Shown here piece by piece: positions 1 to 64,000 of a DNA stretch of 64,000 bases. Numbering within the stretch: the first letter of the stretch is position 1; every line of letters starts with the position of its first letter. The DNA comes from Variovorax sp. Lineage in GTDB: Bacteria > Pseudomonadota > Gammaproteobacteria > Burkholderiales > Burkholderiaceae_C. The position numbers and the translations under genes are program-made. Location: positions 53,844 through 117,843 of the forward strand of contig JAGIBP010000011.1 in the NCBI GenBank assembly GCA_017744285.1, read 5' to 3'. The notes beneath the pieces were generated by a model, which was given only the letters and a program-made list of their open reading frames with translations, had not been told where the DNA came from and did not search any database.

Positions 1-369
1 GTGGCCTGCGAGGCTGGAGATGATCACCAGCGCGTAGATCGCGATGATCATGCCCATGGCCGGCACGCCGATGCTGGGCAGCCCGCCCAGCAGCACGCCG
101 AAGGCGAGGTTGGCGCCGATGATGTAGACGACCTGCTTCCAGGCCCACTTGCCGATCTTCTCGCCGTCCACGGTCTCGACCGTGAGGCCGGTGAACATGA
201 TGGCGAGGCCGATGATGGCCATCAGGATGCCCAGCATCAGCGGAAAGTAGCCCGGACCCATGCGGGCGCCGGTGCCGACGTTGTACGTCGTCGCGCCCCA
301 GGCAAAGGCGACTCCCACGACGGCGAACATCACCCCCGAGAAGAAGTCTTTCTGACTCTTGATTTTCAC
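1..369 (-). CDS. tctB: TctB-family small membrane subunit of a tripartite tricarboxylate transporter (partial)
   Basis: Reading leftwards from a GTG start (VKIKSQKDFFSG...), 123 codons are present and the 3' end lies outside the window. The protein has the TctB/DUF1468 pattern: a first membrane helix after KDFFSG, then the motif YNVGTGARMGPGYFP, a second helix and at least two more hydrophobic stretches. TctB is the small integral subunit that pairs with the large TctA permease and a Bug-type periplasmic receptor to import carboxylates. A GGAGA stretch lies just ahead of the GTG. The TctA gene would be expected beyond the left edge. Substrate cannot be read from this subunit. Confidence 0.8.
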   Translation of the reverse strand, partial: MKIKSQKDFFSGVMFAVVGVAFAWGATTYNVGTGARMGPGYFPLMLGILMAIIGLAIMFTGLTVETVDGEKIGKWAWKQVVYIIGANLAFGVLLGGLPSIGVPAMGMIIAIYALVIISSLAGH

Positions 370-524
370 GAACAGTCTCCACGAAAAAATTCGACCGCGC
401 ATTGTGGAGTCAGCCCAAAGTCAGCTCGATGTGGATTCCACCTACGGAGATTTGAGGGTTATCCCTGCCCCGGATTTCCTAGAATGCCACCCCTTTCCCC
501 CCCGCAGCGCGCCGCAGCCCCCTT
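370..524. promoter_or_regulatory. divergent intergenic region between tctB and the ParB-like gene
   Basis: This 155-bp spacer must hold the promoters of both flanking genes. A TAGAAT hexamer at 480-485 is a plausible -10 box for the rightward gene, but no good -35 box lies at the right distance. No Shine-Dalgarno sequence precedes the ATG at 525. Confidence 0.3.
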
Positions 525-1361
525 ATGGACATCGCCGTCAACGAAGAACTCCAGGCCTACATCGATCCGTTGACCGCCGAGGAAGAGCAGTCTCTCGAAC
601 GCAGCATCCTGGAGGAAGGCTGCCGCGATGCGCTGGTGCTGTGGGGCAACGTGCTGGTGGACGGCCACAACCGCTATCGCATCTGCAGCAAGCACGGCCT
701 CCCGTTCCAGACGGTGCAGAACACGTGCTTCCAGTCGATGGAGGACGTGCATCTCTGGATGATCGAGCAGCACCTCGGGCGCCGCAGTCTCTCCGACTTC
801 CAGCGCGGCGTGCTGGCGCTGCGCAAGCGCGAGATCGTGTCGGCCCGGCGCGCGCGTCCTGCCCCCGCCACGGCGCCCTTCGATGATGGGCCCGCCGCCT
901 CCAGCGATTCGCCGGCCGTCGCCGAGGCCGGGGCGCCGCCGCCCGTGCCTTTCGAGAGCCGCGAGGCGCTCGCCCGCGCCGCGCGCCTGAGCAGCAACCA
1001 GGTCGTGATGATCGAGAAGATCCAGAAGCAGGCCGCGCCGGAGGTGGTGGCCGCCGTGAAGTCGGGCACGATCTCGATCAACGCGGCCGCGGCGGTCGCG
1101 AGCCTGCCTGCCGAGGAGCAGGTCGCCGCCGCCAGCGGCGGCAAGGACGAACTGAAGCAGGCGGCCAAGCGGGTGCGCGAATCGAAGCGCAAACCCCGGG
1201 AAGAAGCGGCCGAAGTGCCGTCGTCGGCGGGCACCACAGGCCCGGACGAACTGGAGACGCTCAGGCAGCGAGTGGCCGAACTGACGGCCGAGAACGAGGC
1301 GCTGCGCCGGCAGCTCGCCGTGTTGAACGAGCTCGTCGGCGCGCAGTCGGCGGGGGCTTAG
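525..1361 (+). CDS. ParB-like nuclease-domain protein (stand-alone)
   Basis: The 278-residue product begins with a ParB N-terminal-like domain: residues 1-60 hold the pattern IDPLTAEEEQSLERSI and the ParB-type segment VLWGNVLVDGHNRYRIC, which resembles the nucleotide-binding G-x-x-R region. A helical region follows (LSSNQVVMIEKI..., about residues 150-200). The last 35 residues form a leucine-zipper-like coiled coil (LETLRQRVAELTAENEALRRQL). Relatives in Comamonadaceae are often named plasmid replication/partition-related proteins. There is no parA neighbour, so a role in chromosome segregation is unlikely; a DNA-binding or CTP-hydrolysing regulator is possible. Family call fairly sure, function unknown. 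Confidence 0.65.
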   Translation: MDIAVNEELQAYIDPLTAEEEQSLERSILEEGCRDALVLWGNVLVDGHNRYRICSKHGLPFQTVQNTCFQSMEDVHLWMIEQHLGRRSLSDFQRGVLALRKREIVSARRARPAPATAPFDDGPAASSDSPAVAEAGAPPPVPFESREALARAARLSSNQVVMIEKIQKQAAPEVVAAVKSGTISINAAAAVASLPAEEQVAAASGGKDELKQAAKRVRESKRKPREEAAEVPSSAGTTGPDELETLRQRVAELTAENEALRRQLAVLNELVGAQSAGA

Positions 1362-1370
1362 CGATCTCGG

Positions 1371-1529
1371 TCAGCGAAGCGCCCCATGCAGGGTGTCGGC
1401 CGACTTCTTGAGCTGGCGCGCGACGTGTCGGCGGAATCGGGACTCCTCCCGGTGGTTCAGCAGGTCGATCAGCCAGCCACCGGCCACGAGCAGTGCCAGC
1501 ACGCCCATCGTGAGAACCTCAGAGTCCAT
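1371..1529 (-). CDS. small membrane protein, 52 aa
   Basis: A short frame starting MDSEVLTMGV contains one strong hydrophobic helix at residues 5-24 (LTMGVLALLVAGGWLIDLL) followed by a basic tail (RFRRHVARQLKK), giving a single-pass inner-membrane topology with the tail probably cytoplasmic. A GGAG sequence sits about 8 nt before the ATG. It is convergent with the ParB-like gene, 9 bp from its stop. Not recognised as a family; the good ribosome binding site and clean topology argue that it is real. Confidence 0.55.
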   Translation of the reverse strand: MDSEVLTMGVLALLVAGGWLIDLLNHREESRFRRHVARQLKKSADTLHGALR

Positions 1530-1668
1530 GTCGCTCTCCAGCCGCCTTCAGAAGGCTCCACTGTGCGACACACGGGGGCCTTCGGGAATCATCCAAAAAG
1601 CGTATGTGGCGATCGCGGGAACCGTGAACTTCTTCCTTTTTCACGCCTGTTGAGCCGGCCGGGGCAGG

Positions 1669-3456
1669 CTATTCGAGCGGTGGCGTCGCGCTGAGCACTT
1701 CTTCGATCGTGGTCAGTCCCTCGGCCACCCGCAGGGTGCCGGCCAGCCGAAGGGGCCGCATGCCATCGGCCACGGCCTGCCGCCGCAGCGAAACCATGCT
1801 CGGCTCCTTGGTCACCTCGCCCTTGAAGGCCTCCGTGACGGTGAGCAGCTCGTACAGGCCCATCCGGCCCATGTAGCCGGTCATGCGGCAGTCCACGCAG
1901 CCCACCGGCCGGTAGGCGCGCACCGAGCCGCTGATCTGCCACGGCGAGACGAATTCAGCGAGCTTCTCGCGCGTGACCGACTCGTCGGGCGCCTTGCAGT
2001 GCGGACACAGCGTGCGCACGAGCCGCTGCGCCAGCACGCCGAGCATCACCGCGTTGATGAGATAGGACGGCACGCCCAGTTCCATGAGGCGCGTGATCGC
2101 GCTCGGCGCGTCGTTGGTGTGCAGCGTGCTGAAGACCAGGTGCCCCGTCAGCGCCGCCTGCACCGCCATCTCGGCGGTGGCGAGGTCGCGGATTTCGCCG
2201 ACCATGATGATGTCCGGGTCCTGCCGCATCAGCGCGCGCAACCCCTCGGTGAAGCCGAAGTCGAGCTGCGGCTGCACCTGCGTCTGGTTGAACGAGGGCT
2301 CGATCATTTCGATCGGGTCCTCGACCGTGCTCACGTTGACCTCCTCGGTGGCCACGCGCTTGAGCGTGGAATAGAGCGTGGTGGTCTTGCCCGAGCCGGT
2401 CGGGCCGGTCACGAGGATGATGCCGTGCGGGCGCGTCACGAGTTGCTCCCAGCGCTTGGCGTCGTGCTGCGCGAATCCCAGCGCGTCGAGGTCCTTGACC
2501 GCCGTGTCCGGATCGAAGATCCGCATCACCATCTTCTCGCCGAAGGCGGTGGGCAGCGTGGACAGCCGCATCTCGATCTCGTCGCCGCGCATGTTGCGCG
2601 TCTTGATGCGGCCGTCCAGCGGCCGGCGCTTCTCGACCACGTCCATGCGGCCCAGCAGCTTGATGCGCGAGATCATCGCGCTCATCACGCCCATCGGCAT
2701 CTGGTAGGCCGGGTGCAGCACGCCGTCGATGCGGAAGCGGATCACGCCCTGTTCGCGGCGCGGCTCCAGGTGAATGTCGCTCGCGCGCTGGTCGAAGGCG
2801 TATTGCCACAGCCAGTCGACCACCTGCACCACGCTCTGGTCGTTGGCGTCGAGCTGCTTGTTGGACTTGCCGAGCTCGACCAGCTGCTCGAAGCTCGCGG
2901 TGTTCGCGCCGGAACCGGCCTTCTGCGCGGCGCGCACCGACTTGGCGAGCGCGAAGAACTCCGCCGTGTAGCGCTGGATGTCGGCCGGGTTCGCGACCAC
3001 GCGGCGCACCGACCGGCGCGCCTGCCGTTCCACTTCCGCGATCCAGTCGGTGAGGAAAGGCTCCGAGGTCGCGACCACGACTTCGCTCGGCGTGACCTGC
3101 ACCGGCAGCACCCTGTGCCGTTCGGCATAGGCCGCGCTCATCGTGTCGGCCACCTTGCCCACATCGACCTTGAGCGGATCGATGCGCAGGTACGCCAGGC
3201 CCGCCCGCCCGGCCAGCCACTGGGTGAGCATCTCCAGGTCGATCGGCTTGCCGTCGCTCTCGCGCGTCATCGCGACGCTCGCCAGCCGCACCAGCGGCGG
3301 CTGACGGCTTTCGGCCTGGCTGCAGCGGGCCAGCGTTCGCTTCGCCTCGGGCGGGGAGATCACGCCGTCGTGGGCGAGCCATTCGATGAGGTGCCGCAGA
3401 TCGAGCGGCCCCTCGTGCCGGGGCGGCGGGGAGGAAGGCAGGGTCACAGCGTTCAT
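1669..3456 (-). CDS. GspE/PulE-type secretion or pilus assembly ATPase
   Basis: A 595-residue AAA+-like secretion ATPase. The N-terminal half has an MshEN/GspE-N-like part (LAYLRIDPLKVDV..., about residues 75-170). The catalytic core shows SDIHLEP at 226-232, a Walker A GPTGSGKT at 351-358, the Asp box TVEDPIE, a Walker B-type IIMVGEIRD at 417-424 and the His box LHTND. Two CxxC pairs (C484/C487 and C520/C523) form the zinc-binding tetracysteine motif. The ATG at 3456 is chosen because upstream residues would run into the neighbouring gene. Family members power type II secretion or type IV pili, but no other gsp or pil gene is nearby, so it is an orphan here; such orphans recur in related genomes. 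Confidence 0.88.
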   Translation of the reverse strand: MNAVTLPSSPPPRHEGPLDLRHLIEWLAHDGVISPPEAKRTLARCSQAESRQPPLVRLASVAMTRESDGKPIDLEMLTQWLAGRAGLAYLRIDPLKVDVGKVADTMSAAYAERHRVLPVQVTPSEVVVATSEPFLTDWIAEVERQARRSVRRVVANPADIQRYTAEFFALAKSVRAAQKAGSGANTASFEQLVELGKSNKQLDANDQSVVQVVDWLWQYAFDQRASDIHLEPRREQGVIRFRIDGVLHPAYQMPMGVMSAMISRIKLLGRMDVVEKRRPLDGRIKTRNMRGDEIEMRLSTLPTAFGEKMVMRIFDPDTAVKDLDALGFAQHDAKRWEQLVTRPHGIILVTGPTGSGKTTTLYSTLKRVATEEVNVSTVEDPIEMIEPSFNQTQVQPQLDFGFTEGLRALMRQDPDIIMVGEIRDLATAEMAVQAALTGHLVFSTLHTNDAPSAITRLMELGVPSYLINAVMLGVLAQRLVRTLCPHCKAPDESVTREKLAEFVSPWQISGSVRAYRPVGCVDCRMTGYMGRMGLYELLTVTEAFKGEVTKEPSMVSLRRQAVADGMRPLRLAGTLRVAEGLTTIEEVLSATPPLE

Positions 3457-3475
3457 GGAAAGGCGCCGGCCGCGC

Positions 3476-4219
3476 TCAAGCCACGGGCTTGAACACGCGC
3501 AGCCACTTGGGGGCAGGCAGACCCCAGCGAGTCTGGATGGTTTGCGCGCGCTCGGCAAGCGCGGGCCGCTTGGGCCGGCTCGGCTCGCGCTGCGCGAGCA
3601 CCACCGTGTTGCCTTCGCGCGTCGGCTTGAAGGCCCAGACGGCGTCCTCGCCGAAGGCCGCCACGATCTTCGCGAGGCTGCGCTCGTAGCTCGACGAGCG
3701 GCCGAAGAGGTTGACCGTCATGCAGCCGTCCTCGGTCAACAGGCCGCGGCAGTCGGCATAGAAGTCCTCGCTGTCGAGCACCGGCGCCGCGGCCTCGTGG
3801 TCATACAGATCGACCTGCAATGCATCGACCGTCCCGAGCCACTGCGCCTTGCGGATCTCGGCGGCCGCATCGGCGATCACGACCTGCAGCTTCGCGTCGT
3901 CCGCCGGCAGCTTGAACCAGCCCCGGCAGGCCGCGACGACCTGCGGATTGAGCTCGATCGCGGTGGTGCGCATGCGAAGCTGCTTGCGGCAGAACTTGGT
4001 GAGGCTCGCCGCGCCCAGGCCCAGCTGCATCGCATGGCGCCTGGCGACGCTCGCCGGATCGGCGAACAGCAGCCACGCCATCATGCGCTGCACGTATTCG
4101 AGCTCGATTTCGAAGGGCGCATCGAGCTTCATCGAGCCCTGCACCCATTCCGTGCCCAGGTGCAGGTAGCGCACATCGCCCCAATCGGAGAAGTTGACTT
4201 CGGGGAGGGAGACCTTCAT
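3476..4219 (-). CDS. spermidine-synthase-like protein (SAM-binding fold)
   Basis: The 247-residue protein belongs to the spermidine synthase/methyltransferase Rossmann superfamily. Visible marks are the glycine-rich loop LGLGAASLTKFC (about 66-77), the acidic nucleoside-binding position in TTAIELNPQVV, and LQVDLYDHEAAAP where polyamine synthases carry the catalytic aspartate. It is shorter than classical SpeE, as in the stand-alone proteins of Burkholderiales. Its first bases overlap the stop of the upstream DNA glycosylase by 4 bp (ATGA), so the two genes are co-transcribed, and gspE follows 19 bp later. Whether it makes spermidine is not certain. Confidence 0.7.
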   Translation of the reverse strand: MKVSLPEVNFSDWGDVRYLHLGTEWVQGSMKLDAPFEIELEYVQRMMAWLLFADPASVARRHAMQLGLGAASLTKFCRKQLRMRTTAIELNPQVVAACRGWFKLPADDAKLQVVIADAAAEIRKAQWLGTVDALQVDLYDHEAAAPVLDSEDFYADCRGLLTEDGCMTVNLFGRSSSYERSLAKIVAAFGEDAVWAFKPTREGNTVVLAQREPSRPKRPALAERAQTIQTRWGLPAPKWLRVFKPVA

Positions 4220-4749
4220 GGGAGGACCAGATACCTTTCAAACACCTCGCGCCAGGCCTGGACCTTGCGCTCGAAACGCCACGATGCGTTGGCGGGGCTC
4301 GACGACGGCAGGCGATGCACCGGCACGCCGAGCGTGCGCGTGTGCCTGGCATGCTTGAAGCTCTCGCCGCCGTTGTGCGCGATCGCCGCGAGCCCGGGCA
4401 GATGGAGGCCGGCGATGTCGTTCGCGACGGCATCGCGGATGGCCGAATCGAGGCTGCCCGCGCGCCGGCAGCTCGCGTACACGTCCCACACGCCAAGCCC
4501 CCGGTCGAGCAGCCACTCGCTACGCTTTTGATAGCTGTCATTGCCCACGGGGAGCGGGTTTGCGGGCCACAGGGCCTGCAAGATTTTCCAGAAATGATTC
4601 TGCGGGTGCGCATAATACCGCTGCTCCGCGATCGACCGTGCGCCTGGAAAGCTGCCGAGGATCAACAAGGCGGTGTTCTCCGACACGATCGGTGCGAGGC
4701 CCGTGAGCACAGCGTCCGCCCGGGCGGGCTGCGAAGCTGGCTTATCCAT
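4216..4749 (-). CDS. DNA glycosylase of the uracil/hypoxanthine-DNA glycosylase superfamily
   Basis: At 177 residues it matches the DNA-deoxyinosine glycosylase group of the UDG superfamily. The first motif is LILGSFPGARSIAEQRYYAHPQNHFW (quoted here in part: GSFPG, YYAHP, NHFW), in which Asn of NHFW and the GSFPG turn are the family signature; the second motif is the HRLPSSSPAN segment near the C-terminus. The enzyme would remove deaminated bases (hypoxanthine or uracil) from DNA, starting base excision repair. It is the first gene of a three-gene leftward run with the spermidine-synthase-like protein and the ATPase, and is divergent from mscS with only 44 bp between them. Confidence 0.8.
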   Translation of the reverse strand: MDKPASQPARADAVLTGLAPIVSENTALLILGSFPGARSIAEQRYYAHPQNHFWKILQALWPANPLPVGNDSYQKRSEWLLDRGLGVWDVYASCRRAGSLDSAIRDAVANDIAGLHLPGLAAIAHNGGESFKHARHTRTLGVPVHRLPSSSPANASWRFERKVQAWREVFERYLVLP

Positions 4750-4793
4750 AACGCTTGCCGGTGTGAATCGCTGGCACCTGTGAGGAGAAGGAC

Positions 4794-5630
4794 TTGAATA
4801 CGGAAGCGATCTGGACGTTCATCACCACGCAAGGCGTGGATTTTGGCCTGAAAGTCATTGGCGCCCTGATCGCCTGGGCGATCGGCCGATGGCTGATCAG
4901 CCTGGCCCAGAAGCTCGTCGGCGCGGCGCTGCAGCGCGGCAAGGGCATCGACCCGACGCTGAGCAACTACCTGGTCTCGATCCTCGGCGTGATCCTCAAC
5001 ATCGTCCTGATCCTCGCGATTCTCGACATGTTCGGCGTGCGCACCACCTCCTTCGCGGTCCTGCTCGCCGGCGCCGGCCTCGCGATCGGCACGGCCTGGG
5101 GCGGGCTGCTCACGCACTTCGCGGCCGGCGTGTTCCTGCAGGTGCTGCGGCCCTACCGCGTGGGCGACTTCGTCACGGTCGGCGGCGGCGTCACCGGCAC
5201 CGTCAAGGAGCTGGGCCTGTTCGGCACCACGCTGATCTCGCCCGACAACACCGTCGTGACCGTGGGCAACAACAAGGTGCTGTCGGAGACGATCCAGAAC
5301 TTCAGCCTGCTGCAATGGCGGCGCGTGGACGTCACCGCAAAGATCGCGAACGGGGTCGACGTGGGCGACGCGATCCAGAGGCTCAAGGCTGCCGTGGCGG
5401 AGATTCCCAACGTCTCGAAGGAGCAGGCGGCGGACGTGGAGATCCTCCAGTTCACGCCCGAAGGCCCGCTGCTCGCGGTGCGGCCCTACACGCACACCGA
5501 CCACTACTGGCAGGTGTACTTCGACACGCACCGCGCGATCGTCAACACCTTCGGCGCAGCCGGCTACCCGGTGCCGGAAACGCCGCTGGTGCAGCGGCAC
5601 CTCACACCGCCGCCCGTCAAGCCGGCCTGA
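4794..5630 (+). CDS. MscS-family small-conductance mechanosensitive channel
   Basis: The 278-residue protein has three N-terminal membrane helices (about 15-35, 55-80, 90-115), the pore-lining TM3 with GAGLAIGTAWGGLLTHFAAGVFL, followed by the MscS beta domain starting RPYRVGDFV and the alpha/beta carboxyl domain. It would open under osmotic down-shock to release solutes. A TTG start at 4794 is used because GAGGAGAAGG lies directly upstream and no ATG or GTG fits. The gene ends at a hairpin terminator shared with the next, convergent gene. Confidence 0.9.
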   Translation: MNTEAIWTFITTQGVDFGLKVIGALIAWAIGRWLISLAQKLVGAALQRGKGIDPTLSNYLVSILGVILNIVLILAILDMFGVRTTSFAVLLAGAGLAIGTAWGGLLTHFAAGVFLQVLRPYRVGDFVTVGGGVTGTVKELGLFGTTLISPDNTVVTVGNNKVLSETIQNFSLLQWRRVDVTAKIANGVDVGDAIQRLKAAVAEIPNVSKEQAADVEILQFTPEGPLLAVRPYTHTDHYWQVYFDTHRAIVNTFGAAGYPVPETPLVQRHLTPPPVKPA

Positions 5631-5645
5631 GGTCCCGAAACGAAA

Positions 5646-5670
5646 AAACCCGCCGGCGGCGGGTTTCTTC
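5646..5670. terminator. bidirectional intrinsic terminator
   Basis: A 9-bp perfect stem, AAACCCGCC / GGCGGGTTT with a 3-nt GGC loop (5646-5666), is flanked by A-rich sequence on the left and TTTCTTC on the right. It lies between the convergent mscS gene and the repeat-protein gene and can stop transcription from both sides. Confidence 0.85.
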
Positions 5671-5689
5671 ATGGCGCGGCGTGTGGGGC

Positions 5690-6067
5690 TCAGGGCTTCT
5701 TGGCGTCGTGCTGGGCCGTGCCCGGGATCTGCTCGCCAATCTTGTCGCCGGCCTTGCGCGTGGCATCGGCGGCGGCCCCGCCCGCGTTGCTGACGGCCTT
5801 GCCGGTCGCGTGGGCGCCGCGCTCGGTGGCATCCACCGCCTTCTTGGTGCCGTGCTTGGTCGCATCCCAGGCCTTCTTGCTGCCGCTCTTCGTGGCGTCC
5901 CAGGCCTTCTCGCTGCCGCTCTTGGTCGCATCCCACGCCTTCTCGCCGGCGTTCTCGACCTTGTCTGTCGTCGTGGGCGCGGCGTTCTGCGCCGCTGCCG
6001 GCAGCGCGGCCGCCGCGAACGCGAGTGCCAAGGCGGCGGGAAGGACGCGAATGGAAGTCTTCAACAT
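5690..6067 (-). CDS. exported protein with four 11-residue LEA-like repeats
   Basis: A 125-residue protein with a Sec signal peptide (about 1-27, ending AAAQN). The mature part carries an 11-residue repeat in tandem at residues 42-52, 53-63, 64-74 and 75-85 (EKAWDATKSGS type; the first two are identical), with a degenerate fifth unit at 86-96. The repeat is alanine/lysine-rich, hydrophilic and helix-forming, the kind of 11-mer periodicity seen in group 3 LEA and YtxH-like stress proteins. The ATG at 6067 has AAGGAG 8 nt upstream. It probably lies in the periplasm. A desiccation or envelope-stress role is inference only. Confidence 0.75.
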   Translation of the reverse strand: MLKTSIRVLPAALALAFAAAALPAAAQNAAPTTTDKVENAGEKAWDATKSGSEKAWDATKSGSKKAWDATKHGTKKAVDATERGAHATGKAVSNAGGAAADATRKAGDKIGEQIPGTAQHDAKKP

Positions 6068-6209
6068 GTTGGAAAGCTCCTTGTGAGTGTTGGGAGTGAC
6101 TGGCCTGCCACGGAGACATGCACAGATGTAACGCAACGATTGCGCGGGGCCCGAGGATGACATCGAAAGCCCCGCTCCCCGCCCGCGCCGCGCAAGTCGA
6201 GCGATCGGC

Positions 6210-7070
6210 CTACGCGCCGCGCAGCCCGGCCGCCGACACGCCGATCAGCGCAGACAGACGTGGCAGCGCCTCCATGGCATTGCGAGTGGTCGCTTCGGCC
6301 AGGGCCTCCACGGGCATGCCGCGCAATTGCGCCAGCACGGCGGCAATGCGCGGCAGCTCGCCGGGCTCGTTGCGCCCTTGCGGCTCGCCCGCGTCGCGCT
6401 GCGCCTGGGTGCGGTAGAGCCATTGCGGCTGGATGTCGGGCGAGTCGGTTTCCATCACGATCGACTCGAGCGGCAGCGAAGCCGCCAGCCGGCGAAGCTG
6501 CAGGGCCCGCTCGAAGGTGACCGCGCCGCCGAAGCCCAGCTTGAGCCCGAGCTCGATGCAGGCCCGCGCCTGCTGCTCGCTGCCGTTGAACGCATGGGCG
6601 ATGCCGTGCCAGCGCCCGCCCGGCGCCGCCTGCCGCAAGTGCTTGAGCACCTGGTCCACGGACCGCCGCACATGAATGATCACCGGCAGGTCATGCTTGC
6701 GCGCGAGCTGCAACTGGGTGTGAAAGAACCTGGCCTGGCGCTGTGCATCGAGCCCCTCGACGAAGAAGTCGAGCCCGATCTCGCCGACCGCCACGAGCCG
6801 GGGGTCGCCCTGCCGGCGGGCCAGCTCGGCGTCGAGCTCGCCCAGGTGCTCATCCAGGGCCTGGCCGGTGCACATCGGGTGGATGCCGAGCGCGTAGGCG
6901 TCGCCCTGCCGGTGCGCGAGTTCCCGCACCGCGCCGAAGTTGAACGCGGCCACCGCCGGGATCACGCACAGGGCCACGCCGAGGCCCGCCGCGCGGGCAC
7001 GGATCCGGGGCATTTCGGCGCCGAATTCGGGCGCGTCGAGGTGGCAATGGGTATCGACAAACACAGCCAT
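6210..7070 (-). CDS. TatD-family metal-dependent hydrolase/DNase
   Basis: A 286-residue TIM-barrel hydrolase with the TatD signatures: DTHCHLD near the N-terminus (metal-binding His-x-His), GEIGLDFF (Glu ligand), IIHVRRS, HAFNG and the final METDSPD with a metal-binding aspartate. Family enzymes are Mg-dependent 3'-5' exonucleases or D-aminoacyl-tRNA-related deacylases acting in DNA quality control. The ATG at 7070 places the HCHLD motif at residues 8-12, the usual position. It is divergent from the serine protease gene. Confidence 0.88.
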   Translation of the reverse strand: MAVFVDTHCHLDAPEFGAEMPRIRARAAGLGVALCVIPAVAAFNFGAVRELAHRQGDAYALGIHPMCTGQALDEHLGELDAELARRQGDPRLVAVGEIGLDFFVEGLDAQRQARFFHTQLQLARKHDLPVIIHVRRSVDQVLKHLRQAAPGGRWHGIAHAFNGSEQQARACIELGLKLGFGGAVTFERALQLRRLAASLPLESIVMETDSPDIQPQWLYRTQAQRDAGEPQGRNEPGELPRIAAVLAQLRGMPVEALAEATTRNAMEALPRLSALIGVSAAGLRGA

Positions 7071-7155
7071 CGCACGATGATGCCCGAAGGCATGCAGACC
7101 GGCGGAAAGCGTGCTACCGTGCCCCTTCAAGCGTTCTCTTTTGCCGGAGGTGCCC

Positions 7156-8160
7156 ATGCGCAGGCCTGCTTTCTACAGCCGCTCGCCCAGAGAGCCGCGC
7201 CATGCGGCAGAACCCGGCACAGGCGATGCGGTGGACGCGGCGTCGTCCGACACGACCGAGGCACCATCGCCGACAGCGCCTGCGGCGTCCGCGCGCTGGC
7301 AACCCGGCCGCCGAAGCTTCGCCCTGCTGCTCGCACTCGTCCTCGGCATGGGCGCGACCGGCGTTGCGATGTGGCCCCGGCAGGTCCAGCGCCAGCTCAC
7401 CCAGAAGGACATCGACGCGGCAGTCCTGCGCACGATGCAGACCGCCACCCTGCCCTCGCCCGCGGCCAAGGCGGCCGAGATCATCCGGCCCTCGGTGGTG
7501 CGCGTGGTCGGCTACGGCACCGAGAAGACCACGCCCGAGGCCAAGACCGAAAAGCGCGGGCGCAATCTCGCCAAGGGCAAGCCGGCGGAAGCACCCGCCG
7601 ACGAGGCGCCCGGCCAGTTGGTGGAGCGTGGCGTCGGCACCGGCGTGGTGATCGTGGACAAGGGAATCATCCTCACCAACCTGCACGTGGTCGCCGGCTC
7701 CGAGTCGATCAAGGTCACCTTCTACGACGGCCTCGAGGCGCCGGCGACGATCACCGGCGTGCAGCCCGAGAACGACCTCGCCGTGCTGCAGGCGCAGAAG
7801 CTGCCGGACGATCTCATCCCGGCCACGATGCGCTCCACCGCCGACCTCCAGCCGGGCGACCAGGTGGTGGCGGTCGGCTTCCCCTTCGGCATCGGCCCGT
7901 CGGTGTCGGCCGGGGTGGTGTCCGGGCTCGATCGCTCGTTCCGTTCGCCCGAAGGCAAGCAGGAGCTGGGCAACCTGATCCAGTTCGATGCCGCCGCCAA
8001 CCCCGGCAACTCGGGCGGGCCGCTCGTCAACATGAACGGCGAGGTGCTCGGCATCGTCACCGCCATCCTGAACCCCACCCAGCAGCGCACCTTCATCGGC
8101 ATCGGATTCGCCGTGCCGATCGAGAACGCCGCTTCCGCCGCCGGCTCGCCGCCTTTCTGA
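7156..8160 (+). CDS. membrane-anchored trypsin-like (S1C/HtrA-type) serine protease without PDZ domain
   Basis: 334 residues: a cytoplasmic Pro/Ala-rich N-terminus, one transmembrane helix at about 53-73 (SFALLLALVLGMGATGVAMW), then a chymotrypsin fold with the complete triad His177 (TNLHVV), Asp207 (ENDLAV) and Ser286 (NPGNSGGPL). A lysine-rich insertion lies at about 124-150. The chain stops 48 residues after the active serine, at VPIENAASAAG, so the PDZ domains of DegP/DegS are absent. The ATG at 7156 has GGAGG immediately upstream. It is followed 23 bp later by moxR and may form one transcript with the MoxR-DUF58-VWA genes. Target unknown. Confidence 0.85.
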   Translation: MRRPAFYSRSPREPRHAAEPGTGDAVDAASSDTTEAPSPTAPAASARWQPGRRSFALLLALVLGMGATGVAMWPRQVQRQLTQKDIDAAVLRTMQTATLPSPAAKAAEIIRPSVVRVVGYGTEKTTPEAKTEKRGRNLAKGKPAEAPADEAPGQLVERGVGTGVVIVDKGIILTNLHVVAGSESIKVTFYDGLEAPATITGVQPENDLAVLQAQKLPDDLIPATMRSTADLQPGDQVVAVGFPFGIGPSVSAGVVSGLDRSFRSPEGKQELGNLIQFDAAANPGNSGGPLVNMNGEVLGIVTAILNPTQQRTFIGIGFAVPIENAASAAGSPPF

Positions 8161-8183
8161 CCCTTCGACGAAAGAACCATCGC

Positions 8184-9197
8184 ATGAGCACAGACAGCAC
8201 CGAATCGACGTCCGCCTCCACGGCCGAGCTGATGGAACAGATCCTCTATCAGGTCAAGCGCGTCGTCGTCGGCCAGGACCGTTTCCTCGAACGCGTGATG
8301 GTCGCGATGCTGGCCAACGGCCACCTGCTGGTCGAAGGCGTGCCCGGCCTCGCCAAGACGCTGACGGTCAAGACGCTCGCCGACACCGTGCGCGGACAGT
8401 TCAAGCGAATCCAGTTCACGCCCGACCTCGTGCCGGCGGACCTGGTCGGCACGCGCATCTACAACCAGAAGACGGGCGACTTCAGCACCTCGCTGGGGCC
8501 GGTGTTCGCCAACCTGCTCCTGGCCGACGAGATCAACCGCGCGCCGGCCAAGGTGCAGAGCGCGCTGCTCGAAGTGATGCAGGAACGGCAAGTCACGATC
8601 GCGGGCGAGACGCACAAGGTGCCGCGCCCCTTCCTCGTGATGGCGACGCAGAACCCGATCGAGACCGAGGGCACCTACCCGCTGCCCGAGGCGCAGGTGG
8701 ACCGCTTCATGATGAAGGTGCTGGTCGACTACCCCACCGACGAGGAAGAGTTCGTCATCGTCGAGCGCGTGATCGGCCCGCCGGTCGAAGCGGTGCCGGT
8801 CGCGACCACCGACCAGCTCGCCGCGCTGCAGGCCGAGGCGCGGCGCGTCTACGTCGACCCTTCGCTGATCCAGTACGCGGTGCGGCTCATCTCGGCCACG
8901 CGCACGCCCGAGAAGCACGGCCTGAAGGACCTGCGGCGCTTCATCACCTTCGGCGCCAGTCCGCGCGCGAGCATCAACCTGACCGAAGGCGCGCGCGCCC
9001 TGGCGCTGCTGCGCGGCAGAAGCTACGCGCTGCCCGAGGACATGACGGCGCTGGTGCCCGACGTGCTGCGCCACCGCGTCACGCTCTCCTACGAGGGACT
9101 CTCCGAGGGCCTCACGCCGGACGGACTCATCGACAAGATCATGCGGGCCGTGCCCGCACCCGCGAAACCGCTCGAGCATGAAAAGCTGGTGGCCTAG
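8184..9197 (+). CDS. MoxR-family AAA+ ATPase
   Basis: A 337-residue AAA+ ATPase with Walker A GVPGLAKT (about 49-56), Walker B LLLADEIN, sensor 1 ATQNP and the MoxR-specific PEAQVDRF segment. MoxR ATPases act as chaperones that load or activate metal- or calcium-binding complexes, nearly always encoded beside a DUF58 protein and VWA-domain proteins, as here. The next gene starts inside its last codons (20-bp overlap), indicating tight translational coupling. Confidence 0.93.
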   Translation: MSTDSTESTSASTAELMEQILYQVKRVVVGQDRFLERVMVAMLANGHLLVEGVPGLAKTLTVKTLADTVRGQFKRIQFTPDLVPADLVGTRIYNQKTGDFSTSLGPVFANLLLADEINRAPAKVQSALLEVMQERQVTIAGETHKVPRPFLVMATQNPIETEGTYPLPEAQVDRFMMKVLVDYPTDEEEFVIVERVIGPPVEAVPVATTDQLAALQAEARRVYVDPSLIQYAVRLISATRTPEKHGLKDLRRFITFGASPRASINLTEGARALALLRGRSYALPEDMTALVPDVLRHRVTLSYEGLSEGLTPDGLIDKIMRAVPAPAKPLEHEKLVA

Positions 9198-10170
9198 GCG
9201 CGCGCGAGCGGCCAACGACGACGCGCCCGCGGTGGTCGATGCCGCGGCGGGCGGGGTCGAACGGGCGCTGCGCCGGCTCGAATGGACCGTGATCCGCCGC
9301 CTGGACGGCCTGCTGCAGGGCGACTACCGCACGCTGATGCGCGGCACCGGCCTCGACCTGGCGGACCTGCGCGAATACCAGCACCACGACGACGTGCGGC
9401 ACATCGACTGGAACGTCACCGCGCGGCTGCAGACGCCCTACGTGCGCGTCTTCACCGAAGACCGCGAGATGGCGGCCTGGTTCGTGCTCGACCTGAGCCG
9501 CTCGGTCGATTTCGGCTCCGGCACGCGCGCCAAGCGCGAGATCTCGGCCGGCTTCGTCGGAGTGATTGCGCGGCTGCTCACGCGGCACGGCAACCGCGTC
9601 GGCGCGATGGTCTACGGCAACGACGTCGAAGCCGTGATCCCTCCGCGCTGCGGCAGGCGCCACGTGCTGCACCTGATGCACGCGATGGAACGCCGTGCGC
9701 CGCGGGCCGAGACGTTCCAGAAGGGCATGACACGGCTGGCCGACCTGCTGAAGTCCGCCGCCGTGCTGATGCCGCGGCGCTCCACGGTCTTCGTGGTGTC
9801 CGATTTCCTGAGCGAACCCGGCTGGGAGCGCCCCCTCGCCCACCTGGTGCGGCGCCACGACGTGGTCGCGGTGCGCCTGTTCGACCCGCTGGAGCTCGAA
9901 CTGCCCGACCTCGGCCTGGTCCCGCTGCGCGACGCCGAGACCGGCGAGCAGCTGTGGGTCGACACGCATGACTCGGGCTTTCGCAAGCGCTTCGCCCTCC
10001 TCGCGGCCGAGCGCGAAACCGCGTTGCGCGATTCCCTCGCCAAGGTCGGGGTCGACACACTCGAACTCTCGACCGATGATGACCTGGTAGAGGCCATCGT
10101 GCGCTTCGCCGACATGCGCAGGCGGCGCGTACGCACCGGCCCTGCGAACTCGAACGCGGTGGCAGCATGA
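9178..10170 (+). CDS. DUF58 domain-containing protein
   Basis: The 330-residue protein has the DUF58 core DLADLREYQHHDDVRHIDWNVTAR (positions about 60-83; key residues R-Y-D-R-IDW) and then a von Willebrand A-like fold with WFVLDLSRSVDFG as a degenerate MIDAS start. DUF58 proteins are the standard partners of MoxR ATPases in the BatA-type (Bacteroides aerotolerance) set. It overlaps moxR at its start and the VWA gene by 4 bp at its end. Unlike many homologues no N-terminal membrane helices are present, so it is probably cytosolic. Confidence 0.88.
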   Translation: MKSWWPRRARAANDDAPAVVDAAAGGVERALRRLEWTVIRRLDGLLQGDYRTLMRGTGLDLADLREYQHHDDVRHIDWNVTARLQTPYVRVFTEDREMAAWFVLDLSRSVDFGSGTRAKREISAGFVGVIARLLTRHGNRVGAMVYGNDVEAVIPPRCGRRHVLHLMHAMERRAPRAETFQKGMTRLADLLKSAAVLMPRRSTVFVVSDFLSEPGWERPLAHLVRRHDVVAVRLFDPLELELPDLGLVPLRDAETGEQLWVDTHDSGFRKRFALLAAERETALRDSLAKVGVDTLELSTDDDLVEAIVRFADMRRRRVRTGPANSNAVAA

Positions 10171-11207
10171 ACTTTCTTTGGCCTCAATTTCTCTGGTTGC
10201 TGCTGGCGCTGCCCTTGCTGGTGCTGCTGTATCTGTGGCTGCTGCGGCGCAAGAAGAAGCTGGCACTGCGCTACGCGAGCCTGTCGATCGTGCGCGAGGC
10301 GATGGGCGCGGGGCAGACGATCCGCCGGCACATCCCGCCCTTCCTGTTCCTGCTCGCGCTGGCCGCGATGCTGATCGCCGCGGCGCGGCCGATGGCGGTG
10401 GTGGTGCTGCCGTCGAACCAGCAGACCATCATCCTGGCGATGGACGTGTCGGGCAGCATGCGCGCGGCCGACGTGCAGCCGAACCGGCTGGTGGCGGCGC
10501 AGGAGGCGGCCAAGAGCTTCCTGAAGGAACTGCCGCGCACCGTGAAGGTCGGCGTGGTCGCGTTCGCGGGCAGCGCGCAGGTCGCCCAGCTGCCCACCAC
10601 CAACCGCGAAGACCTGATCACGGCGATCGACTCCTTCCAGCTGCAGCGCGCGACCGCGACCGGCAACGCAATCGTGGTGTCGCTCGCCACGCTCTTCCCC
10701 GACGCCGGCATCGACATCTCGGACTTCGGCCCGCAAAGCCGCGAGAAGGGCGTGCCGATCGACCGCGCGGGCAAGCAGCCGCAAAAGGAATTCACGCCGG
10801 TCGCGCCGGGCTCCTACACCTCGGCGGCGATCATCATGCTGACCGACGGCCAGCGCACCACGGGCGTCGATCCGCTCGATGCGGCCAAGGCCGCGGCCGA
10901 CCGGGGCGTGCGCGTGTACACGGTGGGCATCGGCACCGTCGACGGCGAGACCATCGGCTTCGAAGGCTGGTCGATGCGCGTGCGGCTCGACGAGGAAACG
11001 CTCAAGGCGATCGCCAACAAGACGAGCGCCGAGTATTTCTATGCCGGCACCGCCCACGACCTGAAGAAGGTCTACAACACCCTGAGCTCGCGCCTGGTCG
11101 TCGAGAAGAAAGAGACCGAGATCTCGGCGCTCTTCGCGATGGGCGCGGCCGCGCTCGCGCTGCTGTCGGCCGGCCTCTCGCTGCTCTGGTTCAACCGCAT
11201 CCTCTGA
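10167..11207 (+). CDS. BatA-like von Willebrand factor A domain membrane protein
   Basis: 346 residues with two N-terminal transmembrane helices (about 5-28 and 55-75), a VWA domain carrying an intact MIDAS (DVSGS motif after IILAM, and LTDGQRTTG), and a C-terminal transmembrane helix (AMGAAALALLSAGLSLLWF). The MIDAS binds divalent metal and a ligand protein in the periplasm. It is the last gene of the protease-moxR-DUF58-VWA unit; no second VWA or TPR gene (BatB/BatC) follows. Confidence 0.88.
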   Translation: MNFLWPQFLWLLLALPLLVLLYLWLLRRKKKLALRYASLSIVREAMGAGQTIRRHIPPFLFLLALAAMLIAAARPMAVVVLPSNQQTIILAMDVSGSMRAADVQPNRLVAAQEAAKSFLKELPRTVKVGVVAFAGSAQVAQLPTTNREDLITAIDSFQLQRATATGNAIVVSLATLFPDAGIDISDFGPQSREKGVPIDRAGKQPQKEFTPVAPGSYTSAAIIMLTDGQRTTGVDPLDAAKAAADRGVRVYTVGIGTVDGETIGFEGWSMRVRLDEETLKAIANKTSAEYFYAGTAHDLKKVYNTLSSRLVVEKKETEISALFAMGAAALALLSAGLSLLWFNRIL

Positions 11208-11362
11208 GCATCTCTCGCGCACCTGCACCTTCGGGCAACGAAGGCTGCCCTCAGGGCGCGTAGGCGCGCGCCTTCGTCCCCGCAATAATTTCCCACGCCC
11301 CGGCCCCGCCGAGGCAGGGGAGCCAGGACCGCAACGATGCGGCGGCACGAAGGAACAGCCCG
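11208..11362 (+). promoter_or_regulatory. structured leader upstream of the aspartate exchanger genes
   Basis: The 155-bp spacer contains an imperfect long hairpin whose outer arms are ACGAAGGC (11238-11245) and GCCTTCGT (11270-11277), with smaller GC-rich stems inside. No T-run follows, so it is not a standard terminator; it could be a Rho-dependent end of the VWA operon or part of the 5' leader of the exchanger genes. No known riboswitch is recognised. Confidence 0.25.
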
Positions 11363-13081
11363 GTGAGCAGCAGCGAGCTCGTGGACATACTCAGGACCCA
11401 TCCCGAAATAGCGCTCTTCCTGGTGCTGGCCCTCGGCCATGCCTTCGGCCAGATCCGCTTCGGCCCCATCCAGCTCGGCGGCGTCTGCGGCACACTCATC
11501 GTCGCGCTGCTCGTGGGACAGCTGGGCATCACGCTCGACAACGGCGTGAAGAACGTGTTCTTCATGCTCTTCATCTTCGCGCTCGGCTACGCCGGCGGAC
11601 CGCAGTTCTTCGCCAACCTCGATGCCAAGGGGCTGCGCATGGGGCTCCTGTGCCTCATCGAAGTGGTGGCGGTGATCGCGCTGGTGCTCGCGGCCGCGAG
11701 CTTCTTCGGCTTCGACCAGGGCACCGCCGCCGGGCTGATGGCCGGCGCGGCCACCGAGTCGGCGGTGGTCGGCACCGCGACGGATGCGATCTCCAAGCTG
11801 AGCCTGCCGCCCGACGAGATCCGTCAGCTCCAGGCCAACGTGGTGACCGCGTACTCGATCACCTACGTCTTCGGGCTGATCGCGATCGTGGTGATCACGA
11901 GCCAGGTCTTCCCGCTGCTGATGCGCATCGACCTGCGCGAGGAAGCCGACAAGCTCTGGCGCTCGATGGGCGGCCATGAGGACGACGACGGCGCCACGCT
12001 CGCCGCCCCCGAGATGGTGGGCCGGGTGTTCGACGTCACCACGGGCCGGGATCGCACCGTCGGCGAGCTGATGGACCCCTTCAAGCGCCGCGTCGGCATC
12101 GAGCGCGTGCTGCGCGACGGCCAATCGATGGACATCGGCGCCGCGCTGCGCCTTGCAGCAGGCGACCGCGTGCTGGTGGTCGGCCAGCGCGCGGCGATGG
12201 TCGAGGTGGCGGCCCTCATCGGACCGGAACGGGCCGACACCGCCGAGCTCGACGCGGTGATCGAGACCGTCGAGGTCATGCTGACCCAGCCCGAGTGGAT
12301 CGACCGCCAGCTGCGCGACCTCAAGGCCGACCGCCGCGGCGCGATCGACGCGCTGCCGAGATTGCCGCAGAACCTGCACGTGGTCGGCGTGGTCCGCGAC
12401 GGCCACGCGATGCCGCTGCTGCCGGACCTGCGGTTGAAGAAGCGCGACGTGCTGAAGCTCTACGGCCCCGCCGCCGACATGCCGAAGGCGGTCCCGCTCT
12501 TCGGCCTGCGCGTGATCCGTTCGACGCGCAGCAACATCAGCTACATGGCCGCCGGCATCCTGCTCGGGGTCTTCATCGGTGGCTTCAGCCTGAAGATCGG
12601 CGGCATCCCGTTCGCGCTCGGCACGGGCGGCGGCGCGCTGCTCACCGGACTCGTGTTCGGCTGGTTCCAGGCGCGCAACCCGCATCGGCTGAGCATTCCC
12701 GAGGGCGCGCTCGCGCTCATGAAGGACATCGGCCTGGCGACCTTCATCGCCTGCGTGGGACTCGCCTCGGGGCCGCAGGCGCTCACGCTGATCCGCAAGT
12801 TCGGCGTGGCGCTGCCGCTGCTGGGCATCGCGATCGCGCTGGTGCCGGCGTGCATCTCGCTCTTCGTCGGGCGCCGCCTGCTCAAGCTCGAGGCCCCGGT
12901 GCTGCTGGGCGCGATCGCGGGCCAGCAGTGCAGCACGCCGGCGCTCAGCGCGATCCAGAACGTGGCGGGCAACACCACGCCGCTGCTGGGCTACACGATC
13001 ACCTACGCGATCTCGAACGTGATCCTGCCGCTGATGGGCCCGCTGATCGTGGGCCTGGTCGGCGCGCTGCACGCGCAGTGA
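11363..13081 (+). CDS. aspartate:alanine exchanger family transporter (first copy)
   Basis: A 572-residue member of the AAEx family (AspT/YidE/YbjL). The architecture is two homologous membrane halves (about 1-190 and 390-572, each starting PEIALFLVLALGHAFGQIRFG-like or containing GGFSLKIGGIPFALGTGGGALL) separated by two soluble TrkA-C-like domains (about 200-370). AspT exchanges external aspartate for internal alanine; with decarboxylation inside the cell the cycle exports net charge. GTG at 11363 follows AAGGA at 9-nt spacing. The gene is followed by a paralogue and by aspartate 4-decarboxylase, which strongly supports the substrate. Confidence 0.85.
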   Translation: MSSSELVDILRTHPEIALFLVLALGHAFGQIRFGPIQLGGVCGTLIVALLVGQLGITLDNGVKNVFFMLFIFALGYAGGPQFFANLDAKGLRMGLLCLIEVVAVIALVLAAASFFGFDQGTAAGLMAGAATESAVVGTATDAISKLSLPPDEIRQLQANVVTAYSITYVFGLIAIVVITSQVFPLLMRIDLREEADKLWRSMGGHEDDDGATLAAPEMVGRVFDVTTGRDRTVGELMDPFKRRVGIERVLRDGQSMDIGAALRLAAGDRVLVVGQRAAMVEVAALIGPERADTAELDAVIETVEVMLTQPEWIDRQLRDLKADRRGAIDALPRLPQNLHVVGVVRDGHAMPLLPDLRLKKRDVLKLYGPAADMPKAVPLFGLRVIRSTRSNISYMAAGILLGVFIGGFSLKIGGIPFALGTGGGALLTGLVFGWFQARNPHRLSIPEGALALMKDIGLATFIACVGLASGPQALTLIRKFGVALPLLGIAIALVPACISLFVGRRLLKLEAPVLLGAIAGQQCSTPALSAIQNVAGNTTPLLGYTITYAISNVILPLMGPLIVGLVGALHAQ

Positions 13082-13124
13082 GCCAGCAGACAACAACCCA
13101 GCAAGCCTCGAAAGGATCCGGACC

Positions 13125-14813
13125 ATGGAATGGCTGCACGACGTCTTCAAGCGCTCGCCGGAGATGGCGCTCTTCCTCTCGCTTTCCGTCGGCTACGCCA
13201 TCGGCAAGCTCAAGTTCGGCAAGTTCCAGCTCGGCGGCGTGGCGGGCTCGCTGCTCGTCGCGGTGGTCGTCAGCCAGGTGGGCGTGGAGGTCGACGCCGG
13301 GGTGAAGGCGGTGCTCTTCGCCCTCTTCATCTACGCGGTGGGCTTCGAAAGCGGGCCGCAGTTCTTCAGCTCCCTGGGCAAGCAGTCGCTCAAGGAAATC
13401 GTGCTCGCCGTGGTGATGGCGGCCACCGGCCTGCTGACCGTGCTCGTCATGGCGAAGATGTTCTCGCTCGACAAGGGGCTCGCCGCGGGCGTGGCGGCCG
13501 GCGGGCTCACGCAGTCGGCCATCATCGGCACGGCGGGCGACGCGATCGCCAAGCTCGGCCTCTCGGCCGACGAGACCCGCAGGCTGCAGGCCAACGTGGC
13601 GATCGGCTACGCGGTGACCTACGTGTTCGGCTCCTTCGGCGCGATCATCGTGTGCGTCAACATCCTGCCGAAGTTCATGGGGCGCTCGATCCGCGACGAC
13701 GCGATCGCCGCCGAGACCGCGATGCAGGCCGGCCGGGCGGCCCTCGGCCCCGACCAGTCGGCCGCCGCGCCCGCGCTGGTGGGCCGCATCTACGAACTCG
13801 CGAGCGACGCGGGCCGCACCGTGTCCGAGATCGAGTACGAGACGCCCGACACCACCATCACCATCGAGCGCATCAAGCGCGGGGGCAAGTTCATCGAGGT
13901 CGGGCCCGAGCTGCGGCTGCAGAAGGGCGACATCGTGCTGGTGGTCGGCCGGCGCGAGGCGGTCGTCCGCGCCGCATCGATGTTCGGCCGCGAGCTGTTC
14001 GACGTCGAAGGCATGGAGCTCACCATGCAGCGGCGCGAGATCGTGCTGGCCAACAAGGCACTGGCGCAGAAGACCATCGGCCAGATCCGCGACGCGACCA
14101 CGAGCGCCACGCGGCATGGCATCTTCCTCGTGAGCATCAGCCGCGGCGGCAAGACATTGCCGCTCGCGAACGACACCACGGTGCAGCTGGGCGACACGGT
14201 GACCCTCTTCGGCGCCGAGCAGGACCTCAAGCGCGTGTCGGCGCGCATCGGCGAGGCCATCGTGCAGACGACCAAGACCGACTTCGTCTATCTCGGCGCG
14301 GGCCTGGTGGTCGGCCTGCTGATCGGCCTGGTCAGCGTGAAGCTCGGCGACATTCCGCTCACGCTCGGCAGCGGCGGCGGCGCGCTGCTCTCGGGGCTGA
14401 TCTTCGGCTGGTACCGGTCGCGGCGGCAGACCTTCGGCGCGCTGCCGTCCGCCGCCGGCCAGCTGCTCAAGGACCTCGGCCTCGCGGGCTTCGTGGCGGT
14501 GGTGGGGCTGTCGTCGGGCCTGCAGGCGGTCGAGACCATCAAGGCCCAGGGCCTGACCATCTTCATCGTCGGCGTGATCGTGACGATCGTGCCGATGATC
14601 ATCACGATGCTGATCGGCCGCTGGCTGCTGCGCTACGACAACGTGGCGGTCTTCGCGGGCGCGCTCTCGGGCTCGCGCAGCGCCAACCCCGCCTTCGGCG
14701 AAGTGCTCGACAAGGCCGAGAACTCGATCCCGACCGTTCCGTTCGCGATCACCTACGCGCTGGCCAACGTGCTCTTGACGCTGCTCGGCCCGCTGATCGT
14801 GGCGCTGGCCTGA
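13125..14813 (+). CDS. aspartate:alanine exchanger family transporter (second copy)
   Basis: 562 residues with the same plan as the preceding gene: N-terminal membrane half (PEMALFLSLSVGYAIGKLKFG), central pair of TrkA-C-like domains (VGRIYELASDAGRTVSEIE... and LANDTTVQLGDTVTLFG) and C-terminal membrane half (KLGDIPLTLGSGGGALLSGL). An AAAGGAT-type ribosome site lies ahead of the ATG. The two copies are clearly diverged, so they either form a heteromer or differ in affinity or substrate. The decarboxylase gene starts 51 bp downstream. Confidence 0.85.
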   Translation: MEWLHDVFKRSPEMALFLSLSVGYAIGKLKFGKFQLGGVAGSLLVAVVVSQVGVEVDAGVKAVLFALFIYAVGFESGPQFFSSLGKQSLKEIVLAVVMAATGLLTVLVMAKMFSLDKGLAAGVAAGGLTQSAIIGTAGDAIAKLGLSADETRRLQANVAIGYAVTYVFGSFGAIIVCVNILPKFMGRSIRDDAIAAETAMQAGRAALGPDQSAAAPALVGRIYELASDAGRTVSEIEYETPDTTITIERIKRGGKFIEVGPELRLQKGDIVLVVGRREAVVRAASMFGRELFDVEGMELTMQRREIVLANKALAQKTIGQIRDATTSATRHGIFLVSISRGGKTLPLANDTTVQLGDTVTLFGAEQDLKRVSARIGEAIVQTTKTDFVYLGAGLVVGLLIGLVSVKLGDIPLTLGSGGGALLSGLIFGWYRSRRQTFGALPSAAGQLLKDLGLAGFVAVVGLSSGLQAVETIKAQGLTIFIVGVIVTIVPMIITMLIGRWLLRYDNVAVFAGALSGSRSANPAFGEVLDKAENSIPTVPFAITYALANVLLTLLGPLIVALA

Positions 14814-16487
<1,674 letters not shown>

Positions 16488-16502
16488 GCGCGGCGCGTTC
16501 GA

Positions 16503-17198
16503 TCAGCCCGCCAGCCGCCCCGCGACGAGCCGCAGCACGCGGTCGCACTTCGCGGCCAGGCTTTCGTCGTGCGTCACCATCACGAAGGCGGTGCGGCGCT
16601 CGTGCGCCAGGCGCAGCATCAGGGCGAACACCGCATCGGCCGTCGCGCGGTCGAGGTTGCCGGTGGGCTCGTCGGCCAGCACGCAGTCGGGCTGGGTGAC
16701 CAGCGCGCGCGCGATGGCGACGCGCTGGCGCTCGCCGCCGGAGAGCTCCGCCGGGCGGTGCGCCAGCCGCTCGCCCAGGCCCACCGCGCGCAACATCTCG
16801 GCCGCGGCCCGGTGGGCTTCTTCCTGCGGCATGCGGCGGATGCGCAGCGGCATCGCGACGTTGTCGAGCGCGGTGAACTCCGGCAGCAAATGGTGGAACT
16901 GGTAGACGAAGCCCAGGTGCATGTTGCGCAGGCGGCCCTGCTCGGCCGCATCGACGTGCGCCATGTTCTCGCCGTGCAGCTCGACGCTGCCGCCGGTGGG
17001 CGCGTCGAGGCCGCCCATCAGGTGCAGCAGCGTGCTCTTGCCCGAGCCCGAGGCGCCGACGATGGCCAGCGTCTCGCCCGCGTGCACGTCGAGGTCGATG
17101 CCGTGCAGCACGGTGAGGTCGATGCTGCGGCCTTCGTGGAAACGCTTGGTCAGGCCGCGCACGCGCAGCACCACGTCGTTGTTGGCGGCGTCACTCAT
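16503..17198 (-). CDS. lolD: LolD lipoprotein-releasing ABC transporter ATPase
   Basis: 231 residues with Walker [11 protein letters not shown]-loop [10 protein letters not shown], the ABC signature [10 protein letters not shown] and Walker [13 protein letters not shown]. The [15 protein letters not shown] segment is typical of LolD, the ATPase that powers release of outer-membrane lipoproteins to LolA. The ATG at 17198 overlaps the end of lolC by 8 bp, which is preferred over the longer start at 17225. It is convergent with aspD. Confidence 0.92.
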
Positions 17199-18447
17199 AG
17201 CGCAGGGCCTCGGCGGGGTTGACACGGCTGGCGCGCCAGCTCGGGTAGAGCGTGGCGACGAAAGCCAGGATCAGCGAGATCACGGTGATCGGCACGATGT
17301 CGCCGCGCTGCGGATCGCTCGGCATCTTGCTGATGAGGTAGATGTCCTTGGGCAGGAAGCTGGCATGGAAGAGGCGCTCCAGCGCCGGCACGATCACGTC
17401 GATGTTGTAGGCGATGCCCAGCCCGAGCAGCAGGCCGGCGAGCGTGCCCATGACGCCCACCATCGCGCCTTGCACCACGAAGATGCCCATGATGCTTTTC
17501 GGGCTCGACCCCAGCGTCCGCAGGATCGCGATGTCGGCGCGCTTGTCGGTCACGGTCATGACCAGCGTCGAGACGAGGTTGAACGCCGCCACCGCGACGA
17601 TCAGCGTGAGGATGATGAACATCATGCGCTTCTCGACCTGCACCGCCGCGAACCAGGTCTTGTTGGCGCGTGTCCAGTCGCGCACGAGGAACTGGCCCGG
17701 CAGCGTCGCGGCCAGTTCCTCGGCCACTTCGCGCGCCTGGTGCAGGTCCTTGAGCTTCAGGCGCACGCCGCTCGGGCCTTCGAGGCGGAAGATGCGCGCG
17801 GCGTCCTGCTCGTGGATCATCGCGAGCGAGGAGTCGTATTCGTAGTGGCCCGAATCGAAGGTGCCCACCACGGTGAACTGCTTGAGGCGCGGCACCACGC
17901 CGGCCGGCGTGACCTGCCCGCCCGGCGCGATCAGCGTGACCTGGTCGCCCTCGCGCACGTAGAGCGAGCGCGCAAGCTCCACGCCCAGCACGATGCCGAA
18001 CTCGCCGGGCACCAGCTTGTCCAGCGCGCCGTGCTGCGTGGTCGTCGAGAGGTCGGTGACCTGCGCTTCCAGCTTCGGCTCGATGCCGCGGACGATCGCG
18101 CCCTTCATGTCCTCGCCGCGCGCGATCAGCGCCTGCGCGGCGATGAAGGGTGCCACGCCGACGACCTGCGGATTCTTGCGCGCGTCGGCCATGATCGCGT
18201 CGAGGTCGCCGAGCGCCTGGCCGTCGCGCGAGAAGATCTCGATGTGGGAAATCACGCCGAGCATGCGGTCGGTCACCTCCTTCTGGAAGCCGTTCATGAC
18301 GCTGAGCACGATGATCAGCGCCGCGACGCCGAGCGCGATGCCGAGCATCGACACGCCCGAGATGAAGGAGATGAAGCCGTTGCGCCGCGTCGCCCGGCCC
18401 GCGCGCGTGTAGCGCCAGCCGAGTTGCAGTTCGTAGGGGAGTCGCAT
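17191..18447 (-). CDS. lolC: LolC/LolE-type lipoprotein-releasing ABC permease
   Basis: A 418-residue FtsX/LolCE-family permease: N-terminal elbow [13 protein letters not shown], first transmembrane helix at about 22-45, a large periplasmic domain (about 50-265) and three more helices in the C-terminal third ([52 protein letters not shown]). It forms the inner-membrane channel with LolD. Only one permease gene is present, so it probably works as a homodimer or the second permease is elsewhere. The ATG at 18447 gives the conserved MRLPYELQ start. It is divergent from the recJ pair, 35 bp apart. Confidence 0.9.
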
Positions 18448-18482
18448 AGGGGGGCCATTCTGGCATCCCGGACAATAGGCCC

Positions 18483-19442
18483 ATGTCAGTGCCGTTCTCT
18501 CCCCGCCATCTGCTGATTCCCTTTGCCGGCCGCGGCTCGCCCGCCTGCCGCGAGGCACTGGCGGGGCTGCGGCTGCCCAGGATCGAAGCCCTGCTCTCGC
18601 GGCTGACGCTGGTGGACGAGGATCTCCAGGACGACACGACGCTGTCGCCGCCGCACGAACGCGCGCTGGCGCGCGCCCTCGGCATCGCGGCCCAGGACGG
18701 CTGCATTCCCTGGGCGGCGCTGGAAGCCCGCCGCCTCGGCCTCCCGGCCGCCGATGCCGCTTGGGGCGCCGCCACGCTCTGCCACTGGCAGGTGGGCATC
18801 GACGACGTGGTGCTCGGCGATCCCTCGGCCATCGAGATCGATCAGGCCGAATCCGCCGCGCTCCTCGCGGTCGCCCAGCCTTTCTTCGCCGAGGACGGCA
18901 TCGCGCTGCATGCGTCGTCCGAGCCCGGCCGGTGGCTGGCGAGCGGCCCGGTCTTCGACGGCCTCGCGACGGCCTCGATCGATCGCGCCGTGGGCTGGCC
19001 GATCGCGCAGTGGTCGCCGCTGTCGGACGCGGCGCGCCCCCTGCGCCGGCTGCAGAACGAGATGCAGATGCTGCTCTACACCGAGCGCGTGAACGACGAG
19101 CGCGCCGCGCGCGGCGCGCCGCCCATCAACTCGTTCTGGTTGAGCGGCACCGGCCGCCTTCCCCAAGGCGCCGCCACGGCCACGCCGCCGGAAGTGGCCG
19201 ACGCCCTGCGCGGCCCCGCGCTGCGCGATGACGGCGCCGCATGGGCCGCGGCCTGGCAGGCGCTCGACGCCGGCCCGGTCGCAAAGCTGCTGGCCGAGGC
19301 CGAGCGCGGCCAGGGCGTGTCGCTCACGCTGTGCGGCGATCGCGGTGCACGCCGCTTCGAGGCGCAGTCGCGCGGCTTCTCCGGGTGGGCCAAGGGCCTC
19401 TTCAAGCGGCCGGACGCTGCCTCGGTCCTGGAGGCCCTGTGA
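18483..19442 (+). CDS. conserved protein encoded directly before recJ
   Basis: 319 residues beginning with HLLIPFAGRGSPACREALAGLRLP and carrying LSPPHERALARALG at about 58-71 and CHWQVGIDDVVLGDP near 100-115. No signal peptide or membrane helix is visible. Homologues sit next to recJ in Comamonadaceae and some are named phosphoglycerate mutase-like, but I see no metal-binding or phosphoserine motif that proves this. Only 2 bp separate its stop from the recJ ATG, so the two are co-translated. Function unknown. Confidence 0.7.
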   Translation: MSVPFSPRHLLIPFAGRGSPACREALAGLRLPRIEALLSRLTLVDEDLQDDTTLSPPHERALARALGIAAQDGCIPWAALEARRLGLPAADAAWGAATLCHWQVGIDDVVLGDPSAIEIDQAESAALLAVAQPFFAEDGIALHASSEPGRWLASGPVFDGLATASIDRAVGWPIAQWSPLSDAARPLRRLQNEMQMLLYTERVNDERAARGAPPINSFWLSGTGRLPQGAATATPPEVADALRGPALRDDGAAWAAAWQALDAGPVAKLLAEAERGQGVSLTLCGDRGARRFEAQSRGFSGWAKGLFKRPDAASVLEAL

Positions 19443-19444
19443 CC

Positions 19445-21154
19445 ATGAAGATCGTCGCCAGGGACATCCCTCCGCGCAGCGCCTGGGCGCTCGAACAGGC
19501 CGGCGTGCATCCGCTGCTGGCGCAGCTCTATGCCGCGCGCGGCGTGCTCGGCAAGGACGAGCTCGACGACGGCCTGGCGCGCCTCTTGCCGCCCGACACC
19601 CTGCGCGGCACGCGCGAGGCGGCGGTGCTGCTGGCCGACGCGATCCGCGACGACAAGCGCCTGTGCGTGGTGGCCGACTACGACTGCGACGGCGCGACCG
19701 CCTGCGCGGTCGCCATCCGCGGGCTGCGCCTGCTCGGCGCGCGCCACGCGAGCTACCTCGTGCCCGATCGCGTGACCGACGGCTACGGCCTCACGCCGCC
19801 GATCGCCGAGCGAGTGGCCGATCGCGGCGCCGACGTGCTGATCACCGTGGACAACGGCATCGCGAGCGTCGAGGGCGTGGCCGCGGCCAAGGCGCGCCAG
19901 CTTGCGGTGCTGGTGACCGATCACCATCTGCCGGGCCCCGCGCTGCCGGACGCCGACGTGCTCGTGAATCCGAACCAGCCGGGGTGCGGCTTCGAGAGCA
20001 AGAGCATCGCCGGCGTCGGCGTGATGTTCTACGTGCTGCTCGCGCTGCGCTCGGAGCTGCGCCAGCGCGGCGTGTTCGACGCCGCGAGCCAACCCCGGCT
20101 CGATGCGCTGCTGCCGCTGGTCGCGCTGGGCACGGTGGCCGACGTGGTCCGCCTCGACGCGAACAACCGCCGGCTGGTGGCGCAGGGGCTGCGCCGCATC
20201 CGCGCCGGCGCGATGCCCGCAGGCATCGCGGCGCTCTTCAAGGCAGCCGGGCGCCAGGCGGCCGCGGCGACCACCTTCGACTTCGGCTTCGCGCTGGGCC
20301 CGCGCATCAACGCCGCCGGCCGGCTCGCCGACATGACGCTCGGCATCGAGTGCCTGCTGACCGACGATGCGGCCCGCGCCGAGGAACTGGCGCGCCTGCT
20401 CGACGGCATCAACCGCGAGCGGCGCGACATCGAGGGCGGCATGCGCGACACCGCGCTCACGCTGGCCGCATCGCTCTTCACCGACGGCGAGACACCGCCG
20501 GCCGCCATCAGCGTGTTCGGCGACGACTTCCACGAAGGCGTGGTCGGCATCGTCGCCTCGCGCATCAAGGAACGCTTCCACCGGCCGACCTTCGTCTTCG
20601 CGGCGAGCGCCGCCGACGGCAAGTCGCACGAGCTCAAGGGCTCGGGGCGCTCGATTCCGGGCTTTCATCTGCGCGACGCGCTCGACCTGGTCGCCAAGCG
20701 CCATCCGGGCGTGCTGCTGCGCTTCGGCGGCCATGCGATGGCGGCCGGCTGCACGGTGGCGCGCGACCAGTTCCCGCGCTTCGAGCGCGCCCTGGCCGAG
20801 GTCGCGCAGGAGTGGCTCGACGCCGCGACGCTCACGCGCCGCCTCGACACCGACGGGCCGCTCGCGCCCGAGTACCTGCGCGTGGACCTCGTCGACACGC
20901 TGCACCGCGAGGTCTGGGGACAGGGCTTCGCGCCGCCGACCTTCAGCGAGGAGGTCGAGGTGGTGTCGCAGCGCCTGGTCGGCGAGAAGCACCTCGCGCT
21001 CAAGCTGCGGCATCGCGGCCGGCCGGTGGACGGCATCTGGTTCGGCCACACCGAGCCGCTGCCGCCGAAGGTGGTGATCGCGTGGCGGCTCGACGCGGAC
21101 GAGTGGCAGGGGGTGCGGCGCGTGCGCTTCCTCGTCGAGGGCGCGGAGATCTGA
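19445..21154 (+). CDS. recJ: single-stranded-DNA-specific 5'-3' exonuclease RecJ
   Basis: A 569-residue DHH-superfamily nuclease. The metal-binding motifs appear as VVADYDCDGATA (motif I), VLITVDNG (motif II), LVTDHH (motif III) and the DHHA1 region with RFGGHAMAAG. The OB-like C-terminal region contains FAPPTFSEEVEVV. RecJ resects DNA ends in recombination and mismatch repair. The ATG at 19445 follows immediately after the upstream stop. Confidence 0.93.
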   Translation: MKIVARDIPPRSAWALEQAGVHPLLAQLYAARGVLGKDELDDGLARLLPPDTLRGTREAAVLLADAIRDDKRLCVVADYDCDGATACAVAIRGLRLLGARHASYLVPDRVTDGYGLTPPIAERVADRGADVLITVDNGIASVEGVAAAKARQLAVLVTDHHLPGPALPDADVLVNPNQPGCGFESKSIAGVGVMFYVLLALRSELRQRGVFDAASQPRLDALLPLVALGTVADVVRLDANNRRLVAQGLRRIRAGAMPAGIAALFKAAGRQAAAATTFDFGFALGPRINAAGRLADMTLGIECLLTDDAARAEELARLLDGINRERRDIEGGMRDTALTLAASLFTDGETPPAAISVFGDDFHEGVVGIVASRIKERFHRPTFVFAASAADGKSHELKGSGRSIPGFHLRDALDLVAKRHPGVLLRFGGHAMAAGCTVARDQFPRFERALAEVAQEWLDAATLTRRLDTDGPLAPEYLRVDLVDTLHREVWGQGFAPPTFSEEVEVVSQRLVGEKHLALKLRHRGRPVDGIWFGHTEPLPPKVVIAWRLDADEWQGVRRVRFLVEGAEI

Positions 21155-21158
21155 GCGC

Positions 21159-21641
21159 TCAGGACGAGGCGCGGGTGCGCGTGCGCCTGGGCGGCGGGGC
21201 GGCCTCCGCCTCGTCGAGCTCCGCCGGCGTGACGACGACGATTTCCTCCACGCAGATGGGCGGGGCGTCCTCGACTGCGCCGCGCACCGCGTCCATCACA
21301 TGCGCGGTGCCGTGCGGCGATTGCAGGTCGATCAGGATGCGCCGTGCGCCGAAGCCGCGCGCATTGGCGCGAAGGAAATCGGCCAGGTGCGCGCGCAGTT
21401 CCGACAGGTGCGTCTTGTCCCAGATGACCTTGCGCGGGACCGCGCTCAGGGGCAGCGGGAAGAAGGTGGCGGCCTCGTCGCGCTGGTTGATGCGGCTGAC
21501 GAGTTCCTCCACCTGATCGCGCGGTACGCGGCGCTTGGTGTAGTGCGGCAGCGGGCCGAACCCCGAGTCGGCGTACGTGAGCACGTGGTAGTCCGAGATG
21601 GGGCCTTCGACCTTGTTCGACGGGGTCCGCACGATTCGCAT
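21159..21641 (-). CDS. uncharacterised protein, 160 aa
   Basis: Starting at the ATG at 21641 (AAAGGC 7 nt upstream), the product begins MRIVRTPSNKVEGPISDYHVLTYADSG and contains a hydrophilic alpha/beta region (LADFLRANARGFGARRILIDLQSPHGTAHVMDAVRG) ending in a basic, low-complexity tail (APPPRRTRTRASS). No membrane segment or known motif is seen. It is convergent with recJ, 4 bp apart, and a CRP-like dyad lies about 95 bp upstream. Function not recognised. Confidence 0.55.
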   Translation of the reverse strand: MRIVRTPSNKVEGPISDYHVLTYADSGFGPLPHYTKRRVPRDQVEELVSRINQRDEAATFFPLPLSAVPRKVIWDKTHLSELRAHLADFLRANARGFGARRILIDLQSPHGTAHVMDAVRGAVEDAPPICVEEIVVVTPAELDEAEAAPPPRRTRTRASS

Positions 21642-21885
21642 GGCGAGCCTTTCGCGGGGGGCGTTCGGGTGCGAGCCAGTGTGCAAGGAGGTGTCGGGTC
21701 GTGGCATGGCGTGAAGAATCCTCATTCGCGCAATCCGTGAACTAGATCACGGTCGGGTGAAGCGGGGATGACATGCCGCCGGGCCGAGACCCGCGGCCCG
21801 CCGAGTCTGCACGCTCAGTGAGTCCTCGCGCATCCGCCGTTCGGGGGAGGCCGGGCCGACGATGGCGCCGGCTTCGCGGGCCGCG
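21642..21885. other. 244-bp intergenic region with a CRP-like dyad and a GC hairpin
   Basis: Both flanking genes read leftwards. The region holds a perfect CCGTGA-N6-TCACGG dyad at 21735-21752 (listed separately) and a 7-bp GC hairpin CGGGCCG/CGGCCCG at 21780-21800 without a T-run, possibly the end of the upstream gene's transcript. No open frame here looks coding. Confidence 0.4.
21735..21752. promoter_or_regulatory. CRP/FNR-type operator candidate
   Basis: CCGTGA ACTAGA TCACGG is a perfect inverted repeat with a 6-bp spacer and fits the GTGA-N6-TCAC core of CRP-family sites. It is about 95 bp upstream of the start of the uncharacterised gene ending at 21159, a normal activator distance. 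Binding is inferred only. Confidence 0.45.
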
Positions 21886-22554
21886 TCAGAAGCCCTTGAA
21901 CTCGTGGTTGATGCCGATCGCGTAGCCCCGCACGCGCTCGGGCCCGTTGCGGGCGCCGCTCAGGTCGACGCTGGTGGTCGGCGCGAGGCTGATCCGCAGC
22001 CCGCCGCGCGACGTCCACACCCCGACCGACCGGAAGCGCTCGACGATCAGCGTGAAGCGATCGTTCATCGCCCATTCGGCCTGCGCGCCGCCGCGGCCGG
22101 TGCGCTCGCCGGTGCCGGGGGCCCAGTCGAGGCCGAGGTTCGCATGCAGCCACAGGCTGTCGAGCGCCCGCCAGCTCACGGGCAGCAGGACCTGCCCGCC
22201 GGTACGCCCGCCGCGCGTGACGTCGAAGTTCGGGCCCGCCGAGGCCGCCATCGCGAAGCGGGCCTCTTCGTCGCGGCCCACGAAGGTCCATTTGACCTGC
22301 GGCCCCACGACGTAGGCGAATTCGCCCGGGACCGCATAGCGGTCGATGTTGAGCCTCACCTCGACCGGGCCGATGCCGCAGGCCGGGCCGAGGTGGTAGT
22401 CCGACACCCGGTCCACACCGAAGCGGCCGGCCCACGCCTCGACCTGGCATTGGCCGGGATCGAGGGTGCCCGCGTCGTCGACGTCGAAGTGGCCGCCCGC
22501 GTGCGCCGTCGCGGCGAGGCAGCCAGGCAAGAGAGCGAGGAGGTATCGGACCAT
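21886..22554 (-). CDS. exported beta-rich protein, probably outer-membrane
   Basis: 222 residues with a Sec signal peptide (MVRYLLALLPGCLAATAHAG, cleavage near residue 19). The rest is a succession of short amphipathic strands with Gly and aromatic residues (EVRLNIDRYAV, QVKWTFVG, LWLHANLGLDW, AQAEWAMNDRFTLIVERF) ending in a C-terminal phenylalanine (HEFKGF), which is the pattern of an outer-membrane beta-barrel. The ATG at 22554 gives the cleanest signal peptide. It lies downstream of the response regulator on the same strand, 73 bp away. Function not recognised. Confidence 0.6.
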   Translation of the reverse strand: MVRYLLALLPGCLAATAHAGGHFDVDDAGTLDPGQCQVEAWAGRFGVDRVSDYHLGPACGIGPVEVRLNIDRYAVPGEFAYVVGPQVKWTFVGRDEEARFAMAASAGPNFDVTRGGRTGGQVLLPVSWRALDSLWLHANLGLDWAPGTGERTGRGGAQAEWAMNDRFTLIVERFRSVGVWTSRGGLRISLAPTTSVDLSGARNGPERVRGYAIGINHEFKGF

Positions 22555-22627
22555 GGCGGCGGTTCGGGTGGGGCGGAGTCGCATCATGCGCCGGTTTCGT
22601 GACACCTTTCGATGTCCGGGCCAGGGC

Positions 22628-23640
<1,013 letters not shown>

Positions 23641-23644
<4 letters not shown>

Positions 23645-26600
23645 GCGGCCCTCGCTGCCGCGGCGAGCGCGCGGCCCATGGCGTCGAACTGGAACTGGCG
23701 GGCCAGCGCGCGCTGCGCGGTGGTCCATTCCGCGCACTCGGGCTGCGCGGCGTCGATGTCGTCGAGCTGGTTCATGATTCCGCGAAAGTAGCCGAGGCCC
23801 ACGGCCTCTTCGAGTGCGCGCAGGCGCTCGGGCGCGGGCACCGCCGCGCGCGGCACCTGCCGGGCGGGCGCTGGCGCGGCGGCCGCGCATTCGGTCCACT
23901 GCAGGGCCAGCCGGCGCTCGAGCCAGTCGAGCAGTTCGCTGTGCCGCACCGGCTTGACGAAGAAGTCCTCGGGCGCGATGCCGGCGTCGTTCTCCAGCCG
24001 CTTGTCGAAGGCATTGGCGGAGACGATCGCGACCGGTGCGTTCGCGAGGCCGAGCGCGCGCGACCGGCGGATGGTCTCCCAGCCGTCGATGCCGGGCATC
24101 GCGAGGTCGACGAACATCGCATCGGGGCGCCAGCCGGCCGCGATCAGGTCGAGCGCGTCATGGCCGCTCGCCGCGGTGCGAAGCTCGAAGCCGAGCGGCG
24201 CGAGCAGCTGCTCCAGCAGCTCGCGGTCGGCCTCCTCGTTGTCGACCACCAGCACGCGGCGGCGCCGGCCTTCGTAGCCCCTGCGCGGGCGGGGGGCGGG
24301 CATGCGGCGCGCGTTCGCGGCCGGGGCGTCGTGCACGTGCGGCAGGAACAGCCGCAGGCGGAACACCGAGCCCTGGCCGGGCGTGCTCTGCACCGTCATC
24401 TCGCCGCCCATGAGGTCGATCAGCATCTTCGCGATCGTGAGCCCCAGCCCGGCGCCCGAGGCGGCGCCGGCCGCGGTCGAGCCGCGCGCGAAGGGCTCGA
24501 AGATGCGGCCCAGCTCCTCGCTGGACATGCCGGGGCCTGTGTCCTCGATCTCGATCGCGGCGAACTCGCGCGCATAGCGCAGGCGCAGCACGACTTCGCC
24601 CGCCGCGGTGAACTTGATCGCGTTGCCCAGCAGGTTGATGAGGATCTGACGCACGCGCTTCTCGTCGGCGCGCACGATCTCCGGCAGCGCGCCGGCGGGC
24701 TCGAAGCGGAAGGCCAGGCCCTTCTCGAAGGCCTGCAGCTCGAACATGTCCGCCAGCTCGCGCATCACCTCGGCGAAGCGCATCGGCTTCGCATTCAGCG
24801 TGAGCTTGCCGGCCTCGATGTGCGCGATGTCGAGCGTGCCTTCGATCAGCGACAGCAGGTGTTCGCCGCCGCGCTTGATCACCGCCACCGCCTGGCGCCG
24901 GTGCGGCGGCACCGCGGTGTCCTCGCCCATGAGCTGCGCATAGCCGAGGATGCTGTTGAGCGGCGTGCGCAGCTCGTGGCTGATCGCGCTGATGTAGCGG
25001 CTCTTGGCCTGGTTGGCCTGCTCGGCCGTGCGCTTGGCCTCCTGCAGCGCGCGGTCGGTGGCGCGGTGCAGCTCGATCTCTCGCATCAGGAGGTGGGTCT
25101 GGCGGTTGGACTCTTCCTGCGCCACCTTGCGGCTCTGGTGCGCGAGCACCAGCCACCAGGCGACGATGCCCGCGATCAGCAGCAGCGCCATGTAGGCCTT
25201 GAGGAAGCCCGCGCGCAGCGCGGCGGGTTGCATGTCGAGCATCGCGCCTTCGGTGAGCGCCGACTCGGCCAGCGCGCGCAGTTCCTGCTGGTAGAGCACG
25301 CCGAACACCGCCGCGAGCAGCGGCGCGAGGATCAGCATCAGCAGCAGGAAGTGGCCGAGGCCGGTGTCGAGATAAGGCCACACGCGGCGCGGCAGCAGCC
25401 AGCGCAGCGCGCCCGACCACTGTGCCGCGAGGCTCGCCTGCGGCTTGCACAGGTCGCCGCAGCGCGCGTCGAGCGTGCAGCACAGCGAGCAGATCGGGCC
25501 CTGGTAGGCCGGGCAGTGCGCCATGTCGGGCGCTTCGTAGTCGCGCTCGCAGATCGCGCACCGCTGCACGGCCAGGCGCTGGTAGCGGCCGGCATCGGCC
25601 TCGACGCGCGCCCAGTGCACCTCGCGCTGCGGGGCCGGGTCGGGCGTTCGTGCGATGTAGTAGCGGCCGCGCGTGGCCCAGGCGATGACGGGCGACGCCA
25701 CGAACGCCGTGCCCAGCGCGATCAGCGCCGAGAACGCCTGCGCCAGCGGCCCGAACACGCCCAGGTGCGCGGTGATCGACACCACCGAGGCCAGCGCCAT
25801 CGCGCCGACACCCACGGGGTTGATGTCCCACAGGTGCGCGCGCTTGAACTCGATGCCGGGCGGCGAGAGCCCGAGCGGCTTGTTGACCACCAGGTCCGCC
25901 ACCACCGCCATCATCCAGGCGATGGCGATGTTGGCGTAGAGCCCGAGCACGTCGCCCAGCGCCTCGAACACGTTCATCTCCATGAGCATGAAGGCGATCA
26001 GCGCGTTGAACACCACCCACACCACGCGCCCGGGATGGCTGTGCGTCACGCGCGAGAAGAAGTTGCTCCACGCCAGCGAGCCGGCATAGGCGTTGGTGAC
26101 GTTGATCTTGAGCTGCGAGATGACGACGAACACCGCGGTGGCGAGCACCGCCCAGCCGTAGTTCGGGAACACGTACTCGTAGGCCGCCAGGTACATCTGG
26201 TTCGGATCGACGGCGCGCTCGGGCGGCACCATGTGGCCGATCGCCAGGTAGGCGAGCAGCGCGCCGCCGAGCATCTTGAGCACGCCGAGCACCACCCACC
26301 CCGGCCCACCCGCGAGCACTCCGGCCCACCAGCGTCCGCGCGTGGCCGGCGTGCGGGTGGGCATGAAGCGCAGGTAGTCCGCCTGCTCGCCCATCTGCGT
26401 GATGAGCGCGATGCCCACGGTGAGCGCGGCACCGAAAAGGTGCAGATCGAAGCCGGTCGACGAAGCCTTGACCCCGACATAGTGCGCGATGCCGGAAAAC
26501 GCACCAGGATCGCGCGCCAGCACGTAGCCGAAGGGCACCACCAGCATCAGGAGCCAGATGGGCTGCGTCCACACCTGCAGCCGGCTGATCGCCGAGATGC

Positions 26601-27153
26601 CGTGCGTCACCAGCGGGATCACCACCAGCGCGCACACCAGGTAGCCCCACACCGGCGGAATGCCCAGCGCCAGTTCCAGCGCATAGGCCATCACCGCCGC
26701 TTCGAGCGCGAAGAAGATGAAGGTGAAGCAGGCGTAGATCAGCGAGGTGAGCGTGGACCCGATATAGCCGAAGCCCGCGCCGCGCGTGAGCAGGTCCATG
26801 TCGACGCCGTAGCGCGCCGCGTAGACGCTGATCGGCAGCCCCGCGAGGAAGATGATGAGCCCCGTGGCGAGGATCGCCCAGAAGGCATTGACGAAGCCGT
26901 ACTGCACCAGCAGCGTCGCGCCAACCGCCTCGAGGATCAGGAACGAGGCCGCGCCGCCGAAGGCGGTGCTCGCGACGCGCCATTCGGGCATGCGGCGGAA
27001 GCGCTGCGGCGTGTAGCGCAGCGCATAGTCCTCCAGCGTCTCGCGGGCGACCCAGCTGTTGTAGTCGCGCCGGACCTTGACGATGCGCTGCGGCGCGTCG
27101 TCGTCGCTCGGGGCGGGGGTGGCGGCGGTCGTGGGCACGGGGAGACGGTGCAA
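23641..27153 (-). CDS. NCS1-type permease fused to a hybrid histidine kinase with receiver
   Basis: A 1170-residue fusion. Residues about 30-495 form a nucleobase:cation symporter-1 (NCS1, cytosine/allantoin/uracil permease) fold with about 12 helices. Residues 532-569 are a cysteine cluster (C532, C535, C547, C555, C558, C559, C565, C569) probably binding zinc. Two more helices (about 600-620, 653-672) and a coiled coil lead to a HisKA domain with His726 (ISHELRTP), an HATPase domain with N844 and DTGPGM at 871-876, and a receiver with Asp1016. The start is uncertain: TTG at 27153 or GTG at 27138, neither with a clear ribosome site. By analogy with permease-kinases such as CbrA, it probably senses a transported nitrogen compound and drives the adjacent regulator. 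Confidence 0.88.
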
Positions 27154-27180
27154 CAGTCATGCCACGGCACGACTGTTGCA
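27149..27180. promoter_or_regulatory. 32-bp near-perfect dyad between the sensor kinase and urease genes
   Basis: The arms TGCAACAGTC (27149-27158) and GACTGTTGCA (27171-27180) match perfectly, and the centre adds TGCC/GGCA (27160-27163 and 27166-27169), so 14 of 16 position pairs are complementary. It overlaps the -35 box of the likely ureA promoter and the most upstream possible start codon of the kinase. It is a strong operator candidate for a dimeric regulator, perhaps the adjacent LuxR-type regulator. Confidence 0.7.
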
Positions 27181-27204
27181 ACACACGGTGTCTGCCCGAA
27201 CAAT
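27176..27204 (+). promoter_or_regulatory. sigma-70-type promoter of ureA
   Basis: TTGCAA at 27176-27181 and AACAAT at 27199-27204 are separated by exactly 17 bp. Transcription would start near 27211, giving a leader of about 23 nt before the ureA ATG at 27234. The -35 box overlaps the right arm of the dyad. Confidence 0.55.
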
Positions 27205-27233
27205 GGCCGCCCGACAAGCGCCAAGGCCCGCCC

Positions 27234-27536
27234 ATGGAACTGACACCCAGAGAAAAAGACAAGCTGCTCATCTTCACCGCCGCCCTGCTGGCCGAGCGGC
27301 GCCGCGCACGCGGCCTGAAGCTCAACTACCCCGAGGCCGTGGCCCTGATCTCGGCCGCCGTGATGGAAGGCGCGCGCGACGGCAAGAGCGTGGCCGCCCT
27401 CATGAGCGAAGGCCGCGCCGTGCTGACCCGCGCCGACGTGATGGACGGCGTGCCGGAAATGATTCCGGACATCCAGGTCGAGGCCACGTTCCCCGACGGC
27501 ACCAAGCTCGTCACCGTGCATCAGCCGATCGTCTGA
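27234..27536 (+). CDS. ureA: urease gamma subunit
   Basis: The 100-residue product has the standard gamma-subunit sequence and length: [23 protein letters not shown] at the start, [12 protein letters not shown] at about 30-40 and [18 protein letters not shown] at the end. It forms the (UreA-UreB-UreC)3 apoenzyme that hydrolyses urea to ammonia and carbamate in the cytoplasm. The ATG at 27234 is preceded by AAGG. First gene of the operon. Confidence 0.96.
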
Positions 27537-27573
27537 TCGCTGCCCCCACAAGAAACCACCAAGGACTTCATCC

Positions 27574-28170
27574 ATGCGCTCCATCCGCCGTTCATCCGCG
27601 CTCGCCCTGCTGATCGCCCTGCCGCTGGCCGCCGGCGCCCACACGGGTGTCGATGCGCACCACCATCACGGCTTCGCGGCCGGCTTTCTTCATCCGCTGA
27701 CCGGGGCCGACCACCTGGCGGCGATGGTCGCGGTCGGCCTCTGGAGCGCCCTCGCCGCACGCCGCGCATGGCCCGACCTGCTCTGGGCGCCGCTGGGCTT
27801 CGCCGCGATGCTGCTGGCCGGTGCGCTGGCCGGGCTCGCGGGGATCGGGCTGCCGGCGGTCGAACCGATGATCGCGGCCTCGCTGCTGGTGCTCGGCCTG
27901 CTGGTGGCCACGCAGCGCCGCCTGCCGGCATTCGCCGCGGCGTCGCTGGTCGGCGTGTTCGCGCTCTTCCATGGCGCCGCGCACGGGCAGGAGCTCGCCG
28001 CCGACGCCGCCGCGCCGATGCTGGCGGGCATGCTCGCGGCCACCGTGCTGCTGCACGCCACGGGCGTCGCCATCGGCTGGGCGCTGCGGCACGGCCATCG
28101 CTGGATGCCGCGCGCGGCAGGTGCCGCGGTGGCGCTGTTCGGCGCCGTGTTGCTCGGCGGCCTGGCCTGA
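27574..28170 (+). CDS. ureJ: HupE/UreJ-family probable nickel transporter
   Basis: 198 residues with an N-terminal signal-like helix, a histidine cluster ([25 protein letters not shown], about 27-50) and six predicted transmembrane helices. The HPxxGxDHxxxM motif is the HupE/UreJ signature, thought to bind Ni2+ for entry. HupE/UreJ genes are commonly placed inside urease or hydrogenase operons; here it lies between ureA and ureB with short gaps of 37 and 10 bp. Confidence 0.88.
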
Positions 28171-28180
28171 GGCGGCGCCG

Positions 28181-28486
28181 ATGATTCCCGGCGAACTCAT
28201 CACCGACGCGGGCGAGCACGTCCTCAATCCGGGCCGGCGCACGCTCACGCTGGTCGTGCGCAACACTGCCGACCGGCCGATCCAGGTCGGTTCCCACTAC
28301 CACTTCGCGGAGACCAACGGCGCGCTCGGCTTCGACCGCGAGGCCGCGCGCGGCATGCGGCTGCACATCGCCTCGGGCACCGCGGTGCGCTTCGAGCCCG
28401 GCCAGCAGCGCACCGTCGAACTGGTCGATTTCGCAGGCGACCGCGTGGTCTACGGCTTCCGCGGCCTGGTGCAAGGAAAACTTTGA
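28181..28486 (+). CDS. ureB: urease beta subunit
   Basis: 101 residues beginning MIPGELI and carrying the conserved [15 protein letters not shown] segment and [10 protein letters not shown], which is the full-length beta-subunit pattern. The stop shares one base with the ureC ATG (TGATG), so translation is coupled. Confidence 0.96.
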
Positions 28487-30204
28487 TGGCAACGATCTCC
28501 CGCCGCGCCTACGCGGAAATCTTCGGCCCCACCGTGGGCGACCGCGTGCGCCTCGCGGACACCGACCTCGTGATCGAGGTCGAGGAGGACTACACCCTGC
28601 ACGCCGGCGGCTACGGCGAAGAGGTCAAGTTCGGCGGCGGCAAGACCATCCGCGACGGCATGGCGCAGGGCCAGCGCACGCGCGCCGAGGGCACGGTCGA
28701 CACCGTGATGACCAACGCGCTCATCCTCGACCACTGGGGCATCGTGAAAGCCGACATCGGCCTGAAGGACGGCCGCATCGTCGCCATCGGCAAGGCCGGC
28801 AATCCGGACGTGCAGCCCGGCGTGGACATCGTGATCGGCGCGGGCACCGAGGTCATCAGCTGCGAAGGGAACATCGTCACGGCCGGCGGGATCGACAGCC
28901 ACATCCATTTCATCTGCCCGCAGCAGATCGAGGAGGCGCTGGCCTCGGGCGTGACCACCATGCTGGGCGGCGGCACCGGCCCCGCGACCGGCACCTTCGC
29001 GACCACCGCGACGCCGGGACCGTGGCACATCGAGCGCATGCTGCAGGCGGCCGATGCCTTTCCGATGAACCTCGGCTTTCTCGGCAAGGGCAACGCGAGC
29101 CTGCCGGCCGCGCTGCACGAACAGATCGACGCCGGCGTGATCGGCCTCAAGCTGCACGAGGACTGGGGCACCACGCCGGCCGCGATCAGCAACTGCCTGG
29201 ACGTGGCCGACGCCACCGACACGCAGGTGGCGATCCACAGCGACACGCTCAACGAATCGGGCTTTGTGGAGAACACCATCGCGGCGGTGGCCGGCCGCGC
29301 GATCTGCGCCTTCCACACCGAGGGCGCGGGCGGCGGCCATGCGCCGGACATCCTGCGCGTGGTGGGCGAGGCGAACTTCCTGCCCTCCTCCACCAACCCG
29401 ACGATGCCCTACACGGTGAACACGCTCGACGAGCACGTCGACATGCTCATGGTGTGCCACCACCTCGACGCCGGCATCGCGGAGGACCTCGCCTTCGCCG
29501 AGAGCCGCATCCGCAAGGAGACCATCGCGGCCGAGGACATCCTGCACGACATGGGCGCGATCAGCATGTTCAGCTCCGACAGCCAGGCCATGGGCCGCGT
29601 CGGCGAGGTGATCCTGCGCTGCTGGCAGAGCGCCCACAAGATGAAGGCGCAGCGCGGCAAGCTGCCGGAGGACAGCGCGCGCAACGACAACTTCCGCGCC
29701 AAGCGCTACGTGGCCAAGTACACGATCAATCCCGCCATCGCGCACGGCATCTCGCACGAGGTGGGCAGCATCGAGGTCGGCAAGTGGGCCGACCTGGTGG
29801 TGTGGAAGCCGGCCTTCTTCGGCGTGAAGCCCTTCACCATCATCAAGGGCGGCACGATCGCGATGGCCGCGATGGGCGACCCCAACGCCTCGATTCCGAC
29901 GCCGCAGCCGGTGCACTACCGGCCGATGTTCGGCGCCTTCGGGGGCTCGGTCGCCAGGAGCTCGCTGACCTTCGTCTCGCAATCCGGGCTCGCGGCCGGC
30001 ATCGGCACGCGCTACGGGCTCGCGAAGACGCTCAGCGCGGTGAAGAACATCCGCGCGGTGCGCAAGCAGCACATGGTGCACAACGCCTGCGCGCCGCGGA
30101 TGGAGATCGACCCGCAGACCTACGCGGTGCGCGCGGACGGGGTGCTGCTGACCTGCGAGCCGGCGGCGGTGCTGCCGATGGCGCAGCGGTACTTCTTGTT
30201 CTGA
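28486..30204 (+). CDS. ureC: urease alpha (catalytic) subunit
   Basis: The 572-residue alpha subunit has all active-site residues. Numbering is offset by +5 from Klebsiella urease: nickel ligands His139 and His141 (DSHIHFICP), carbamylated Lys222 (GLKLHEDWG), His251, His277 and Asp365, plus the mobile flap MVCHHLD with Cys324 and His325. The ATG at 28486 is preferred over the TTG one codon upstream because of the one-base overlap with ureB and the AAGGAAAA upstream. The enzyme is expected to be active if matured. The next gene on this strand is ureE, after an inserted toxin-antitoxin pair. Confidence 0.97.
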
Positions 30205-30209
30205 GGCGG

Positions 30210-30602
30210 TCAGCGACCGCGCGGCTGGAAATGCTCTCGAATCCAGGCAGCCAGGCGCTGTTCCTCCATGGCGCCTGCGGCAACGTCCTGCATGGTCAAC
30301 GTGGCTTCAGCCTGTCCAACCGCCAAGCGCCAGCCATTCAACGCCAAGAACAGGCCGAGTGCCAGGAAGGCCGCCCGCTTGTTGCCGTCGACGAAGGGGT
30401 GGTTCTTCGCCAGGCCCAAGGCATAGGTTGCCGCAAGAGCGGCAACATCCGGTTCTCCGTAGGCCACCAGATTGAGCGGCCGGGCCAGCGCAGATCGAAG
30501 CAGGACCTCGTCACGCAACCCCGGAGCCCCGCCGTGCTCCGCCAGGCTTTCGTCGTGCAGCAGCACGAGGGTGGCTTGATCCACCCGGCGCCACGACGTC
30601 AT
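30210..30602 (-). CDS. Doc-type Fic-fold toxin (death-on-curing family)
   Basis: 130 residues with the Fic/Doc catalytic motif HPFVDGNKRAAF near residue 68-79 and the family start HDESLAEHGGAPGLRDEVLL. Doc toxins phosphorylate EF-Tu and block translation, and are neutralised by a small antitoxin; the Doc variant of the motif (HxFxxGNKR) is present. Its start overlaps the antitoxin stop by 4 bp. It sits tail to tail with ureC, 5 bp apart, inside the urease cluster. Confidence 0.88.
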   Translation of the reverse strand: MTSWRRVDQATLVLLHDESLAEHGGAPGLRDEVLLRSALARPLNLVAYGEPDVAALAATYALGLAKNHPFVDGNKRAAFLALGLFLALNGWRLAVGQAEATLTMQDVAAGAMEEQRLAAWIREHFQPRGR

Positions 30603-30823
30603 TTGGCCAACTGATGGAACGTGTCACGGAACTCCCGCATGAATTCGCGGCCGAGCTTGAGCTGCTCTTCCACGTCCGGGTCGTAGGGGGTCAGCGTCAC
30701 GCCATTGGCAGCCTCGGTCACGAAGAGGGTGTCCCCCTTCTCCACTTTCAGACGCGCCAGCACCTCCTTGGGCAGGATCACGCCAAGCGAATTGCCGATC
30801 TGGGTCACTTTGAGGGCGGACAT
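30599..30823 (-). CDS. AbrB/MazE-type antitoxin
   Basis: 74 residues with a SpoVT-AbrB swapped-hairpin DNA-binding domain (VTQIGNSLGVILPKEVLARLKVEKGDTLFV, about 5-35; key features GNSLGVILPKE) and an acidic C-terminal tail (DVEEQLKLGREFMREF) that would occupy the toxin active site. Upstream lie overlapping inverted repeats suited to autoregulation. Cognate partner of the Doc toxin. Confidence 0.87.
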   Translation of the reverse strand: MSALKVTQIGNSLGVILPKEVLARLKVEKGDTLFVTEAANGVTLTPYDPDVEEQLKLGREFMREFRDTFHQLAK

Positions 30824-30837
30824 GCGAGCCTCGCGAA

Positions 30838-30861
30838 GTTATAACAACTGTTATATTAACA
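30838..30861. promoter_or_regulatory. toxin-antitoxin operator/promoter with overlapping inverted repeats
   Basis: Three overlapping dyads occur 15 bp upstream of the antitoxin ATG: GTTATAAC (30838-30845), ATAACA-N2-TGTTAT (30841-30854) and TGTTA-N3-TAACA (30849-30861). The AT-rich core contains TATAAC on the antitoxin strand, a plausible -10 box. Such repeats are typical of AbrB-type autorepression. Because ureE starts at 30888 on the other strand, occupancy here could also affect ureEFG expression. Confidence 0.6.
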
Positions 30862-30887
30862 GCCACCCTCTCCCCCTTCAAGCCAGC

Positions 30888-31475
30888 ATGCTCACAGCCA
30901 ACAAACTCATGCCCCAGGGCGGCGGCCTCGCGCCCGTCCTGTTGAAACGCGCCGCCACGGTCGAACTCGACTGGGACGTGCGCCAGAAGAGCCGTTTCGA
31001 CATCACCGATTCGCAGGGGCGGCCCATCGGCGTCTTCCTGCCGCGCGGCACCGCGGTGCGCGGCGGCGACGTGCTGGTGGCCGAGGACGGCTCGCTGATC
31101 CGCGTGATCGCGGCCGCGCAGCCCGTGATGGTCATCACCCACTGCCGCGAGCACGGCACGCCCTTCGACCTGCTGCGCGCGGCCTACCACCTCGGCAACC
31201 GGCACGTGCCGATCGAACTCAAGCCCGACCATCTGAAGATCGAACCCGACCACGTGCTCGCGGGCATGCTGCGCTCGATGCACCTGATCGTGCGCGAGGC
31301 CGAGGAGGCCTTCGAGCCCGAAGGCGGCGCCTACGGCGCGCACGGGCATTCGCATGGCGGCGGCGCGGCGCCGGTCGGGCCGGTGCTGCATCCGGATGCG
31401 TATTCGGGCAGCCACGATCACGGCCATGGCCATGACCACCACGGTCACGGCCACGATCACTCGCACGGCCACTGA
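30888..31475 (+). CDS. ureE: urease nickel metallochaperone UreE
   Basis: 195 residues: N-terminal peptide-binding domain (about 1-75), C-terminal metal-binding domain with [29 protein letters not shown] and the conserved interface histidine, and a histidine-rich tail (about 150-195) with 15 His residues. UreE delivers Ni2+ to the UreG complex. The ATG at 30888 has only a weak ribosome site. Its stop overlaps the ureF ATG by one base. Separated from ureC by the toxin-antitoxin genes. Confidence 0.93.
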
Positions 31476-32164
31476 TGGACGACGCACCGGCCGCCCTGCC
31501 CGCCACCAGCCTGCTGCAACTGATCTGGCTGGCGTCGCCGGCCCTGCCGGTCGGCGGCTTCTCGTACTCGGAAGGGCTCGAGGCGGGCATCGAATGGGCC
31601 GGCATCGGCACCGAACAGGCAGCGGCCGACTGGCTGGCCGACCAGCTTCACCTGAGCCTCGCGCGCGCCGACCTCGCGGTGGTGGCGCAGGCGGTGCCGG
31701 CCTGGCGCCGCGGCGACCTGCAATGCATCGAGGCGCTCAACGACTGGGTCTTCCAGACCCGCGAATCCGCCGAGTTCCGGCTGCAGACCGAGCAGATGGG
31801 CCGCTCCTTCGTCGAATGGCTCAAGCTGCACCATGCCGACGCGGCGCAGGTCTTCGGCGAGCTGCCGGCGAGCTACCCGGTGGCCTTCGCGTTCGCGGCG
31901 AGCCGCACCGCCGCCAGCGCGCACGATGCCTGCCTGGCCTTCGCCTTCGGCTGGGCCGAGAACATGACCGCCGCGGCCGTGAAGGCGGTGCCGCTCGGCC
32001 AGAGCGCCGGCCAGCGCATGCTGGCGCGACTGGCGGACGAAATCCCCACGGCGGTGCGGCAGGCGCTCACACTGTCGGACGACGACCGGCAGGCCTTTTC
32101 CCCCATGCTGGCCGTGCTCTCGTCCCGGCACGAAACGCAGTACTCGCGACTTTTCAGAAGCTGA
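31475..32164 (+). CDS. ureF: urease accessory protein UreF
   Basis: 229 residues with the UreF helical fold: [21 protein letters not shown] (about 13-33), then the arginine-rich and [21 protein letters not shown] region and a C-terminal SGQRMLARL segment. UreF activates and controls the UreG GTPase within the UreD-UreF-UreG complex bound to apo-urease. One-base overlap with ureE and 5 bp from ureG show one transcript. Confidence 0.93.
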
Positions 32165-32169
32165 ACACC

Positions 32170-32820
32170 ATGACCTCCGCCCTTCATCACATTCCCCACC
32201 GCACCAAGAGACTGCCCCCGCTGCGCGTGGGCATCGGCGGCCCGGTCGGCTCCGGCAAGACCACGCTGCTGGAGATGCTCTGCAAGGCGATGCGCGAGAA
32301 GTACGACCTCGTCGCGATCACCAACGACATCTACACCAAGGAAGACCAGCGCCTGCTCACCGTGGCCGGCGCGCTGCCGGCCGAGCGCATCATGGGCGTG
32401 GAGACCGGCGGCTGTCCGCACACGGCGATCCGCGAGGATGCCTCGATCAACCTCGAAGCCATCGACCGCATGCTGGCGCAGTTCCCGGACGCGGACGTGG
32501 TGTTCGTCGAATCGGGCGGCGACAACCTGGCCGCCACCTTCAGCCCCGAGCTGTCGGATCTCACGATCTACGTGATCGACGTCGCGGCCGGCGAGAAGAT
32601 TCCGCGCAAGGGCGGCCCGGGCATCACCAAGAGCGACCTGTTCGTGATCAACAAGACCGACCTGGCGCCCCACGTCGGTGCCGACCTGGGCGTGATGGAG
32701 GCCGACACGAAGCGCATGCGCAAGCAGCGGCCCTTCGTGATGACCAACCTCAAGACGCTGTCGGGCCTCCAGGAAGTGATCGCCTTCATCGAGGACCGCG
32801 GCATGCTGACCCAGCGCTGA
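32170..32820 (+). CDS. ureG: urease accessory GTPase UreG
   Basis: 216 residues with P-loop [11 protein letters not shown] (23-33), the nickel-binding invariant CPH ([14 protein letters not shown]), FVESGGDNL and the NKTDL guanine-specificity motif. UreG is the SIMIBI GTPase that couples GTP hydrolysis to nickel insertion into UreC. It is the last gene of the cluster; no ureD/ureH follows. Confidence 0.96.
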
Positions 32821-32950
32821 GATCGCGAGATTCGGTGCGAACCGTGAAATGGTCCGCAACTTGCTGAGGGGGACTAGGACGAAGAGCCTATGTTCCGAGT
32901 GTCATGGGCGCCGGATACTCCTTGAAACGACTCAGCAACCGCGATCCATC

Positions 32951-33205
32951 ATGGCTTCCGAAGCGATCTTCCTTCCTGCTGCGGGCAGCGTTCAGTTCGC
33001 CATCTACCCCGACGGCTACGACGGGGCGCGCATCATCGCGCGGATCGACGAAGAGGCGCTGCACCAGCGCTTCCACGCGTCGCAAGGGCACGAAGACCTG
33101 GTGCAGGCCTATGCGCAGAACGCCGATTCGATCGATGCGCGGGCGATGGAACGCTACCGCGCCAATCCCAACGAAGCGATCTGCCTGCACAGCGCGGACT
33201 TCTGA
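32951..33205 (+). CDS. small DUF1488-like protein
   Basis: 84 residues, MASEAIFLPAAGSVQFAIYPDGYDG..., with the beta-hairpin plus helix arrangement and the pattern vxFxIxxDGxxxxARIxxEAL seen in DUF1488 proteins of Burkholderiales, which are of unknown function. No signal peptide. The ribosome site before the ATG at 32951 is weak. It ends at a hairpin terminator shared with the HU gene. Confidence 0.6.
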   Translation: MASEAIFLPAAGSVQFAIYPDGYDGARIIARIDEEALHQRFHASQGHEDLVQAYAQNADSIDARAMERYRANPNEAICLHSADF

Positions 33206-33226
33206 GCCGCAGCACCCCCAATGAAA

Positions 33227-33246
33227 AACGGCCCCGAAGGGCCGTT
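33227..33246. terminator. intrinsic terminator between DUF1488-like gene and HU gene
   Basis: AACGGCCC / GGGCCGTT, an 8-bp perfect stem with a CGAA loop, preceded by AAAAA and followed by GTTGTC. It lies between convergent genes; the A-tract gives a T-run on the minus strand, so the HU transcript is the better-served one. Confidence 0.8.
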
Positions 33247-33278
33247 GTCGCGGGCTGCGGCCAAAGAGGCGCGGCCGA

Positions 33279-33659
33279 TTACTTCTTGGCAGCCTTCTTG
33301 GCGGGAGCCGCAGCCTTCTTTGCAGGCGCAGCCTTCTTGGCGACGGGCTTGGCCGCTGCCTTCTCGGCCTTGCGCTTGGCGGCCTTGGGATCGATGGCGG
33401 CCTTGAACGCTGCGCCCGGAACGAACTTCGGCACCTTCTGCGCGGCGATCTTGATCTTGGCGCCGGCTTGCGGGTTGAAGCCGGTGCGGGCAGCGCGTGC
33501 CACTTGCTTGAAGGTTCCGAAGCCGATGAGCTGAACCGGGTCGCCCTTCTTGACGGCGGCGATGATGGAACCCGTCACCGTTTCCAGGATGCGGGCGGCT
33601 TCTGCCTTGCTGACGTTGTGGGCGGTTGCGATCTTTTCGACCAGTTCGATACGGTTCAC
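33279..33659 (-). CDS. HU-family DNA-binding protein with H1-like lysine/alanine tail
   Basis: 126 residues. The first 90 are an HU/IHF fold (NRIELVEKIATAHNVSKAEAARILETV..., GFGTFKQVARAARTGFNPQAGAKIKI), with the beta-arm RTGFNPQ. The last 35 are a basic low-complexity tail of KKAAP/AKKAA repeats like histone H1. The GTG at 33659 is chosen because AAAGGAAA stands 8-9 nt upstream; the ATG at 33689 has none. HU bends and compacts DNA; the tail should add non-specific binding. Confidence 0.87.
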   Translation of the reverse strand: MNRIELVEKIATAHNVSKAEAARILETVTGSIIAAVKKGDPVQLIGFGTFKQVARAARTGFNPQAGAKIKIAAQKVPKFVPGAAFKAAIDPKAAKRKAEKAAAKPVAKKAAPAKKAAAPAKKAAKK

Positions 33660-33739
33660 GAGAGAGTTTCCTTTGAATGATTTCGCCATGTTGCCGATGG
33701 CGGCACGCAGCCATTGAACACAAGCTGCAAGCGGCGCGG

Positions 33740-33745
33740 AGTATA
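33740..33745 (-). promoter_or_regulatory. possible -10 box of the HU gene
   Basis: On the minus strand TATACT occurs about 80 bp ahead of the HU start. No strong -35 hexamer is seen 16-18 bp further up, so the assignment is tentative. Confidence 0.3.
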
Positions 33746-33772
33746 GGGCAGCGCGCCGAGGCACTCCCCGAG

Positions 33773-34075
33773 CTACTTCTCCGATGCCTTCCTGGAGACC
33801 CTCGAAGCGTGGTCCGCCATGAACGAGTACCGGGAGGCCGCATCGCCCGAGCGGCCGGTGCGCATCTCGGCCGCGGCCACGCGATCGGCGCCACTCCCAG
33901 GTGCGTTCGAACGCAGGGTGTCGCCGCTGAACGCCGCGCCGCAGGGGCGATCGGAGAGCACCGTCTGACCCTTGTCGTCCTTGCAGCGGTGGATCTCGGC
34001 GCCGGCCGAGACGCTCATGATGCCCATCGCGAGAACGAGGGCGGCCTGGAAAACGTTCAGAACCGTGGATGGCAT
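33773..34075 (-). CDS. DUF4124-type exported protein
   Basis: 100 residues with a signal peptide (MPSTVLNVFQAALVLAMGIMSVSAGA) and the DUF4124 core EIHRCKDDKGQTVLSDRPC holding two cysteines that probably form a disulfide. DUF4124 proteins are small periplasmic proteins of unknown role, frequent in betaproteobacteria. First of a set of small exported proteins encoded leftwards. An inverted repeat TTGTTA-N8-TAACAA lies 15 bp upstream. Confidence 0.75.
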   Translation of the reverse strand: MPSTVLNVFQAALVLAMGIMSVSAGAEIHRCKDDKGQTVLSDRPCGAAFSGDTLRSNAPGSGADRVAAAEMRTGRSGDAASRYSFMADHASRVSRKASEK

Positions 34076-34089
34076 GGGTCGCTTTCGAT

Positions 34090-34109
34090 TTGTTACTACA
34101 TGTTAACAA
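34090..34109. promoter_or_regulatory. inverted repeat upstream of the DUF4124 gene
   Basis: TTGTTA (34090-34095) and TAACAA (34104-34109) are perfect 6-bp arms with an 8-bp spacer, in an AT-rich patch 15 bp from the start codon. It may be an operator or part of the promoter; no regulator can be named. Confidence 0.4.
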
Positions 34110-34157
34110 TCTCGCCAGGACCTTCTGCCGCTTTCTTGCAACGACGCCACCGACCGT

Positions 34158-34181
34158 GAAAAAGGCCGCACTCGGCGGCCT
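34158..34181 (-). terminator. intrinsic terminator of the SH3-domain gene
   Basis: On the minus strand AGGCCGC / GCGGCCT pairs over 7 bp with a 5-nt loop and runs into TTTTT (34163-34159). It lies 40 bp beyond the stop of the SH3-domain gene. Confidence 0.75.
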
Positions 34182-34219
34182 GGGCGACGAAGCGGGCATG
34201 CAGCCCGCGAACGCTGGCG

Positions 34220-34573
34220 TCAGACGCTGCCCACGGGCCGCTGCGGCCAGGGGCCATGGTTCGGCGGCCCGCCCGGTCGCCGGCGGTCGTTCACGATCGG
34301 AACGCGCCCCCGGACGGACGGATGCAGAAAGCGCGCATCCACCCAGCCGCGCCCGCCGCGCCTGACCGAGACCTCGCACCAGGCCCATCCGCTCGTGCAA
34401 CGGTCCACCCACACCTGGGTGCGTGGTTGCAGCACGGTCACGACCCTGAACGATGTCCCGGGGCCCGACCTCACATTGAGGGCACGCGTGGTGGACGTGT
34501 TGAACGCCATGGCCGACAGCGGCAGCGCCAACGAGGCAGCGACGAACAAAGACGGAATGAACGCTCTCGACAT
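34220..34573 (-). CDS. exported bacterial SH3-domain protein
   Basis: 117 residues: signal peptide (MSRAFIPSLFVAASLALPLSAMA), then a bacterial SH3 (SH3b) domain with the usual RALNVRSGPGTSFRVVTVLQ entry and GWAWCEVSVRRGGRGWVDARFL exit, and a proline-rich tail. SH3b domains bind peptidoglycan or partner proteins in the periplasm. GGGGAG stands ahead of the ATG. It ends in a hairpin terminator. Confidence 0.8.
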   Translation of the reverse strand: MSRAFIPSLFVAASLALPLSAMAFNTSTTRALNVRSGPGTSFRVVTVLQPRTQVWVDRCTSGWAWCEVSVRRGGRGWVDARFLHPSVRGRVPIVNDRRRPGGPPNHGPWPQRPVGSV

Positions 34574-34593
34574 GAAGACTCCCCTGCGACGGT

Positions 34594-34944
34594 TCAGTCC
34601 TTCTTTTCAACGGGCATTTCGTTGCGGCGGAGCTTGCCGCCGCCCTTGACGCTGCCCTTGACAGTCGTGTTGCCCGCGCCCGTCACACGCTTCTCGCAGG
34701 CGGTGCGCGCGTTGCCGGCGGGATGGCGCTGGCAGCGCTTCAAGGCGTTCTCGTCGTAGCCGCCAGGACTGTTCAGGCGGCCCTGCCGCTTGGCTTCCTG
34801 TGCCGCGGCCGCTTCGCGGTAGCAGGCGGTCCGGTCGACCCGCGGATCCTCGCAATTGGCCGCCTGGGCCAACGCCGCGGATGCCCAAAGCGCCGCCCCC
34901 GCGGCGACCAGCGTCCTCGACGTGATTGAAAGAATGGATTTCAC
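34594..34944 (-). CDS. exported cysteine-containing small protein
   Basis: Starting at GTG 34944 (AAGGAG with 6-7 nt spacing) the 116-residue product has a signal peptide ending ALAQA and a mature part with four cysteines (CEDPRVDRTACYREA..., LKRCQRHPAGNARTACEKRV), probably two disulfides, and a basic tail. The region between is rich in Ala/Arg/Glu. No family recognised; homologues of this type are annotated as hypothetical in Comamonadaceae. Confidence 0.6.
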   Translation of the reverse strand: MKSILSITSRTLVAAGAALWASAALAQAANCEDPRVDRTACYREAAAAQEAKRQGRLNSPGGYDENALKRCQRHPAGNARTACEKRVTGAGNTTVKGSVKGGGKLRRNEMPVEKKD

Positions 34945-35122
34945 GCACTTCTCCTTGCACGGTTGGGAGGGAGCGCAGTTTGGACTTCCCGATCGGGTTT
35001 GCCAAGCGCGTCGATCGACCATCGAAAAGGGCTGCCCCGGTCGTCAACTCAGCCCCCGGTCAGCCCCATCTGCGATGCTTCGCATGCAGCCTCTCGACCC
35101 TTTCCATGTCTCGGCTGCTTTC
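34945..35122 (+). ncRNA. candidate small RNA ending at an orphan terminator
   Basis: The textbook terminator at 35123-35146 faces right, but no rightward gene lies upstream of it: the nearest genes on the left read leftwards. The 180-bp region is CT-rich near its end (CAGCCTCTCGACCCTTTCC) and has a short hairpin GCGATGCTTCGCATGC-like element around 35080-35095. A non-coding transcript using this terminator is the simplest reading. Start and strand of transcription are inferred; no known sRNA family recognised. Confidence 0.35.
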
Positions 35123-35146
35123 AACCCGCTTCGGCGGGTTTTCTTT
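35123..35146 (+). terminator. intrinsic terminator with UUCG tetraloop
   Basis: AACCCGC-TTCG-GCGGGTT, a 7-bp perfect stem closed by a UUCG tetraloop, followed by TTCTTTT. Very strong rightward terminator without an annotated gene upstream on the same strand. Confidence 0.85.
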
Positions 35147-35216
35147 TGGGTGAATTGAGGACTTAAGTGTGCAATTTACCCTTGGGCTGGCAAGAGGTCT
35201 TCCGCACAATGCCCGC

Positions 35217-35378
35217 ATGGCAGACCGAGTGACCGACACCCAGACCTTCAGCAGCTTCGCGGCCTTGAACCGCGCCGACCTCACGCACGAGCCGGTGGAA
35301 AAGGTCTCGCCAGCGCTCGTCCGGTTCGTGATCGCGGGCGTGGTCCTCGCGCTGGTCATCAGCCTGTCCATGTGGTGA
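35217..35378 (+). CDS. small membrane protein, 53 aa
   Basis: MADRVTDTQTFSSFAALNRADLTHEP... with one C-terminal membrane helix (ALVRFVIAGVVLALVISLSMW). The start at 35217 gives a compact tail-anchored protein; AGAGGT lies rather far upstream. Function unknown; coding status moderately sure because composition and codon use match neighbours. Confidence 0.5.
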   Translation: MADRVTDTQTFSSFAALNRADLTHEPVEKVSPALVRFVIAGVVLALVISLSMW

Positions 35379-35419
35379 GCGGCTGACAGGTTCGCTCGCG
35401 CCCCTTCCCCGCCGCGGCG

Positions 35420-35944
35420 TCAGCGCCCTCGGCGCGCCTTGCGCCATTCCCAGGGCGGCACGGCATCCGGATCGCGCCACAGGCCGGCCCGGCGTGCCCT
35501 GACTTCCTGTTCCGCGAAGGCGTACTGGTCGCGTTCCTGCGGCGTCTGCTCGCGGGCGTAGTCGCGATACCACCAGGCCAGGCCCGCGCTGACCAGGGCC
35601 AAGCCCGCGTCGAGGGTCCTCGGTCCGCCGGGCGCCGAGCGCGGCGCGACCTTCACCCGGCACACGCTGCGGCCGTAGCGGTCGAGCCGCGGGCAGTCGA
35701 GGTCCGCATCCTTCATGTAGACCAGTTCGGACATCGCGACTTTCGCGCGCGTACCGAAAGGCTGCCGCGTCTCCGGCGCGTCGATGCCCCGGAGACGAAC
35801 CCTGAGCGCCTCGTAATGACCCGGCGCACCACAGCGCGCTTTCAGCGTGTCGCCATCGGTCACTCCCACGATGAGACAGGTGCGAGGTGCTGCGTGCAAG
35901 GCCAGCGGAAGGGTGAGAAGAATCGAGAGAAGCAGACGAGGCAT
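35420..35944 (-). CDS. secreted thermonuclease-like (SNase) nuclease
   Basis: 174 residues with a signal peptide (MPRLLLSILLTLPLALHA) and a staphylococcal-nuclease OB fold: VGVTDGDTLKARC, VRLRGIDAPETRQPFGTRA (catalytic Arg and Asp/Glu region) and YGRSVCRV. The C-terminal RAGLWRDPDAVPPWEWRKARR matches typical Burkholderiales homologues. It would degrade nucleic acids outside the cytoplasm. Divergent from the acyl-CoA dehydrogenase gene. Confidence 0.88.
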   Translation of the reverse strand: MPRLLLSILLTLPLALHAAPRTCLIVGVTDGDTLKARCGAPGHYEALRVRLRGIDAPETRQPFGTRAKVAMSELVYMKDADLDCPRLDRYGRSVCRVKVAPRSAPGGPRTLDAGLALVSAGLAWWYRDYAREQTPQERDQYAFAEQEVRARRAGLWRDPDAVPPWEWRKARRGR

Positions 35945-36106
35945 CGCTGAATTCTCTCGGATGCATGTGCGACCTTTCTCTGATCGAAGCAGGCGGCGCA
36001 GGGCCCGCCCAATGACTTTTCCTCATGTCTCGGCAACCAACAGGATGAACTGGCCCGGGTGTTTCCGGAACAACATGGCGTCCGCTGATCGAGGCGCGAG
36101 GAACCC

Positions 36107-37267
36107 ATGAATTTCGAACTTTCAGAAGAACACCAGGCATTTGCGGAGAGCGTCGCGCGCTTCGCGCAGGACAAGCTCGCCCCCGGCGCGCTGGAGCGGG
36201 CGCACGCGGCCCGCTACCCGTGGGAGACGGCCCGGCTGCTGGCCGAGCAGGGCCTGCTGGGCATTGCGTTCTCCGAGGCCGATGGAGGCCAGGGCGGCAC
36301 GCTGATGCACGCGGTGCTGGCCATCCAGCAGGTCGCGCTGGCCTGCCCCAAGAGCGCGGACATCGTGCAGGCCGGCAACTTCGGCCCCATCCGGACCTTC
36401 GTCGAATACGCCTCGCCCGAGCAGAAGAAGCGCTTCCTGCCCGACCTGCTGGCCGGAAGAAAGCTCATCTCCCTGGGCATGAGCGAGCCGGATGCGGGCT
36501 CGGCGGCCACCGAACTGAAGACCTCGGCCGTGGAGGACGGCGACAGCTACGTCATCAACGGCAGCAAGGTGTTCTCGACCCACAGCCCCGAGGCCGAGCT
36601 GTTCCTGGTCTACGTGCGCTTCGGGCCCGGCGTGGGCGGCATCGGCTCGCTGCTGGTCGAAAAGGGCACGCCGGGGTTCGTCGTCGGCAAGCCGTCGAAC
36701 TTCATGAACGGCGAGCAATGGTCGCCGCTGTATTTCGAGAACTGCCGCGTGCCGAAGGAGAACCTGCTGCTGGGCGCCGGCGGCTTCAAGAAGCAGATCT
36801 CCGGCTTCAACGTGGAGCGCCTGGGCAACGCCTCGCGCGCGCTGGCGCTGGGCCGCTATGCCTTCAACCAGGCTCGCGAGCATGCGACGGTGCGCAGGCA
36901 GTTCGGCCGCGAGCTGTGCGAGTTCCAGGGCCTGCAGTGGAAATTCGCGGACATGTGGATGAAGCTGGAGCAGGCCCAACTGCTGCTCTACAAGGCCGCG
37001 CTCGAAGGCGAGGAGGGCCTGCCGAGCGCGCAAGGCACGGCCATGGCCAAGCTGGCCTGCAACCAGGCGGGCTGGGACGTGTCCAACGACGCCCTCCAGG
37101 TCATGGGCGGCCTGGGCTTCAGCCAGGAGGCGCTGGTCGAGTACTGCGTGCGCCGCACGCGCGGCTGGATGATTGCCGGCGGTTCCATCGAGATGTTGAA
37201 GAACCGCATCGCCGAAGGCGTATTCGGCCGCACCTTCTCGCAGCGCCCCGCCAAGGCCGCCGCCTAG
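36107..37267 (+). CDS. acyl-CoA dehydrogenase
   Basis: A 386-residue flavoprotein with both halves of a normal ACAD active site: LGMSEPDAGSAATELKT (FAD/substrate loop, about 124-140), RRQFGRELCEFQGLQ (adenine-pyrophosphate contact, about 264-278) and QVMGGLGFSQEALVEYCVRRTRG in the C-terminal domain. It should therefore act as a homotetramer oxidising an acyl-CoA to the 2-enoyl-CoA. GAGGAA precedes the ATG. First gene of a rightward trio with an ADP-forming acyl-CoA ligase and a hydrolase. Confidence 0.88.
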   Translation: MNFELSEEHQAFAESVARFAQDKLAPGALERAHAARYPWETARLLAEQGLLGIAFSEADGGQGGTLMHAVLAIQQVALACPKSADIVQAGNFGPIRTFVEYASPEQKKRFLPDLLAGRKLISLGMSEPDAGSAATELKTSAVEDGDSYVINGSKVFSTHSPEAELFLVYVRFGPGVGGIGSLLVEKGTPGFVVGKPSNFMNGEQWSPLYFENCRVPKENLLLGAGGFKKQISGFNVERLGNASRALALGRYAFNQAREHATVRRQFGRELCEFQGLQWKFADMWMKLEQAQLLLYKAALEGEEGLPSAQGTAMAKLACNQAGWDVSNDALQVMGGLGFSQEALVEYCVRRTRGWMIAGGSIEMLKNRIAEGVFGRTFSQRPAKAAA

Positions 37268-37289
37268 TTCCCCGCACGAAGAACAACGC

Positions 37290-39380
37290 ATGTCCGACGC
37301 AACATCGAATGGCACCGCCGTGTGCCAGGCCCTGCTCTACCCCCGAAGCATCGCGCTGGTCGGTGCCTCCGACGACGTCCGCAAGACCGGCGGACGGCCG
37401 CTGCAGTTCCTGCGCCGCTCGGGCTTCCAGGGCAGGGTCTATCCGATCAATCCCCGGCGGAGCGAAGTCCAGGGCGAAAAGGCGTGGCCCAGCCTCGCCG
37501 CGCTGCCCGAAGTGCCGGACCACGTCTTCGTGCTCTCGCCCACCGAAACGGTGGTGGCCGCCGTCGAGGAATGCGCCGGACTCGGCGTGAAGCTCGTGAC
37601 CGTGCTGGCCAGCGGCTTCTCGGAGTCGGGGCCGGAAGGGGCGGCGCGCGAAGAGGCCCTGCGCACGATCGCGCGCACGTCGGGCATGCGCATCCTCGGC
37701 CCGAGCAGCCTGGGCGTGGTCAATCCGGGCAACGGCCTGATGCTGACCGCCAACGCCGCCTTTGCCGAACCCGACGTGCCGCGCGGCAACGTGTTCGTCG
37801 CCTCGCACAGCGGCAGCATGCTGGGCGCGCTGGTCTCGCGCGGCAAGGCGCGCGGCATGGGCTTCGCGGGCCTGGTGTCGGTGGGCAGCGAGGTCGACCT
37901 CGGCATCGGGGAGGTCTGCGCCGCGACGCTGGACGACCCGGCCATCCAGGGCTACGTGCTGTTCCTCGAAAGCCTGCGCCATGGCGACGCGATCCAGTCC
38001 TTCGCGCGCGAAGCGGCCCGGCGCGGCAAGCCGGTGGTGGCCTACAAGCTGGGCCGCTCGAGCGCGGCCGCGGAAATGGCGGCCACGCACACCGGCGCTC
38101 TGGCGGGCGAGGACGACATCGCCGATGCCTTCCTCAAGGACCTGGGCGTGGTGCGCGTGGAGATGCTCGAGACCTTGTTCGAGGTCTTCCCGCTGGCCAG
38201 GAAGCTGCCCCTCGGCCGGGCGACGGGCCAGCGCGTCGGCGTGGTGACCACCACCGGCGGCGGCGCGGCCATGGTGGTCGACCAGTTGGGCGTGCGCAAC
38301 GTCACCGTCCAGCCGGCCTCGGCCGACACCGTGGCCAGGCTGCAGGCCGCCGGCATTCCCGGCCATGCGGGCCGCGTGCTCGACCTGACCCTGGCCGGCA
38401 CGCGCTACGAAGTCATGAAGAAGGCGCTGGAGATCCTGCTCGACGCGCCGGAGTTCGACATGGTGGTGGCGGTGGTGGGCTCTTCGGCGCGCTTCCAGCC
38501 CGACCTCGCGGTCAAGCCCATCATCGACAGCGCGGGCCATGCCAAGCCGGTGCTCGCCATGCTGGTGCCCGATGCGCCCGATGCGCTGGCCCAGCTGACG
38601 GCGGCGCAGGTTCCCTGCTTCCGCACGCCGGAGGGCTGCGCGGACGCGATCGCCTCGGTCTTCCGCCGCCGCGCACCGGGCGTGCCGGCCACCGTTCGCG
38701 CATCGAATGCGCAGGCGCAGGCGCTCAGCGAGGCGCAGGCCTACGAAATGCTGGATGCGGTCGGCGTGACCCACGCGCCGGCAGCGACCTTCGACATCGA
38801 CCGACCGCCCGCGGCCCTGCCCTTCGACTACCCCGTCGTCGCCAAGGTCTGCTCGGCGAAGATCCCGCACAAGACCGAGGTCGGCGGCGTGGTGCTGGGC
38901 ATCCGCGACGCGCACGAACTGGCCGGGGCCTTTGCCACCCTGCAGCGCAACCTGCGAGAGCGCGCACCGGGCATCGACTGCCGCCAGGTGCTGGTGCAGC
39001 CGATGCGCAAGGGCCTGGCCGAAGTGCTGGTGGGCTTTCGCGTCGATCCGGAGGCCGGCCCCATCGTCATGCTCGCCGCCGGCGGCATCTGGGCCGAGGT
39101 GATGCGCGACCGCAGCATCCGGCTCGCGCCGGTGAGCATCGAGACCGCCCGCGAGATGATCGCCGAGGTCAAGATGCTCAAGACCGTCTCCGGTCTGCGC
39201 GGCAAGGCCAAGGGCGATCTGGAAGCCCTGGCCCGCGCCATTGCCAACCTCTCGCAGCTGGCGCTCGAGCCGCGGCTGCGGGTCGGCGAAGCCGAGATCA
39301 ATCCGCTGATGGTCATGCCCGAGGGCGAAGGCGTGCTCGCGGTGGACGCGCTGGTCATGCAAGTCCCGGACGCGGCGTGA
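37290..39380 (+). CDS. acyl-CoA ligase, ADP-forming type (acetate-CoA ligase family), first copy
   Basis: 696 residues in the acetyl-CoA synthetase (NDP-forming) architecture: N-terminal CoA-binding Rossmann domain (SIALVGASDDVRKTGGRPLQFL), succinyl-CoA-synthetase-like middle domains with ATHTGALAGEDDI around residue 265 (the HTGALAG motif near the phospho-histidine relay), and a C-terminal ATP-grasp domain (PVVAKVCSAKIPHKTEVGGVVLGI ... EINPLMV). It activates a carboxylic acid with ATP and CoA, releasing ADP and phosphate. One-base overlap with the hydrolase gene that follows. Confidence 0.85.
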   Translation: MSDATSNGTAVCQALLYPRSIALVGASDDVRKTGGRPLQFLRRSGFQGRVYPINPRRSEVQGEKAWPSLAALPEVPDHVFVLSPTETVVAAVEECAGLGVKLVTVLASGFSESGPEGAAREEALRTIARTSGMRILGPSSLGVVNPGNGLMLTANAAFAEPDVPRGNVFVASHSGSMLGALVSRGKARGMGFAGLVSVGSEVDLGIGEVCAATLDDPAIQGYVLFLESLRHGDAIQSFAREAARRGKPVVAYKLGRSSAAAEMAATHTGALAGEDDIADAFLKDLGVVRVEMLETLFEVFPLARKLPLGRATGQRVGVVTTTGGGAAMVVDQLGVRNVTVQPASADTVARLQAAGIPGHAGRVLDLTLAGTRYEVMKKALEILLDAPEFDMVVAVVGSSARFQPDLAVKPIIDSAGHAKPVLAMLVPDAPDALAQLTAAQVPCFRTPEGCADAIASVFRRRAPGVPATVRASNAQAQALSEAQAYEMLDAVGVTHAPAATFDIDRPPAALPFDYPVVAKVCSAKIPHKTEVGGVVLGIRDAHELAGAFATLQRNLRERAPGIDCRQVLVQPMRKGLAEVLVGFRVDPEAGPIVMLAAGGIWAEVMRDRSIRLAPVSIETAREMIAEVKMLKTVSGLRGKAKGDLEALARAIANLSQLALEPRLRVGEAEINPLMVMPEGEGVLAVDALVMQVPDAA

Positions 39381-40237
39381 TGACCGGGACGAACCCGGCG
39401 CTGGAGCAGGCGGCCGCACTGATCCGCGACCTCGACCAGCAGGCCCTGCGGCACACCCTCGACGTCGGCGGATGCCGCATGGCCTCGCGCGAATGGGGCC
39501 AAGGCACGCCGCTGGTGCTCCTGCACGGCGGCCATGGCTCGTGGATGCACTGGGTGCGCAACATCGGCAAGCTGTCGCGCCACTTCCGCGTGATCGCGCC
39601 CGACCTGCCCGGCTTCGGCGACTCGGACGACTTCGCGCTCGACCCGCACGATCCGGGGCGCCTCGAACACCTGCTGACCTGCCTGCGGCTCGGCGTGGAA
39701 CAGCTGGTGCCCGCGGGCCCCCTGCACCTTGCCGGCTTCTCCTTCGGCGGTGCGACGGCCGGCATGCTGGCCCCGCGGCTGCCCAACCTGCAGCGCCTCG
39801 CCCTGATGGGCTGCGGCGGCCACGGCGGGCCCCGGCGCGACAAGGAGCCCCTGCTGAACTGGCGCACCGTCTCCGGCGCGGCCCGGCAGGCTGCCTACCG
39901 ACAGAACCTGCAGGCCTTCATGCTGTCCGACCCGGCCGCGGCCAATGCCCTGGCGCTGCAGGTGCACGCCTGGTCCTGCGAACGCACGCGCTTTCGCAGC
40001 AAGGGCGTCTCCCGCGGCACGATGCTGCTCGATGCACTCAAGGACTTCGACAAGCCGGTATTCATGGCCTGGGGCGAAGACGACGTCACGGCCGTGCCCG
40101 AGGAAGCCGCCAAGACGCTGACCCAAGGCAAGGCGTCCAGGGACTGGACCATCATCGCCCGCGCGGGGCACTGGGTTCAGTTCGAGAAGGCCGACGAGAT
40201 CAACACCCTGTTGATCTCTTGGTTCAACGCAAGCTAG
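39380..40237 (+). CDS. alpha/beta-fold hydrolase
   Basis: 285 residues with the alpha/beta hydrolase marks: oxyanion motif VLLHGGHGSW (about 51-60), DLPGFGDSD, nucleophile elbow GFSFGG (about 119-124), acid WGEDDVTAVP and the catalytic His in ARAGHWVQFE. It could cleave an ester, a C-C bond or a thioester belonging to the pathway of the upstream acyl-CoA genes, with which it is co-translated. Its end overlaps the end of the convergent lysR gene by 14 bp. Confidence 0.85.
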   Translation: MTGTNPALEQAAALIRDLDQQALRHTLDVGGCRMASREWGQGTPLVLLHGGHGSWMHWVRNIGKLSRHFRVIAPDLPGFGDSDDFALDPHDPGRLEHLLTCLRLGVEQLVPAGPLHLAGFSFGGATAGMLAPRLPNLQRLALMGCGGHGGPRRDKEPLLNWRTVSGAARQAAYRQNLQAFMLSDPAAANALALQVHAWSCERTRFRSKGVSRGTMLLDALKDFDKPVFMAWGEDDVTAVPEEAAKTLTQGKASRDWTIIARAGHWVQFEKADEINTLLISWFNAS

Positions 40238-41132
40238 CCGCAGGCTGCGAGCCAACTTCTTCGAGCATCCAGTCGCGAAAGGCAGTCACCTTGCGCGACT
40301 GCCGCTGCAGCATGGGGCGCACCAGGTAGTACGAGGCGCCGGTGCGCACCGGCAGGTGAAAGGGCGCCACCAGCTTGCCGCTGTCGAGGTCGTCGGCCAG
40401 CAGCGCCGTCTGCCCGATCGCGATGCCGAGGCTGTCGATGGCCGCCTGCCAGGTCAGCACGGAACTGCTGAAGCGCATCGACTCGATGTTCTCCAGTTCC
40501 TCGTCGTAGCGACACAGCTGGGCCCAGATCTGCCAGTCCCGGGGGCGGTAGTGCGAGATGAGCAGGCGCGTGCGCAGCAGCGCCTGCGGATACGCCCCGT
40601 CGGGCGCATGCCGGCGCTGGAACTCGGGGCTGCACACCGGCTCGATCACGTCCTCGAACAGGAAGTCGGCTTCCTTTCCCTGCCAGGCACCGTTGCCCAT
40701 CTGGATGGCGAGGTCGACCATGTCGCGGTCGAAGTCCACGTCCTTCACCGAGTTGGCGATCACCACCGCGATGTCGGGATGGCGCTGCTTGAAGCCCGAC
40801 AACCGCGGTATCAGCCACTTCGCCGCGAAGGTGGTGTAGGTCTGGATGCGCAGCTTGTTGTCGGAGCCGCTGCGCATGATCTCGCGCGTGGAGCCCGAGA
40901 TCACGTCGAGCGCGGGCGAGATCTCGTCGCTGTAGCGCGCGCCCGCCTGGGTCAGCACGATGCCGTGCCGCTCGCGTCGGAAGAGCTCGATGCCCAGGTA
41001 GGTTTCGAGCACGTTGAGCTGCTTGCTCACCGCCGACTGGCTGATGTGCAGCTCCTGCGCCGCCTTGGTGAGGTTCTTCGTGCGCGCCACCACATGGAAC
41101 ACTTTCAGGGGATTGAGGGGTGGCAGGTTCAT
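40224..41132 (-). CDS. LysR-family transcriptional regulator (first of a tandem pair)
   Basis: 302 residues with a winged HTH (LNPLKVFHVVARTKNLTKAAQELHISQSAVSKQL) and a periplasmic-binding-like effector domain. The start PPLNPLKVF places it in the GcvA/AmpR-like group. Together with the next gene it probably controls the flanking acyl-CoA catabolic operons, sensing a pathway acid or CoA ester. The gene is convergent with, and slightly overlaps, the hydrolase gene. Confidence 0.9.
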   Translation of the reverse strand: MNLPPLNPLKVFHVVARTKNLTKAAQELHISQSAVSKQLNVLETYLGIELFRRERHGIVLTQAGARYSDEISPALDVISGSTREIMRSGSDNKLRIQTYTTFAAKWLIPRLSGFKQRHPDIAVVIANSVKDVDFDRDMVDLAIQMGNGAWQGKEADFLFEDVIEPVCSPEFQRRHAPDGAYPQALLRTRLLISHYRPRDWQIWAQLCRYDEELENIESMRFSSSVLTWQAAIDSLGIAIGQTALLADDLDSGKLVAPFHLPVRTGASYYLVRPMLQRQSRKVTAFRDWMLEEVGSQPAASLR

Positions 41133-41181
41133 CTTCGATTCGAAAGGCGCGCGAGGCGGACCGCCAGCCGCGGCCCGTGCG

Positions 41182-42069
41182 TCAGAACTGCTGGAGGAGC
41201 CACTCCCGGAACAGCACCGCGCCTTCCTTCACATTATCCTTGGGCAGCACGACGAAGTAGGACTTCTGCGTGTTGACCGGCGCGTCGAAGGGCGTCACGA
41301 GCTGGCCCGACGCGATCTTGTCGGCCAGCAGCTTCGTCTGCCCCATGGCGATGCCGATGCCGCGGGCCGCGGCGTCCCACCCCAGCAGCGCGTTGCCGAA
41401 GTTCATGACGCTCGCGGGCGCGTAGTCGTCGCCGAAGCCGCTGTGCTCGTTCCAGGTCTCCCATTCGAACTGGCGGTATTCCGACGCGATGACCGTCTGC
41501 CGCAGTAGCGACGAGGGGTACTTCGGATTCGGCGCATGGCGCCGCAGAAACTCCGGCGAACACACGGGTTCGATCACGTCCTGGTACAGCAGCGTGGCAT
41601 GGGCGTCCTTCGTCTGCCGGTTGAGGATCTGGATCGACAGGTCGCCCTCGTTCTTGCCGAAGTCGATCGACTTGGCGCCCGTCTTGATCACGATCTTGAT
41701 GTTCGGGTGGCGCTTGCAGAAGTCGGGCAGCCGCGGGATCAGCCAACTCGCCGCCAGGCTCGTGTAGGTCTTGATGGTGATGGTCTGCTCGGCGTGGCTC
41801 AGGGCCACCTGCAGGCCATGCGCCGCGCTGCCGATGGCGTCGAACGCGGCCGTCACCTTCTGGGCGAACACCTCGGCGACGGGCAGCAGGTCCAGGCCGT
41901 AGCGCGTCCTGCGAAAGAGCTTGCAGCCGAAGTGCTGCTCCAGGCCGCTGATCTGCCGGCTGACCGCCGACTGCGTCACCCCCAGTTCTTCGGCGGCCTT
42001 GACCAGGTTGCTGCAGCGGGCCACGACGGAAAAGACATGCAAGGGATTCAGCGGGGGGAGATCGGCCAT
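41182..42069 (-). CDS. LysR-family transcriptional regulator (second of a tandem pair)
   Basis: 295 residues, MADLPPLNPLHVFSVVARCSNLVKAAEELGVTQSAVSRQIS at the N-terminus, clearly a paralogue of the next regulator downstream. The ATG at 42069 is preferred over an upstream TTG at 42078. It is divergent from the SDR gene with a 180-bp AT-richer spacer, the usual arrangement of a LysR regulator with its target. Confidence 0.9.
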   Translation of the reverse strand: MADLPPLNPLHVFSVVARCSNLVKAAEELGVTQSAVSRQISGLEQHFGCKLFRRTRYGLDLLPVAEVFAQKVTAAFDAIGSAAHGLQVALSHAEQTITIKTYTSLAASWLIPRLPDFCKRHPNIKIVIKTGAKSIDFGKNEGDLSIQILNRQTKDAHATLLYQDVIEPVCSPEFLRRHAPNPKYPSSLLRQTVIASEYRQFEWETWNEHSGFGDDYAPASVMNFGNALLGWDAAARGIGIAMGQTKLLADKIASGQLVTPFDAPVNTQKSYFVVLPKDNVKEGAVLFREWLLQQF

Positions 42070-42249
42070 GGCCACCAACGATTTCCAGAACGGGGCGCCT
42101 CAAGGGCACCGGAGTCGATTGAGTTTTTGTAAAGCTTAAAGTCTGTTTTTGCCGCCGTCCACACCAGGCCTGCCGGAAGAATGCAGAGCGTGCCCGCTGC
42201 AATGCGGCAGCCGGGCATCGAGATTGATTCGGAATCCAAGAGGTCTGGT
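42070..42249. promoter_or_regulatory. divergent promoter region lysR / SDR operon
   Basis: This 180-bp spacer has an AT-rich core at 42115-42155 (TTTTTGTAAAGC, AAAGTCTGTTTTT) unlike the surrounding GC-rich DNA, which is where RNA polymerase and the LysR protein should bind. I cannot fix individual boxes. Confidence 0.4.
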
Positions 42250-43173
42250 ATGAGCACGAGAAAGTTGCAGGAGAAGGTCGTCGTCGTCACGGGCGCCGGC
42301 GGCGGCGTGGGGCGCGGCATTGCGCTGGAACTGGCCAGGGAAGGCGCCCGTGTCGTGGTCAACGACCTGGGTGTCACGCTCAACGGCGAAAAGGGCAAGG
42401 TCTCGGCGGCGCAGGAAGTCGCGGACGAGATCAGGGCGCTGGGCGGCAGTGCCGTCGCCAACACCGACAGCGTCGCCGACTGGGCCAGCGCGCAGAAGAT
42501 CGTCGCCGCGGCGGTCGACACCTTCGGACGCATCGATGGCGTGGTCAACAGCGCCGGCATCCTGCGCGATGCGATCTTCCACAAGCTCTCGGTCGAGGAC
42601 TTCGACTCCGTGGTCAAGGTGCACCTGTACGGCGCCTTCCACATGAGCCGCGCGGCCGCCCCGCACCTGCGCGAACAAGGCAGCGGCGCGCTGGTGCACA
42701 TGACCTCGACCTCGGGACTGATCGGCTCCCTCGGCCAGGCCAACTACGCGGCCGCCAAGATGGCGATCGTGGGCCTCTCGCGCGCCATCGCGATGGACAT
42801 GGGCCGCTTCGGCGTGCGCTCGAACTGCATCGCGCCGCATGCCTTCAGCCGCATGATCGAAAGCGTTCCGGGCCTCTCGCCCGAGGAGCAGGAGAAGTAC
42901 CTGGAAAAGCGCCGCCAGACCACGCGCCCCGAGCAGATCGCGCCGCTGGCCGCCTTCCTGTGCTCCGACGCCGCGCAGGACATCAGCGGCCAGATCTTCG
43001 GCGCGCGCGGCAACGAGGTCTACCTCTACAACCAGCCGCGGCCGGTGCGCACCCTCCATCGCGGCGAAGGATGGACCGTGGACACGCTTGCCGAGACCTT
43101 GCCCAAGGCGCTCAAGGCCAGCTTCACGCCGCTGGAGCGCACCAAGGACGTGCTGTCCTGGGAAGCCATCTGA
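42250..43173 (+). CDS. short-chain dehydrogenase, MFE-2-like 3-hydroxyacyl-CoA dehydrogenase
   Basis: 307 residues: NAD(P)-binding VVVTGAGGGVGRGIALELA (about 10-28), NSAGIL, catalytic Ser in MTSTSGLIGS and YAAAK Tyr-Lys dyad, and the C-terminal extension EVYLYNQPRPVRTLHRGEGW seen in the dehydrogenase part of peroxisomal multifunctional enzyme 2. It should oxidise a 3-hydroxyacyl-CoA. AAGAGGT precedes the ATG at 42250. The MaoC hydratase gene follows 12 bp later, matching the two activities of MFE-2. Confidence 0.87.
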   Translation: MSTRKLQEKVVVVTGAGGGVGRGIALELAREGARVVVNDLGVTLNGEKGKVSAAQEVADEIRALGGSAVANTDSVADWASAQKIVAAAVDTFGRIDGVVNSAGILRDAIFHKLSVEDFDSVVKVHLYGAFHMSRAAAPHLREQGSGALVHMTSTSGLIGSLGQANYAAAKMAIVGLSRAIAMDMGRFGVRSNCIAPHAFSRMIESVPGLSPEEQEKYLEKRRQTTRPEQIAPLAAFLCSDAAQDISGQIFGARGNEVYLYNQPRPVRTLHRGEGWTVDTLAETLPKALKASFTPLERTKDVLSWEAI

Positions 43174-43185
43174 AGGCTCTGCCCC

Positions 43186-44040
43186 ATGCCGCTTCATCTC
43201 GCCAACCTCCAGGACTGGCAGTTCCCGGAAAAGACCACCATCTACACCGACAAGGACACCATGCTCTACGCCCTGAGCCTCGGCTTCGGCGAGAGCCCGA
43301 CGGACCCGGCCGAGTTGCCCTTCGTCTACGAGGACGGCCTGCGCGCCGTGCCCACCATGGGCGCCGTGCTGTGTCATCCCGGCCCCTGGCTGACCGACCC
43401 GCGCACGGGCGCCACGCGCAGCAAGGTCGTGCATGGTGAACAGCGCATGCGCTTTCACGCGCCGCTGCCGCCCCAGGGCCAACTCACGGCGCGATCGCGC
43501 GTGATCGGCATCCAGGACAAGGGGGCCGACAAGGGCGCCCTCCTTCACCTGCAGCGCGAGCTGTACGGCGAGGATGGCACGCTCGTCATCACCCTCCGCC
43601 ATTCGTCGTTCTGCCGCGCCGATGGCGGCTGCGGATCGTTCGGCGAATCGCTCGTGCTGAACGCGCCCCCGGCGCGGGCGCCCGACCGCAGCTTCGAACT
43701 CAAGACCTTGCCGCAGGCCGCGCTGATCTACCGGCTCAACGTCGACCGCAACCCCTTGCACGCGGACCCCGCCAAGGCCCGCCAGGCCGGCTTCGACCGG
43801 CCGCCGCTGCACGGCCTGTGCACCTACGGCATGGCGGCCCGCGCCATCCTCAAGATGTGGCTGGACCACGACCCGGCGCGCCTGGCGTCGCTGGATACGC
43901 GCTTCTCGGCCAGCGTCTTCCCGGGCGAGACGCTCGTCTTCGAAACGTGGCGCGAAGGCGGCGGCATCGCCTTCCGCGCGCTCGCGAAGGAACGCGGCGT
44001 CAAGGTGCTGGACAACGGCTGGGCCGACATCCGAGGCTGA
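43186..44040 (+). CDS. MaoC-family (R)-type enoyl-CoA hydratase
   Basis: 284 residues forming a double hot-dog fold: an N-terminal hot dog (about 10-130) and a C-terminal one with the hydratase-2 motif LNVDRNPLHADPAKARQAGFDRPPLHGLCTYG (about 184-215), in which the Asp and His are catalytic. It hydrates 2-enoyl-CoA, working with the upstream dehydrogenase. Convergent with the CoA ligase gene; a GC hairpin (GCGAGGC/GCCTCGC at 44044-44060) separates them. Confidence 0.87.
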   Translation: MPLHLANLQDWQFPEKTTIYTDKDTMLYALSLGFGESPTDPAELPFVYEDGLRAVPTMGAVLCHPGPWLTDPRTGATRSKVVHGEQRMRFHAPLPPQGQLTARSRVIGIQDKGADKGALLHLQRELYGEDGTLVITLRHSSFCRADGGCGSFGESLVLNAPPARAPDRSFELKTLPQAALIYRLNVDRNPLHADPAKARQAGFDRPPLHGLCTYGMAARAILKMWLDHDPARLASLDTRFSASVFPGETLVFETWREGGGIAFRALAKERGVKVLDNGWADIRG

Positions 44041-44064
44041 GGCGCGAGGCGGCGCCTCGCGATC

Positions 44065-46158
44065 TCACTTGCGGATGATCAGCGCATCGACCGCGTAGCC
44101 GCCCTCGGGCAGGGCGATGAAGGGGTTGATCTCCACGCTCGCCAGCGAATCGGCGTGCGCGGCCACGAACTCCGAGAGCCGCACCAGCGCCTGCGCGAGC
44201 GCATCCAGGTCCACCGGGGCCTTGCCCCGCGCGCCGTCGAGCAGCGGAACGCCCTTGATCGCGCGGATCATGGCCTGCGCCTGCGCGAGGTCCAGGGGCG
44301 CGGAATGGAAGGTCACGTCCTTGAAGATCTCGACGAAGATCCCGCCGAGGCCGAACATCATCATCGGACCGAACACCGGGTCGTTGACCATGCCCAGCAC
44401 GGTCTCGACACCGCCCGTGATCATCGGCGAGACGACGGCGCCCTGGATGCGCGCATCGGGGCAGTTGGCGGACACCTTGGCCATCATCGCGTCCCACGCG
44501 CCCCGCACCGCTTCTTCGCTGCGCAGGTTGAGCACCACGCCGCCCACGTCGCTCTTGTGCGCGATATCGGGCGACAACACCTTGATCACGACGGGAAAGC
44601 CCATCTGCGCCGCGGCGCGGGCGGCCTCGGCCGCCGAGTTCGCGACGTGCTGGGGCGCGAAGGGCACGCCGGCGCGCGCCAGGATGCCGCGCGCACCCGC
44701 CTCGTCGATGTCGCCGACGGGCAGCGCTTCGGCGGCCGTAGCACCAGCCACCGCAATACGCGGGGACGGCGCCGCGCGCTGCGCCTGCGCGATCCAGGCC
44801 AGCGCGCCGATGGTGCGCGTGGCCAGGGCCGGGTCGGGAAAGTAGAGGATGTGGTTGTCTTCCAGCTCCTTCACGACCTCGGGGCGCGAGCGCATGCTCA
44901 GCGCCACCAGCTTCCGCGGGTACTGCCGGCGCAGTTCGAGCAGGTCGTCGCGCACCTTGCTCCATTCGATCTCCGTCTTGCCGATGTTGGCGTTGAAGCT
45001 CAGCACGCTGTCGAATCCGTCGAAGTCGAAGACGATCTTCATGATCCGGTTGAAGAGCTTGCGGTCGCTGACCACCTGGCCCGTCGTATCCACCGGATTG
45101 GTGCCGCTCGCGAACGGGACGATCTCCTTGATCTGGTCCTGCTGCGCCTGCGGCAGGTGCGGCAGGACCAGGCCGCTGCGCTCGCACTCGTCGGCCGCGA
45201 TCACGCCGATGCCGCCCGAGGGCGTGATGACGCCCAGCCGGTTGCCCTGGGGCAGCACGGAGATGGCGCAGGCGTAGCCCACGTCCACCAGCTCTTCCAG
45301 GGTCTGGGCGCGCCAGGCGCCGCCTTCCTTGAAGATGGTGTCGAAGACCACGTCGGCGCCGGCCAGCGAGCCGGTGTGCGACGCGGCGGCCGCCGCGCCT
45401 TGCTCGGAGGCGCCCACCTTCATCACGACGACCGGCTTGCGCCGCGCACGGGCCGTCTCCAAGGCCCGGCGCAGGCGCTGGCCGTCGCCGCAGCCTTCGA
45501 GGTAGGTGAGGATGACGCGCGTGTTGTCGTCATGCGCCATCCACTCGATGCAGTCGGCCACGTCCACGCCGGCCTCGTTGCCGGTGGCCACGAAATGGCT
45601 GAAGCGCACGCCGCGATCGCCCGCGAGGCCGTAGAGGTAGGAACCGACGGCGCCGCTCTGGCTCACGATGCCCACCTGGCCCGGCTCGAAGATCTCGTGC
45701 TCCAGCGCGCTCATGAAGGTCGAGTACATCGCATTGCGCGAACTGAAGATGCCGATGCAGTTCGGCCCGACGAGATGCACGCCCGCGTCGCGGCAGCGCG
45801 CGGCGAGCCGCTCTTGCGCCAGCTTGCCGTCATGGCCGGTTTCGCCGAAGCCCGAACTGAAGATCACGATCGAGCGCGCCCGCTGTTCGAGCGCCTCCTC
45901 GACCGCGCGCTCCACCAGCGCCCCGGAGACCGCCACGATCACCTGGTCCACCGGATGCCCCACGTCGGCGAGCGATGCATAGGCCTTCAGGCCCTGCACC
46001 TCCTCCTGCTTCGGATTGATGGGCAGCAGTTGGCCCGCGTAGCCGCTTCGGAGCATGTAGGCGATGGGCCGTCCGCCGATCTTGCGCGGATCGGACGAGG
46101 CGCCGATGACCGCGATCGACGAGGGGCAGAAAAGAGGGTCCAGGGATTGAGCAGGCAT
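44065..46158 (-). CDS. acyl-CoA ligase, ADP-forming type (acetate-CoA ligase family), second copy
   Basis: 697 residues, MPAQSLDPLFCPSSIAVIGASSDPRKIGG at the start, HTGSLAGADVVFDTIF mid-protein and a C-terminal ATP-grasp domain (PVVIKVLSPDIAHKSDVGGVVLNL, EINPFIALPEGG). It has the same order of domains as the first ligase but is clearly diverged, so it probably activates a different acid. It is the last gene of the leftward operon Bug-DUF35-thiolase-ACAD-ACAD-ligase. The ATG at 46158 is chosen over an upstream GTG. Confidence 0.86.
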   Translation of the reverse strand: MPAQSLDPLFCPSSIAVIGASSDPRKIGGRPIAYMLRSGYAGQLLPINPKQEEVQGLKAYASLADVGHPVDQVIVAVSGALVERAVEEALEQRARSIVIFSSGFGETGHDGKLAQERLAARCRDAGVHLVGPNCIGIFSSRNAMYSTFMSALEHEIFEPGQVGIVSQSGAVGSYLYGLAGDRGVRFSHFVATGNEAGVDVADCIEWMAHDDNTRVILTYLEGCGDGQRLRRALETARARRKPVVVMKVGASEQGAAAAASHTGSLAGADVVFDTIFKEGGAWRAQTLEELVDVGYACAISVLPQGNRLGVITPSGGIGVIAADECERSGLVLPHLPQAQQDQIKEIVPFASGTNPVDTTGQVVSDRKLFNRIMKIVFDFDGFDSVLSFNANIGKTEIEWSKVRDDLLELRRQYPRKLVALSMRSRPEVVKELEDNHILYFPDPALATRTIGALAWIAQAQRAAPSPRIAVAGATAAEALPVGDIDEAGARGILARAGVPFAPQHVANSAAEAARAAAQMGFPVVIKVLSPDIAHKSDVGGVVLNLRSEEAVRGAWDAMMAKVSANCPDARIQGAVVSPMITGGVETVLGMVNDPVFGPMMMFGLGGIFVEIFKDVTFHSAPLDLAQAQAMIRAIKGVPLLDGARGKAPVDLDALAQALVRLSEFVAAHADSLASVEINPFIALPEGGYAVDALIIRK

Positions 46159-46210
46159 GGGGACAGACAAACTGGAAAAGTGGCGCGATGCGTTCACGGC
46201 ATCGCAGGCG

Positions 46211-47368
46211 TCAGGACTTGGGCAAGCCCAGCGTTCGCGTCGCGATCAGGTTGCGCTGGACCTGCGCCGTGCCGCCGAAGATGGTGACCGGGCGAGTGAT
46301 CATGTACAGCCATTCCAGGTCGGTCTCCAGGCCCGGAACGACGCCCTCGCCCATCAGGCCGCCATACTGGCCGGCCACTTCCGTCGCGGCCTCCGCCAGG
46401 CGCTGCAGCGTCTCGCTGTTGAACAGCTTGAGCATCGAGAAGTCGTCGTCGACGTTGCCGCCGGCCATCGCGCTCTCGCACACCTGCTCGTAGAGCGCTG
46501 CGGCATCGGAGACGTCGAATTCGAAGCCCGCGAGCACGTCCTGGAAGCTCTCCGAGCCCGCAAGCGCCATCGCCTCCCCCGCCGTCTTCAGCACCTGCAA
46601 TGCGTAGCGCAGGAGTTCGGGCGAACCATGGCTGAAGCGCTCGAAGCCGAGCAGGGCCTTGCCCACGGTCCAGCCGTCACCCACCGCGCCGACCACCTGC
46701 GAGCGGGGCACCCGCACATCGTCGAAGAACACCTCGCAGAAGTGCTCGTCGCCGGCCAGCGTGCGGATCGGACGGATCTTGATGCCCGGGGTCGCCAGGT
46801 CCGCCAGCAGGAAAGTGATGCCCTTCTGCTTCTTGTCTTCCGCGCTGGTGCGCACCAGCATGAAGATCTTGTTGGCGTCGGTGGCCAGCGTGGTCCAGAT
46901 CTTCTGGCCGTTGACCACGAAGTCCTCGCCATCGAGCACCGCGGAGGTCTTGAGGTTGGCCAGGTCGGAGCCGGCATTGGGCTCCGAGTAGCCCTGGCAC
47001 CACATGTCCTCGCAGTTCAGGATGCGCGGCAGGTACATCGCCTTCTGCTGTGGCGTGCCGTACTTGAGCAGCACCGGCGCCAGCAGGCGCAGGCCGTGGT
47101 CGATGGGACGCGCCACGCCGTAGTGCTCGAGCTCCTGCTGGTAGATGAGCTGCTTGTCCAGGCCGAGGCCCATGCCGCCGAACTCGCGCGGCAAGCCGGG
47201 CGCGCGCCAGCCGTCACGCAGCTGCGCCTGCAGCCAAGTGCGGGCCTCGCTTCCGGTGAGGCGCTTGAGGGGATTGCGCAGCGTCGAGGGATAGTTCTGC
47301 GCGATCCATGCGCGCCAGCGGGCGCGGAACTCGTCGTGGCCGAGTGCGTTGTGGTCGAGCTGGCTCAT
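46211..47368 (-). CDS. acyl-CoA dehydrogenase, FAD-loop-type subunit of a probable heteromer
   Basis: 385 residues. It has the N-terminal FAD/substrate loop QGYSEPNAGSDLANLKT and the C-terminal TIFGGTAQVQRNLIA, but lacks the RxQFG adenine-contact motif that every complete ACAD has in the third domain. The neighbouring dehydrogenase has exactly the opposite set. The pair therefore looks like an alpha2-beta2 ACAD of the type known from steroid side-chain degradation. The ATG shares one base with the stop of the partner gene (TGATG). Confidence 0.85.
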   Translation of the reverse strand: MSQLDHNALGHDEFRARWRAWIAQNYPSTLRNPLKRLTGSEARTWLQAQLRDGWRAPGLPREFGGMGLGLDKQLIYQQELEHYGVARPIDHGLRLLAPVLLKYGTPQQKAMYLPRILNCEDMWCQGYSEPNAGSDLANLKTSAVLDGEDFVVNGQKIWTTLATDANKIFMLVRTSAEDKKQKGITFLLADLATPGIKIRPIRTLAGDEHFCEVFFDDVRVPRSQVVGAVGDGWTVGKALLGFERFSHGSPELLRYALQVLKTAGEAMALAGSESFQDVLAGFEFDVSDAAALYEQVCESAMAGGNVDDDFSMLKLFNSETLQRLAEAATEVAGQYGGLMGEGVVPGLETDLEWLYMITRPVTIFGGTAQVQRNLIATRTLGLPKS

Positions 47369-48501
47369 CACTCAACCTCCGAGGGGGCAAGACGTGAAAT
47401 GCTTTGGCGGTGATGGCCGGCGTTGCCCAGGTGGGCGGACAGCCGCAGCGCGGACTTCAGGTACAGGCCGATGTCGGCTTCCGCGGCGAAGCCGATGGCT
47501 CCGTGGGCCTGGACACCGAAGCGCCCGGCGAGCTGGGCGGCCTGCGCCGCGCGCGCCTTGGCCCGCGCCACGAGCGCCTGGGCCATCCCGGTGCCCTGTG
47601 GGGGATGGTCCGGGTCGAGGGCCTGGAGGGCGGCGCGCACCGCGGCCTGGGCCAGCGACTGCTGCACGCGCACATCCACGGCCAGATGCTGCAGGCTCTG
47701 GAAGCTGCCGATCGCCTTGCCGAACTGCTTGCGGGTGCGCAGGTAGTCGAGCGTGATCGCGAGCGCCTCTTCGGCCGCGCCGACGAGTTGCGCCGCCGTC
47801 AGCACGATGGCTTCGTCGCGCGCCTGCCGCAGGGCGCGCAGCACGTCCTCGCCCCGGCCGAGGCACTGTGCCTCGGTCGCCTTCACGTCCTCGAGCCGCA
47901 GCGTGGACAGCGTGCCGCCGTCGGCGCCGAGCGCGGTCTCGACCGCCAGCCCCGGCGCGCCCGCGGGCACGAGCCAGGCGCTGGCCTGCGCACCGTCGGT
48001 GGCGCTCACGATGAACTGGTCGGCCATGTCGGCCGCCGCCACCGCCGCCTTGCCGCCGCGCAGCAACGTCGCATCGCCCTCGCGCGTCGCCCGGCAGCGC
48101 GGCGCTTCGTCGAGCGTGTGCATCGACTCCTGCCAGGCCAGGGCCGTCACGCGCTCGCCGCCGAGCAGCGCCTCGATGACGCCCGACCACCCCTGCGGGT
48201 TCTGAGCATGCAGGTGGTTCGCGAGCCGGGCCACCATCGCGCCGCTGCCGGCGAAGGGCTCGGGCACCGCATGCCGCCCGAGGGCGCGCGTGATCACGGC
48301 CGCATGGCGCGGCTTGAGCGCCACGCCGCCGAGTTCCTCGGCCAGCGTGATGGCCAGCCACCCCTGCCCGGCCATGCACTGCCACAGCGCGCGGCTGTAG
48401 GCGCTCTGCCCGTGGTACACGCGGCGCAGGCGTTCCTTCTGATGGCGGTCCTTGAGCAATGCCTGGGCGGCATCCGCCAACATGATCTCTGTTTCGTCCA
48501 T
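47368..48501 (-). CDS. acyl-CoA dehydrogenase, RxQFG-type subunit of a probable heteromer
   Basis: 377 residues, MDETEIMLADAAQALLKDRHQKERLRR at the start. It retains YLRTRKQFGKAIGSFQSLQH and QAHGAIGFAAEADIGLYLKSA but shows no SEPxAGSD loop (LAWQESMHTLDEAP in its place), so alone it cannot build a normal FAD site. It complements the adjacent, translationally coupled dehydrogenase. ATG at 48501 chosen over an upstream start in a proline-rich stretch. Confidence 0.83.
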   Translation of the reverse strand: MDETEIMLADAAQALLKDRHQKERLRRVYHGQSAYSRALWQCMAGQGWLAITLAEELGGVALKPRHAAVITRALGRHAVPEPFAGSGAMVARLANHLHAQNPQGWSGVIEALLGGERVTALAWQESMHTLDEAPRCRATREGDATLLRGGKAAVAAADMADQFIVSATDGAQASAWLVPAGAPGLAVETALGADGGTLSTLRLEDVKATEAQCLGRGEDVLRALRQARDEAIVLTAAQLVGAAEEALAITLDYLRTRKQFGKAIGSFQSLQHLAVDVRVQQSLAQAAVRAALQALDPDHPPQGTGMAQALVARAKARAAQAAQLAGRFGVQAHGAIGFAAEADIGLYLKSALRLSAHLGNAGHHRQSISRLAPSEVE

Positions 48502-48552
48502 GTCTGAATCGGGTGAATCGGGAAGTGGTCGCGCGGGCCGTGCCCGCACGCG

Positions 48553-49704
48553 CTACACGGTGGCCGCGCTTCCCAGGATGACGGTGCTCTGGCTGGACAG
48601 CACGCCGCCGTTGCCATGCGCCATTGCCACGTCGCAGCCGACCACTTGGCGGGCCTGGCATTCGCCGCGGATCTGCCGCGTGGCCTCGATGAGCGGGAAC
48701 AGGCCGAACATGCCGGGATGGCAATACGACAGGCCGCCGCCGTTGGTGTTGGTGGGCAGGCTGCCGCCTGGCCGCAGCTTGCCGTCGAACACGAAAGCGC
48801 CGCCCTCGCCCTTCTCGCAGAAGCCCAGGTCCTCCAGGAAGAGCAAGGTGGTCAACGTGAAGGCGTCATACACCTCGCGCACCTGGATGTCCTTGGCGGC
48901 GAGGCCCGCCATGCGGTAGGCCTTCGCGCCCGATTCCCTGGCGGCCGTCACGGTCAGGTCGGCCATGTTGGAGATCGACTGGTGGCTGTACGACTCGCCG
49001 CACCCCAGCACGTAGACCGGCGGCTTTCGGAGCTGCCTGGCGCGCGCGGCGGAGGTCAGCACGATCGCCCCGCCGCCGTCGGTCACGAGGCAGCAGTCGC
49101 GCACCGTCAGCGGATAGCTGACCATGCGCGCGGCGAGCACCTCGTCGACCGTCAACGGCTTCTTTTCCCAGGCCGCTGGATTGCGCAGGGCCCATTCCCG
49201 CGCGGCGACCGCGATCTCGGCGAGCTGGGCCCGCGTCGTGCCGTACTTGTGCATGTGCTGCGAGGCCGCCAGCGCATACGCCGTGGACGGCATGAAGGGA
49301 CGGTACGGCGTCTCGTAGGGATTGGACTCGCGCCCGCCCGTCGCCGAACGGCCATCGGTGCGCTGCGTGCTGCCGTAGGTGATCACGGCCACTTCGCACA
49401 GGCCCGCCTCGATGGCGGCCTGCGCATGGGCCACATGCGTCATGAAGGACGAGCCGCCCAGGTACGTGGAATCGCCATACTTCGGCTGGATGCCCAGGTA
49501 CTCGCGCAGGGCCAGCGTCACCATCCGGCTCTGCGTGGCCGCACCGAACAGGCCGTCGATGTCCTTGAGCGCGAGGCCGCAGTCGTCCAGCGCCCGCACG
49601 ATGCCTTGCGCCATCAGGTCGACCGGCGTCATGCCCTGGGCGACCTGGCCGAGGTCCGACTCGGCCACGCCGACGATCGCCACGCTGCCGCGTTGATTGC
49701 TCAT
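48553..49704 (-). CDS. thiolase-fold protein lacking the catalytic cysteine (SCP2/Ltp2-like)
   Basis: 383 residues of the lipid-transfer/SCP2-thiolase family. At the position of the nucleophilic Cys the sequence reads YLGGSSF (81-87), and near the C-terminus AHGNGG (362-367) stands where thiolases have the second Cys. NTNGGG (319-324), CHPG (328-331) and EVYDAFT (277-283) are kept. This is the pattern of Ltp2-like retro-aldolases, which need a DUF35 partner; such a gene lies directly upstream with a 4-bp overlap. The ATG at 49704 is best placed relative to AGGAGG. So the product probably cleaves a C-C bond without CoA attack; thiolase activity is unlikely. Confidence 0.82.
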   Translation of the reverse strand: MSNQRGSVAIVGVAESDLGQVAQGMTPVDLMAQGIVRALDDCGLALKDIDGLFGAATQSRMVTLALREYLGIQPKYGDSTYLGGSSFMTHVAHAQAAIEAGLCEVAVITYGSTQRTDGRSATGGRESNPYETPYRPFMPSTAYALAASQHMHKYGTTRAQLAEIAVAAREWALRNPAAWEKKPLTVDEVLAARMVSYPLTVRDCCLVTDGGGAIVLTSAARARQLRKPPVYVLGCGESYSHQSISNMADLTVTAARESGAKAYRMAGLAAKDIQVREVYDAFTLTTLLFLEDLGFCEKGEGGAFVFDGKLRPGGSLPTNTNGGGLSYCHPGMFGLFPLIEATRQIRGECQARQVVGCDVAMAHGNGGVLSSQSTVILGSAATV

Positions 49705-50093
49705 GTCCATTCCTCCTGCTGCGGCACGAACACGGGCAGCGGCGCAGGCTGCCCCTCTTCTTCGACGAAGGCCACGCGCACCTTCTGGCCGATGTGCACG
49801 CTGTGCGGGTCCACGCCTTCAACGCGGCTCATCATGCGAAAGCCCTCGGCCAGCTCGATCAGGGCCACGTTGTAGGGCGGGCCCTCGCGCGGATGCACCA
49901 CCGTGGTGGCATGGACCTCGCCCTGGCCGGCGCTCACGCGCCATTCCAGCTCGGTGCTGCCCGTGAAGGGGCACACCAGGCGCGGAAAGAAAACCGCCCT
50001 GCCGGCCTGGGGGCTGTACTGGTAGGCGAGCTTGCGCTCGGCCAGGTGGGCGCGGTAGATGCCCAACGGCGACGCCGTCAATTTCTCGTTCAT
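49701..50093 (-). CDS. DUF35 OB-fold protein, partner of the thiolase-fold protein
   Basis: 130 residues: an N-terminal helix (GIYRAHLAERKLAYQYSPQAGRAVFFPRLVCP, about 10-41) and the OB fold GEVHATTVVHPREGPPYNVALIELAEGFRMMSRVEG. DUF35 proteins usually carry a four-cysteine zinc ribbon; only one Cys is present here, so the ribbon cannot bind zinc in the usual way. In Ltp2 systems the DUF35 subunit completes the active site. AAGGTGA precedes the ATG at 50093. Confidence 0.82.
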   Translation of the reverse strand: MNEKLTASPLGIYRAHLAERKLAYQYSPQAGRAVFFPRLVCPFTGSTELEWRVSAGQGEVHATTVVHPREGPPYNVALIELAEGFRMMSRVEGVDPHSVHIGQKVRVAFVEEEGQPAPLPVFVPQQEEWT

Positions 50094-50119
50094 CGAATTC
50101 ACCTTGCCTGAGGTCGGCG

Positions 50120-51121
50120 TCAAGCGGGCTTCAGGTTCACGAGCTTGGCGATCCGCGCCCACTTTTCCTGCTCCTTCAGCACGAAGGCCTGCGTGGCTTC
50201 GAGCGAGAAGGGTTCGAAGTCGATGCTCTGCAACTGCAGCTGCTTCGTCACTTCGGGCGAGAGGAAGGTCGTGTTCAGGGCCGCGTTGATGCGCGCGAGC
50301 AGTTGCTTGTCGCTCCCCTTGCGGCACACCAGCACGTTCCACAGCGTCGCCTCGAAGCCGGGATAGCCCGACTCGGAGACGGTGGGCACATCCGGCAAGG
50401 CGCTGGAACGCCTGGCGCTGGTGACGGCCAGGGACTTGAGCTTGCGGGCGCGCACCAGTTCCTGGGCCTGAGGCACCGACACGATGCCCAGGTCGATCTC
50501 GCCCGCCAGCAGGCCGTTGAGAATCTCGGTGTGACCCTTGTACGGCACCCCGAGCATCTTCACGCCCGCCGCGTCCTTGAGGTATTCCAGCGTGAGGTGG
50601 CTGGGCGAACCGCCGGGCGGCGTGCCGAAGGAGAGCGAGTCCGGCGCCTTCTTCGCATGCGCGACCATTTCCTGCAGCGTGTTGAAGGGCGCATCGTTGC
50701 GGGTCAGCACCAGACTGCCGAAGGCGCCCAGGTGCCCGATCACGTCCAGGTCGCGCTCGAAGACATAGGGCGGGTTCTTGTGCGTCCACGGCACCAGCGA
50801 GGTGGTGCCGATGCCGCTCACGCCCAGCGTCAGGCCATCGGGCTTCGAGCGCGCGACTTCCTGCATGCCGATCAGGCCCGCGGCGCCGCCCTTGTTGTCC
50901 GGGACGATGGTCGCGCCCAGCTGCCGCCCGACCGTGGTCGCGAAGATGCGGCCCACGATGTCGGTCGAGCCCCCCGCCGGATAGGGAATGACGAGCCTGA
51001 AGACCTTGCCCGGCGCCTGCGCCCAGGCCAGCCCTGAACCCAGCGCGCCCAGGAACAGCCCACCGGCATTCCCCAGCACCGTCCGGCGCGTCCACGCGCG
51101 TCCACTCTTCGAAATCTGCAT
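50120..51121 (-). CDS. Bug-family tripartite tricarboxylate transporter receptor
   Basis: 333 residues with a twin-arginine-type signal (GRAWTRRTVLGNAGGLFLGALGSGLAWAQA) and the Bug fold: FRLVIPYPAGGSTDIVGRI at the start of the mature protein, VPDNKGGAAGLIG, and GVPYKGHTEILNGLLAGEID. Bug receptors bind carboxylates in the periplasm. CAGGAGGCATCA before the ATG is an excellent ribosome site. As first gene of the operon it probably captures the acid degraded by the downstream enzymes; no TctAB genes adjoin. Confidence 0.9.
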   Translation of the reverse strand: MQISKSGRAWTRRTVLGNAGGLFLGALGSGLAWAQAPGKVFRLVIPYPAGGSTDIVGRIFATTVGRQLGATIVPDNKGGAAGLIGMQEVARSKPDGLTLGVSGIGTTSLVPWTHKNPPYVFERDLDVIGHLGAFGSLVLTRNDAPFNTLQEMVAHAKKAPDSLSFGTPPGGSPSHLTLEYLKDAAGVKMLGVPYKGHTEILNGLLAGEIDLGIVSVPQAQELVRARKLKSLAVTSARRSSALPDVPTVSESGYPGFEATLWNVLVCRKGSDKQLLARINAALNTTFLSPEVTKQLQLQSIDFEPFSLEATQAFVLKEQEKWARIAKLVNLKPA

Positions 51122-51337
51122 TGATGCCTCCTGAATATGTAGAGGCATTGTGTGGACCACGGCTTCTTCGGCGGCCGCCATTAAGTCTGCAAGTGTTGAT
51201 CAAAAGTCAAGGCAGGCCCGCGTCACCAGGAACAGTTGCGCGCTCGCATTCGAGCTTCCTCATGCAGTGCGAAGCGGCTGCAGCCAGTGCGCCGGGGCGC
51301 GTCCGGCGCGAGCTTCGATGAGGGGGTCGTGGGTGTC
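51122..51337. promoter_or_regulatory. promoter region of the Bug-thiolase-ACAD-ligase operon
   Basis: The 216-bp spacer between the Bug gene and the tRNA holds, on the minus strand, TTGACT (51210-51205) as a good -35 box with an AT-richer stretch (CTTAAT) about 18-19 bp further on, and next to it the 8-bp palindrome TTGATCAA (51196-51203). The remainder shows nothing recognisable. Confidence 0.45.
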
Positions 51338-51425
51338 TGGCGGAGAGTGTGAGATTCGAACTCACGGACGGTTGCCCGTCGGCAGTTTTCAAGACTGCTG
51401 GTTTAAACCACTCACCCAACTCTCC
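51338..51425 (-). tRNA. tRNA-Ser (anticodon UGA)
   Basis: On the minus strand an 88-nt cloverleaf can be drawn: acceptor stem GGAGAGT/ACTCTCC with encoded G-CCA end, D-arm with GGTTTAAACC, anticodon arm GCAGT-CTTGAAA-ACTGC giving anticodon TGA, a long class II variable arm (CGACGGGCAACCGTCC region) and T-arm GTGAG-TTCGAAT-CTCAC. The long variable arm identifies it as serine-type. A 7-bp hairpin GCCCTTG/CAAGGGC (51432-51452) lies just upstream, after the tetR stop. Confidence 0.95.
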
Positions 51426-51463
51426 GGGACGGCCCTTGCGTTGCACAAGGGCAGCGTGCGATT

Positions 51464-52138
51464 TTAGTCGCTCTGCCGCGGCGCTTCGGCGGCCCTCGGC
51501 GCCCAGCCTTGCAGCACCAGATCGGCGATGCCTTCGGCCCAGACGCGTCGCTCCTCGGGCCCGGCCAGGGGCTTCGAGATGAAGAAGCGCACGCCGCCGA
51601 AAGCGAGGGTCGACAGCTGCACCGCCGCAAGTTCCGGCGACGGCACGTGCAGCGTGCCGGCCCGGTGCGCCTCGGCGAGGTACTCGACCACCGGCGCCAG
51701 CACGTAGCTGTTTTCGGCGTAGAGCGACTTCGCCAGCTCCGGAAAGCGCACCGCCTCGGCGATCACGAGTCGCAGCAGCGCCAGGGTCTTGGGCTCGGTG
51801 GCGCTCAGGTACATGCGCTCGATCAGGTCAACCAGCACCTCCCGCTCGGCTTCGTCGCGGTGCACGAGGGTGGCCTGCATGGTCTCGCGGGCGCCTCGCA
51901 CGGCGCGGTGCACCACCTCGCTGAACAGCGCCTCCTTGTTGTCGAACTGCCGGTAGATCGTGATCTTGGCGACACCCGCCTCACGGGCAATGGCCTCGAT
52001 GCTGGTGGCCGCATAGCCTTTTTCGAGGAAGGATTCGAGGGCGGCCGCCAGGAAGGACTCACGCAGGGCAATGGCCGCCTCGGGGCTCGGTCTTCCGCGC
52101 GACCGGCGCTTGATCTCGGGAGATTCGAAGTTGTCCAT
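51464..52138 (-). CDS. TetR/AcrR-family transcriptional regulator
   Basis: 224 residues: TetR HTH at about 25-70 (FLEKGYAATSIEAIAREAGVAKITIYRQFDNKEALF) and a helical C-terminal ligand domain with a TetR-C-type end (PEERRVWAEGIADLVLQGW). The start at 52138 (MDNFESPEIKRRSRGRPS) is preferred; an ATG at 52153 is also possible. The basic RRSRGRP arm before the HTH is typical. Its target and ligand cannot be read; no efflux gene adjoins. Confidence 0.88.
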   Translation of the reverse strand: MDNFESPEIKRRSRGRPSPEAAIALRESFLAAALESFLEKGYAATSIEAIAREAGVAKITIYRQFDNKEALFSEVVHRAVRGARETMQATLVHRDEAEREVLVDLIERMYLSATEPKTLALLRLVIAEAVRFPELAKSLYAENSYVLAPVVEYLAEAHRAGTLHVPSPELAAVQLSTLAFGGVRFFISKPLAGPEERRVWAEGIADLVLQGWAPRAAEAPRQSD

Positions 52139-52156
52139 GGCAATGTCTCTCATTCA

Positions 52157-53404
52157 TCAGTCCGGCAGAAAGATTGCCTGAAGATCGCTCAAGAAATCGA
52201 AGCCACGCGTCGTCGGCCAGACCCGCGCGAGGTCCCGCTCGATCAGCCCCTTGCGCTCGGCCTCTTCGAGGCCGCGCTGGATCGCTGTGACGGCCAGACC
52301 CGTCCGCTCGCCGAACTGCGCAAGCGTAAATCCTTCCTTGAGGCGCAGGGCGTTCAGCATGAACTCGAATGGCAATGCGGCGATGCCCACCTCCTCGCTC
52401 TGCGCGACGGCGCGGCCCGCGAGCGCGTTGTCCATGTAGAGCCGCGGCTCGCGAAAGCGCACCTGCCGCACCACACGGTGCGCAAAGCTGAGCTTGCTGT
52501 GCGCCCCGGCGCCGATGCCGAGGTAGTCGCCGAACTGCCAGTAGTTCAGATTGTGCGCGCACGCGTGGCCGGCCCGCGCATAGGCCGAGACCTCGTAGCG
52601 TGCGAGGCCGGCCGCGGCGGTGCGCTCGGTGATGCGGTCGAGCATCGCGTAGGCGGTATCGTCCTCCGGCACCTGCGGCGGGTACTTGGCGAAGTAGGTG
52701 TTCGGCTCGATCGTCAGGTGATAGACCGACAGGTGCGGCGGCGCCAGGGCCAGCGCCTCTGCGAGGTCCGCATCGAGCCCCTCCAGCGTCTGGCCCGGGA
52801 GCGCATACATGAGGTCGATGTTGAAGGTCTCGAAGGTGGCCGCGGCCTCTTCCACCGCGGCGATGGCCTGCGCGCGGTCGTGGACCCGTCCGAGCGCCTT
52901 CAGGTGCTCGTCGTTGAAGGACTGCACGCCGACCGACAGCCGCGTCACGCCCGCGGCGCGGTAGGCGCGGAAGCGGTCGCGCTCGAAGGTGCCGGGATTG
53001 GCCTCCAGCGTGATCTCGCTCTCGGGCGCCAGCTTGAGCCGCGCGCGCAGCTCGCCGATCAGCCGGTCGATGGCGGCCGGCGAGAACAGGCTCGGCGTGC
53101 CGCCGCCGATGAAGATCGTGTGGACGGTGCGGCCCCAGATCAGCGGCAGGGCCGCGTCGAGATCGGCCAGCAGCGCGTCGATGTAGCGCTGCTCGGGCAG
53201 TGCGCCCGCATCGCCGTCGCGCCATTCGTGCGAATTGAAATCGCAGTACGGGCACTTGCGCAGGCACCACGGAAGGTGAACGTACAGCGACAGCGGCGGC
53301 AGCGCCGAAAGCTGCAGCGGGCCGGGCCGCATGAGGTGCAGCACGTCGTTGGCGCCGGAAGCGCCATCGCCACCTTCGCTCGCGATCGGGATGACGGAGT
53401 TCAC
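52157..53404 (-). CDS. hemW: radical SAM heme chaperone HemW
   Basis: 415 residues from the GTG at 53404, which overlaps the rdgB stop by 4 bp; an internal ATG at 53332 is an alternative. The radical-SAM CxxxCxxC motif is C47-C51-C54 (HLPWCLRKCPYCDF), followed by IFIGGGTPS, LEANPGTF and the HemW-type C-terminal winged-helix segment. Lacking the extra cysteine context of HemN oxidases (CPYCDF rather than CYYCGC), it is expected to insert heme into target proteins, not to make protoporphyrinogen. Confidence 0.9.
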   Translation of the reverse strand: MNSVIPIASEGGDGASGANDVLHLMRPGPLQLSALPPLSLYVHLPWCLRKCPYCDFNSHEWRDGDAGALPEQRYIDALLADLDAALPLIWGRTVHTIFIGGGTPSLFSPAAIDRLIGELRARLKLAPESEITLEANPGTFERDRFRAYRAAGVTRLSVGVQSFNDEHLKALGRVHDRAQAIAAVEEAAATFETFNIDLMYALPGQTLEGLDADLAEALALAPPHLSVYHLTIEPNTYFAKYPPQVPEDDTAYAMLDRITERTAAAGLARYEVSAYARAGHACAHNLNYWQFGDYLGIGAGAHSKLSFAHRVVRQVRFREPRLYMDNALAGRAVAQSEEVGIAALPFEFMLNALRLKEGFTLAQFGERTGLAVTAIQRGLEEAERKGLIERDLARVWPTTRGFDFLSDLQAIFLPD

Positions 53405-54000
53405 GACCAGCGCTCGCGCATCAGGGCCAGCATCGCGCGCGCTGCCTGTCCGCGATGGCTGTTCGCGTTCTTCACATCGGGGGGCAGCTGCGCGAAGGTC
53501 TTGCCGAACTGCGGCAGGAACATCACGGGGTCGAAGCCGAAGCCGTTCTCGCCCACCGGCTCCTTGGCGATCAGGCCAGCCACGCGGCCGACGGCGATCA
53601 GCGGCTCGGGGTCGTCGGCGCTGCGCAGCGCGACCAGCGTGCTGACGAGCGCCGCGCGCCGGTCGGTTTCTGGGGCCAGTTGCTCCAGCAGCGCACGCAC
53701 GTTGTTCGCGTCGCCCTTCTCGTAGCCGAACTTCGTGGCGTAGAACGCCGTGTCGACGCCCGGCAGGCCGCCGAAGGCCTGCACGCACAGGCCCGCGTCG
53801 TCCGCGATGGCCGCAAGGCCGGTGTGCGCGGCCGCGTGGCGCGCCTTGGCCAGGGCGTTCTCGACGAAGGTGCGGTACGGCTCCTCGGCCTCGCCCACGC
53901 CGAGTTCCGACTGGCGCACGAGCGTCACGTCGAGCGGCGCGAACAGGGCCTGCAGCTCGGCCAGCTTGCCGGCATTGTTGGAGGCGAGGACGAGTTTCAT
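53401..54000 (-). CDS. rdgB: XTP/dITP diphosphatase (RdgB/HAM1)
   Basis: 199 residues with SNNAGKLAELQALF (about 6-19), ADDAGLCVQAFGGLPGVDTAFYA, and GFGFDPVMFLPQFGKTFAQL, the complete set of ITPase substrate-binding motifs, and SHRGQAARAML at the end. It removes deaminated purine nucleotides from the pool. It lies 20 bp after rph in the same transcript and overlaps hemW. Confidence 0.94.
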   Translation of the reverse strand: MKLVLASNNAGKLAELQALFAPLDVTLVRQSELGVGEAEEPYRTFVENALAKARHAAAHTGLAAIADDAGLCVQAFGGLPGVDTAFYATKFGYEKGDANNVRALLEQLAPETDRRAALVSTLVALRSADDPEPLIAVGRVAGLIAKEPVGENGFGFDPVMFLPQFGKTFAQLPPDVKNANSHRGQAARAMLALMRERWS

Positions 54001-54019
54001 GGATGCCTTCGATCCAGGC

Positions 54020-54748
54020 TCAGCGCGCGAGGGCCTGCGTCTGCAGGCCGATCAGTTCGGTGATGCCCTTGTCCGCCAGCGCGAGGAGCTGGTTCATCTC
54101 CTCGCGGGAGAACGCAGCCCCCTCGGCCGTGCCCTGCACCTCGACGAAGTGTCCGGCACCGGTCATCACCACGTTCATGTCGGTGTCGCAGGCCGCGTCC
54201 TCGACATACTCGAGATCGAGCAGCGGCGTGCCCTGCACGATGCCGACCGAGATGGCCGCGACATGGCCGCGGATGGGCGAGGCGGTGATCTTGCCCTCGG
54301 CGAGCAGTTTGCTGACCGCGTCCTGCGCCGCCACGAAGGCGCCGGTGATGGCCGCCGTCCGCGTGCCGCCGTCCGCCTGCAGCACGTCGCAGTCGAGGTG
54401 GATGGTGCGCTCGCCGAGCGCGGCCAGATCGAAGACCGCACGCATCGAGCGGCCGATCAGGCGCTGGATTTCCTGCGTGCGTCCGCTCTGCTTGCCGCGC
54501 GCGGCTTCGCGGTCGCTGCGAGTGTGCGTGGCGCGCGGCAGCATGCCGTATTCGGCCGTGACCCAGCCTTCGCCGCTGCCGCGCTTGTGCGGCGGCACCT
54601 TCTCTTCGACCGAGGCGGTGCACAGCACGCGCGTCTGGCCGAACTCGATCAGCACCGAGCCCTCGGCGTGGATGGTGTAGCCCCGGGTGATGCGAACGGG
54701 GCGCAACTGGTCTGCGGCTCGGCCGCCGCTTCGTACGAAATCAGTCAT
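54020..54748 (-). CDS. rph: ribonuclease PH
   Basis: 242 residues: [34 protein letters not shown] at the start, [22 protein letters not shown] with the phosphate-binding arginines and [25 protein letters not shown]. RNase PH trims the 3' ends of tRNA precursors using phosphate. The ATG at 54748 gives the usual [10 protein letters not shown] start; the ribosome site is weak. Followed by rdgB, as in most proteobacteria. Confidence 0.95.
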
Positions 54749-54771
54749 GGTGTGAACGAAAGAAAGAAGAA

Positions 54772-55677
54772 CTAGCCCTTGCGCGCGGCGGATCGCTTGA
54801 TCGCCTCGTTGATCTCGGCGATCGAGCGCTCGATGGCGTCGTCGTCGAGGTCGTCGAGTTCGCTGTCCGAGGGCATGCCGGCCTGGATGGTGGAGGCGAA
54901 CACGCCGTCGCTGATGCTGTCGGTGGACACGCCGCGCTTCTGCCCCGGTGCGTCCGGCGTTTCCCATTCGAGGGCGATCAGCGTCACGTTGTCGCTGTGG
55001 GTGCCGCCGTTGCGCAGCGCCATCTCGGCAAGGTCGGGCGCGGCATCGGACACCGGCTTGCCGGACGAGAGCACATGCACGATCACGCTGTCGTCCAGCA
55101 CGCCCCAAACGCCGTCGGAACACAGCATGATGCGGTCGCCGCGCTGCAGTTGCAGCGGCGCCGAGACGTCGAACAACGGCGGGGTCGGCGATCCCAGGCA
55201 GGTGAGCAGCAGATTGCGGTTCACCGGCTCGGGGCCGCCGCCGACACGCGGCCGCTCGGCATGCGAGTGATCGCGGGTGCGCAGCAGCATCTCGCCGTCG
55301 CGGATCACGTAAAGGCGCGAGTCGCCGCAGTGGATCCAGGTGGCGGTGTTGTCCTGCACGATGGCGGCGACCACCGTGGTGCGCGGCGTGTCGAGCATGC
55401 CCTTGTTGCCCGCGTAGCGCATGATCTGCTGGTGCGCGGCCATCGCGGACGAGGTCAGGAAGGCCTTGACGTCCTTCACCACCGGTCGGGCTTCGCGCTG
55501 ATAGAGCGCCGCGAAGGTCTGCAGCGCGAGCTGCGCGGCGACCTCGCCCTCGGGATGTCCGCCCATGCCGTCCGCCAGCACGAACAGGCCCGATTCGCGC
55601 GTATAGCAATACCCCATGCGGTCTTCATTCTTGAGACGACCGCCCTTGCGGCTGACCTGGAAAACAGAAAACTTCAT
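54772..55677 (-). CDS. PP2C-type serine/threonine phosphatase
   Basis: 301 residues with the PP2C metal motifs [46 protein letters not shown] and [13 protein letters not shown]. An acidic C-terminal extension ([16 protein letters not shown]) is added after the catalytic domain. Its ATG overlaps the stop of the kinase gene by 4 bp, so kinase and phosphatase form an opposing, co-translated pair. Confidence 0.9.
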
Positions 55678-56681
55678 GCCGGACGTGTCGTGGGAGCGGC
55701 CGCCTTCGGCAGGCCTTTCTTTTCGGGTGAGCGCATGTTGTCGATGGAAAGCCGGACCTTCTCGCCGACGGTCAGCTTGGTATAGCGCCGCTCGCCTTCG
55801 CGGCTGAGCTCCTTCTGCAGCGCGAACACCGACTGCGGACGCGACAGCGGATCGAGCGACATGCACCACTCCACCACTTCGATGAGGTTGTCGGAGTAGA
55901 TGCCCCGCAGCCGCGACAGCGACAGGCCGAGGCGGTCCTTCTCGATGCGCTGGGGCGCGTCGTTCGGTGGGTAGCCCTGCATGCAGGCGTAGATGCAGGC
56001 GCCGATGGCGTAGATGTCGGTCCAAGGCCCCATGGACGAGTCGCGCCGGTACATCTCGGGCGCCGCGAATCCAGGCGTGTACATCGCGCGGATGAAGTTG
56101 CCTTCCTTCGAAAGCACCTCGCGCGCGGCGCCGAAGTCGATCATCACCGCGCGGTCGTCGTCGGTCACGAAGATGTTGGCCGGCTTGATGTCCAGGTGCA
56201 GCATCTTGTGCTGGTGCACGATGCGCAGCCCACGCAGGATCTCGTCGAACAGCGAGCGAATGGTCGACTCGCGAAACACCTTCTGCTTCTTCAGGTCGCG
56301 CGCGGTGACGATGAAGTCCTGCAGCGTCGCGCCCTCCAGGTAGTTCATGACCATGTAGACGGTCTCGTTCTCGCGGAAGAAGTTGAGAACGCTCACCACC
56401 GAAGCATGCGAGATCTGCGCGAGCGACCGCCCTTCCTCGAAGAAGCTCTTCAACCCCAGCCGGTAGAGCGAGAGCTTCTCCGGCGGAACCTGCGGCGCCA
56501 ATTCCCCCGTCCCCCGTGTGGCCAGCGACGACGGCAGATATTCCTTGATGGCGACCTGCTGGCCGCTCTCGTCGACGGCCAGGTAGACGACCCCGAAGCC
56601 GCCGGCGGACAGCCGGCGCACGACGCGGTAGCCGCCAATCACCGTGTCAGGCAGCAGAGGCGAAGGTTTGACCTTTGACAT
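55674..56681 (-). CDS. Hanks-type serine/threonine protein kinase
   Basis: 335 residues: glycine loop LSAGGFGVVYLA, VAIKEYLP (catalytic Lys), HLDIKPANI (catalytic loop, with LD in place of RD), IDFGAA (Mg-binding) and APE in FAAPEMYRRD, then WTDIYAIGACIYACMQGYPP. No membrane helix or extracellular sensor domain is seen, so it is cytosolic. The ATG at 56681 starts MSKVKPSPLLP. It is divergent from yicC. Targets unknown; the DUF1707-like C-terminal 60 residues have no named domain. Confidence 0.9.
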   Translation of the reverse strand: MSKVKPSPLLPDTVIGGYRVVRRLSAGGFGVVYLAVDESGQQVAIKEYLPSSLATRGTGELAPQVPPEKLSLYRLGLKSFFEEGRSLAQISHASVVSVLNFFRENETVYMVMNYLEGATLQDFIVTARDLKKQKVFRESTIRSLFDEILRGLRIVHQHKMLHLDIKPANIFVTDDDRAVMIDFGAAREVLSKEGNFIRAMYTPGFAAPEMYRRDSSMGPWTDIYAIGACIYACMQGYPPNDAPQRIEKDRLGLSLSRLRGIYSDNLIEVVEWCMSLDPLSRPQSVFALQKELSREGERRYTKLTVGEKVRLSIDNMRSPEKKGLPKAAAPTTRPA

Positions 56682-56769
56682 AATCCGGGAGTTTCGCCCG
56701 AAGGCGATGGTGCGGCAAGCGAACGCTGTGCCGACGCCACGGAGCAACAACAGATCACAGCGAGGCGCG
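56682..56769. promoter_or_regulatory. divergent promoter region kinase / yicC
   Basis: This 88-bp spacer must serve the kinase-phosphatase-rph-rdgB-hemW strand and the yicC-gmk-rpoZ-spoT strand. Sequence is mixed; no clear hexamer pair stands out. Confidence 0.3.
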
Positions 56770-57687
56770 ATGCCAGTTTACAGCATGACCGGGTATGCCA
56801 GCGGGCAGACGAACCCCGCCGGCAGCCACTCCGAAGCCGACGCAAAGGCCCACGCGGCTCCCCGGCTCGGGGTCGAGATACGCTCGGTCAACAGCCGATT
56901 CCTCGACCTCACGTTCAAGCTCCCGGAGGAGCTGCGGCAGCATGAGCCGGCGCTGCGCGAGCTGCTCACGGCAAAGCTCAAGCGCGGCAAGGTCGAGGTG
57001 CGCGCCGCCATCGAGAGCGGCGCCGCGGCGGGCGTGGGCGATCCGTCCACCAAGCTGCTGCAGCGCCTCAACGCCGTCCAGGACCACATCAAGGCCTGGC
57101 TGCCCAGCGCGCGAGACCTGAGCGTCGCCGACGTGCTGCGCCTCGCGTCGGGCGACACCACCGCCAAGGGCGATTGGGGCCCGGACCTCACCGAGGTCAC
57201 GGCCAAGGCGCTCAAGGACCTGCTCTCCGCCCGGGAACGCGAGGGCACGCGGCTGGCCCGCATGCTCCAGGATCACCTGACGCAGCTTCGCGCCCTCGCC
57301 GCGCAGGCGCTGCCGCTCGTGCCGCAACTGGTGGAGCAGCAGCGCACGCGGTTCCTCGAGCGCTGGCAGGAAGCCATGGGACTGAGCGGCGGCGCGACGC
57401 CTCCCGAAGCCGCCCAGGACCGCGCGCTCACCGAAGCGACCGCCTTCGCCATCCGCATCGACGTCGCCGAAGAGCTGACCCGGCTGAACTCCCACCTCGA
57501 CGAAATCGAGCGGCTGGTGAAGAAAGGCGGCGAGATCGGCAAGCGGCTCGACTTCCTGATCCAGGAACTGCATCGCGAGGCCAACACGCTGGGATCGAAG
57601 TCCGCCACGCTCGAACTCACCCGCATCGGCGTGGACATGAAGGTGCTGATCGAGCAGATGCGCGAGCAGGTCCAGAACATCGAATAG
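56770..57687 (+). CDS. yicC: YicC-family endoribonuclease-like protein
   Basis: 305 residues: YSMTGYASGQ at the N-terminus, VEIRSVNSRFLDLTFKLPEELR, and the DUF1732 C-terminus RLNSHLDEIERLVKKGGEIGKRLDFLIQELHREANTLGSKS. YicC proteins are Mn-dependent endoribonucleases involved in small-RNA turnover. An extra 20-residue insertion after MTGYASGQ (TNPAGSHSEADAKAHAAP) is unusual. gmk follows at 12 bp. Confidence 0.92.
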   Translation: MPVYSMTGYASGQTNPAGSHSEADAKAHAAPRLGVEIRSVNSRFLDLTFKLPEELRQHEPALRELLTAKLKRGKVEVRAAIESGAAAGVGDPSTKLLQRLNAVQDHIKAWLPSARDLSVADVLRLASGDTTAKGDWGPDLTEVTAKALKDLLSAREREGTRLARMLQDHLTQLRALAAQALPLVPQLVEQQRTRFLERWQEAMGLSGGATPPEAAQDRALTEATAFAIRIDVAEELTRLNSHLDEIERLVKKGGEIGKRLDFLIQELHREANTLGSKSATLELTRIGVDMKVLIEQMREQVQNIE

Positions 57688-57699
57688 AAGCACGAATCC

Positions 57700-58320
57700 A
57701 TGGACTACCCCGGCAACATCTTCGTGGTGGCGGCCCCGAGCGGCGCAGGCAAGTCGAGCCTGGTCAAGGCCCTGATGGAACTCGACGCCGCCATCCAGCC
57801 TTCCGTCTCCCACACCACCCGCCCGCCCCGCGGCCAGGAAAAGCACGGACGCGAATACTTCTTCGCTTCCGACCCCGAGTTCGACGCCATGGTGGCCGCC
57901 GACGCCTTCGTCGAATGGGCGCACGTGCATGGCCGGCGCTACGGCACCTCGAAGAAGGCGATCGAGGAGCGCGTCGCCCTCGGCGCCGACGTCATTCTCG
58001 AAATCGACTTCCAGGGCGCGCTGCAGATCCGCAAGACTTTCGCCAACGCCGTGATGATCTTCATCCTCCCGCCCAGCTGGGAAGAACTGCGCTCCCGCCT
58101 GGAGCGCCGCGGCGAAGACAGCCCCGAAGTCATCGAACTGCGGCTGCGCAATGCGGCCGAGGAGATGGCAAGGGCGTCCGAATTCGATTTCGTTATAATC
58201 AACGAGGTATTTGAGCGCGCACTTTTCGACCTGAAGGCGATCGTCCACGCTCAGCGGCTTCGCTACTCCGCGCAGCGCCGCGCACGTGCAAGCACCTTTG
58301 CCGCACTGAACATCCCCTGA
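57700..58320 (+). CDS. gmk: guanylate kinase
   Basis: 206 residues with P-loop [14 protein letters not shown] (11-24), [21 protein letters not shown] for GMP binding, and [12 protein letters not shown]. It phosphorylates GMP to GDP. The gmk-rpoZ-spoT order is the normal one. Confidence 0.96.
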
Positions 58321-58341
58321 TCCGCCCAACGAAAGATCACC

Positions 58342-58545
58342 ATGGCCCGCATCACCGTCGAAGATTGCCTGCAACACATTCCGAACCGTTTCCAGCTCGT
58401 GCTTGCCGCCACGTACCGCGCACGCATGCTGAGCCAGGGCCATGCCCCCAAGATCGAGAGCAAGAACAAGCCCGGCGTGACCGCGCTGCGCGAGATTGCA
58501 GAAGGCAAGATCGGTCTCGAAATGCTCAAGAAGGTCCCCGGCTGA
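58342..58545 (+). CDS. rpoZ: RNA polymerase omega subunit
   Basis: 67 residues, [30 protein letters not shown], with the conserved [17 protein letters not shown] stretch. Short but complete for betaproteobacteria. Followed by a strong terminator, so spoT may also have its own promoter. Confidence 0.95.
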
Positions 58546-58568
58546 CCTGATGTCGCCGTGCAACAAGG

Positions 58569-58593
58569 AAGCACCGCATGCGGTGCTTTTTTT
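58569..58593 (+). terminator. intrinsic terminator after rpoZ
   Basis: AAGCACCG / CGGTGCTT, an 8-bp perfect stem with a CATG loop, followed by TTTTTTT. It would attenuate read-through from yicC-gmk-rpoZ into spoT. Confidence 0.88.
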
Positions 58594-58637
58594 ATGCCTG
58601 AATGCGTCTGACCCGCTGCCACGCTAAAGTGGTGCAC

Positions 58638-60893
58638 ATGAGCGCGGTTGTCAAGCCCCAGTCCGAGAGTCGACGAAGTCCCAAGCCCAGCCCCGCGGCG
58701 CTGAATGCGGCCGCCGCGAGTTTCGCCGCCCTGACCGATCGGCTCGACTATCTGGGCCCCGAAGACATCGAGCAGGTGCGCCGCGCCTATCGCTTTGCCG
58801 ATGAGGCGCACTTGGGGCAGTTGCGCAACAGCGGCGAGCCCTACATCACCCATCCGATCGCCGTGGCGGCGCAGTGCGCGGAGTGGAAGCTCGACGCGCA
58901 AGCCCTGATGGCCGCCCTGCTGCACGACGCGATCGAGGACTGCGGCGTGACCAAGGCCGAACTCATCGAGCGCTTCGGCGCCCCGGTGGCCGAGCTGGTC
59001 GACGGCCTCACCAAACTGGACAAGCTGCGCTTCAACACCCGCGAGGAGAACCAGGCCGAGTCCTTCCGCAAGATGCTGCTGGCCATGGCGCGCGACGTGC
59101 GCGTGATTCTCGTCAAGCTGGCGGACCGCACCCACAACATGCGCACCCTGGACGATGCGCCGCGCGAGAAATGGGCGCGCATCTCGCGCGAGACGCTCGA
59201 CATCTACGCCCCCATCGCGCACCGGCTGGGGCTCAACCAGACCTACCGCGAACTGCAGGACCTCTCCTTCCGCCACCTGCGCCCCTGGCGCTACGCGGTG
59301 CTGGCCAAGGCCGTCGCCAAGGCGCGCGGACGGCGCCGCGATCTGATCCAGAAGGTCCAGCAGGAAGTCGAGAATGCCTTCGCGGCGTCCGAAATGAGCG
59401 TGCGCATCGCGGGGCGCGAGAAGACGCTCTATTCCATCTACCGCAAGATGGACGAGAAGCACCTGAGCTTCGCCCAGGTCACCGACATCTACGGCTTCCG
59501 CCTGATCGTCCCCACCGTGATCTCCTGCTACACGGGCCTGGGCATCCTGCACCAGATGTACAAGCCGCTGCCCGGCAAGTTCAAGGATCACATCGCAATC
59601 GCCAAGCTCAACGGCTACCAGTCGCTGCACACGACGCTGGTCGGCCCGGCCGGCGTCAACATCGAATTCCAGTTGCGCACCGAGGCCATGCACGTGGTGG
59701 CCGAATCGGGCGTCGCGGCGCATTGGCTGTACAAGGCGGCCGACCCCGCGGTGGCCACCAGCGACCGTCTCGGAACCAAGTGGCTGCAGTCGCTCCTCGA
59801 CATCCAGGATGAGACGCGCGACGCGGCCGAGTTCTGGGACCACGTCAAGGTCGACCTCTTCCCCGACGCCGTCTACGTGTTCACGCCCAAGAGCCAGATC
59901 ATGGCGCTGCCGCGCGGCGCGACGGTCGTCGACTTCGCGTACGCGATCCACAGCAACATCGGCGACCACACCTCGGCAGCGCGCATCAACGGGGACCAGG
60001 TGCCGCTGCGCACCGAACTCAAGAACGGCGACGTGGTCGAGATCATCACCGCGCCGGTCTCCACGCCGAATCCCGCATGGCTCGGCTTCGTGCGCACCGG
60101 GCGCGCGCGTTCGAAGATCCGCCACTACCTGAAGACCCTGGCGCATGCCGAATCCGAAGGGCTCGGCGAAAAACTCCTCGCGCAGGCGCTGCGGGCCGAA
60201 GGCCTGGGCAAGCTGCCGGAGGACGATGCGGAGCACCAGGCGATCTGGGAAAAGCTCCTGCGTTTCACCGGCAACCGCACGCGCTCCGAGCTGCTGACCG
60301 ACATCGGCCTGGGCAAGCGCATCGCGAGCATCGTGGCAAAGCGGCTGATGGCGCTGCTGGCCGAACTCGGCGCCAAGCCCGACGCCCTGATGCTGAGCCG
60401 CGAACGCTTCGCGACGAGCGACAGCAGCGTCTCGCAGGGCGCGGTCACGCTGGACGGCAGCGAGAACTCGTCGGTGCGCTTCGCGTTGTGTTGCCGGCCC
60501 ATCCCGGGTGATCCGATCGTTGGCTATCTCGGCCACGGCGAAGGTCTGGTCGTGCACACCGAGGAATGCGGCGTCGGCCAGCGCCTTCGCTACAAGGACA
60601 GCGAGCGCTTCTTCGCCGTCGAATGGGCCGACGAACCCGTGCGGACCTTCGAGACGGGCGTCGTCATCACGGTGCGCAACGACAAGGGCGTGCTCGCGCG
60701 CGTCGCTGCCGCGCTCGCAGATGCCGAAGCCGACATCACGCACGTCGAGATGGCCGACGAGACACCCCAGGATTCGACGGACCTGCGCTTCGTGATCGCG
60801 GTGCGCGATCGCACCCATCTCGAAGCGGTGCTGCGGGCCGTGCGGCGCACCTCGTCGGTGCTGGCCGCCGCACGGACGATCCCGGTTCCCTGA
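58638..60893 (+). CDS. spoT: bifunctional (p)ppGpp synthase/hydrolase
   Basis: 751 residues in the full RelA/SpoT layout: HD hydrolase (HDAIED at 96-101, and ADRTHNMRTL), synthetase domain (VTDIYGFRLIV, GYQSLHTTLVGP), TGS domain (VYVFTPKSQIMALPRGATVVDFAYAIHS), conserved-cysteine region (SVRFALCCRPIPGDPIVGYL) and C-terminal ACT domain. The intact HD motif supports hydrolase activity, so it is the SpoT/Rel type. The ATG at 58638 follows the rpoZ terminator by 45 bp. Confidence 0.94.
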   Translation: MSAVVKPQSESRRSPKPSPAALNAAAASFAALTDRLDYLGPEDIEQVRRAYRFADEAHLGQLRNSGEPYITHPIAVAAQCAEWKLDAQALMAALLHDAIEDCGVTKAELIERFGAPVAELVDGLTKLDKLRFNTREENQAESFRKMLLAMARDVRVILVKLADRTHNMRTLDDAPREKWARISRETLDIYAPIAHRLGLNQTYRELQDLSFRHLRPWRYAVLAKAVAKARGRRRDLIQKVQQEVENAFAASEMSVRIAGREKTLYSIYRKMDEKHLSFAQVTDIYGFRLIVPTVISCYTGLGILHQMYKPLPGKFKDHIAIAKLNGYQSLHTTLVGPAGVNIEFQLRTEAMHVVAESGVAAHWLYKAADPAVATSDRLGTKWLQSLLDIQDETRDAAEFWDHVKVDLFPDAVYVFTPKSQIMALPRGATVVDFAYAIHSNIGDHTSAARINGDQVPLRTELKNGDVVEIITAPVSTPNPAWLGFVRTGRARSKIRHYLKTLAHAESEGLGEKLLAQALRAEGLGKLPEDDAEHQAIWEKLLRFTGNRTRSELLTDIGLGKRIASIVAKRLMALLAELGAKPDALMLSRERFATSDSSVSQGAVTLDGSENSSVRFALCCRPIPGDPIVGYLGHGEGLVVHTEECGVGQRLRYKDSERFFAVEWADEPVRTFETGVVITVRNDKGVLARVAAALADAEADITHVEMADETPQDSTDLRFVIAVRDRTHLEAVLRAVRRTSSVLAAARTIPVP

Positions 60894-60908
60894 AGAACGA
60901 GAGGGTGC

Positions 60909-61481
60909 TCAGCCCGCCTGAGACGGCGGCGCCGGGTAGCTGACCGCCAGCACCTCGATCTCGTGCACGCCTCCCGGCGTGGCGAGCTTGACCACATCGC
61001 CTTCCCGCGCCTTGAGCAACGCCCGCGCGATGGGCGAGATCCAGCTGACCTGCGCGTGAGCGCTGTCGGCTTCGTCGATGCCGAGGATGGTCACTTCGCG
61101 CTCATCGCCGTTCTCGTCGGCGTAGCGCACTGTCGAGCCGAAGAACACCTGGTCGCTGCCATGGTGCACCGAGGGGTCGGTGACTTCCGCGACCTCCAGG
61201 CGCTTGGTGAGAAAGCGGATTCGGCGATCGATCTCGCGCAGCCGCTTCTTGCCATAGAGGTAGTCGCCGTTCTCCGACCGATCGCCGTTCTTGGCCGCCC
61301 AGTGCACGGCTTCGACCACCTTGGGCCGCTCGACGTCCATCAGGTCCAGCAGTTCGGCCCGCAGGCGCGCGTAGCCCCCGGGGGTCATGTAGTTCTTGCC
61401 GCCGGCCGGCAGGGGCGGCAGCGCGCCGCCATCGCCGTCTTCGTCGTCGGCTTCGTTTTCCTTGGTGAATGCCTTGCTCAT
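60909..61481 (-). CDS. greB: transcription elongation factor GreB
   Basis: 190 residues: N-terminal coiled-coil (MTPGGYARLRAELLDLMDVERPKVVEAVHWAAKNGDRSENGDYLYGKKRLREIDRRI, key acidic tip residues GDRSENGDY), FKBP-like C-terminal domain VTILGIDEADSAHAQVSWISPIARALLKAREGD. The WAAKNGDRSENGDYLYGKKRL segment separates GreB from GreA. It rescues backtracked RNA polymerase. An N-terminal acidic extension (NEADDEDGDGG) is extra. Convergent with spoT. Confidence 0.93.
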   Translation of the reverse strand: MSKAFTKENEADDEDGDGGALPPLPAGGKNYMTPGGYARLRAELLDLMDVERPKVVEAVHWAAKNGDRSENGDYLYGKKRLREIDRRIRFLTKRLEVAEVTDPSVHHGSDQVFFGSTVRYADENGDEREVTILGIDEADSAHAQVSWISPIARALLKAREGDVVKLATPGGVHEIEVLAVSYPAPPSQAG

Positions 61482-61555
61482 GTCCACAACCGCCGACCTG
61501 CAAGGTCGGGCAATGGTTGTATCACACGGCACGCCGGCCCTTCGGCCGGATGGAC

Positions 61556-61771
61556 TCAGCCCGATTGCTGGTCGGCCGCGCCCGAATCGCGATCGGGAAT
61601 GGACTGCTGGCTTTGCGCAGTGCCAGCGGGGGCCGCCGCATGGCGGCCCAACTCGCCGCGCACGATGGCCCTGACGAGATGACGCGGCACGTGATGGGTG
61701 CGCTGTAGCCTGGCGAGCGCTTCGCTGCGCGCGGGCTCTGCGGCCGGCAAAAACATCTGCAATGAACTCAT
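61556..61771 (-). CDS. possible small protein, 71 aa
   Basis: From an ATG at 61771 (MSSLQMFLPAAEPARSEALARLQRTHHVPRHLVRAIVRGELG...) with GGGGA about 9 nt upstream. The N-terminal half looks like a short helical domain and the C-terminal half is Gln/Ala/Ser-rich. It lies just upstream of greB on the same strand. Not recognised and could be spurious. Confidence 0.4.
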   Translation of the reverse strand: MSSLQMFLPAAEPARSEALARLQRTHHVPRHLVRAIVRGELGRHAAAPAGTAQSQQSIPDRDSGAADQQSG

Positions 61772-61949
61772 CGTGGTCGTCCCCATGAGCATGCGCGCCA
61801 GGCGTGAAGGTATCCGACATGGATCGGAGGGGTGGAACGGCTTCATTCCGCGCGGCCCCGGCGCTACCGCCCGTGAATTATTGCCCGCGAGGCCGCCAGC
61901 GGCACGGCGCGGCCCTCCGGCCGGTAGTGTCAAGCGAAGCCGCTGTTGC

Positions 61950-62027
61950 AGCGTGTGACGTAGTTCCTTCCTACGCGGCGGCGGAACGGTTCACAATGGA
62001 AGCTCTCCTCTGGACTCCAAGGTCCTT
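61950..62027 (+). ncRNA. candidate small RNA before an orphan terminator
   Basis: A rightward intrinsic terminator ends here without any upstream gene on the plus strand. CACAAT at 61993-61998 could be a -10 box, giving an RNA of about 45 nt with the pyrimidine-rich CTCTCCTCTGG near its 5' end, a sequence able to pair with Shine-Dalgarno sites. Inference only. Confidence 0.3.
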
Positions 62028-62049
62028 AGCCCGCTCCGGCGGGCTTTTT
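62028..62049 (+). terminator. intrinsic terminator without upstream gene
   Basis: AGCCCGC-TCCG-GCGGGCT, a 7-bp perfect stem followed by TTTTT (62045-62049). Confidence 0.85.
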
Positions 62050-62098
62050 CATGCCCGGGATCAAACCGCGCAGGCCGGGGCTGAATTAGCATCCGCGC

Positions 62099-62266
62099 AT
62101 GCCCGAACTCACGCTCGAGACCACCGCCGTCATTGCCTGTGCCTTCGCCGCCGTGATGACGGTCGGCTTCGCCGCGAAGCAGCGGCGCTGGGGCCCCGGC
62201 CTCATGATGGTCGGGATCCTGGGGTTCCTCGGCATCATCAGCTTCGGCATCGTCACGCGCCTCTGA
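62099..62266 (+). CDS. small membrane protein, 55 aa
   Basis: MPELTLETTAVIACAFAAVMTVGFAAKQRRWGPG... has two hydrophobic helices (about 9-26 and 34-52) joined by a basic loop (AKQRRWG), a hairpin inner-membrane topology. Composition matches neighbours. No family recognised; ribosome site is poor. Confidence 0.5.
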   Translation: MPELTLETTAVIACAFAAVMTVGFAAKQRRWGPGLMMVGILGFLGIISFGIVTRL

Positions 62267-62292
62267 GGGACCCGCCTGGCCCGGGCTCGCCT

Positions 62293-63192
62293 TCAAGGCG
62301 CACCGGTCCGGGCGGCGAATTCGCGGGCGGCCCAATCGAGGAAGACGCGCACCCGCGGCGAAAGCTGTCGGCTGCGCGGATACAGCAGGGAGACTGGCGC
62401 GGACGGCGGAGGGAATGCCGGCAGGACCGCGACCAGCGCACCGCTCTTCAGATCGCTGTCGACGTGAAACCGCGGCACCTGTGCCAGTCCCAAGCCGAGC
62501 CGGATCCCTGCCAGGTAGCTCTCGGTGCCGGTCACCGACAAGGTACTCGGCAGCGAGACCGTGCGCACCTCGCCGTCGCAGTGGAATTCGAGCGGCGCCA
62601 GTTCGCCCGTCGTGATCGAGCGCAGTCCCACGACCCGGTGGCCGGCGAGCGAGTCGATGCCGGATGGCGTCCCGTGGCGCGCAAGATAGCCGGGCGTCGC
62701 GCAGGTCAGCCGCTCCAGCATCGCGACCGGACGCGCCGCCAGATCGCTGTCACGCAGGCGGCCCCAGCGCAAGGCGCAATCGACGCCCTCCTGCACGAGA
62801 TCGATCCAGCGATCGCTCTCGCTCATCGAGAGTTCGATGCCGGGGTAGCGGCGGAAGAAGTCCGGCAGGCCCGGCAGCAGGAAGTGTCGCGCCAACGTGC
62901 CCTGCACTTCCACCCGCAGCAGTCCCTTGGGCTGCGCGCCGCTGAAGGCGCCTTCCGCCTCCTCGACGTCATCGAGGATCGACAGGCACCGGCGGTAGTA
63001 GGCCTCGCCGTCGAGCGTCGGCCGGACCACGCGCGTGGTGCGCTGGAGCAGCTTGACGCCGAGCCGGGCTTCCATGTCCTGCATCGCATGGGTCACGGTC
63101 GAGCGGGGCAAACCCGTGTCGTGTGCGGCCAGCGTGAAGCTTCGCCGCTCGACGATCCGGGTGAACAGGCGCATCGCATCCAGTCGATCCAT
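62293..63192 (-). CDS. LysR-family transcriptional regulator
   Basis: 299 residues with the HTH MDRLDAMRLFTRIVERRSFTLAAHDTGLPRSTVTHAMQDMEARLG and the effector domain of the DsdC/PA2877-like group (LRVEVQGTLARHFLLPGLPDFFRRYPGIEL). It is divergent from the short-chain dehydrogenase gene 120 bp away and probably controls it, a frequent LysR-SDR arrangement. Confidence 0.9.
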   Translation of the reverse strand: MDRLDAMRLFTRIVERRSFTLAAHDTGLPRSTVTHAMQDMEARLGVKLLQRTTRVVRPTLDGEAYYRRCLSILDDVEEAEGAFSGAQPKGLLRVEVQGTLARHFLLPGLPDFFRRYPGIELSMSESDRWIDLVQEGVDCALRWGRLRDSDLAARPVAMLERLTCATPGYLARHGTPSGIDSLAGHRVVGLRSITTGELAPLEFHCDGEVRTVSLPSTLSVTGTESYLAGIRLGLGLAQVPRFHVDSDLKSGALVAVLPAFPPPSAPVSLLYPRSRQLSPRVRVFLDWAAREFAARTGAP

Positions 63193-63312
63193 GCCTCGAT
63201 TGTTCCTGTCTTTTGAATAGTGATGTCAAGGATCGATGGATTATCTTTGCCGTTCAACCAACGATAGTGCTCCCACACCGCCGCGTGAGCGGTGCAATTG
63301 AAGGAGAACCTC
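63193..63312. promoter_or_regulatory. divergent promoter region lysR / SDR
   Basis: 120 bp containing an AT-richer stretch (TTGAATAGTGATG at 63213, GGATTATCTTTGCC at 63238) that fits the promoter and LysR-binding zone, and AAGGAGA just before the SDR ATG. Confidence 0.4.
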
Positions 63313-64000
63313 ATGAGCCCCGAAAGCAAAGTCGCCATCGTTACCGGCGCTTCCCGCGGCATCGGCGCCGCGATCGCCCGCCGCCTGGCCCGCGACGGCA
63401 TGCGCGTCTTGATCAACTTCGCCGGTCGAGCCAGGGACGCCGAGGCGCTGGTCCGCGAGATCGAGAAGGCCGGCGGCCTGGCGATCACGGCGCAGGCCGA
63501 CGTCAGCGATCCGGCCGCCGTCGTGCGCATGTTCGACGCGGCCGACGCGGCGTACGGCGGCGTGGACGTGCTGGTCAACAACGCGGGCGTGATGAAGCTG
63601 GCGACGCTCGCCGAAACCGACGACCAGCTCTTCGACAGCCAGATCGCGATCAACTTGAAAGGCACGTTCAACACATTGCGCGAAGCCGCGCGGCGACTGC
63701 GCGATGGCGGCCGGATCATCAACCTGTCATCGAGCGTGGTCGGCCTGTATCAGCCGACCTACGCGGCCTATGCGGCCACCAAGGCTGGCGTCGAAGCCAT
63801 GACCCATGTGCTGGCCAAGGAACTGCGCGGTCGCAGCATCACCGTCAACGCAGTGGCGCCCGGCCCCACGGCGACCCGGCTGTTCCTCGATGGCAAGCCG
63901 CAGGAGTTGATCGACCGGCTGGCCAAGCTGGCACCGCTCGAACGCCTTGGCGAACCGGAGGACATCGCAGCAGCGGTCTCCTTCCTCGCCGGCCCGGATG
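63313..64000 (+). CDS. short-chain dehydrogenase/reductase (partial)
   Basis: The first 229 residues are in the window; the 3' end is cut. Seen are the cofactor motif VTGASRGIGAAIARRLA, ADV, NNAGVM, catalytic Ser in NLSSSVVG, YAAYAATK with the Tyr-Lys pair, and VAPGPTATRLF, typical of classical NADP-dependent 3-oxoacyl-ACP-reductase-like SDRs. AAGGAGA precedes the ATG. Likely target of the divergent LysR protein. Confidence 0.9.
   Translation, partial: MSPESKVAIVTGASRGIGAAIARRLARDGMRVLINFAGRARDAEALVREIEKAGGLAITAQADVSDPAAVVRMFDAADAAYGGVDVLVNNAGVMKLATLAETDDQLFDSQIAINLKGTFNTLREAARRLRDGGRIINLSSSVVGLYQPTYAAYAATKAGVEAMTHVLAKELRGRSITVNAVAPGPTATRLFLDGKPQELIDRLAKLAPLERLGEPEDIAAAVSFLAGPD

Follow-up and report, generated by a model that had tools for sequence, protein, structure and literature searches.

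What does a histidine kinase encoded back to back with a urease operon sense? In the 64,000-nucleotide stretch of Variovorax sp. DNA analysed here (the window), a minus-strand open frame from 27153 to 23641 adjoins ureA and encodes 1170 amino acids. The initial annotation, which named no strand, had read it as one chain of about 12 helices, two more helices, HisKA, HATPase and receiver, a layout that Pfam and hydropathy bear out:

23641..27153, minus strand: fusion gene (NCS1-like permease, cysteine cluster, two transmembrane helices, HisKA, HATPase, receiver), starting at TTG 27153 or GTG 27138
25639..27090, minus strand: permease-like module, divergent NCS1, residues 22-505, from the PF02133 matches of the homologues L227 and L255, the A2 profile and hydropathy
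25447..25560, minus strand: eight-cysteine cluster, residues 532-569, predicted cytoplasmic, from a motif in 133 of 133 loci
25141..25350, minus strand: a further pair of transmembrane helices ahead of the kinase, residues 602-671, from hydropathy
24808..25008, minus strand: HisKA with His726, from Pfam
24343..24666, minus strand: HATPase_c with Asn844, from Pfam
23923..24255, minus strand: receiver domain with Asp1016, from Pfam

Pfam placed HisKA at residues 716-782, HATPase_c at 830-937 and Response_reg at 967-1077. His726, Asn844 and Asp1016 were found where they had first been reported, and the protein thus has the three domains and the three residues of a hybrid histidine kinase. About 12 helices were predicted by a rough hydropathy method in residues 60-491, with two more at 602-620 and 653-671. 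The eight cysteines claimed for residues 532-569 are C532, 535, 547, 555, 558, 559, 565 and 569. The frame is not due to chance because its GC content by codon position is 0.70/0.48/0.95, at least 582 related stretches are present in named genomes, and the spacing C-x2-C-x11-C-x7-C-x2-CC-x5-C-x3-C is encoded in all 133 loci scanned.

The N-terminus had been described as NCS1-like, a reading supported through related proteins and not by a domain call in the protein itself. No Pfam family is listed for residues 1-690 at E≤1, hence no NCS1 call, and the NCS1 model PF02133 has no match in the protein's own genome. Searched alone against Pfam and PDB, the N-terminus returned nothing useful; its sole Pfam match, DUF7534 (E 0.14), was taken for noise. 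However, one homologue that consists of the permease alone, with about 44% identity, does pass the PF02133 cut-off. Two of eight permease-only proteins do so, L227 with 31.8 bits and L255 with 28.8 bits against a cut-off of 23.5, these two being 99% copies of each other. PF02133 did not match the permease-only L226, L259, L261, L264, L265 and L308, nor the fusions at L219, L226, L303, L230, L271, L307 and L309. The A2 family profile, four of whose ten rows are NCS1-type, matches CodB (7qoa, E 1.1e-15) and Mhp1 (2jln, E 4.6e-13). Neither was found with the A1 profile, which is without NCS1-type rows and had as its sole match a weak CRIPT-like one (E 0.47) of no use. NCS1 ancestry of the N-terminus, through intermediates, is supported by these profile matches. 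Like the NCS1 permeases Mhp1 and CodB (PF02133), the module has a profile match along its helices, the TM8 motif N-x2-N-x-Y and a similar helix count. Unlike them, the window protein lies below any Pfam match and is fused to a kinase.

The genes around the fusion in the window are those of urease and of a response regulator:

21886..22605, minus strand: outer-membrane-protein-like gene (by eye), downstream
22628..23644, minus strand: response regulator with receiver and LuxR/GerE domains, its ATG overlapping the TGA of the fusion
27234..27536, plus strand: ureA (urease gamma), ATG at 27234, divergent from the fusion and opening the urease operon
27574..28170, plus strand: HupE/UreJ, within the urease operon
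28181..28486, plus strand: ureB (urease beta), by eye, matched as reference
28486..30204, plus strand: ureC (urease alpha)
30885..31475, plus strand: ureE (start approximate)
31475..32164, plus strand: ureF
32170..32820, plus strand: ureG, by eye, matched as reference

How common this arrangement is was surveyed in several samples. In an even draw of 398 genomes from the phylum, 52 have strong family matches; six of the 58 genomes with matches at E≤0.001 were left out as weak or partial. None of the 57 strong places is permease-only, and the locus counts rest on 55 of them, as G147 falls under the class draw and G674 was not fetched. In 53 of these 55 fusion loci, the stretch fetched carries urease (12), a UrtA-type SBP (44), FmdA (36) or AmiE (19). 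Contig ends truncate the two unlinked loci, leaving pieces of 11.3 and 4.8 kb. With the window left out, the start of the nearest urea/amide gene is a median of 334 bp from the fusion match and within 2 kb in 46 of 54 loci. A relative of the LuxR-type regulator adjoins the fusion in 48 of the 55. One example each of the UrtA-type proteins (both branches), formamidase and aliphatic amidase passed NCBIfam cut-offs.

A smaller draw, from the class, used 16 of 24 places, with own-genome, second-copy, permease-only, partial and weak places left out, and nine of the 16 fusion loci are linked to urea/amide genes. Of the seven misses, L301 sits on a contig of 5.7 kb and the L273 sequence ends shortly upstream of its fusion; L230, L303, L271, L272 and L298 have visible neighbours with no urease, UrtA-type, formamidase or amidase genes. 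The best 80 named loci include 61 with urease genes and 66 with any of the four gene types. The other 14, eight of them on stretches of at least 20 kb, come mainly from Zoogloea, Denitromonas and other Rhodocyclales. A small control of three pieces of the window, two of them overlapping, and seven further loci gave 0 of 10. The nitrogen role that the initial annotation had linked to urease is supported by gene linkage.

Relatives also occur in 539 of 72556 plasmid records, so the clusters move together. The linkage might then be the shared cargo of nitrogen-gene islands, with the kinase controlling something else, but we consider this highly improbable as close linkage persists in phylum-wide draws while the partners change (urease, Urt, Fmd/Ami, permease-only homologues, AmiS/UreI). 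AmiS/UreI neighbours a fusion in one record, and in some genomes a permease-only homologue or AmiS/UreI takes the position divergent from the fusion or inside the urease operon. The module is also found ahead of receiver-less kinases and of a PAS-GGDEF-EAL output, as would be expected if it is a sensory input. The likely reading is that the protein is a permease-derived urea receptor kinase acting through a phosphorelay with the LuxR-type regulator, and that other members of the family sense formamide, acetamide and similar short-chain amides.

The initial annotation had suggested possible gating by purine or pyrimidine breakdown products. These would be compounds such as allantoin, hydantoin and uracil, and urease would catalyse the final step in the breakdown of purines. 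Compounds of this kind are the classical cargo of NCS1 proteins, and some free-standing relatives are annotated as allantoin or cytosine permeases, others as hypothetical proteins. We looked for two marker families, hydantoinase (TIGR02033, E≤1e-60) and OHCU decarboxylase (PF09349), in 50 of the 52 fusion-bearing phylum-draw genomes. The uricolytic OHCU decarboxylase is common (44 of 50), and hydantoinase/dihydropyrimidinase is present in 35 (30 over the cut-off), yet no genome has either within 10 kb of the fusion, a count that could miss a few neighbours where fusions lie near contig ends. The nearest found by hand were an OHCU decarboxylase at about 19 kb (G751) and hydantoinase/dihydropyrimidinase genes at 24-31 kb in four related genomes (G499, G441, G641, G653). 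The genes that do neighbour the fusions encode urease, UrtA-type transporters, formamidase and aliphatic amidase, the last two without a place in purine breakdown. With 0 of 50 for these two marker families, a purine or pyrimidine ligand was rejected as the main reading and is very unlikely.

If the ligand is urea or an amide, the permease module would be expected to hold its site. A putative pocket of E151, Q253, Q257, D259, K349, N351, N354 and Y356 is kept in 72-73 of 73 fusions and in 17 of 17 permeases. From the structure alignment one row, L138, was dropped for its internal stop. Mhp1 differs in that the residue aligned with E151 is Gln121 and that aligned with K349 is a Na-site serine. 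TM1 differs by class, with F71/L74/E75 in fusions and Y71/D74/F-or-Q75 in nearly all permeases. The shared pocket would also suit a working transporter that reports flux, a transceptor, and CbrA does transport histidine according to an excerpt of PMC13022988. Against this, the acid at position 74 is lost in the fusions, which may uncouple transport. A transceptor is a variant of the receptor-kinase explanation and not exclusive of it; we hold it as a possibility, somewhat short of an even chance. In the tree, the free-standing L227 and L226 branch outside the fusions, which suggests that the sensor arose from a permease; support for L226 is weak (88/46), L227 sits on a long branch, and the outgroup contains four sequences in duplicate.

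The free-standing relatives keep similar company. At 16 of the 20 permease-only loci opened they lie in urease operons or beside formamidase, one of them following ureG in a urease operon of Klebsiella; the other four have no urea/amide neighbour, and G799 and several plasmid records were left unopened. Judged by neighbourhood, these permeases may be overlooked, putative urea/amide transporters. We lean towards the view that the N-terminal module represents an undescribed NCS1 subfamily for urea and short-chain amides, whose free-standing members would be overlooked secondary transporters and whose fused members would form a dedicated receptor class, joined to plain or hybrid kinases or to a cyclic-di-GMP enzyme. 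If so, free-standing permeases in urease operons, including the one in Klebsiella, would be reassigned from cytosine to urea.

The full cysteine cluster occurs also in some permeases without a kinase and therefore is, by its distribution, not a kinase-specific module. Permease-only relatives next to formamidase have it, and it is degenerate in those from urease operons whose tails were inspected. All fusion loci scanned retain the eight cysteines, urease requires nickel and its operon includes HupE/UreJ, so a signal of metal or redox state, for example nickel supply, could be read by the cluster with the permease part merely an anchor. That is unlikely given the pattern in the permease-only relatives, the same module at formamidase/amidase loci with no urease gene found in the stretch and the strong conservation of the putative pocket. 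The cluster is probably a structural metal-binding knuckle. A tetraheme cytochrome likeness of the L227 tail (E 0.0014) was set aside because the motif of the fusions is without CxxCH.

In a permease-derived receptor kinase of this kind, the divergent NCS1-fold module would form the ligand site, and ligand-driven movement would pass through the conserved cysteine cluster and the two-helix hairpin to the kinase. The phosphoryl group would then travel from His726 to Asp1016 in the receiver of the same chain and from there to the LuxR-type regulator of the adjacent gene, crossing from receiver to receiver through, for example, an Hpt protein. The regulator would adjust how far the divergent operon, for catabolism or uptake, is transcribed, by which we infer that the fusion controls urease in the window.

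In bacteria, urease, urea uptake and amidases are induced by their substrates. In the AmiC/AmiR system AmiR is an antiterminator. The excerpted account makes AmiC the ligand sensor in amide-responsive control of aliphatic amidase (PMC13209695), a likeness to the proposed role of the fusion; AmiC differs in being a binding protein. The Methylophilus fmdCABDEF cluster, with genes for formamidase and for the uptake of amides and urea, is induced by formamide and urea and repressed by ammonia (PMC10781810). It differs in that the excerpted text of that paper names a putative positive regulator only and mentions no kinase; the sensor goes unnamed there, and a receptor-regulator pair would make the question directly testable. 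The likeness in layout to permease-fused kinases such as CbrA, noted earlier, is supported: the SLC5/STAC kinases (CbrA, CrbS, RpuS) also join a transporter-like N-terminus and a histidine kinase in one chain and regulate the use of small molecules, and CrbS and RpuS are hybrid kinases in the excerpted reports (PMC5715377, PMC9100948). They carry SLC5 and STAC, whereas the fusion has a divergent NCS1 permease, the eight-cysteine cluster and two helices, and neither SLC5 nor STAC is among the Pfam matches listed for it. They go with acetate, histidine or pyruvate, the fusion with urea/amide genes. If the proposal is right, the few kinases derived from transporters would include a second transporter family.

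Upstream of the window gene, a long inverted repeat considered as an operator was better explained by two facing sigma-54-like elements, close to the start on both sides:

27150..27164, minus strand: sigma-54-like element toward the fusion, TGGCATGACTGTTGC
27165..27179, plus strand: sigma-54-like element toward ureA, CGGCACGACTGTTGC, abutting the fusion-side element

Both follow the sigma-54 consensus GG-N10-GC. TTG 27153 falls inside the first, and therefore the true start of the fusion is probably further in, the next in-frame candidate being GTG 27138. In the urease clade, upstream regions with at least 9 of 11 consensus letters number 64 of 83 on the fusion side (controls 41 of 1290) and 44 of 83 on the other (controls 26 of 1290). 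To our knowledge, LuxR-type regulators are not sigma-54 activators, a point against the proposed circuit. With such elements facing both ways, general nitrogen limitation may gate the same operons through NtrC. Among members below 66% identity, 25 of 45 upstream regions contain a dyad, TACG-N8-CGTA, against 0 of 83 for the urease clade and 36 of 1286 for controls. All these sets contain near-identical strains and their entries are not independent. Formamidase is present at 24 of the 25 dyad-bearing loci, the remaining one (L081) being cut by a contig end, and the dyad is a candidate regulator site of the amide branch only. A Variovorax strain can carry both branches. The outer-membrane-protein-like gene downstream of the regulator (21886..22605) has no Pfam or NCBIfam match, and relatives of it are present in 12 of the 80 named loci.

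The fusion gene of the window is present as the initial annotation described it, with the catalytic residues and all eight cysteines at their assigned positions and the helices visible by hydropathy. Pfam matched HisKA, HATPase_c and a receiver in the protein and found no family in residues 1-690. The gene and its surroundings are:

27153 to 23641, minus strand: fusion gene, a single frame of 1170 residues
22628-23644, downstream of the fusion: receiver-LuxR regulator, its ATG overlapping the fusion stop
Next after the regulator: outer-membrane-protein-like gene, recognised by eye, with no name from Pfam or NCBIfam
Divergent from the fusion, in this order: ureA, HupE/UreJ gene, ureB, ureC, ureE, ureF, ureG
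30210-30602, minus strand: Fic/Doc-family gene, between ureC and ureE

Fic/Doc-like genes likewise lie between ureC and ureE at four other loci (L069, L070, L078, L097). The sole ureD match in the window's genome, which is 69% complete, is not on the urease-operon contig (G000:C41:67671-68276). Elsewhere in the window (11363-16487, plus strand) a tandem pair of AspT-like transporter genes precedes an aspartate-decarboxylase-like gene, as judged by eye only. The named sequence nearest to the window's in the tree is a Variovorax.

The suggested linkage of the fusion to urease and other nitrogen genes held in wider surveys. Relatives are encoded in 58 of 398 genomes drawn evenly across the phylum (E≤0.001), with strong matches in 52 genomes at 57 places, every frame being at least 894 residues. 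Urease (12), UrtA-type (44), formamidase (36) or aliphatic amidase (19) genes, at least one kind per locus, are found at 53 of 55 opened loci, and a regulator related to the window's adjoins the fusion in 48 of the 55. Over 54 loci the median gap between the fusion match and the closest such nitrogen gene is 334 bp, and in 46 of them the gap is no more than 2 kb. The class draw, of 369 genomes, has relatives in 21 (E≤0.001), and 9 of the 16 loci used from it have one of the four neighbour kinds; in five of the seven misses the neighbours were visible and none was of these kinds, one of the five being a PAS-GGDEF-EAL fusion. Control stretches, a small set, had none (0/10). Among named genomes at least 582 relatives were found in at least 596 pattern matches. 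The best 80 of these relatives, mostly from Comamonadaceae and other Betaproteobacteria, have urease genes at 61 loci, a UrtA-type binding protein at 26, any of the four kinds at 66, and formamidase or AmiE at none; a gene caller gave 60, 26, 66 and 0, respectively. Sample neighbours were named UrtA, formamidase and aliphatic amidase above NCBIfam cut-offs. At L303 (7248-10919, minus strand) the permease-cysteine-two-helix module is joined to PAS-GGDEF-EAL, not to a kinase, and one neighbour is RuBisCO-like by eye.

A purine or pyrimidine ligand, as proposed earlier, found no such backing. Among 50 fusion-bearing genomes, 44 have a uricolytic marker and 35 a hydantoinase/dihydropyrimidinase, and neither marker lies within 10 kb of any fusion (distances worked by hand from match positions). 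In G441, G499, G641 and G653, four genomes related to one another, the fusion and a dihydropyrimidinase gene are 24-31 kb apart.

Two or more fusion copies are encoded in 16 of 24 sampled relatives of the window's genus. Within the genus, all eight urease-side copies opened adjoin urease genes, and all nine copies of a second kind, about 52-57% identical, adjoin formamidase, eight with a UrtA-type gene as well. The formamidase-side arrangement predominates in the phylum's other classes. Both arrangements occur on annotated plasmids: the fusion is near a transporter, formamidase and a nitrilase-family gene on Burkholderia vietnamiensis pBVIE02, with urease on a Mitsuaria plasmid, with urtABCDE and formamidase on Klebsiella pMB8251_1, and with formamidase and AmiS/UreI on a Paracoccus plasmid. 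Matches were found in 539 of 72556 plasmid records searched, 342 of them labelled Klebsiella; in the one opened Klebsiella record that carries the fusion, the gene is divergent from urtABCDE and formamidase. Product names, where given, are ATP-binding protein, response regulator, ArcB or hybrid histidine kinase. Kinase fusions without an attached receiver were seen at L219, L271 and L309 by Pfam and at L220 by eye and length; those at L219, L220 and L309 adjoin formamidase.

Pfam and PDB searches did not directly recognise the window's N-terminus, and its claimed NCS1 likeness was recovered through relatives. L227, a permease-only protein about 44% identical to the window module and encoded after ureG, matches PF02133 (8.6e-8, 31.8 bits; cut-off 23.5 bits), as does its 99% copy L255 (28.8 bits); six other permease-only proteins do not. 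A profile built from fusions, permeases and four NCS1-type rows found cytosine permease 7qoa and Mhp1 2jln. Judged from sequence, the window protein thus counts as a divergent relative of the NCS1 family, connected to it through intermediates, and Pfam on its own would not class it as a member. In an alignment read by hand, Mhp1 N314, N318, W117, Q121 and S312 correspond to N351, N354, F147, E151 and K349, S312 being a sodium-site residue of Mhp1. E151 is common to 72 of 73 fusions and Q253, Q257, D259, K349, N351, N354 and Y356 to all 73; all eight are in each of 17 permease-only proteins. Eight columns, including 71 and 74 (TM1) and 152 (TM3), discriminate fusions from permeases at ≥85%, and position 75 also differs. 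The sodium site of CbrA also contains a lysine, according to the available text of PMC13022988.

Twenty permease-only loci were opened, nine with urease genes, seven with formamidase and four with neither. The first group comprises seven genomes of one genus (one frame broken), Klebsiella pneumoniae and Acinetobacter lwoffii; of the second, five also have AmiE and a divergent fusion, and the others are from Tsukamurella and Moraxella. These genes occupy the slot that a urea or amide ABC transporter has in other genomes. No other observation points as strongly to the class of ligand as this replacement. Their distribution is patchy, since none of the 57 phylum-draw places is permease-only. The gene that follows ureG in a K. 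pneumoniae urease operon (L312:6971-8578), annotated as a cytosine permease, is free-standing and homologous to the window's permease module. The cysteine cluster is degenerate in the permeases L255-L260 (urease operons) and in that of Tsukamurella. The permeases L261-L263 and L265, which adjoin formamidase, retain it intact.

For the ligand, transport and every signalling step of the fusion system we infer the following. The ligand of the permease-like pocket is probably urea for the window's protein and a small amide for members of the sister branch. The binding change would be relayed to the kinase via the cysteine cluster and two-helix hairpin. The phosphoryl group would then pass to the attached receiver and on to the LuxR-type regulator, and this regulator may act on the intergenic region shared by the fusion and the divergent operon. 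A search of one literature collection, mostly at the level of titles and abstracts, found no paper on an NCS1-kinase fusion or a urea or amide receptor kinase of this kind. The available text of PMC9100948 and PMC13022988 describes transporter-fused kinases of the SLC5/STAC family; these likewise join a transporter to a kinase, whereas the window's permease module appears NCS1-related. An amiE-fmdA-fmdB-urtABCDE cluster is presented without amiC or amiR in the part of PMC13209695 available, and a Methylophilus cluster is induced by formamide and urea in that of PMC10781810.

The window's control region has two abutting GG-N10-GC elements in opposite directions. They are sigma-54-like, and both match 10 letters of the 11-letter consensus by which elements were scored. 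In upstream-region sets containing repeated close strains, elements with at least 9 letters point toward the fusion in 64 of 83 urease-clade regions (41 of 1290 controls) and the other way in 44 (26 of 1290 controls), and do so in 13 and 1, respectively, of 45 regions from members below 66% identity. These elements suggest nitrogen limitation as a second condition. A dyad, TACG-N8-CGTA, occurs in none of the 83 urease-clade regions and in 25 of the 45 others, against 36 of 1286 controls; its spacing resembles that of NarL sites. It lies upstream of L040-L047, L192-L199 and other loci.
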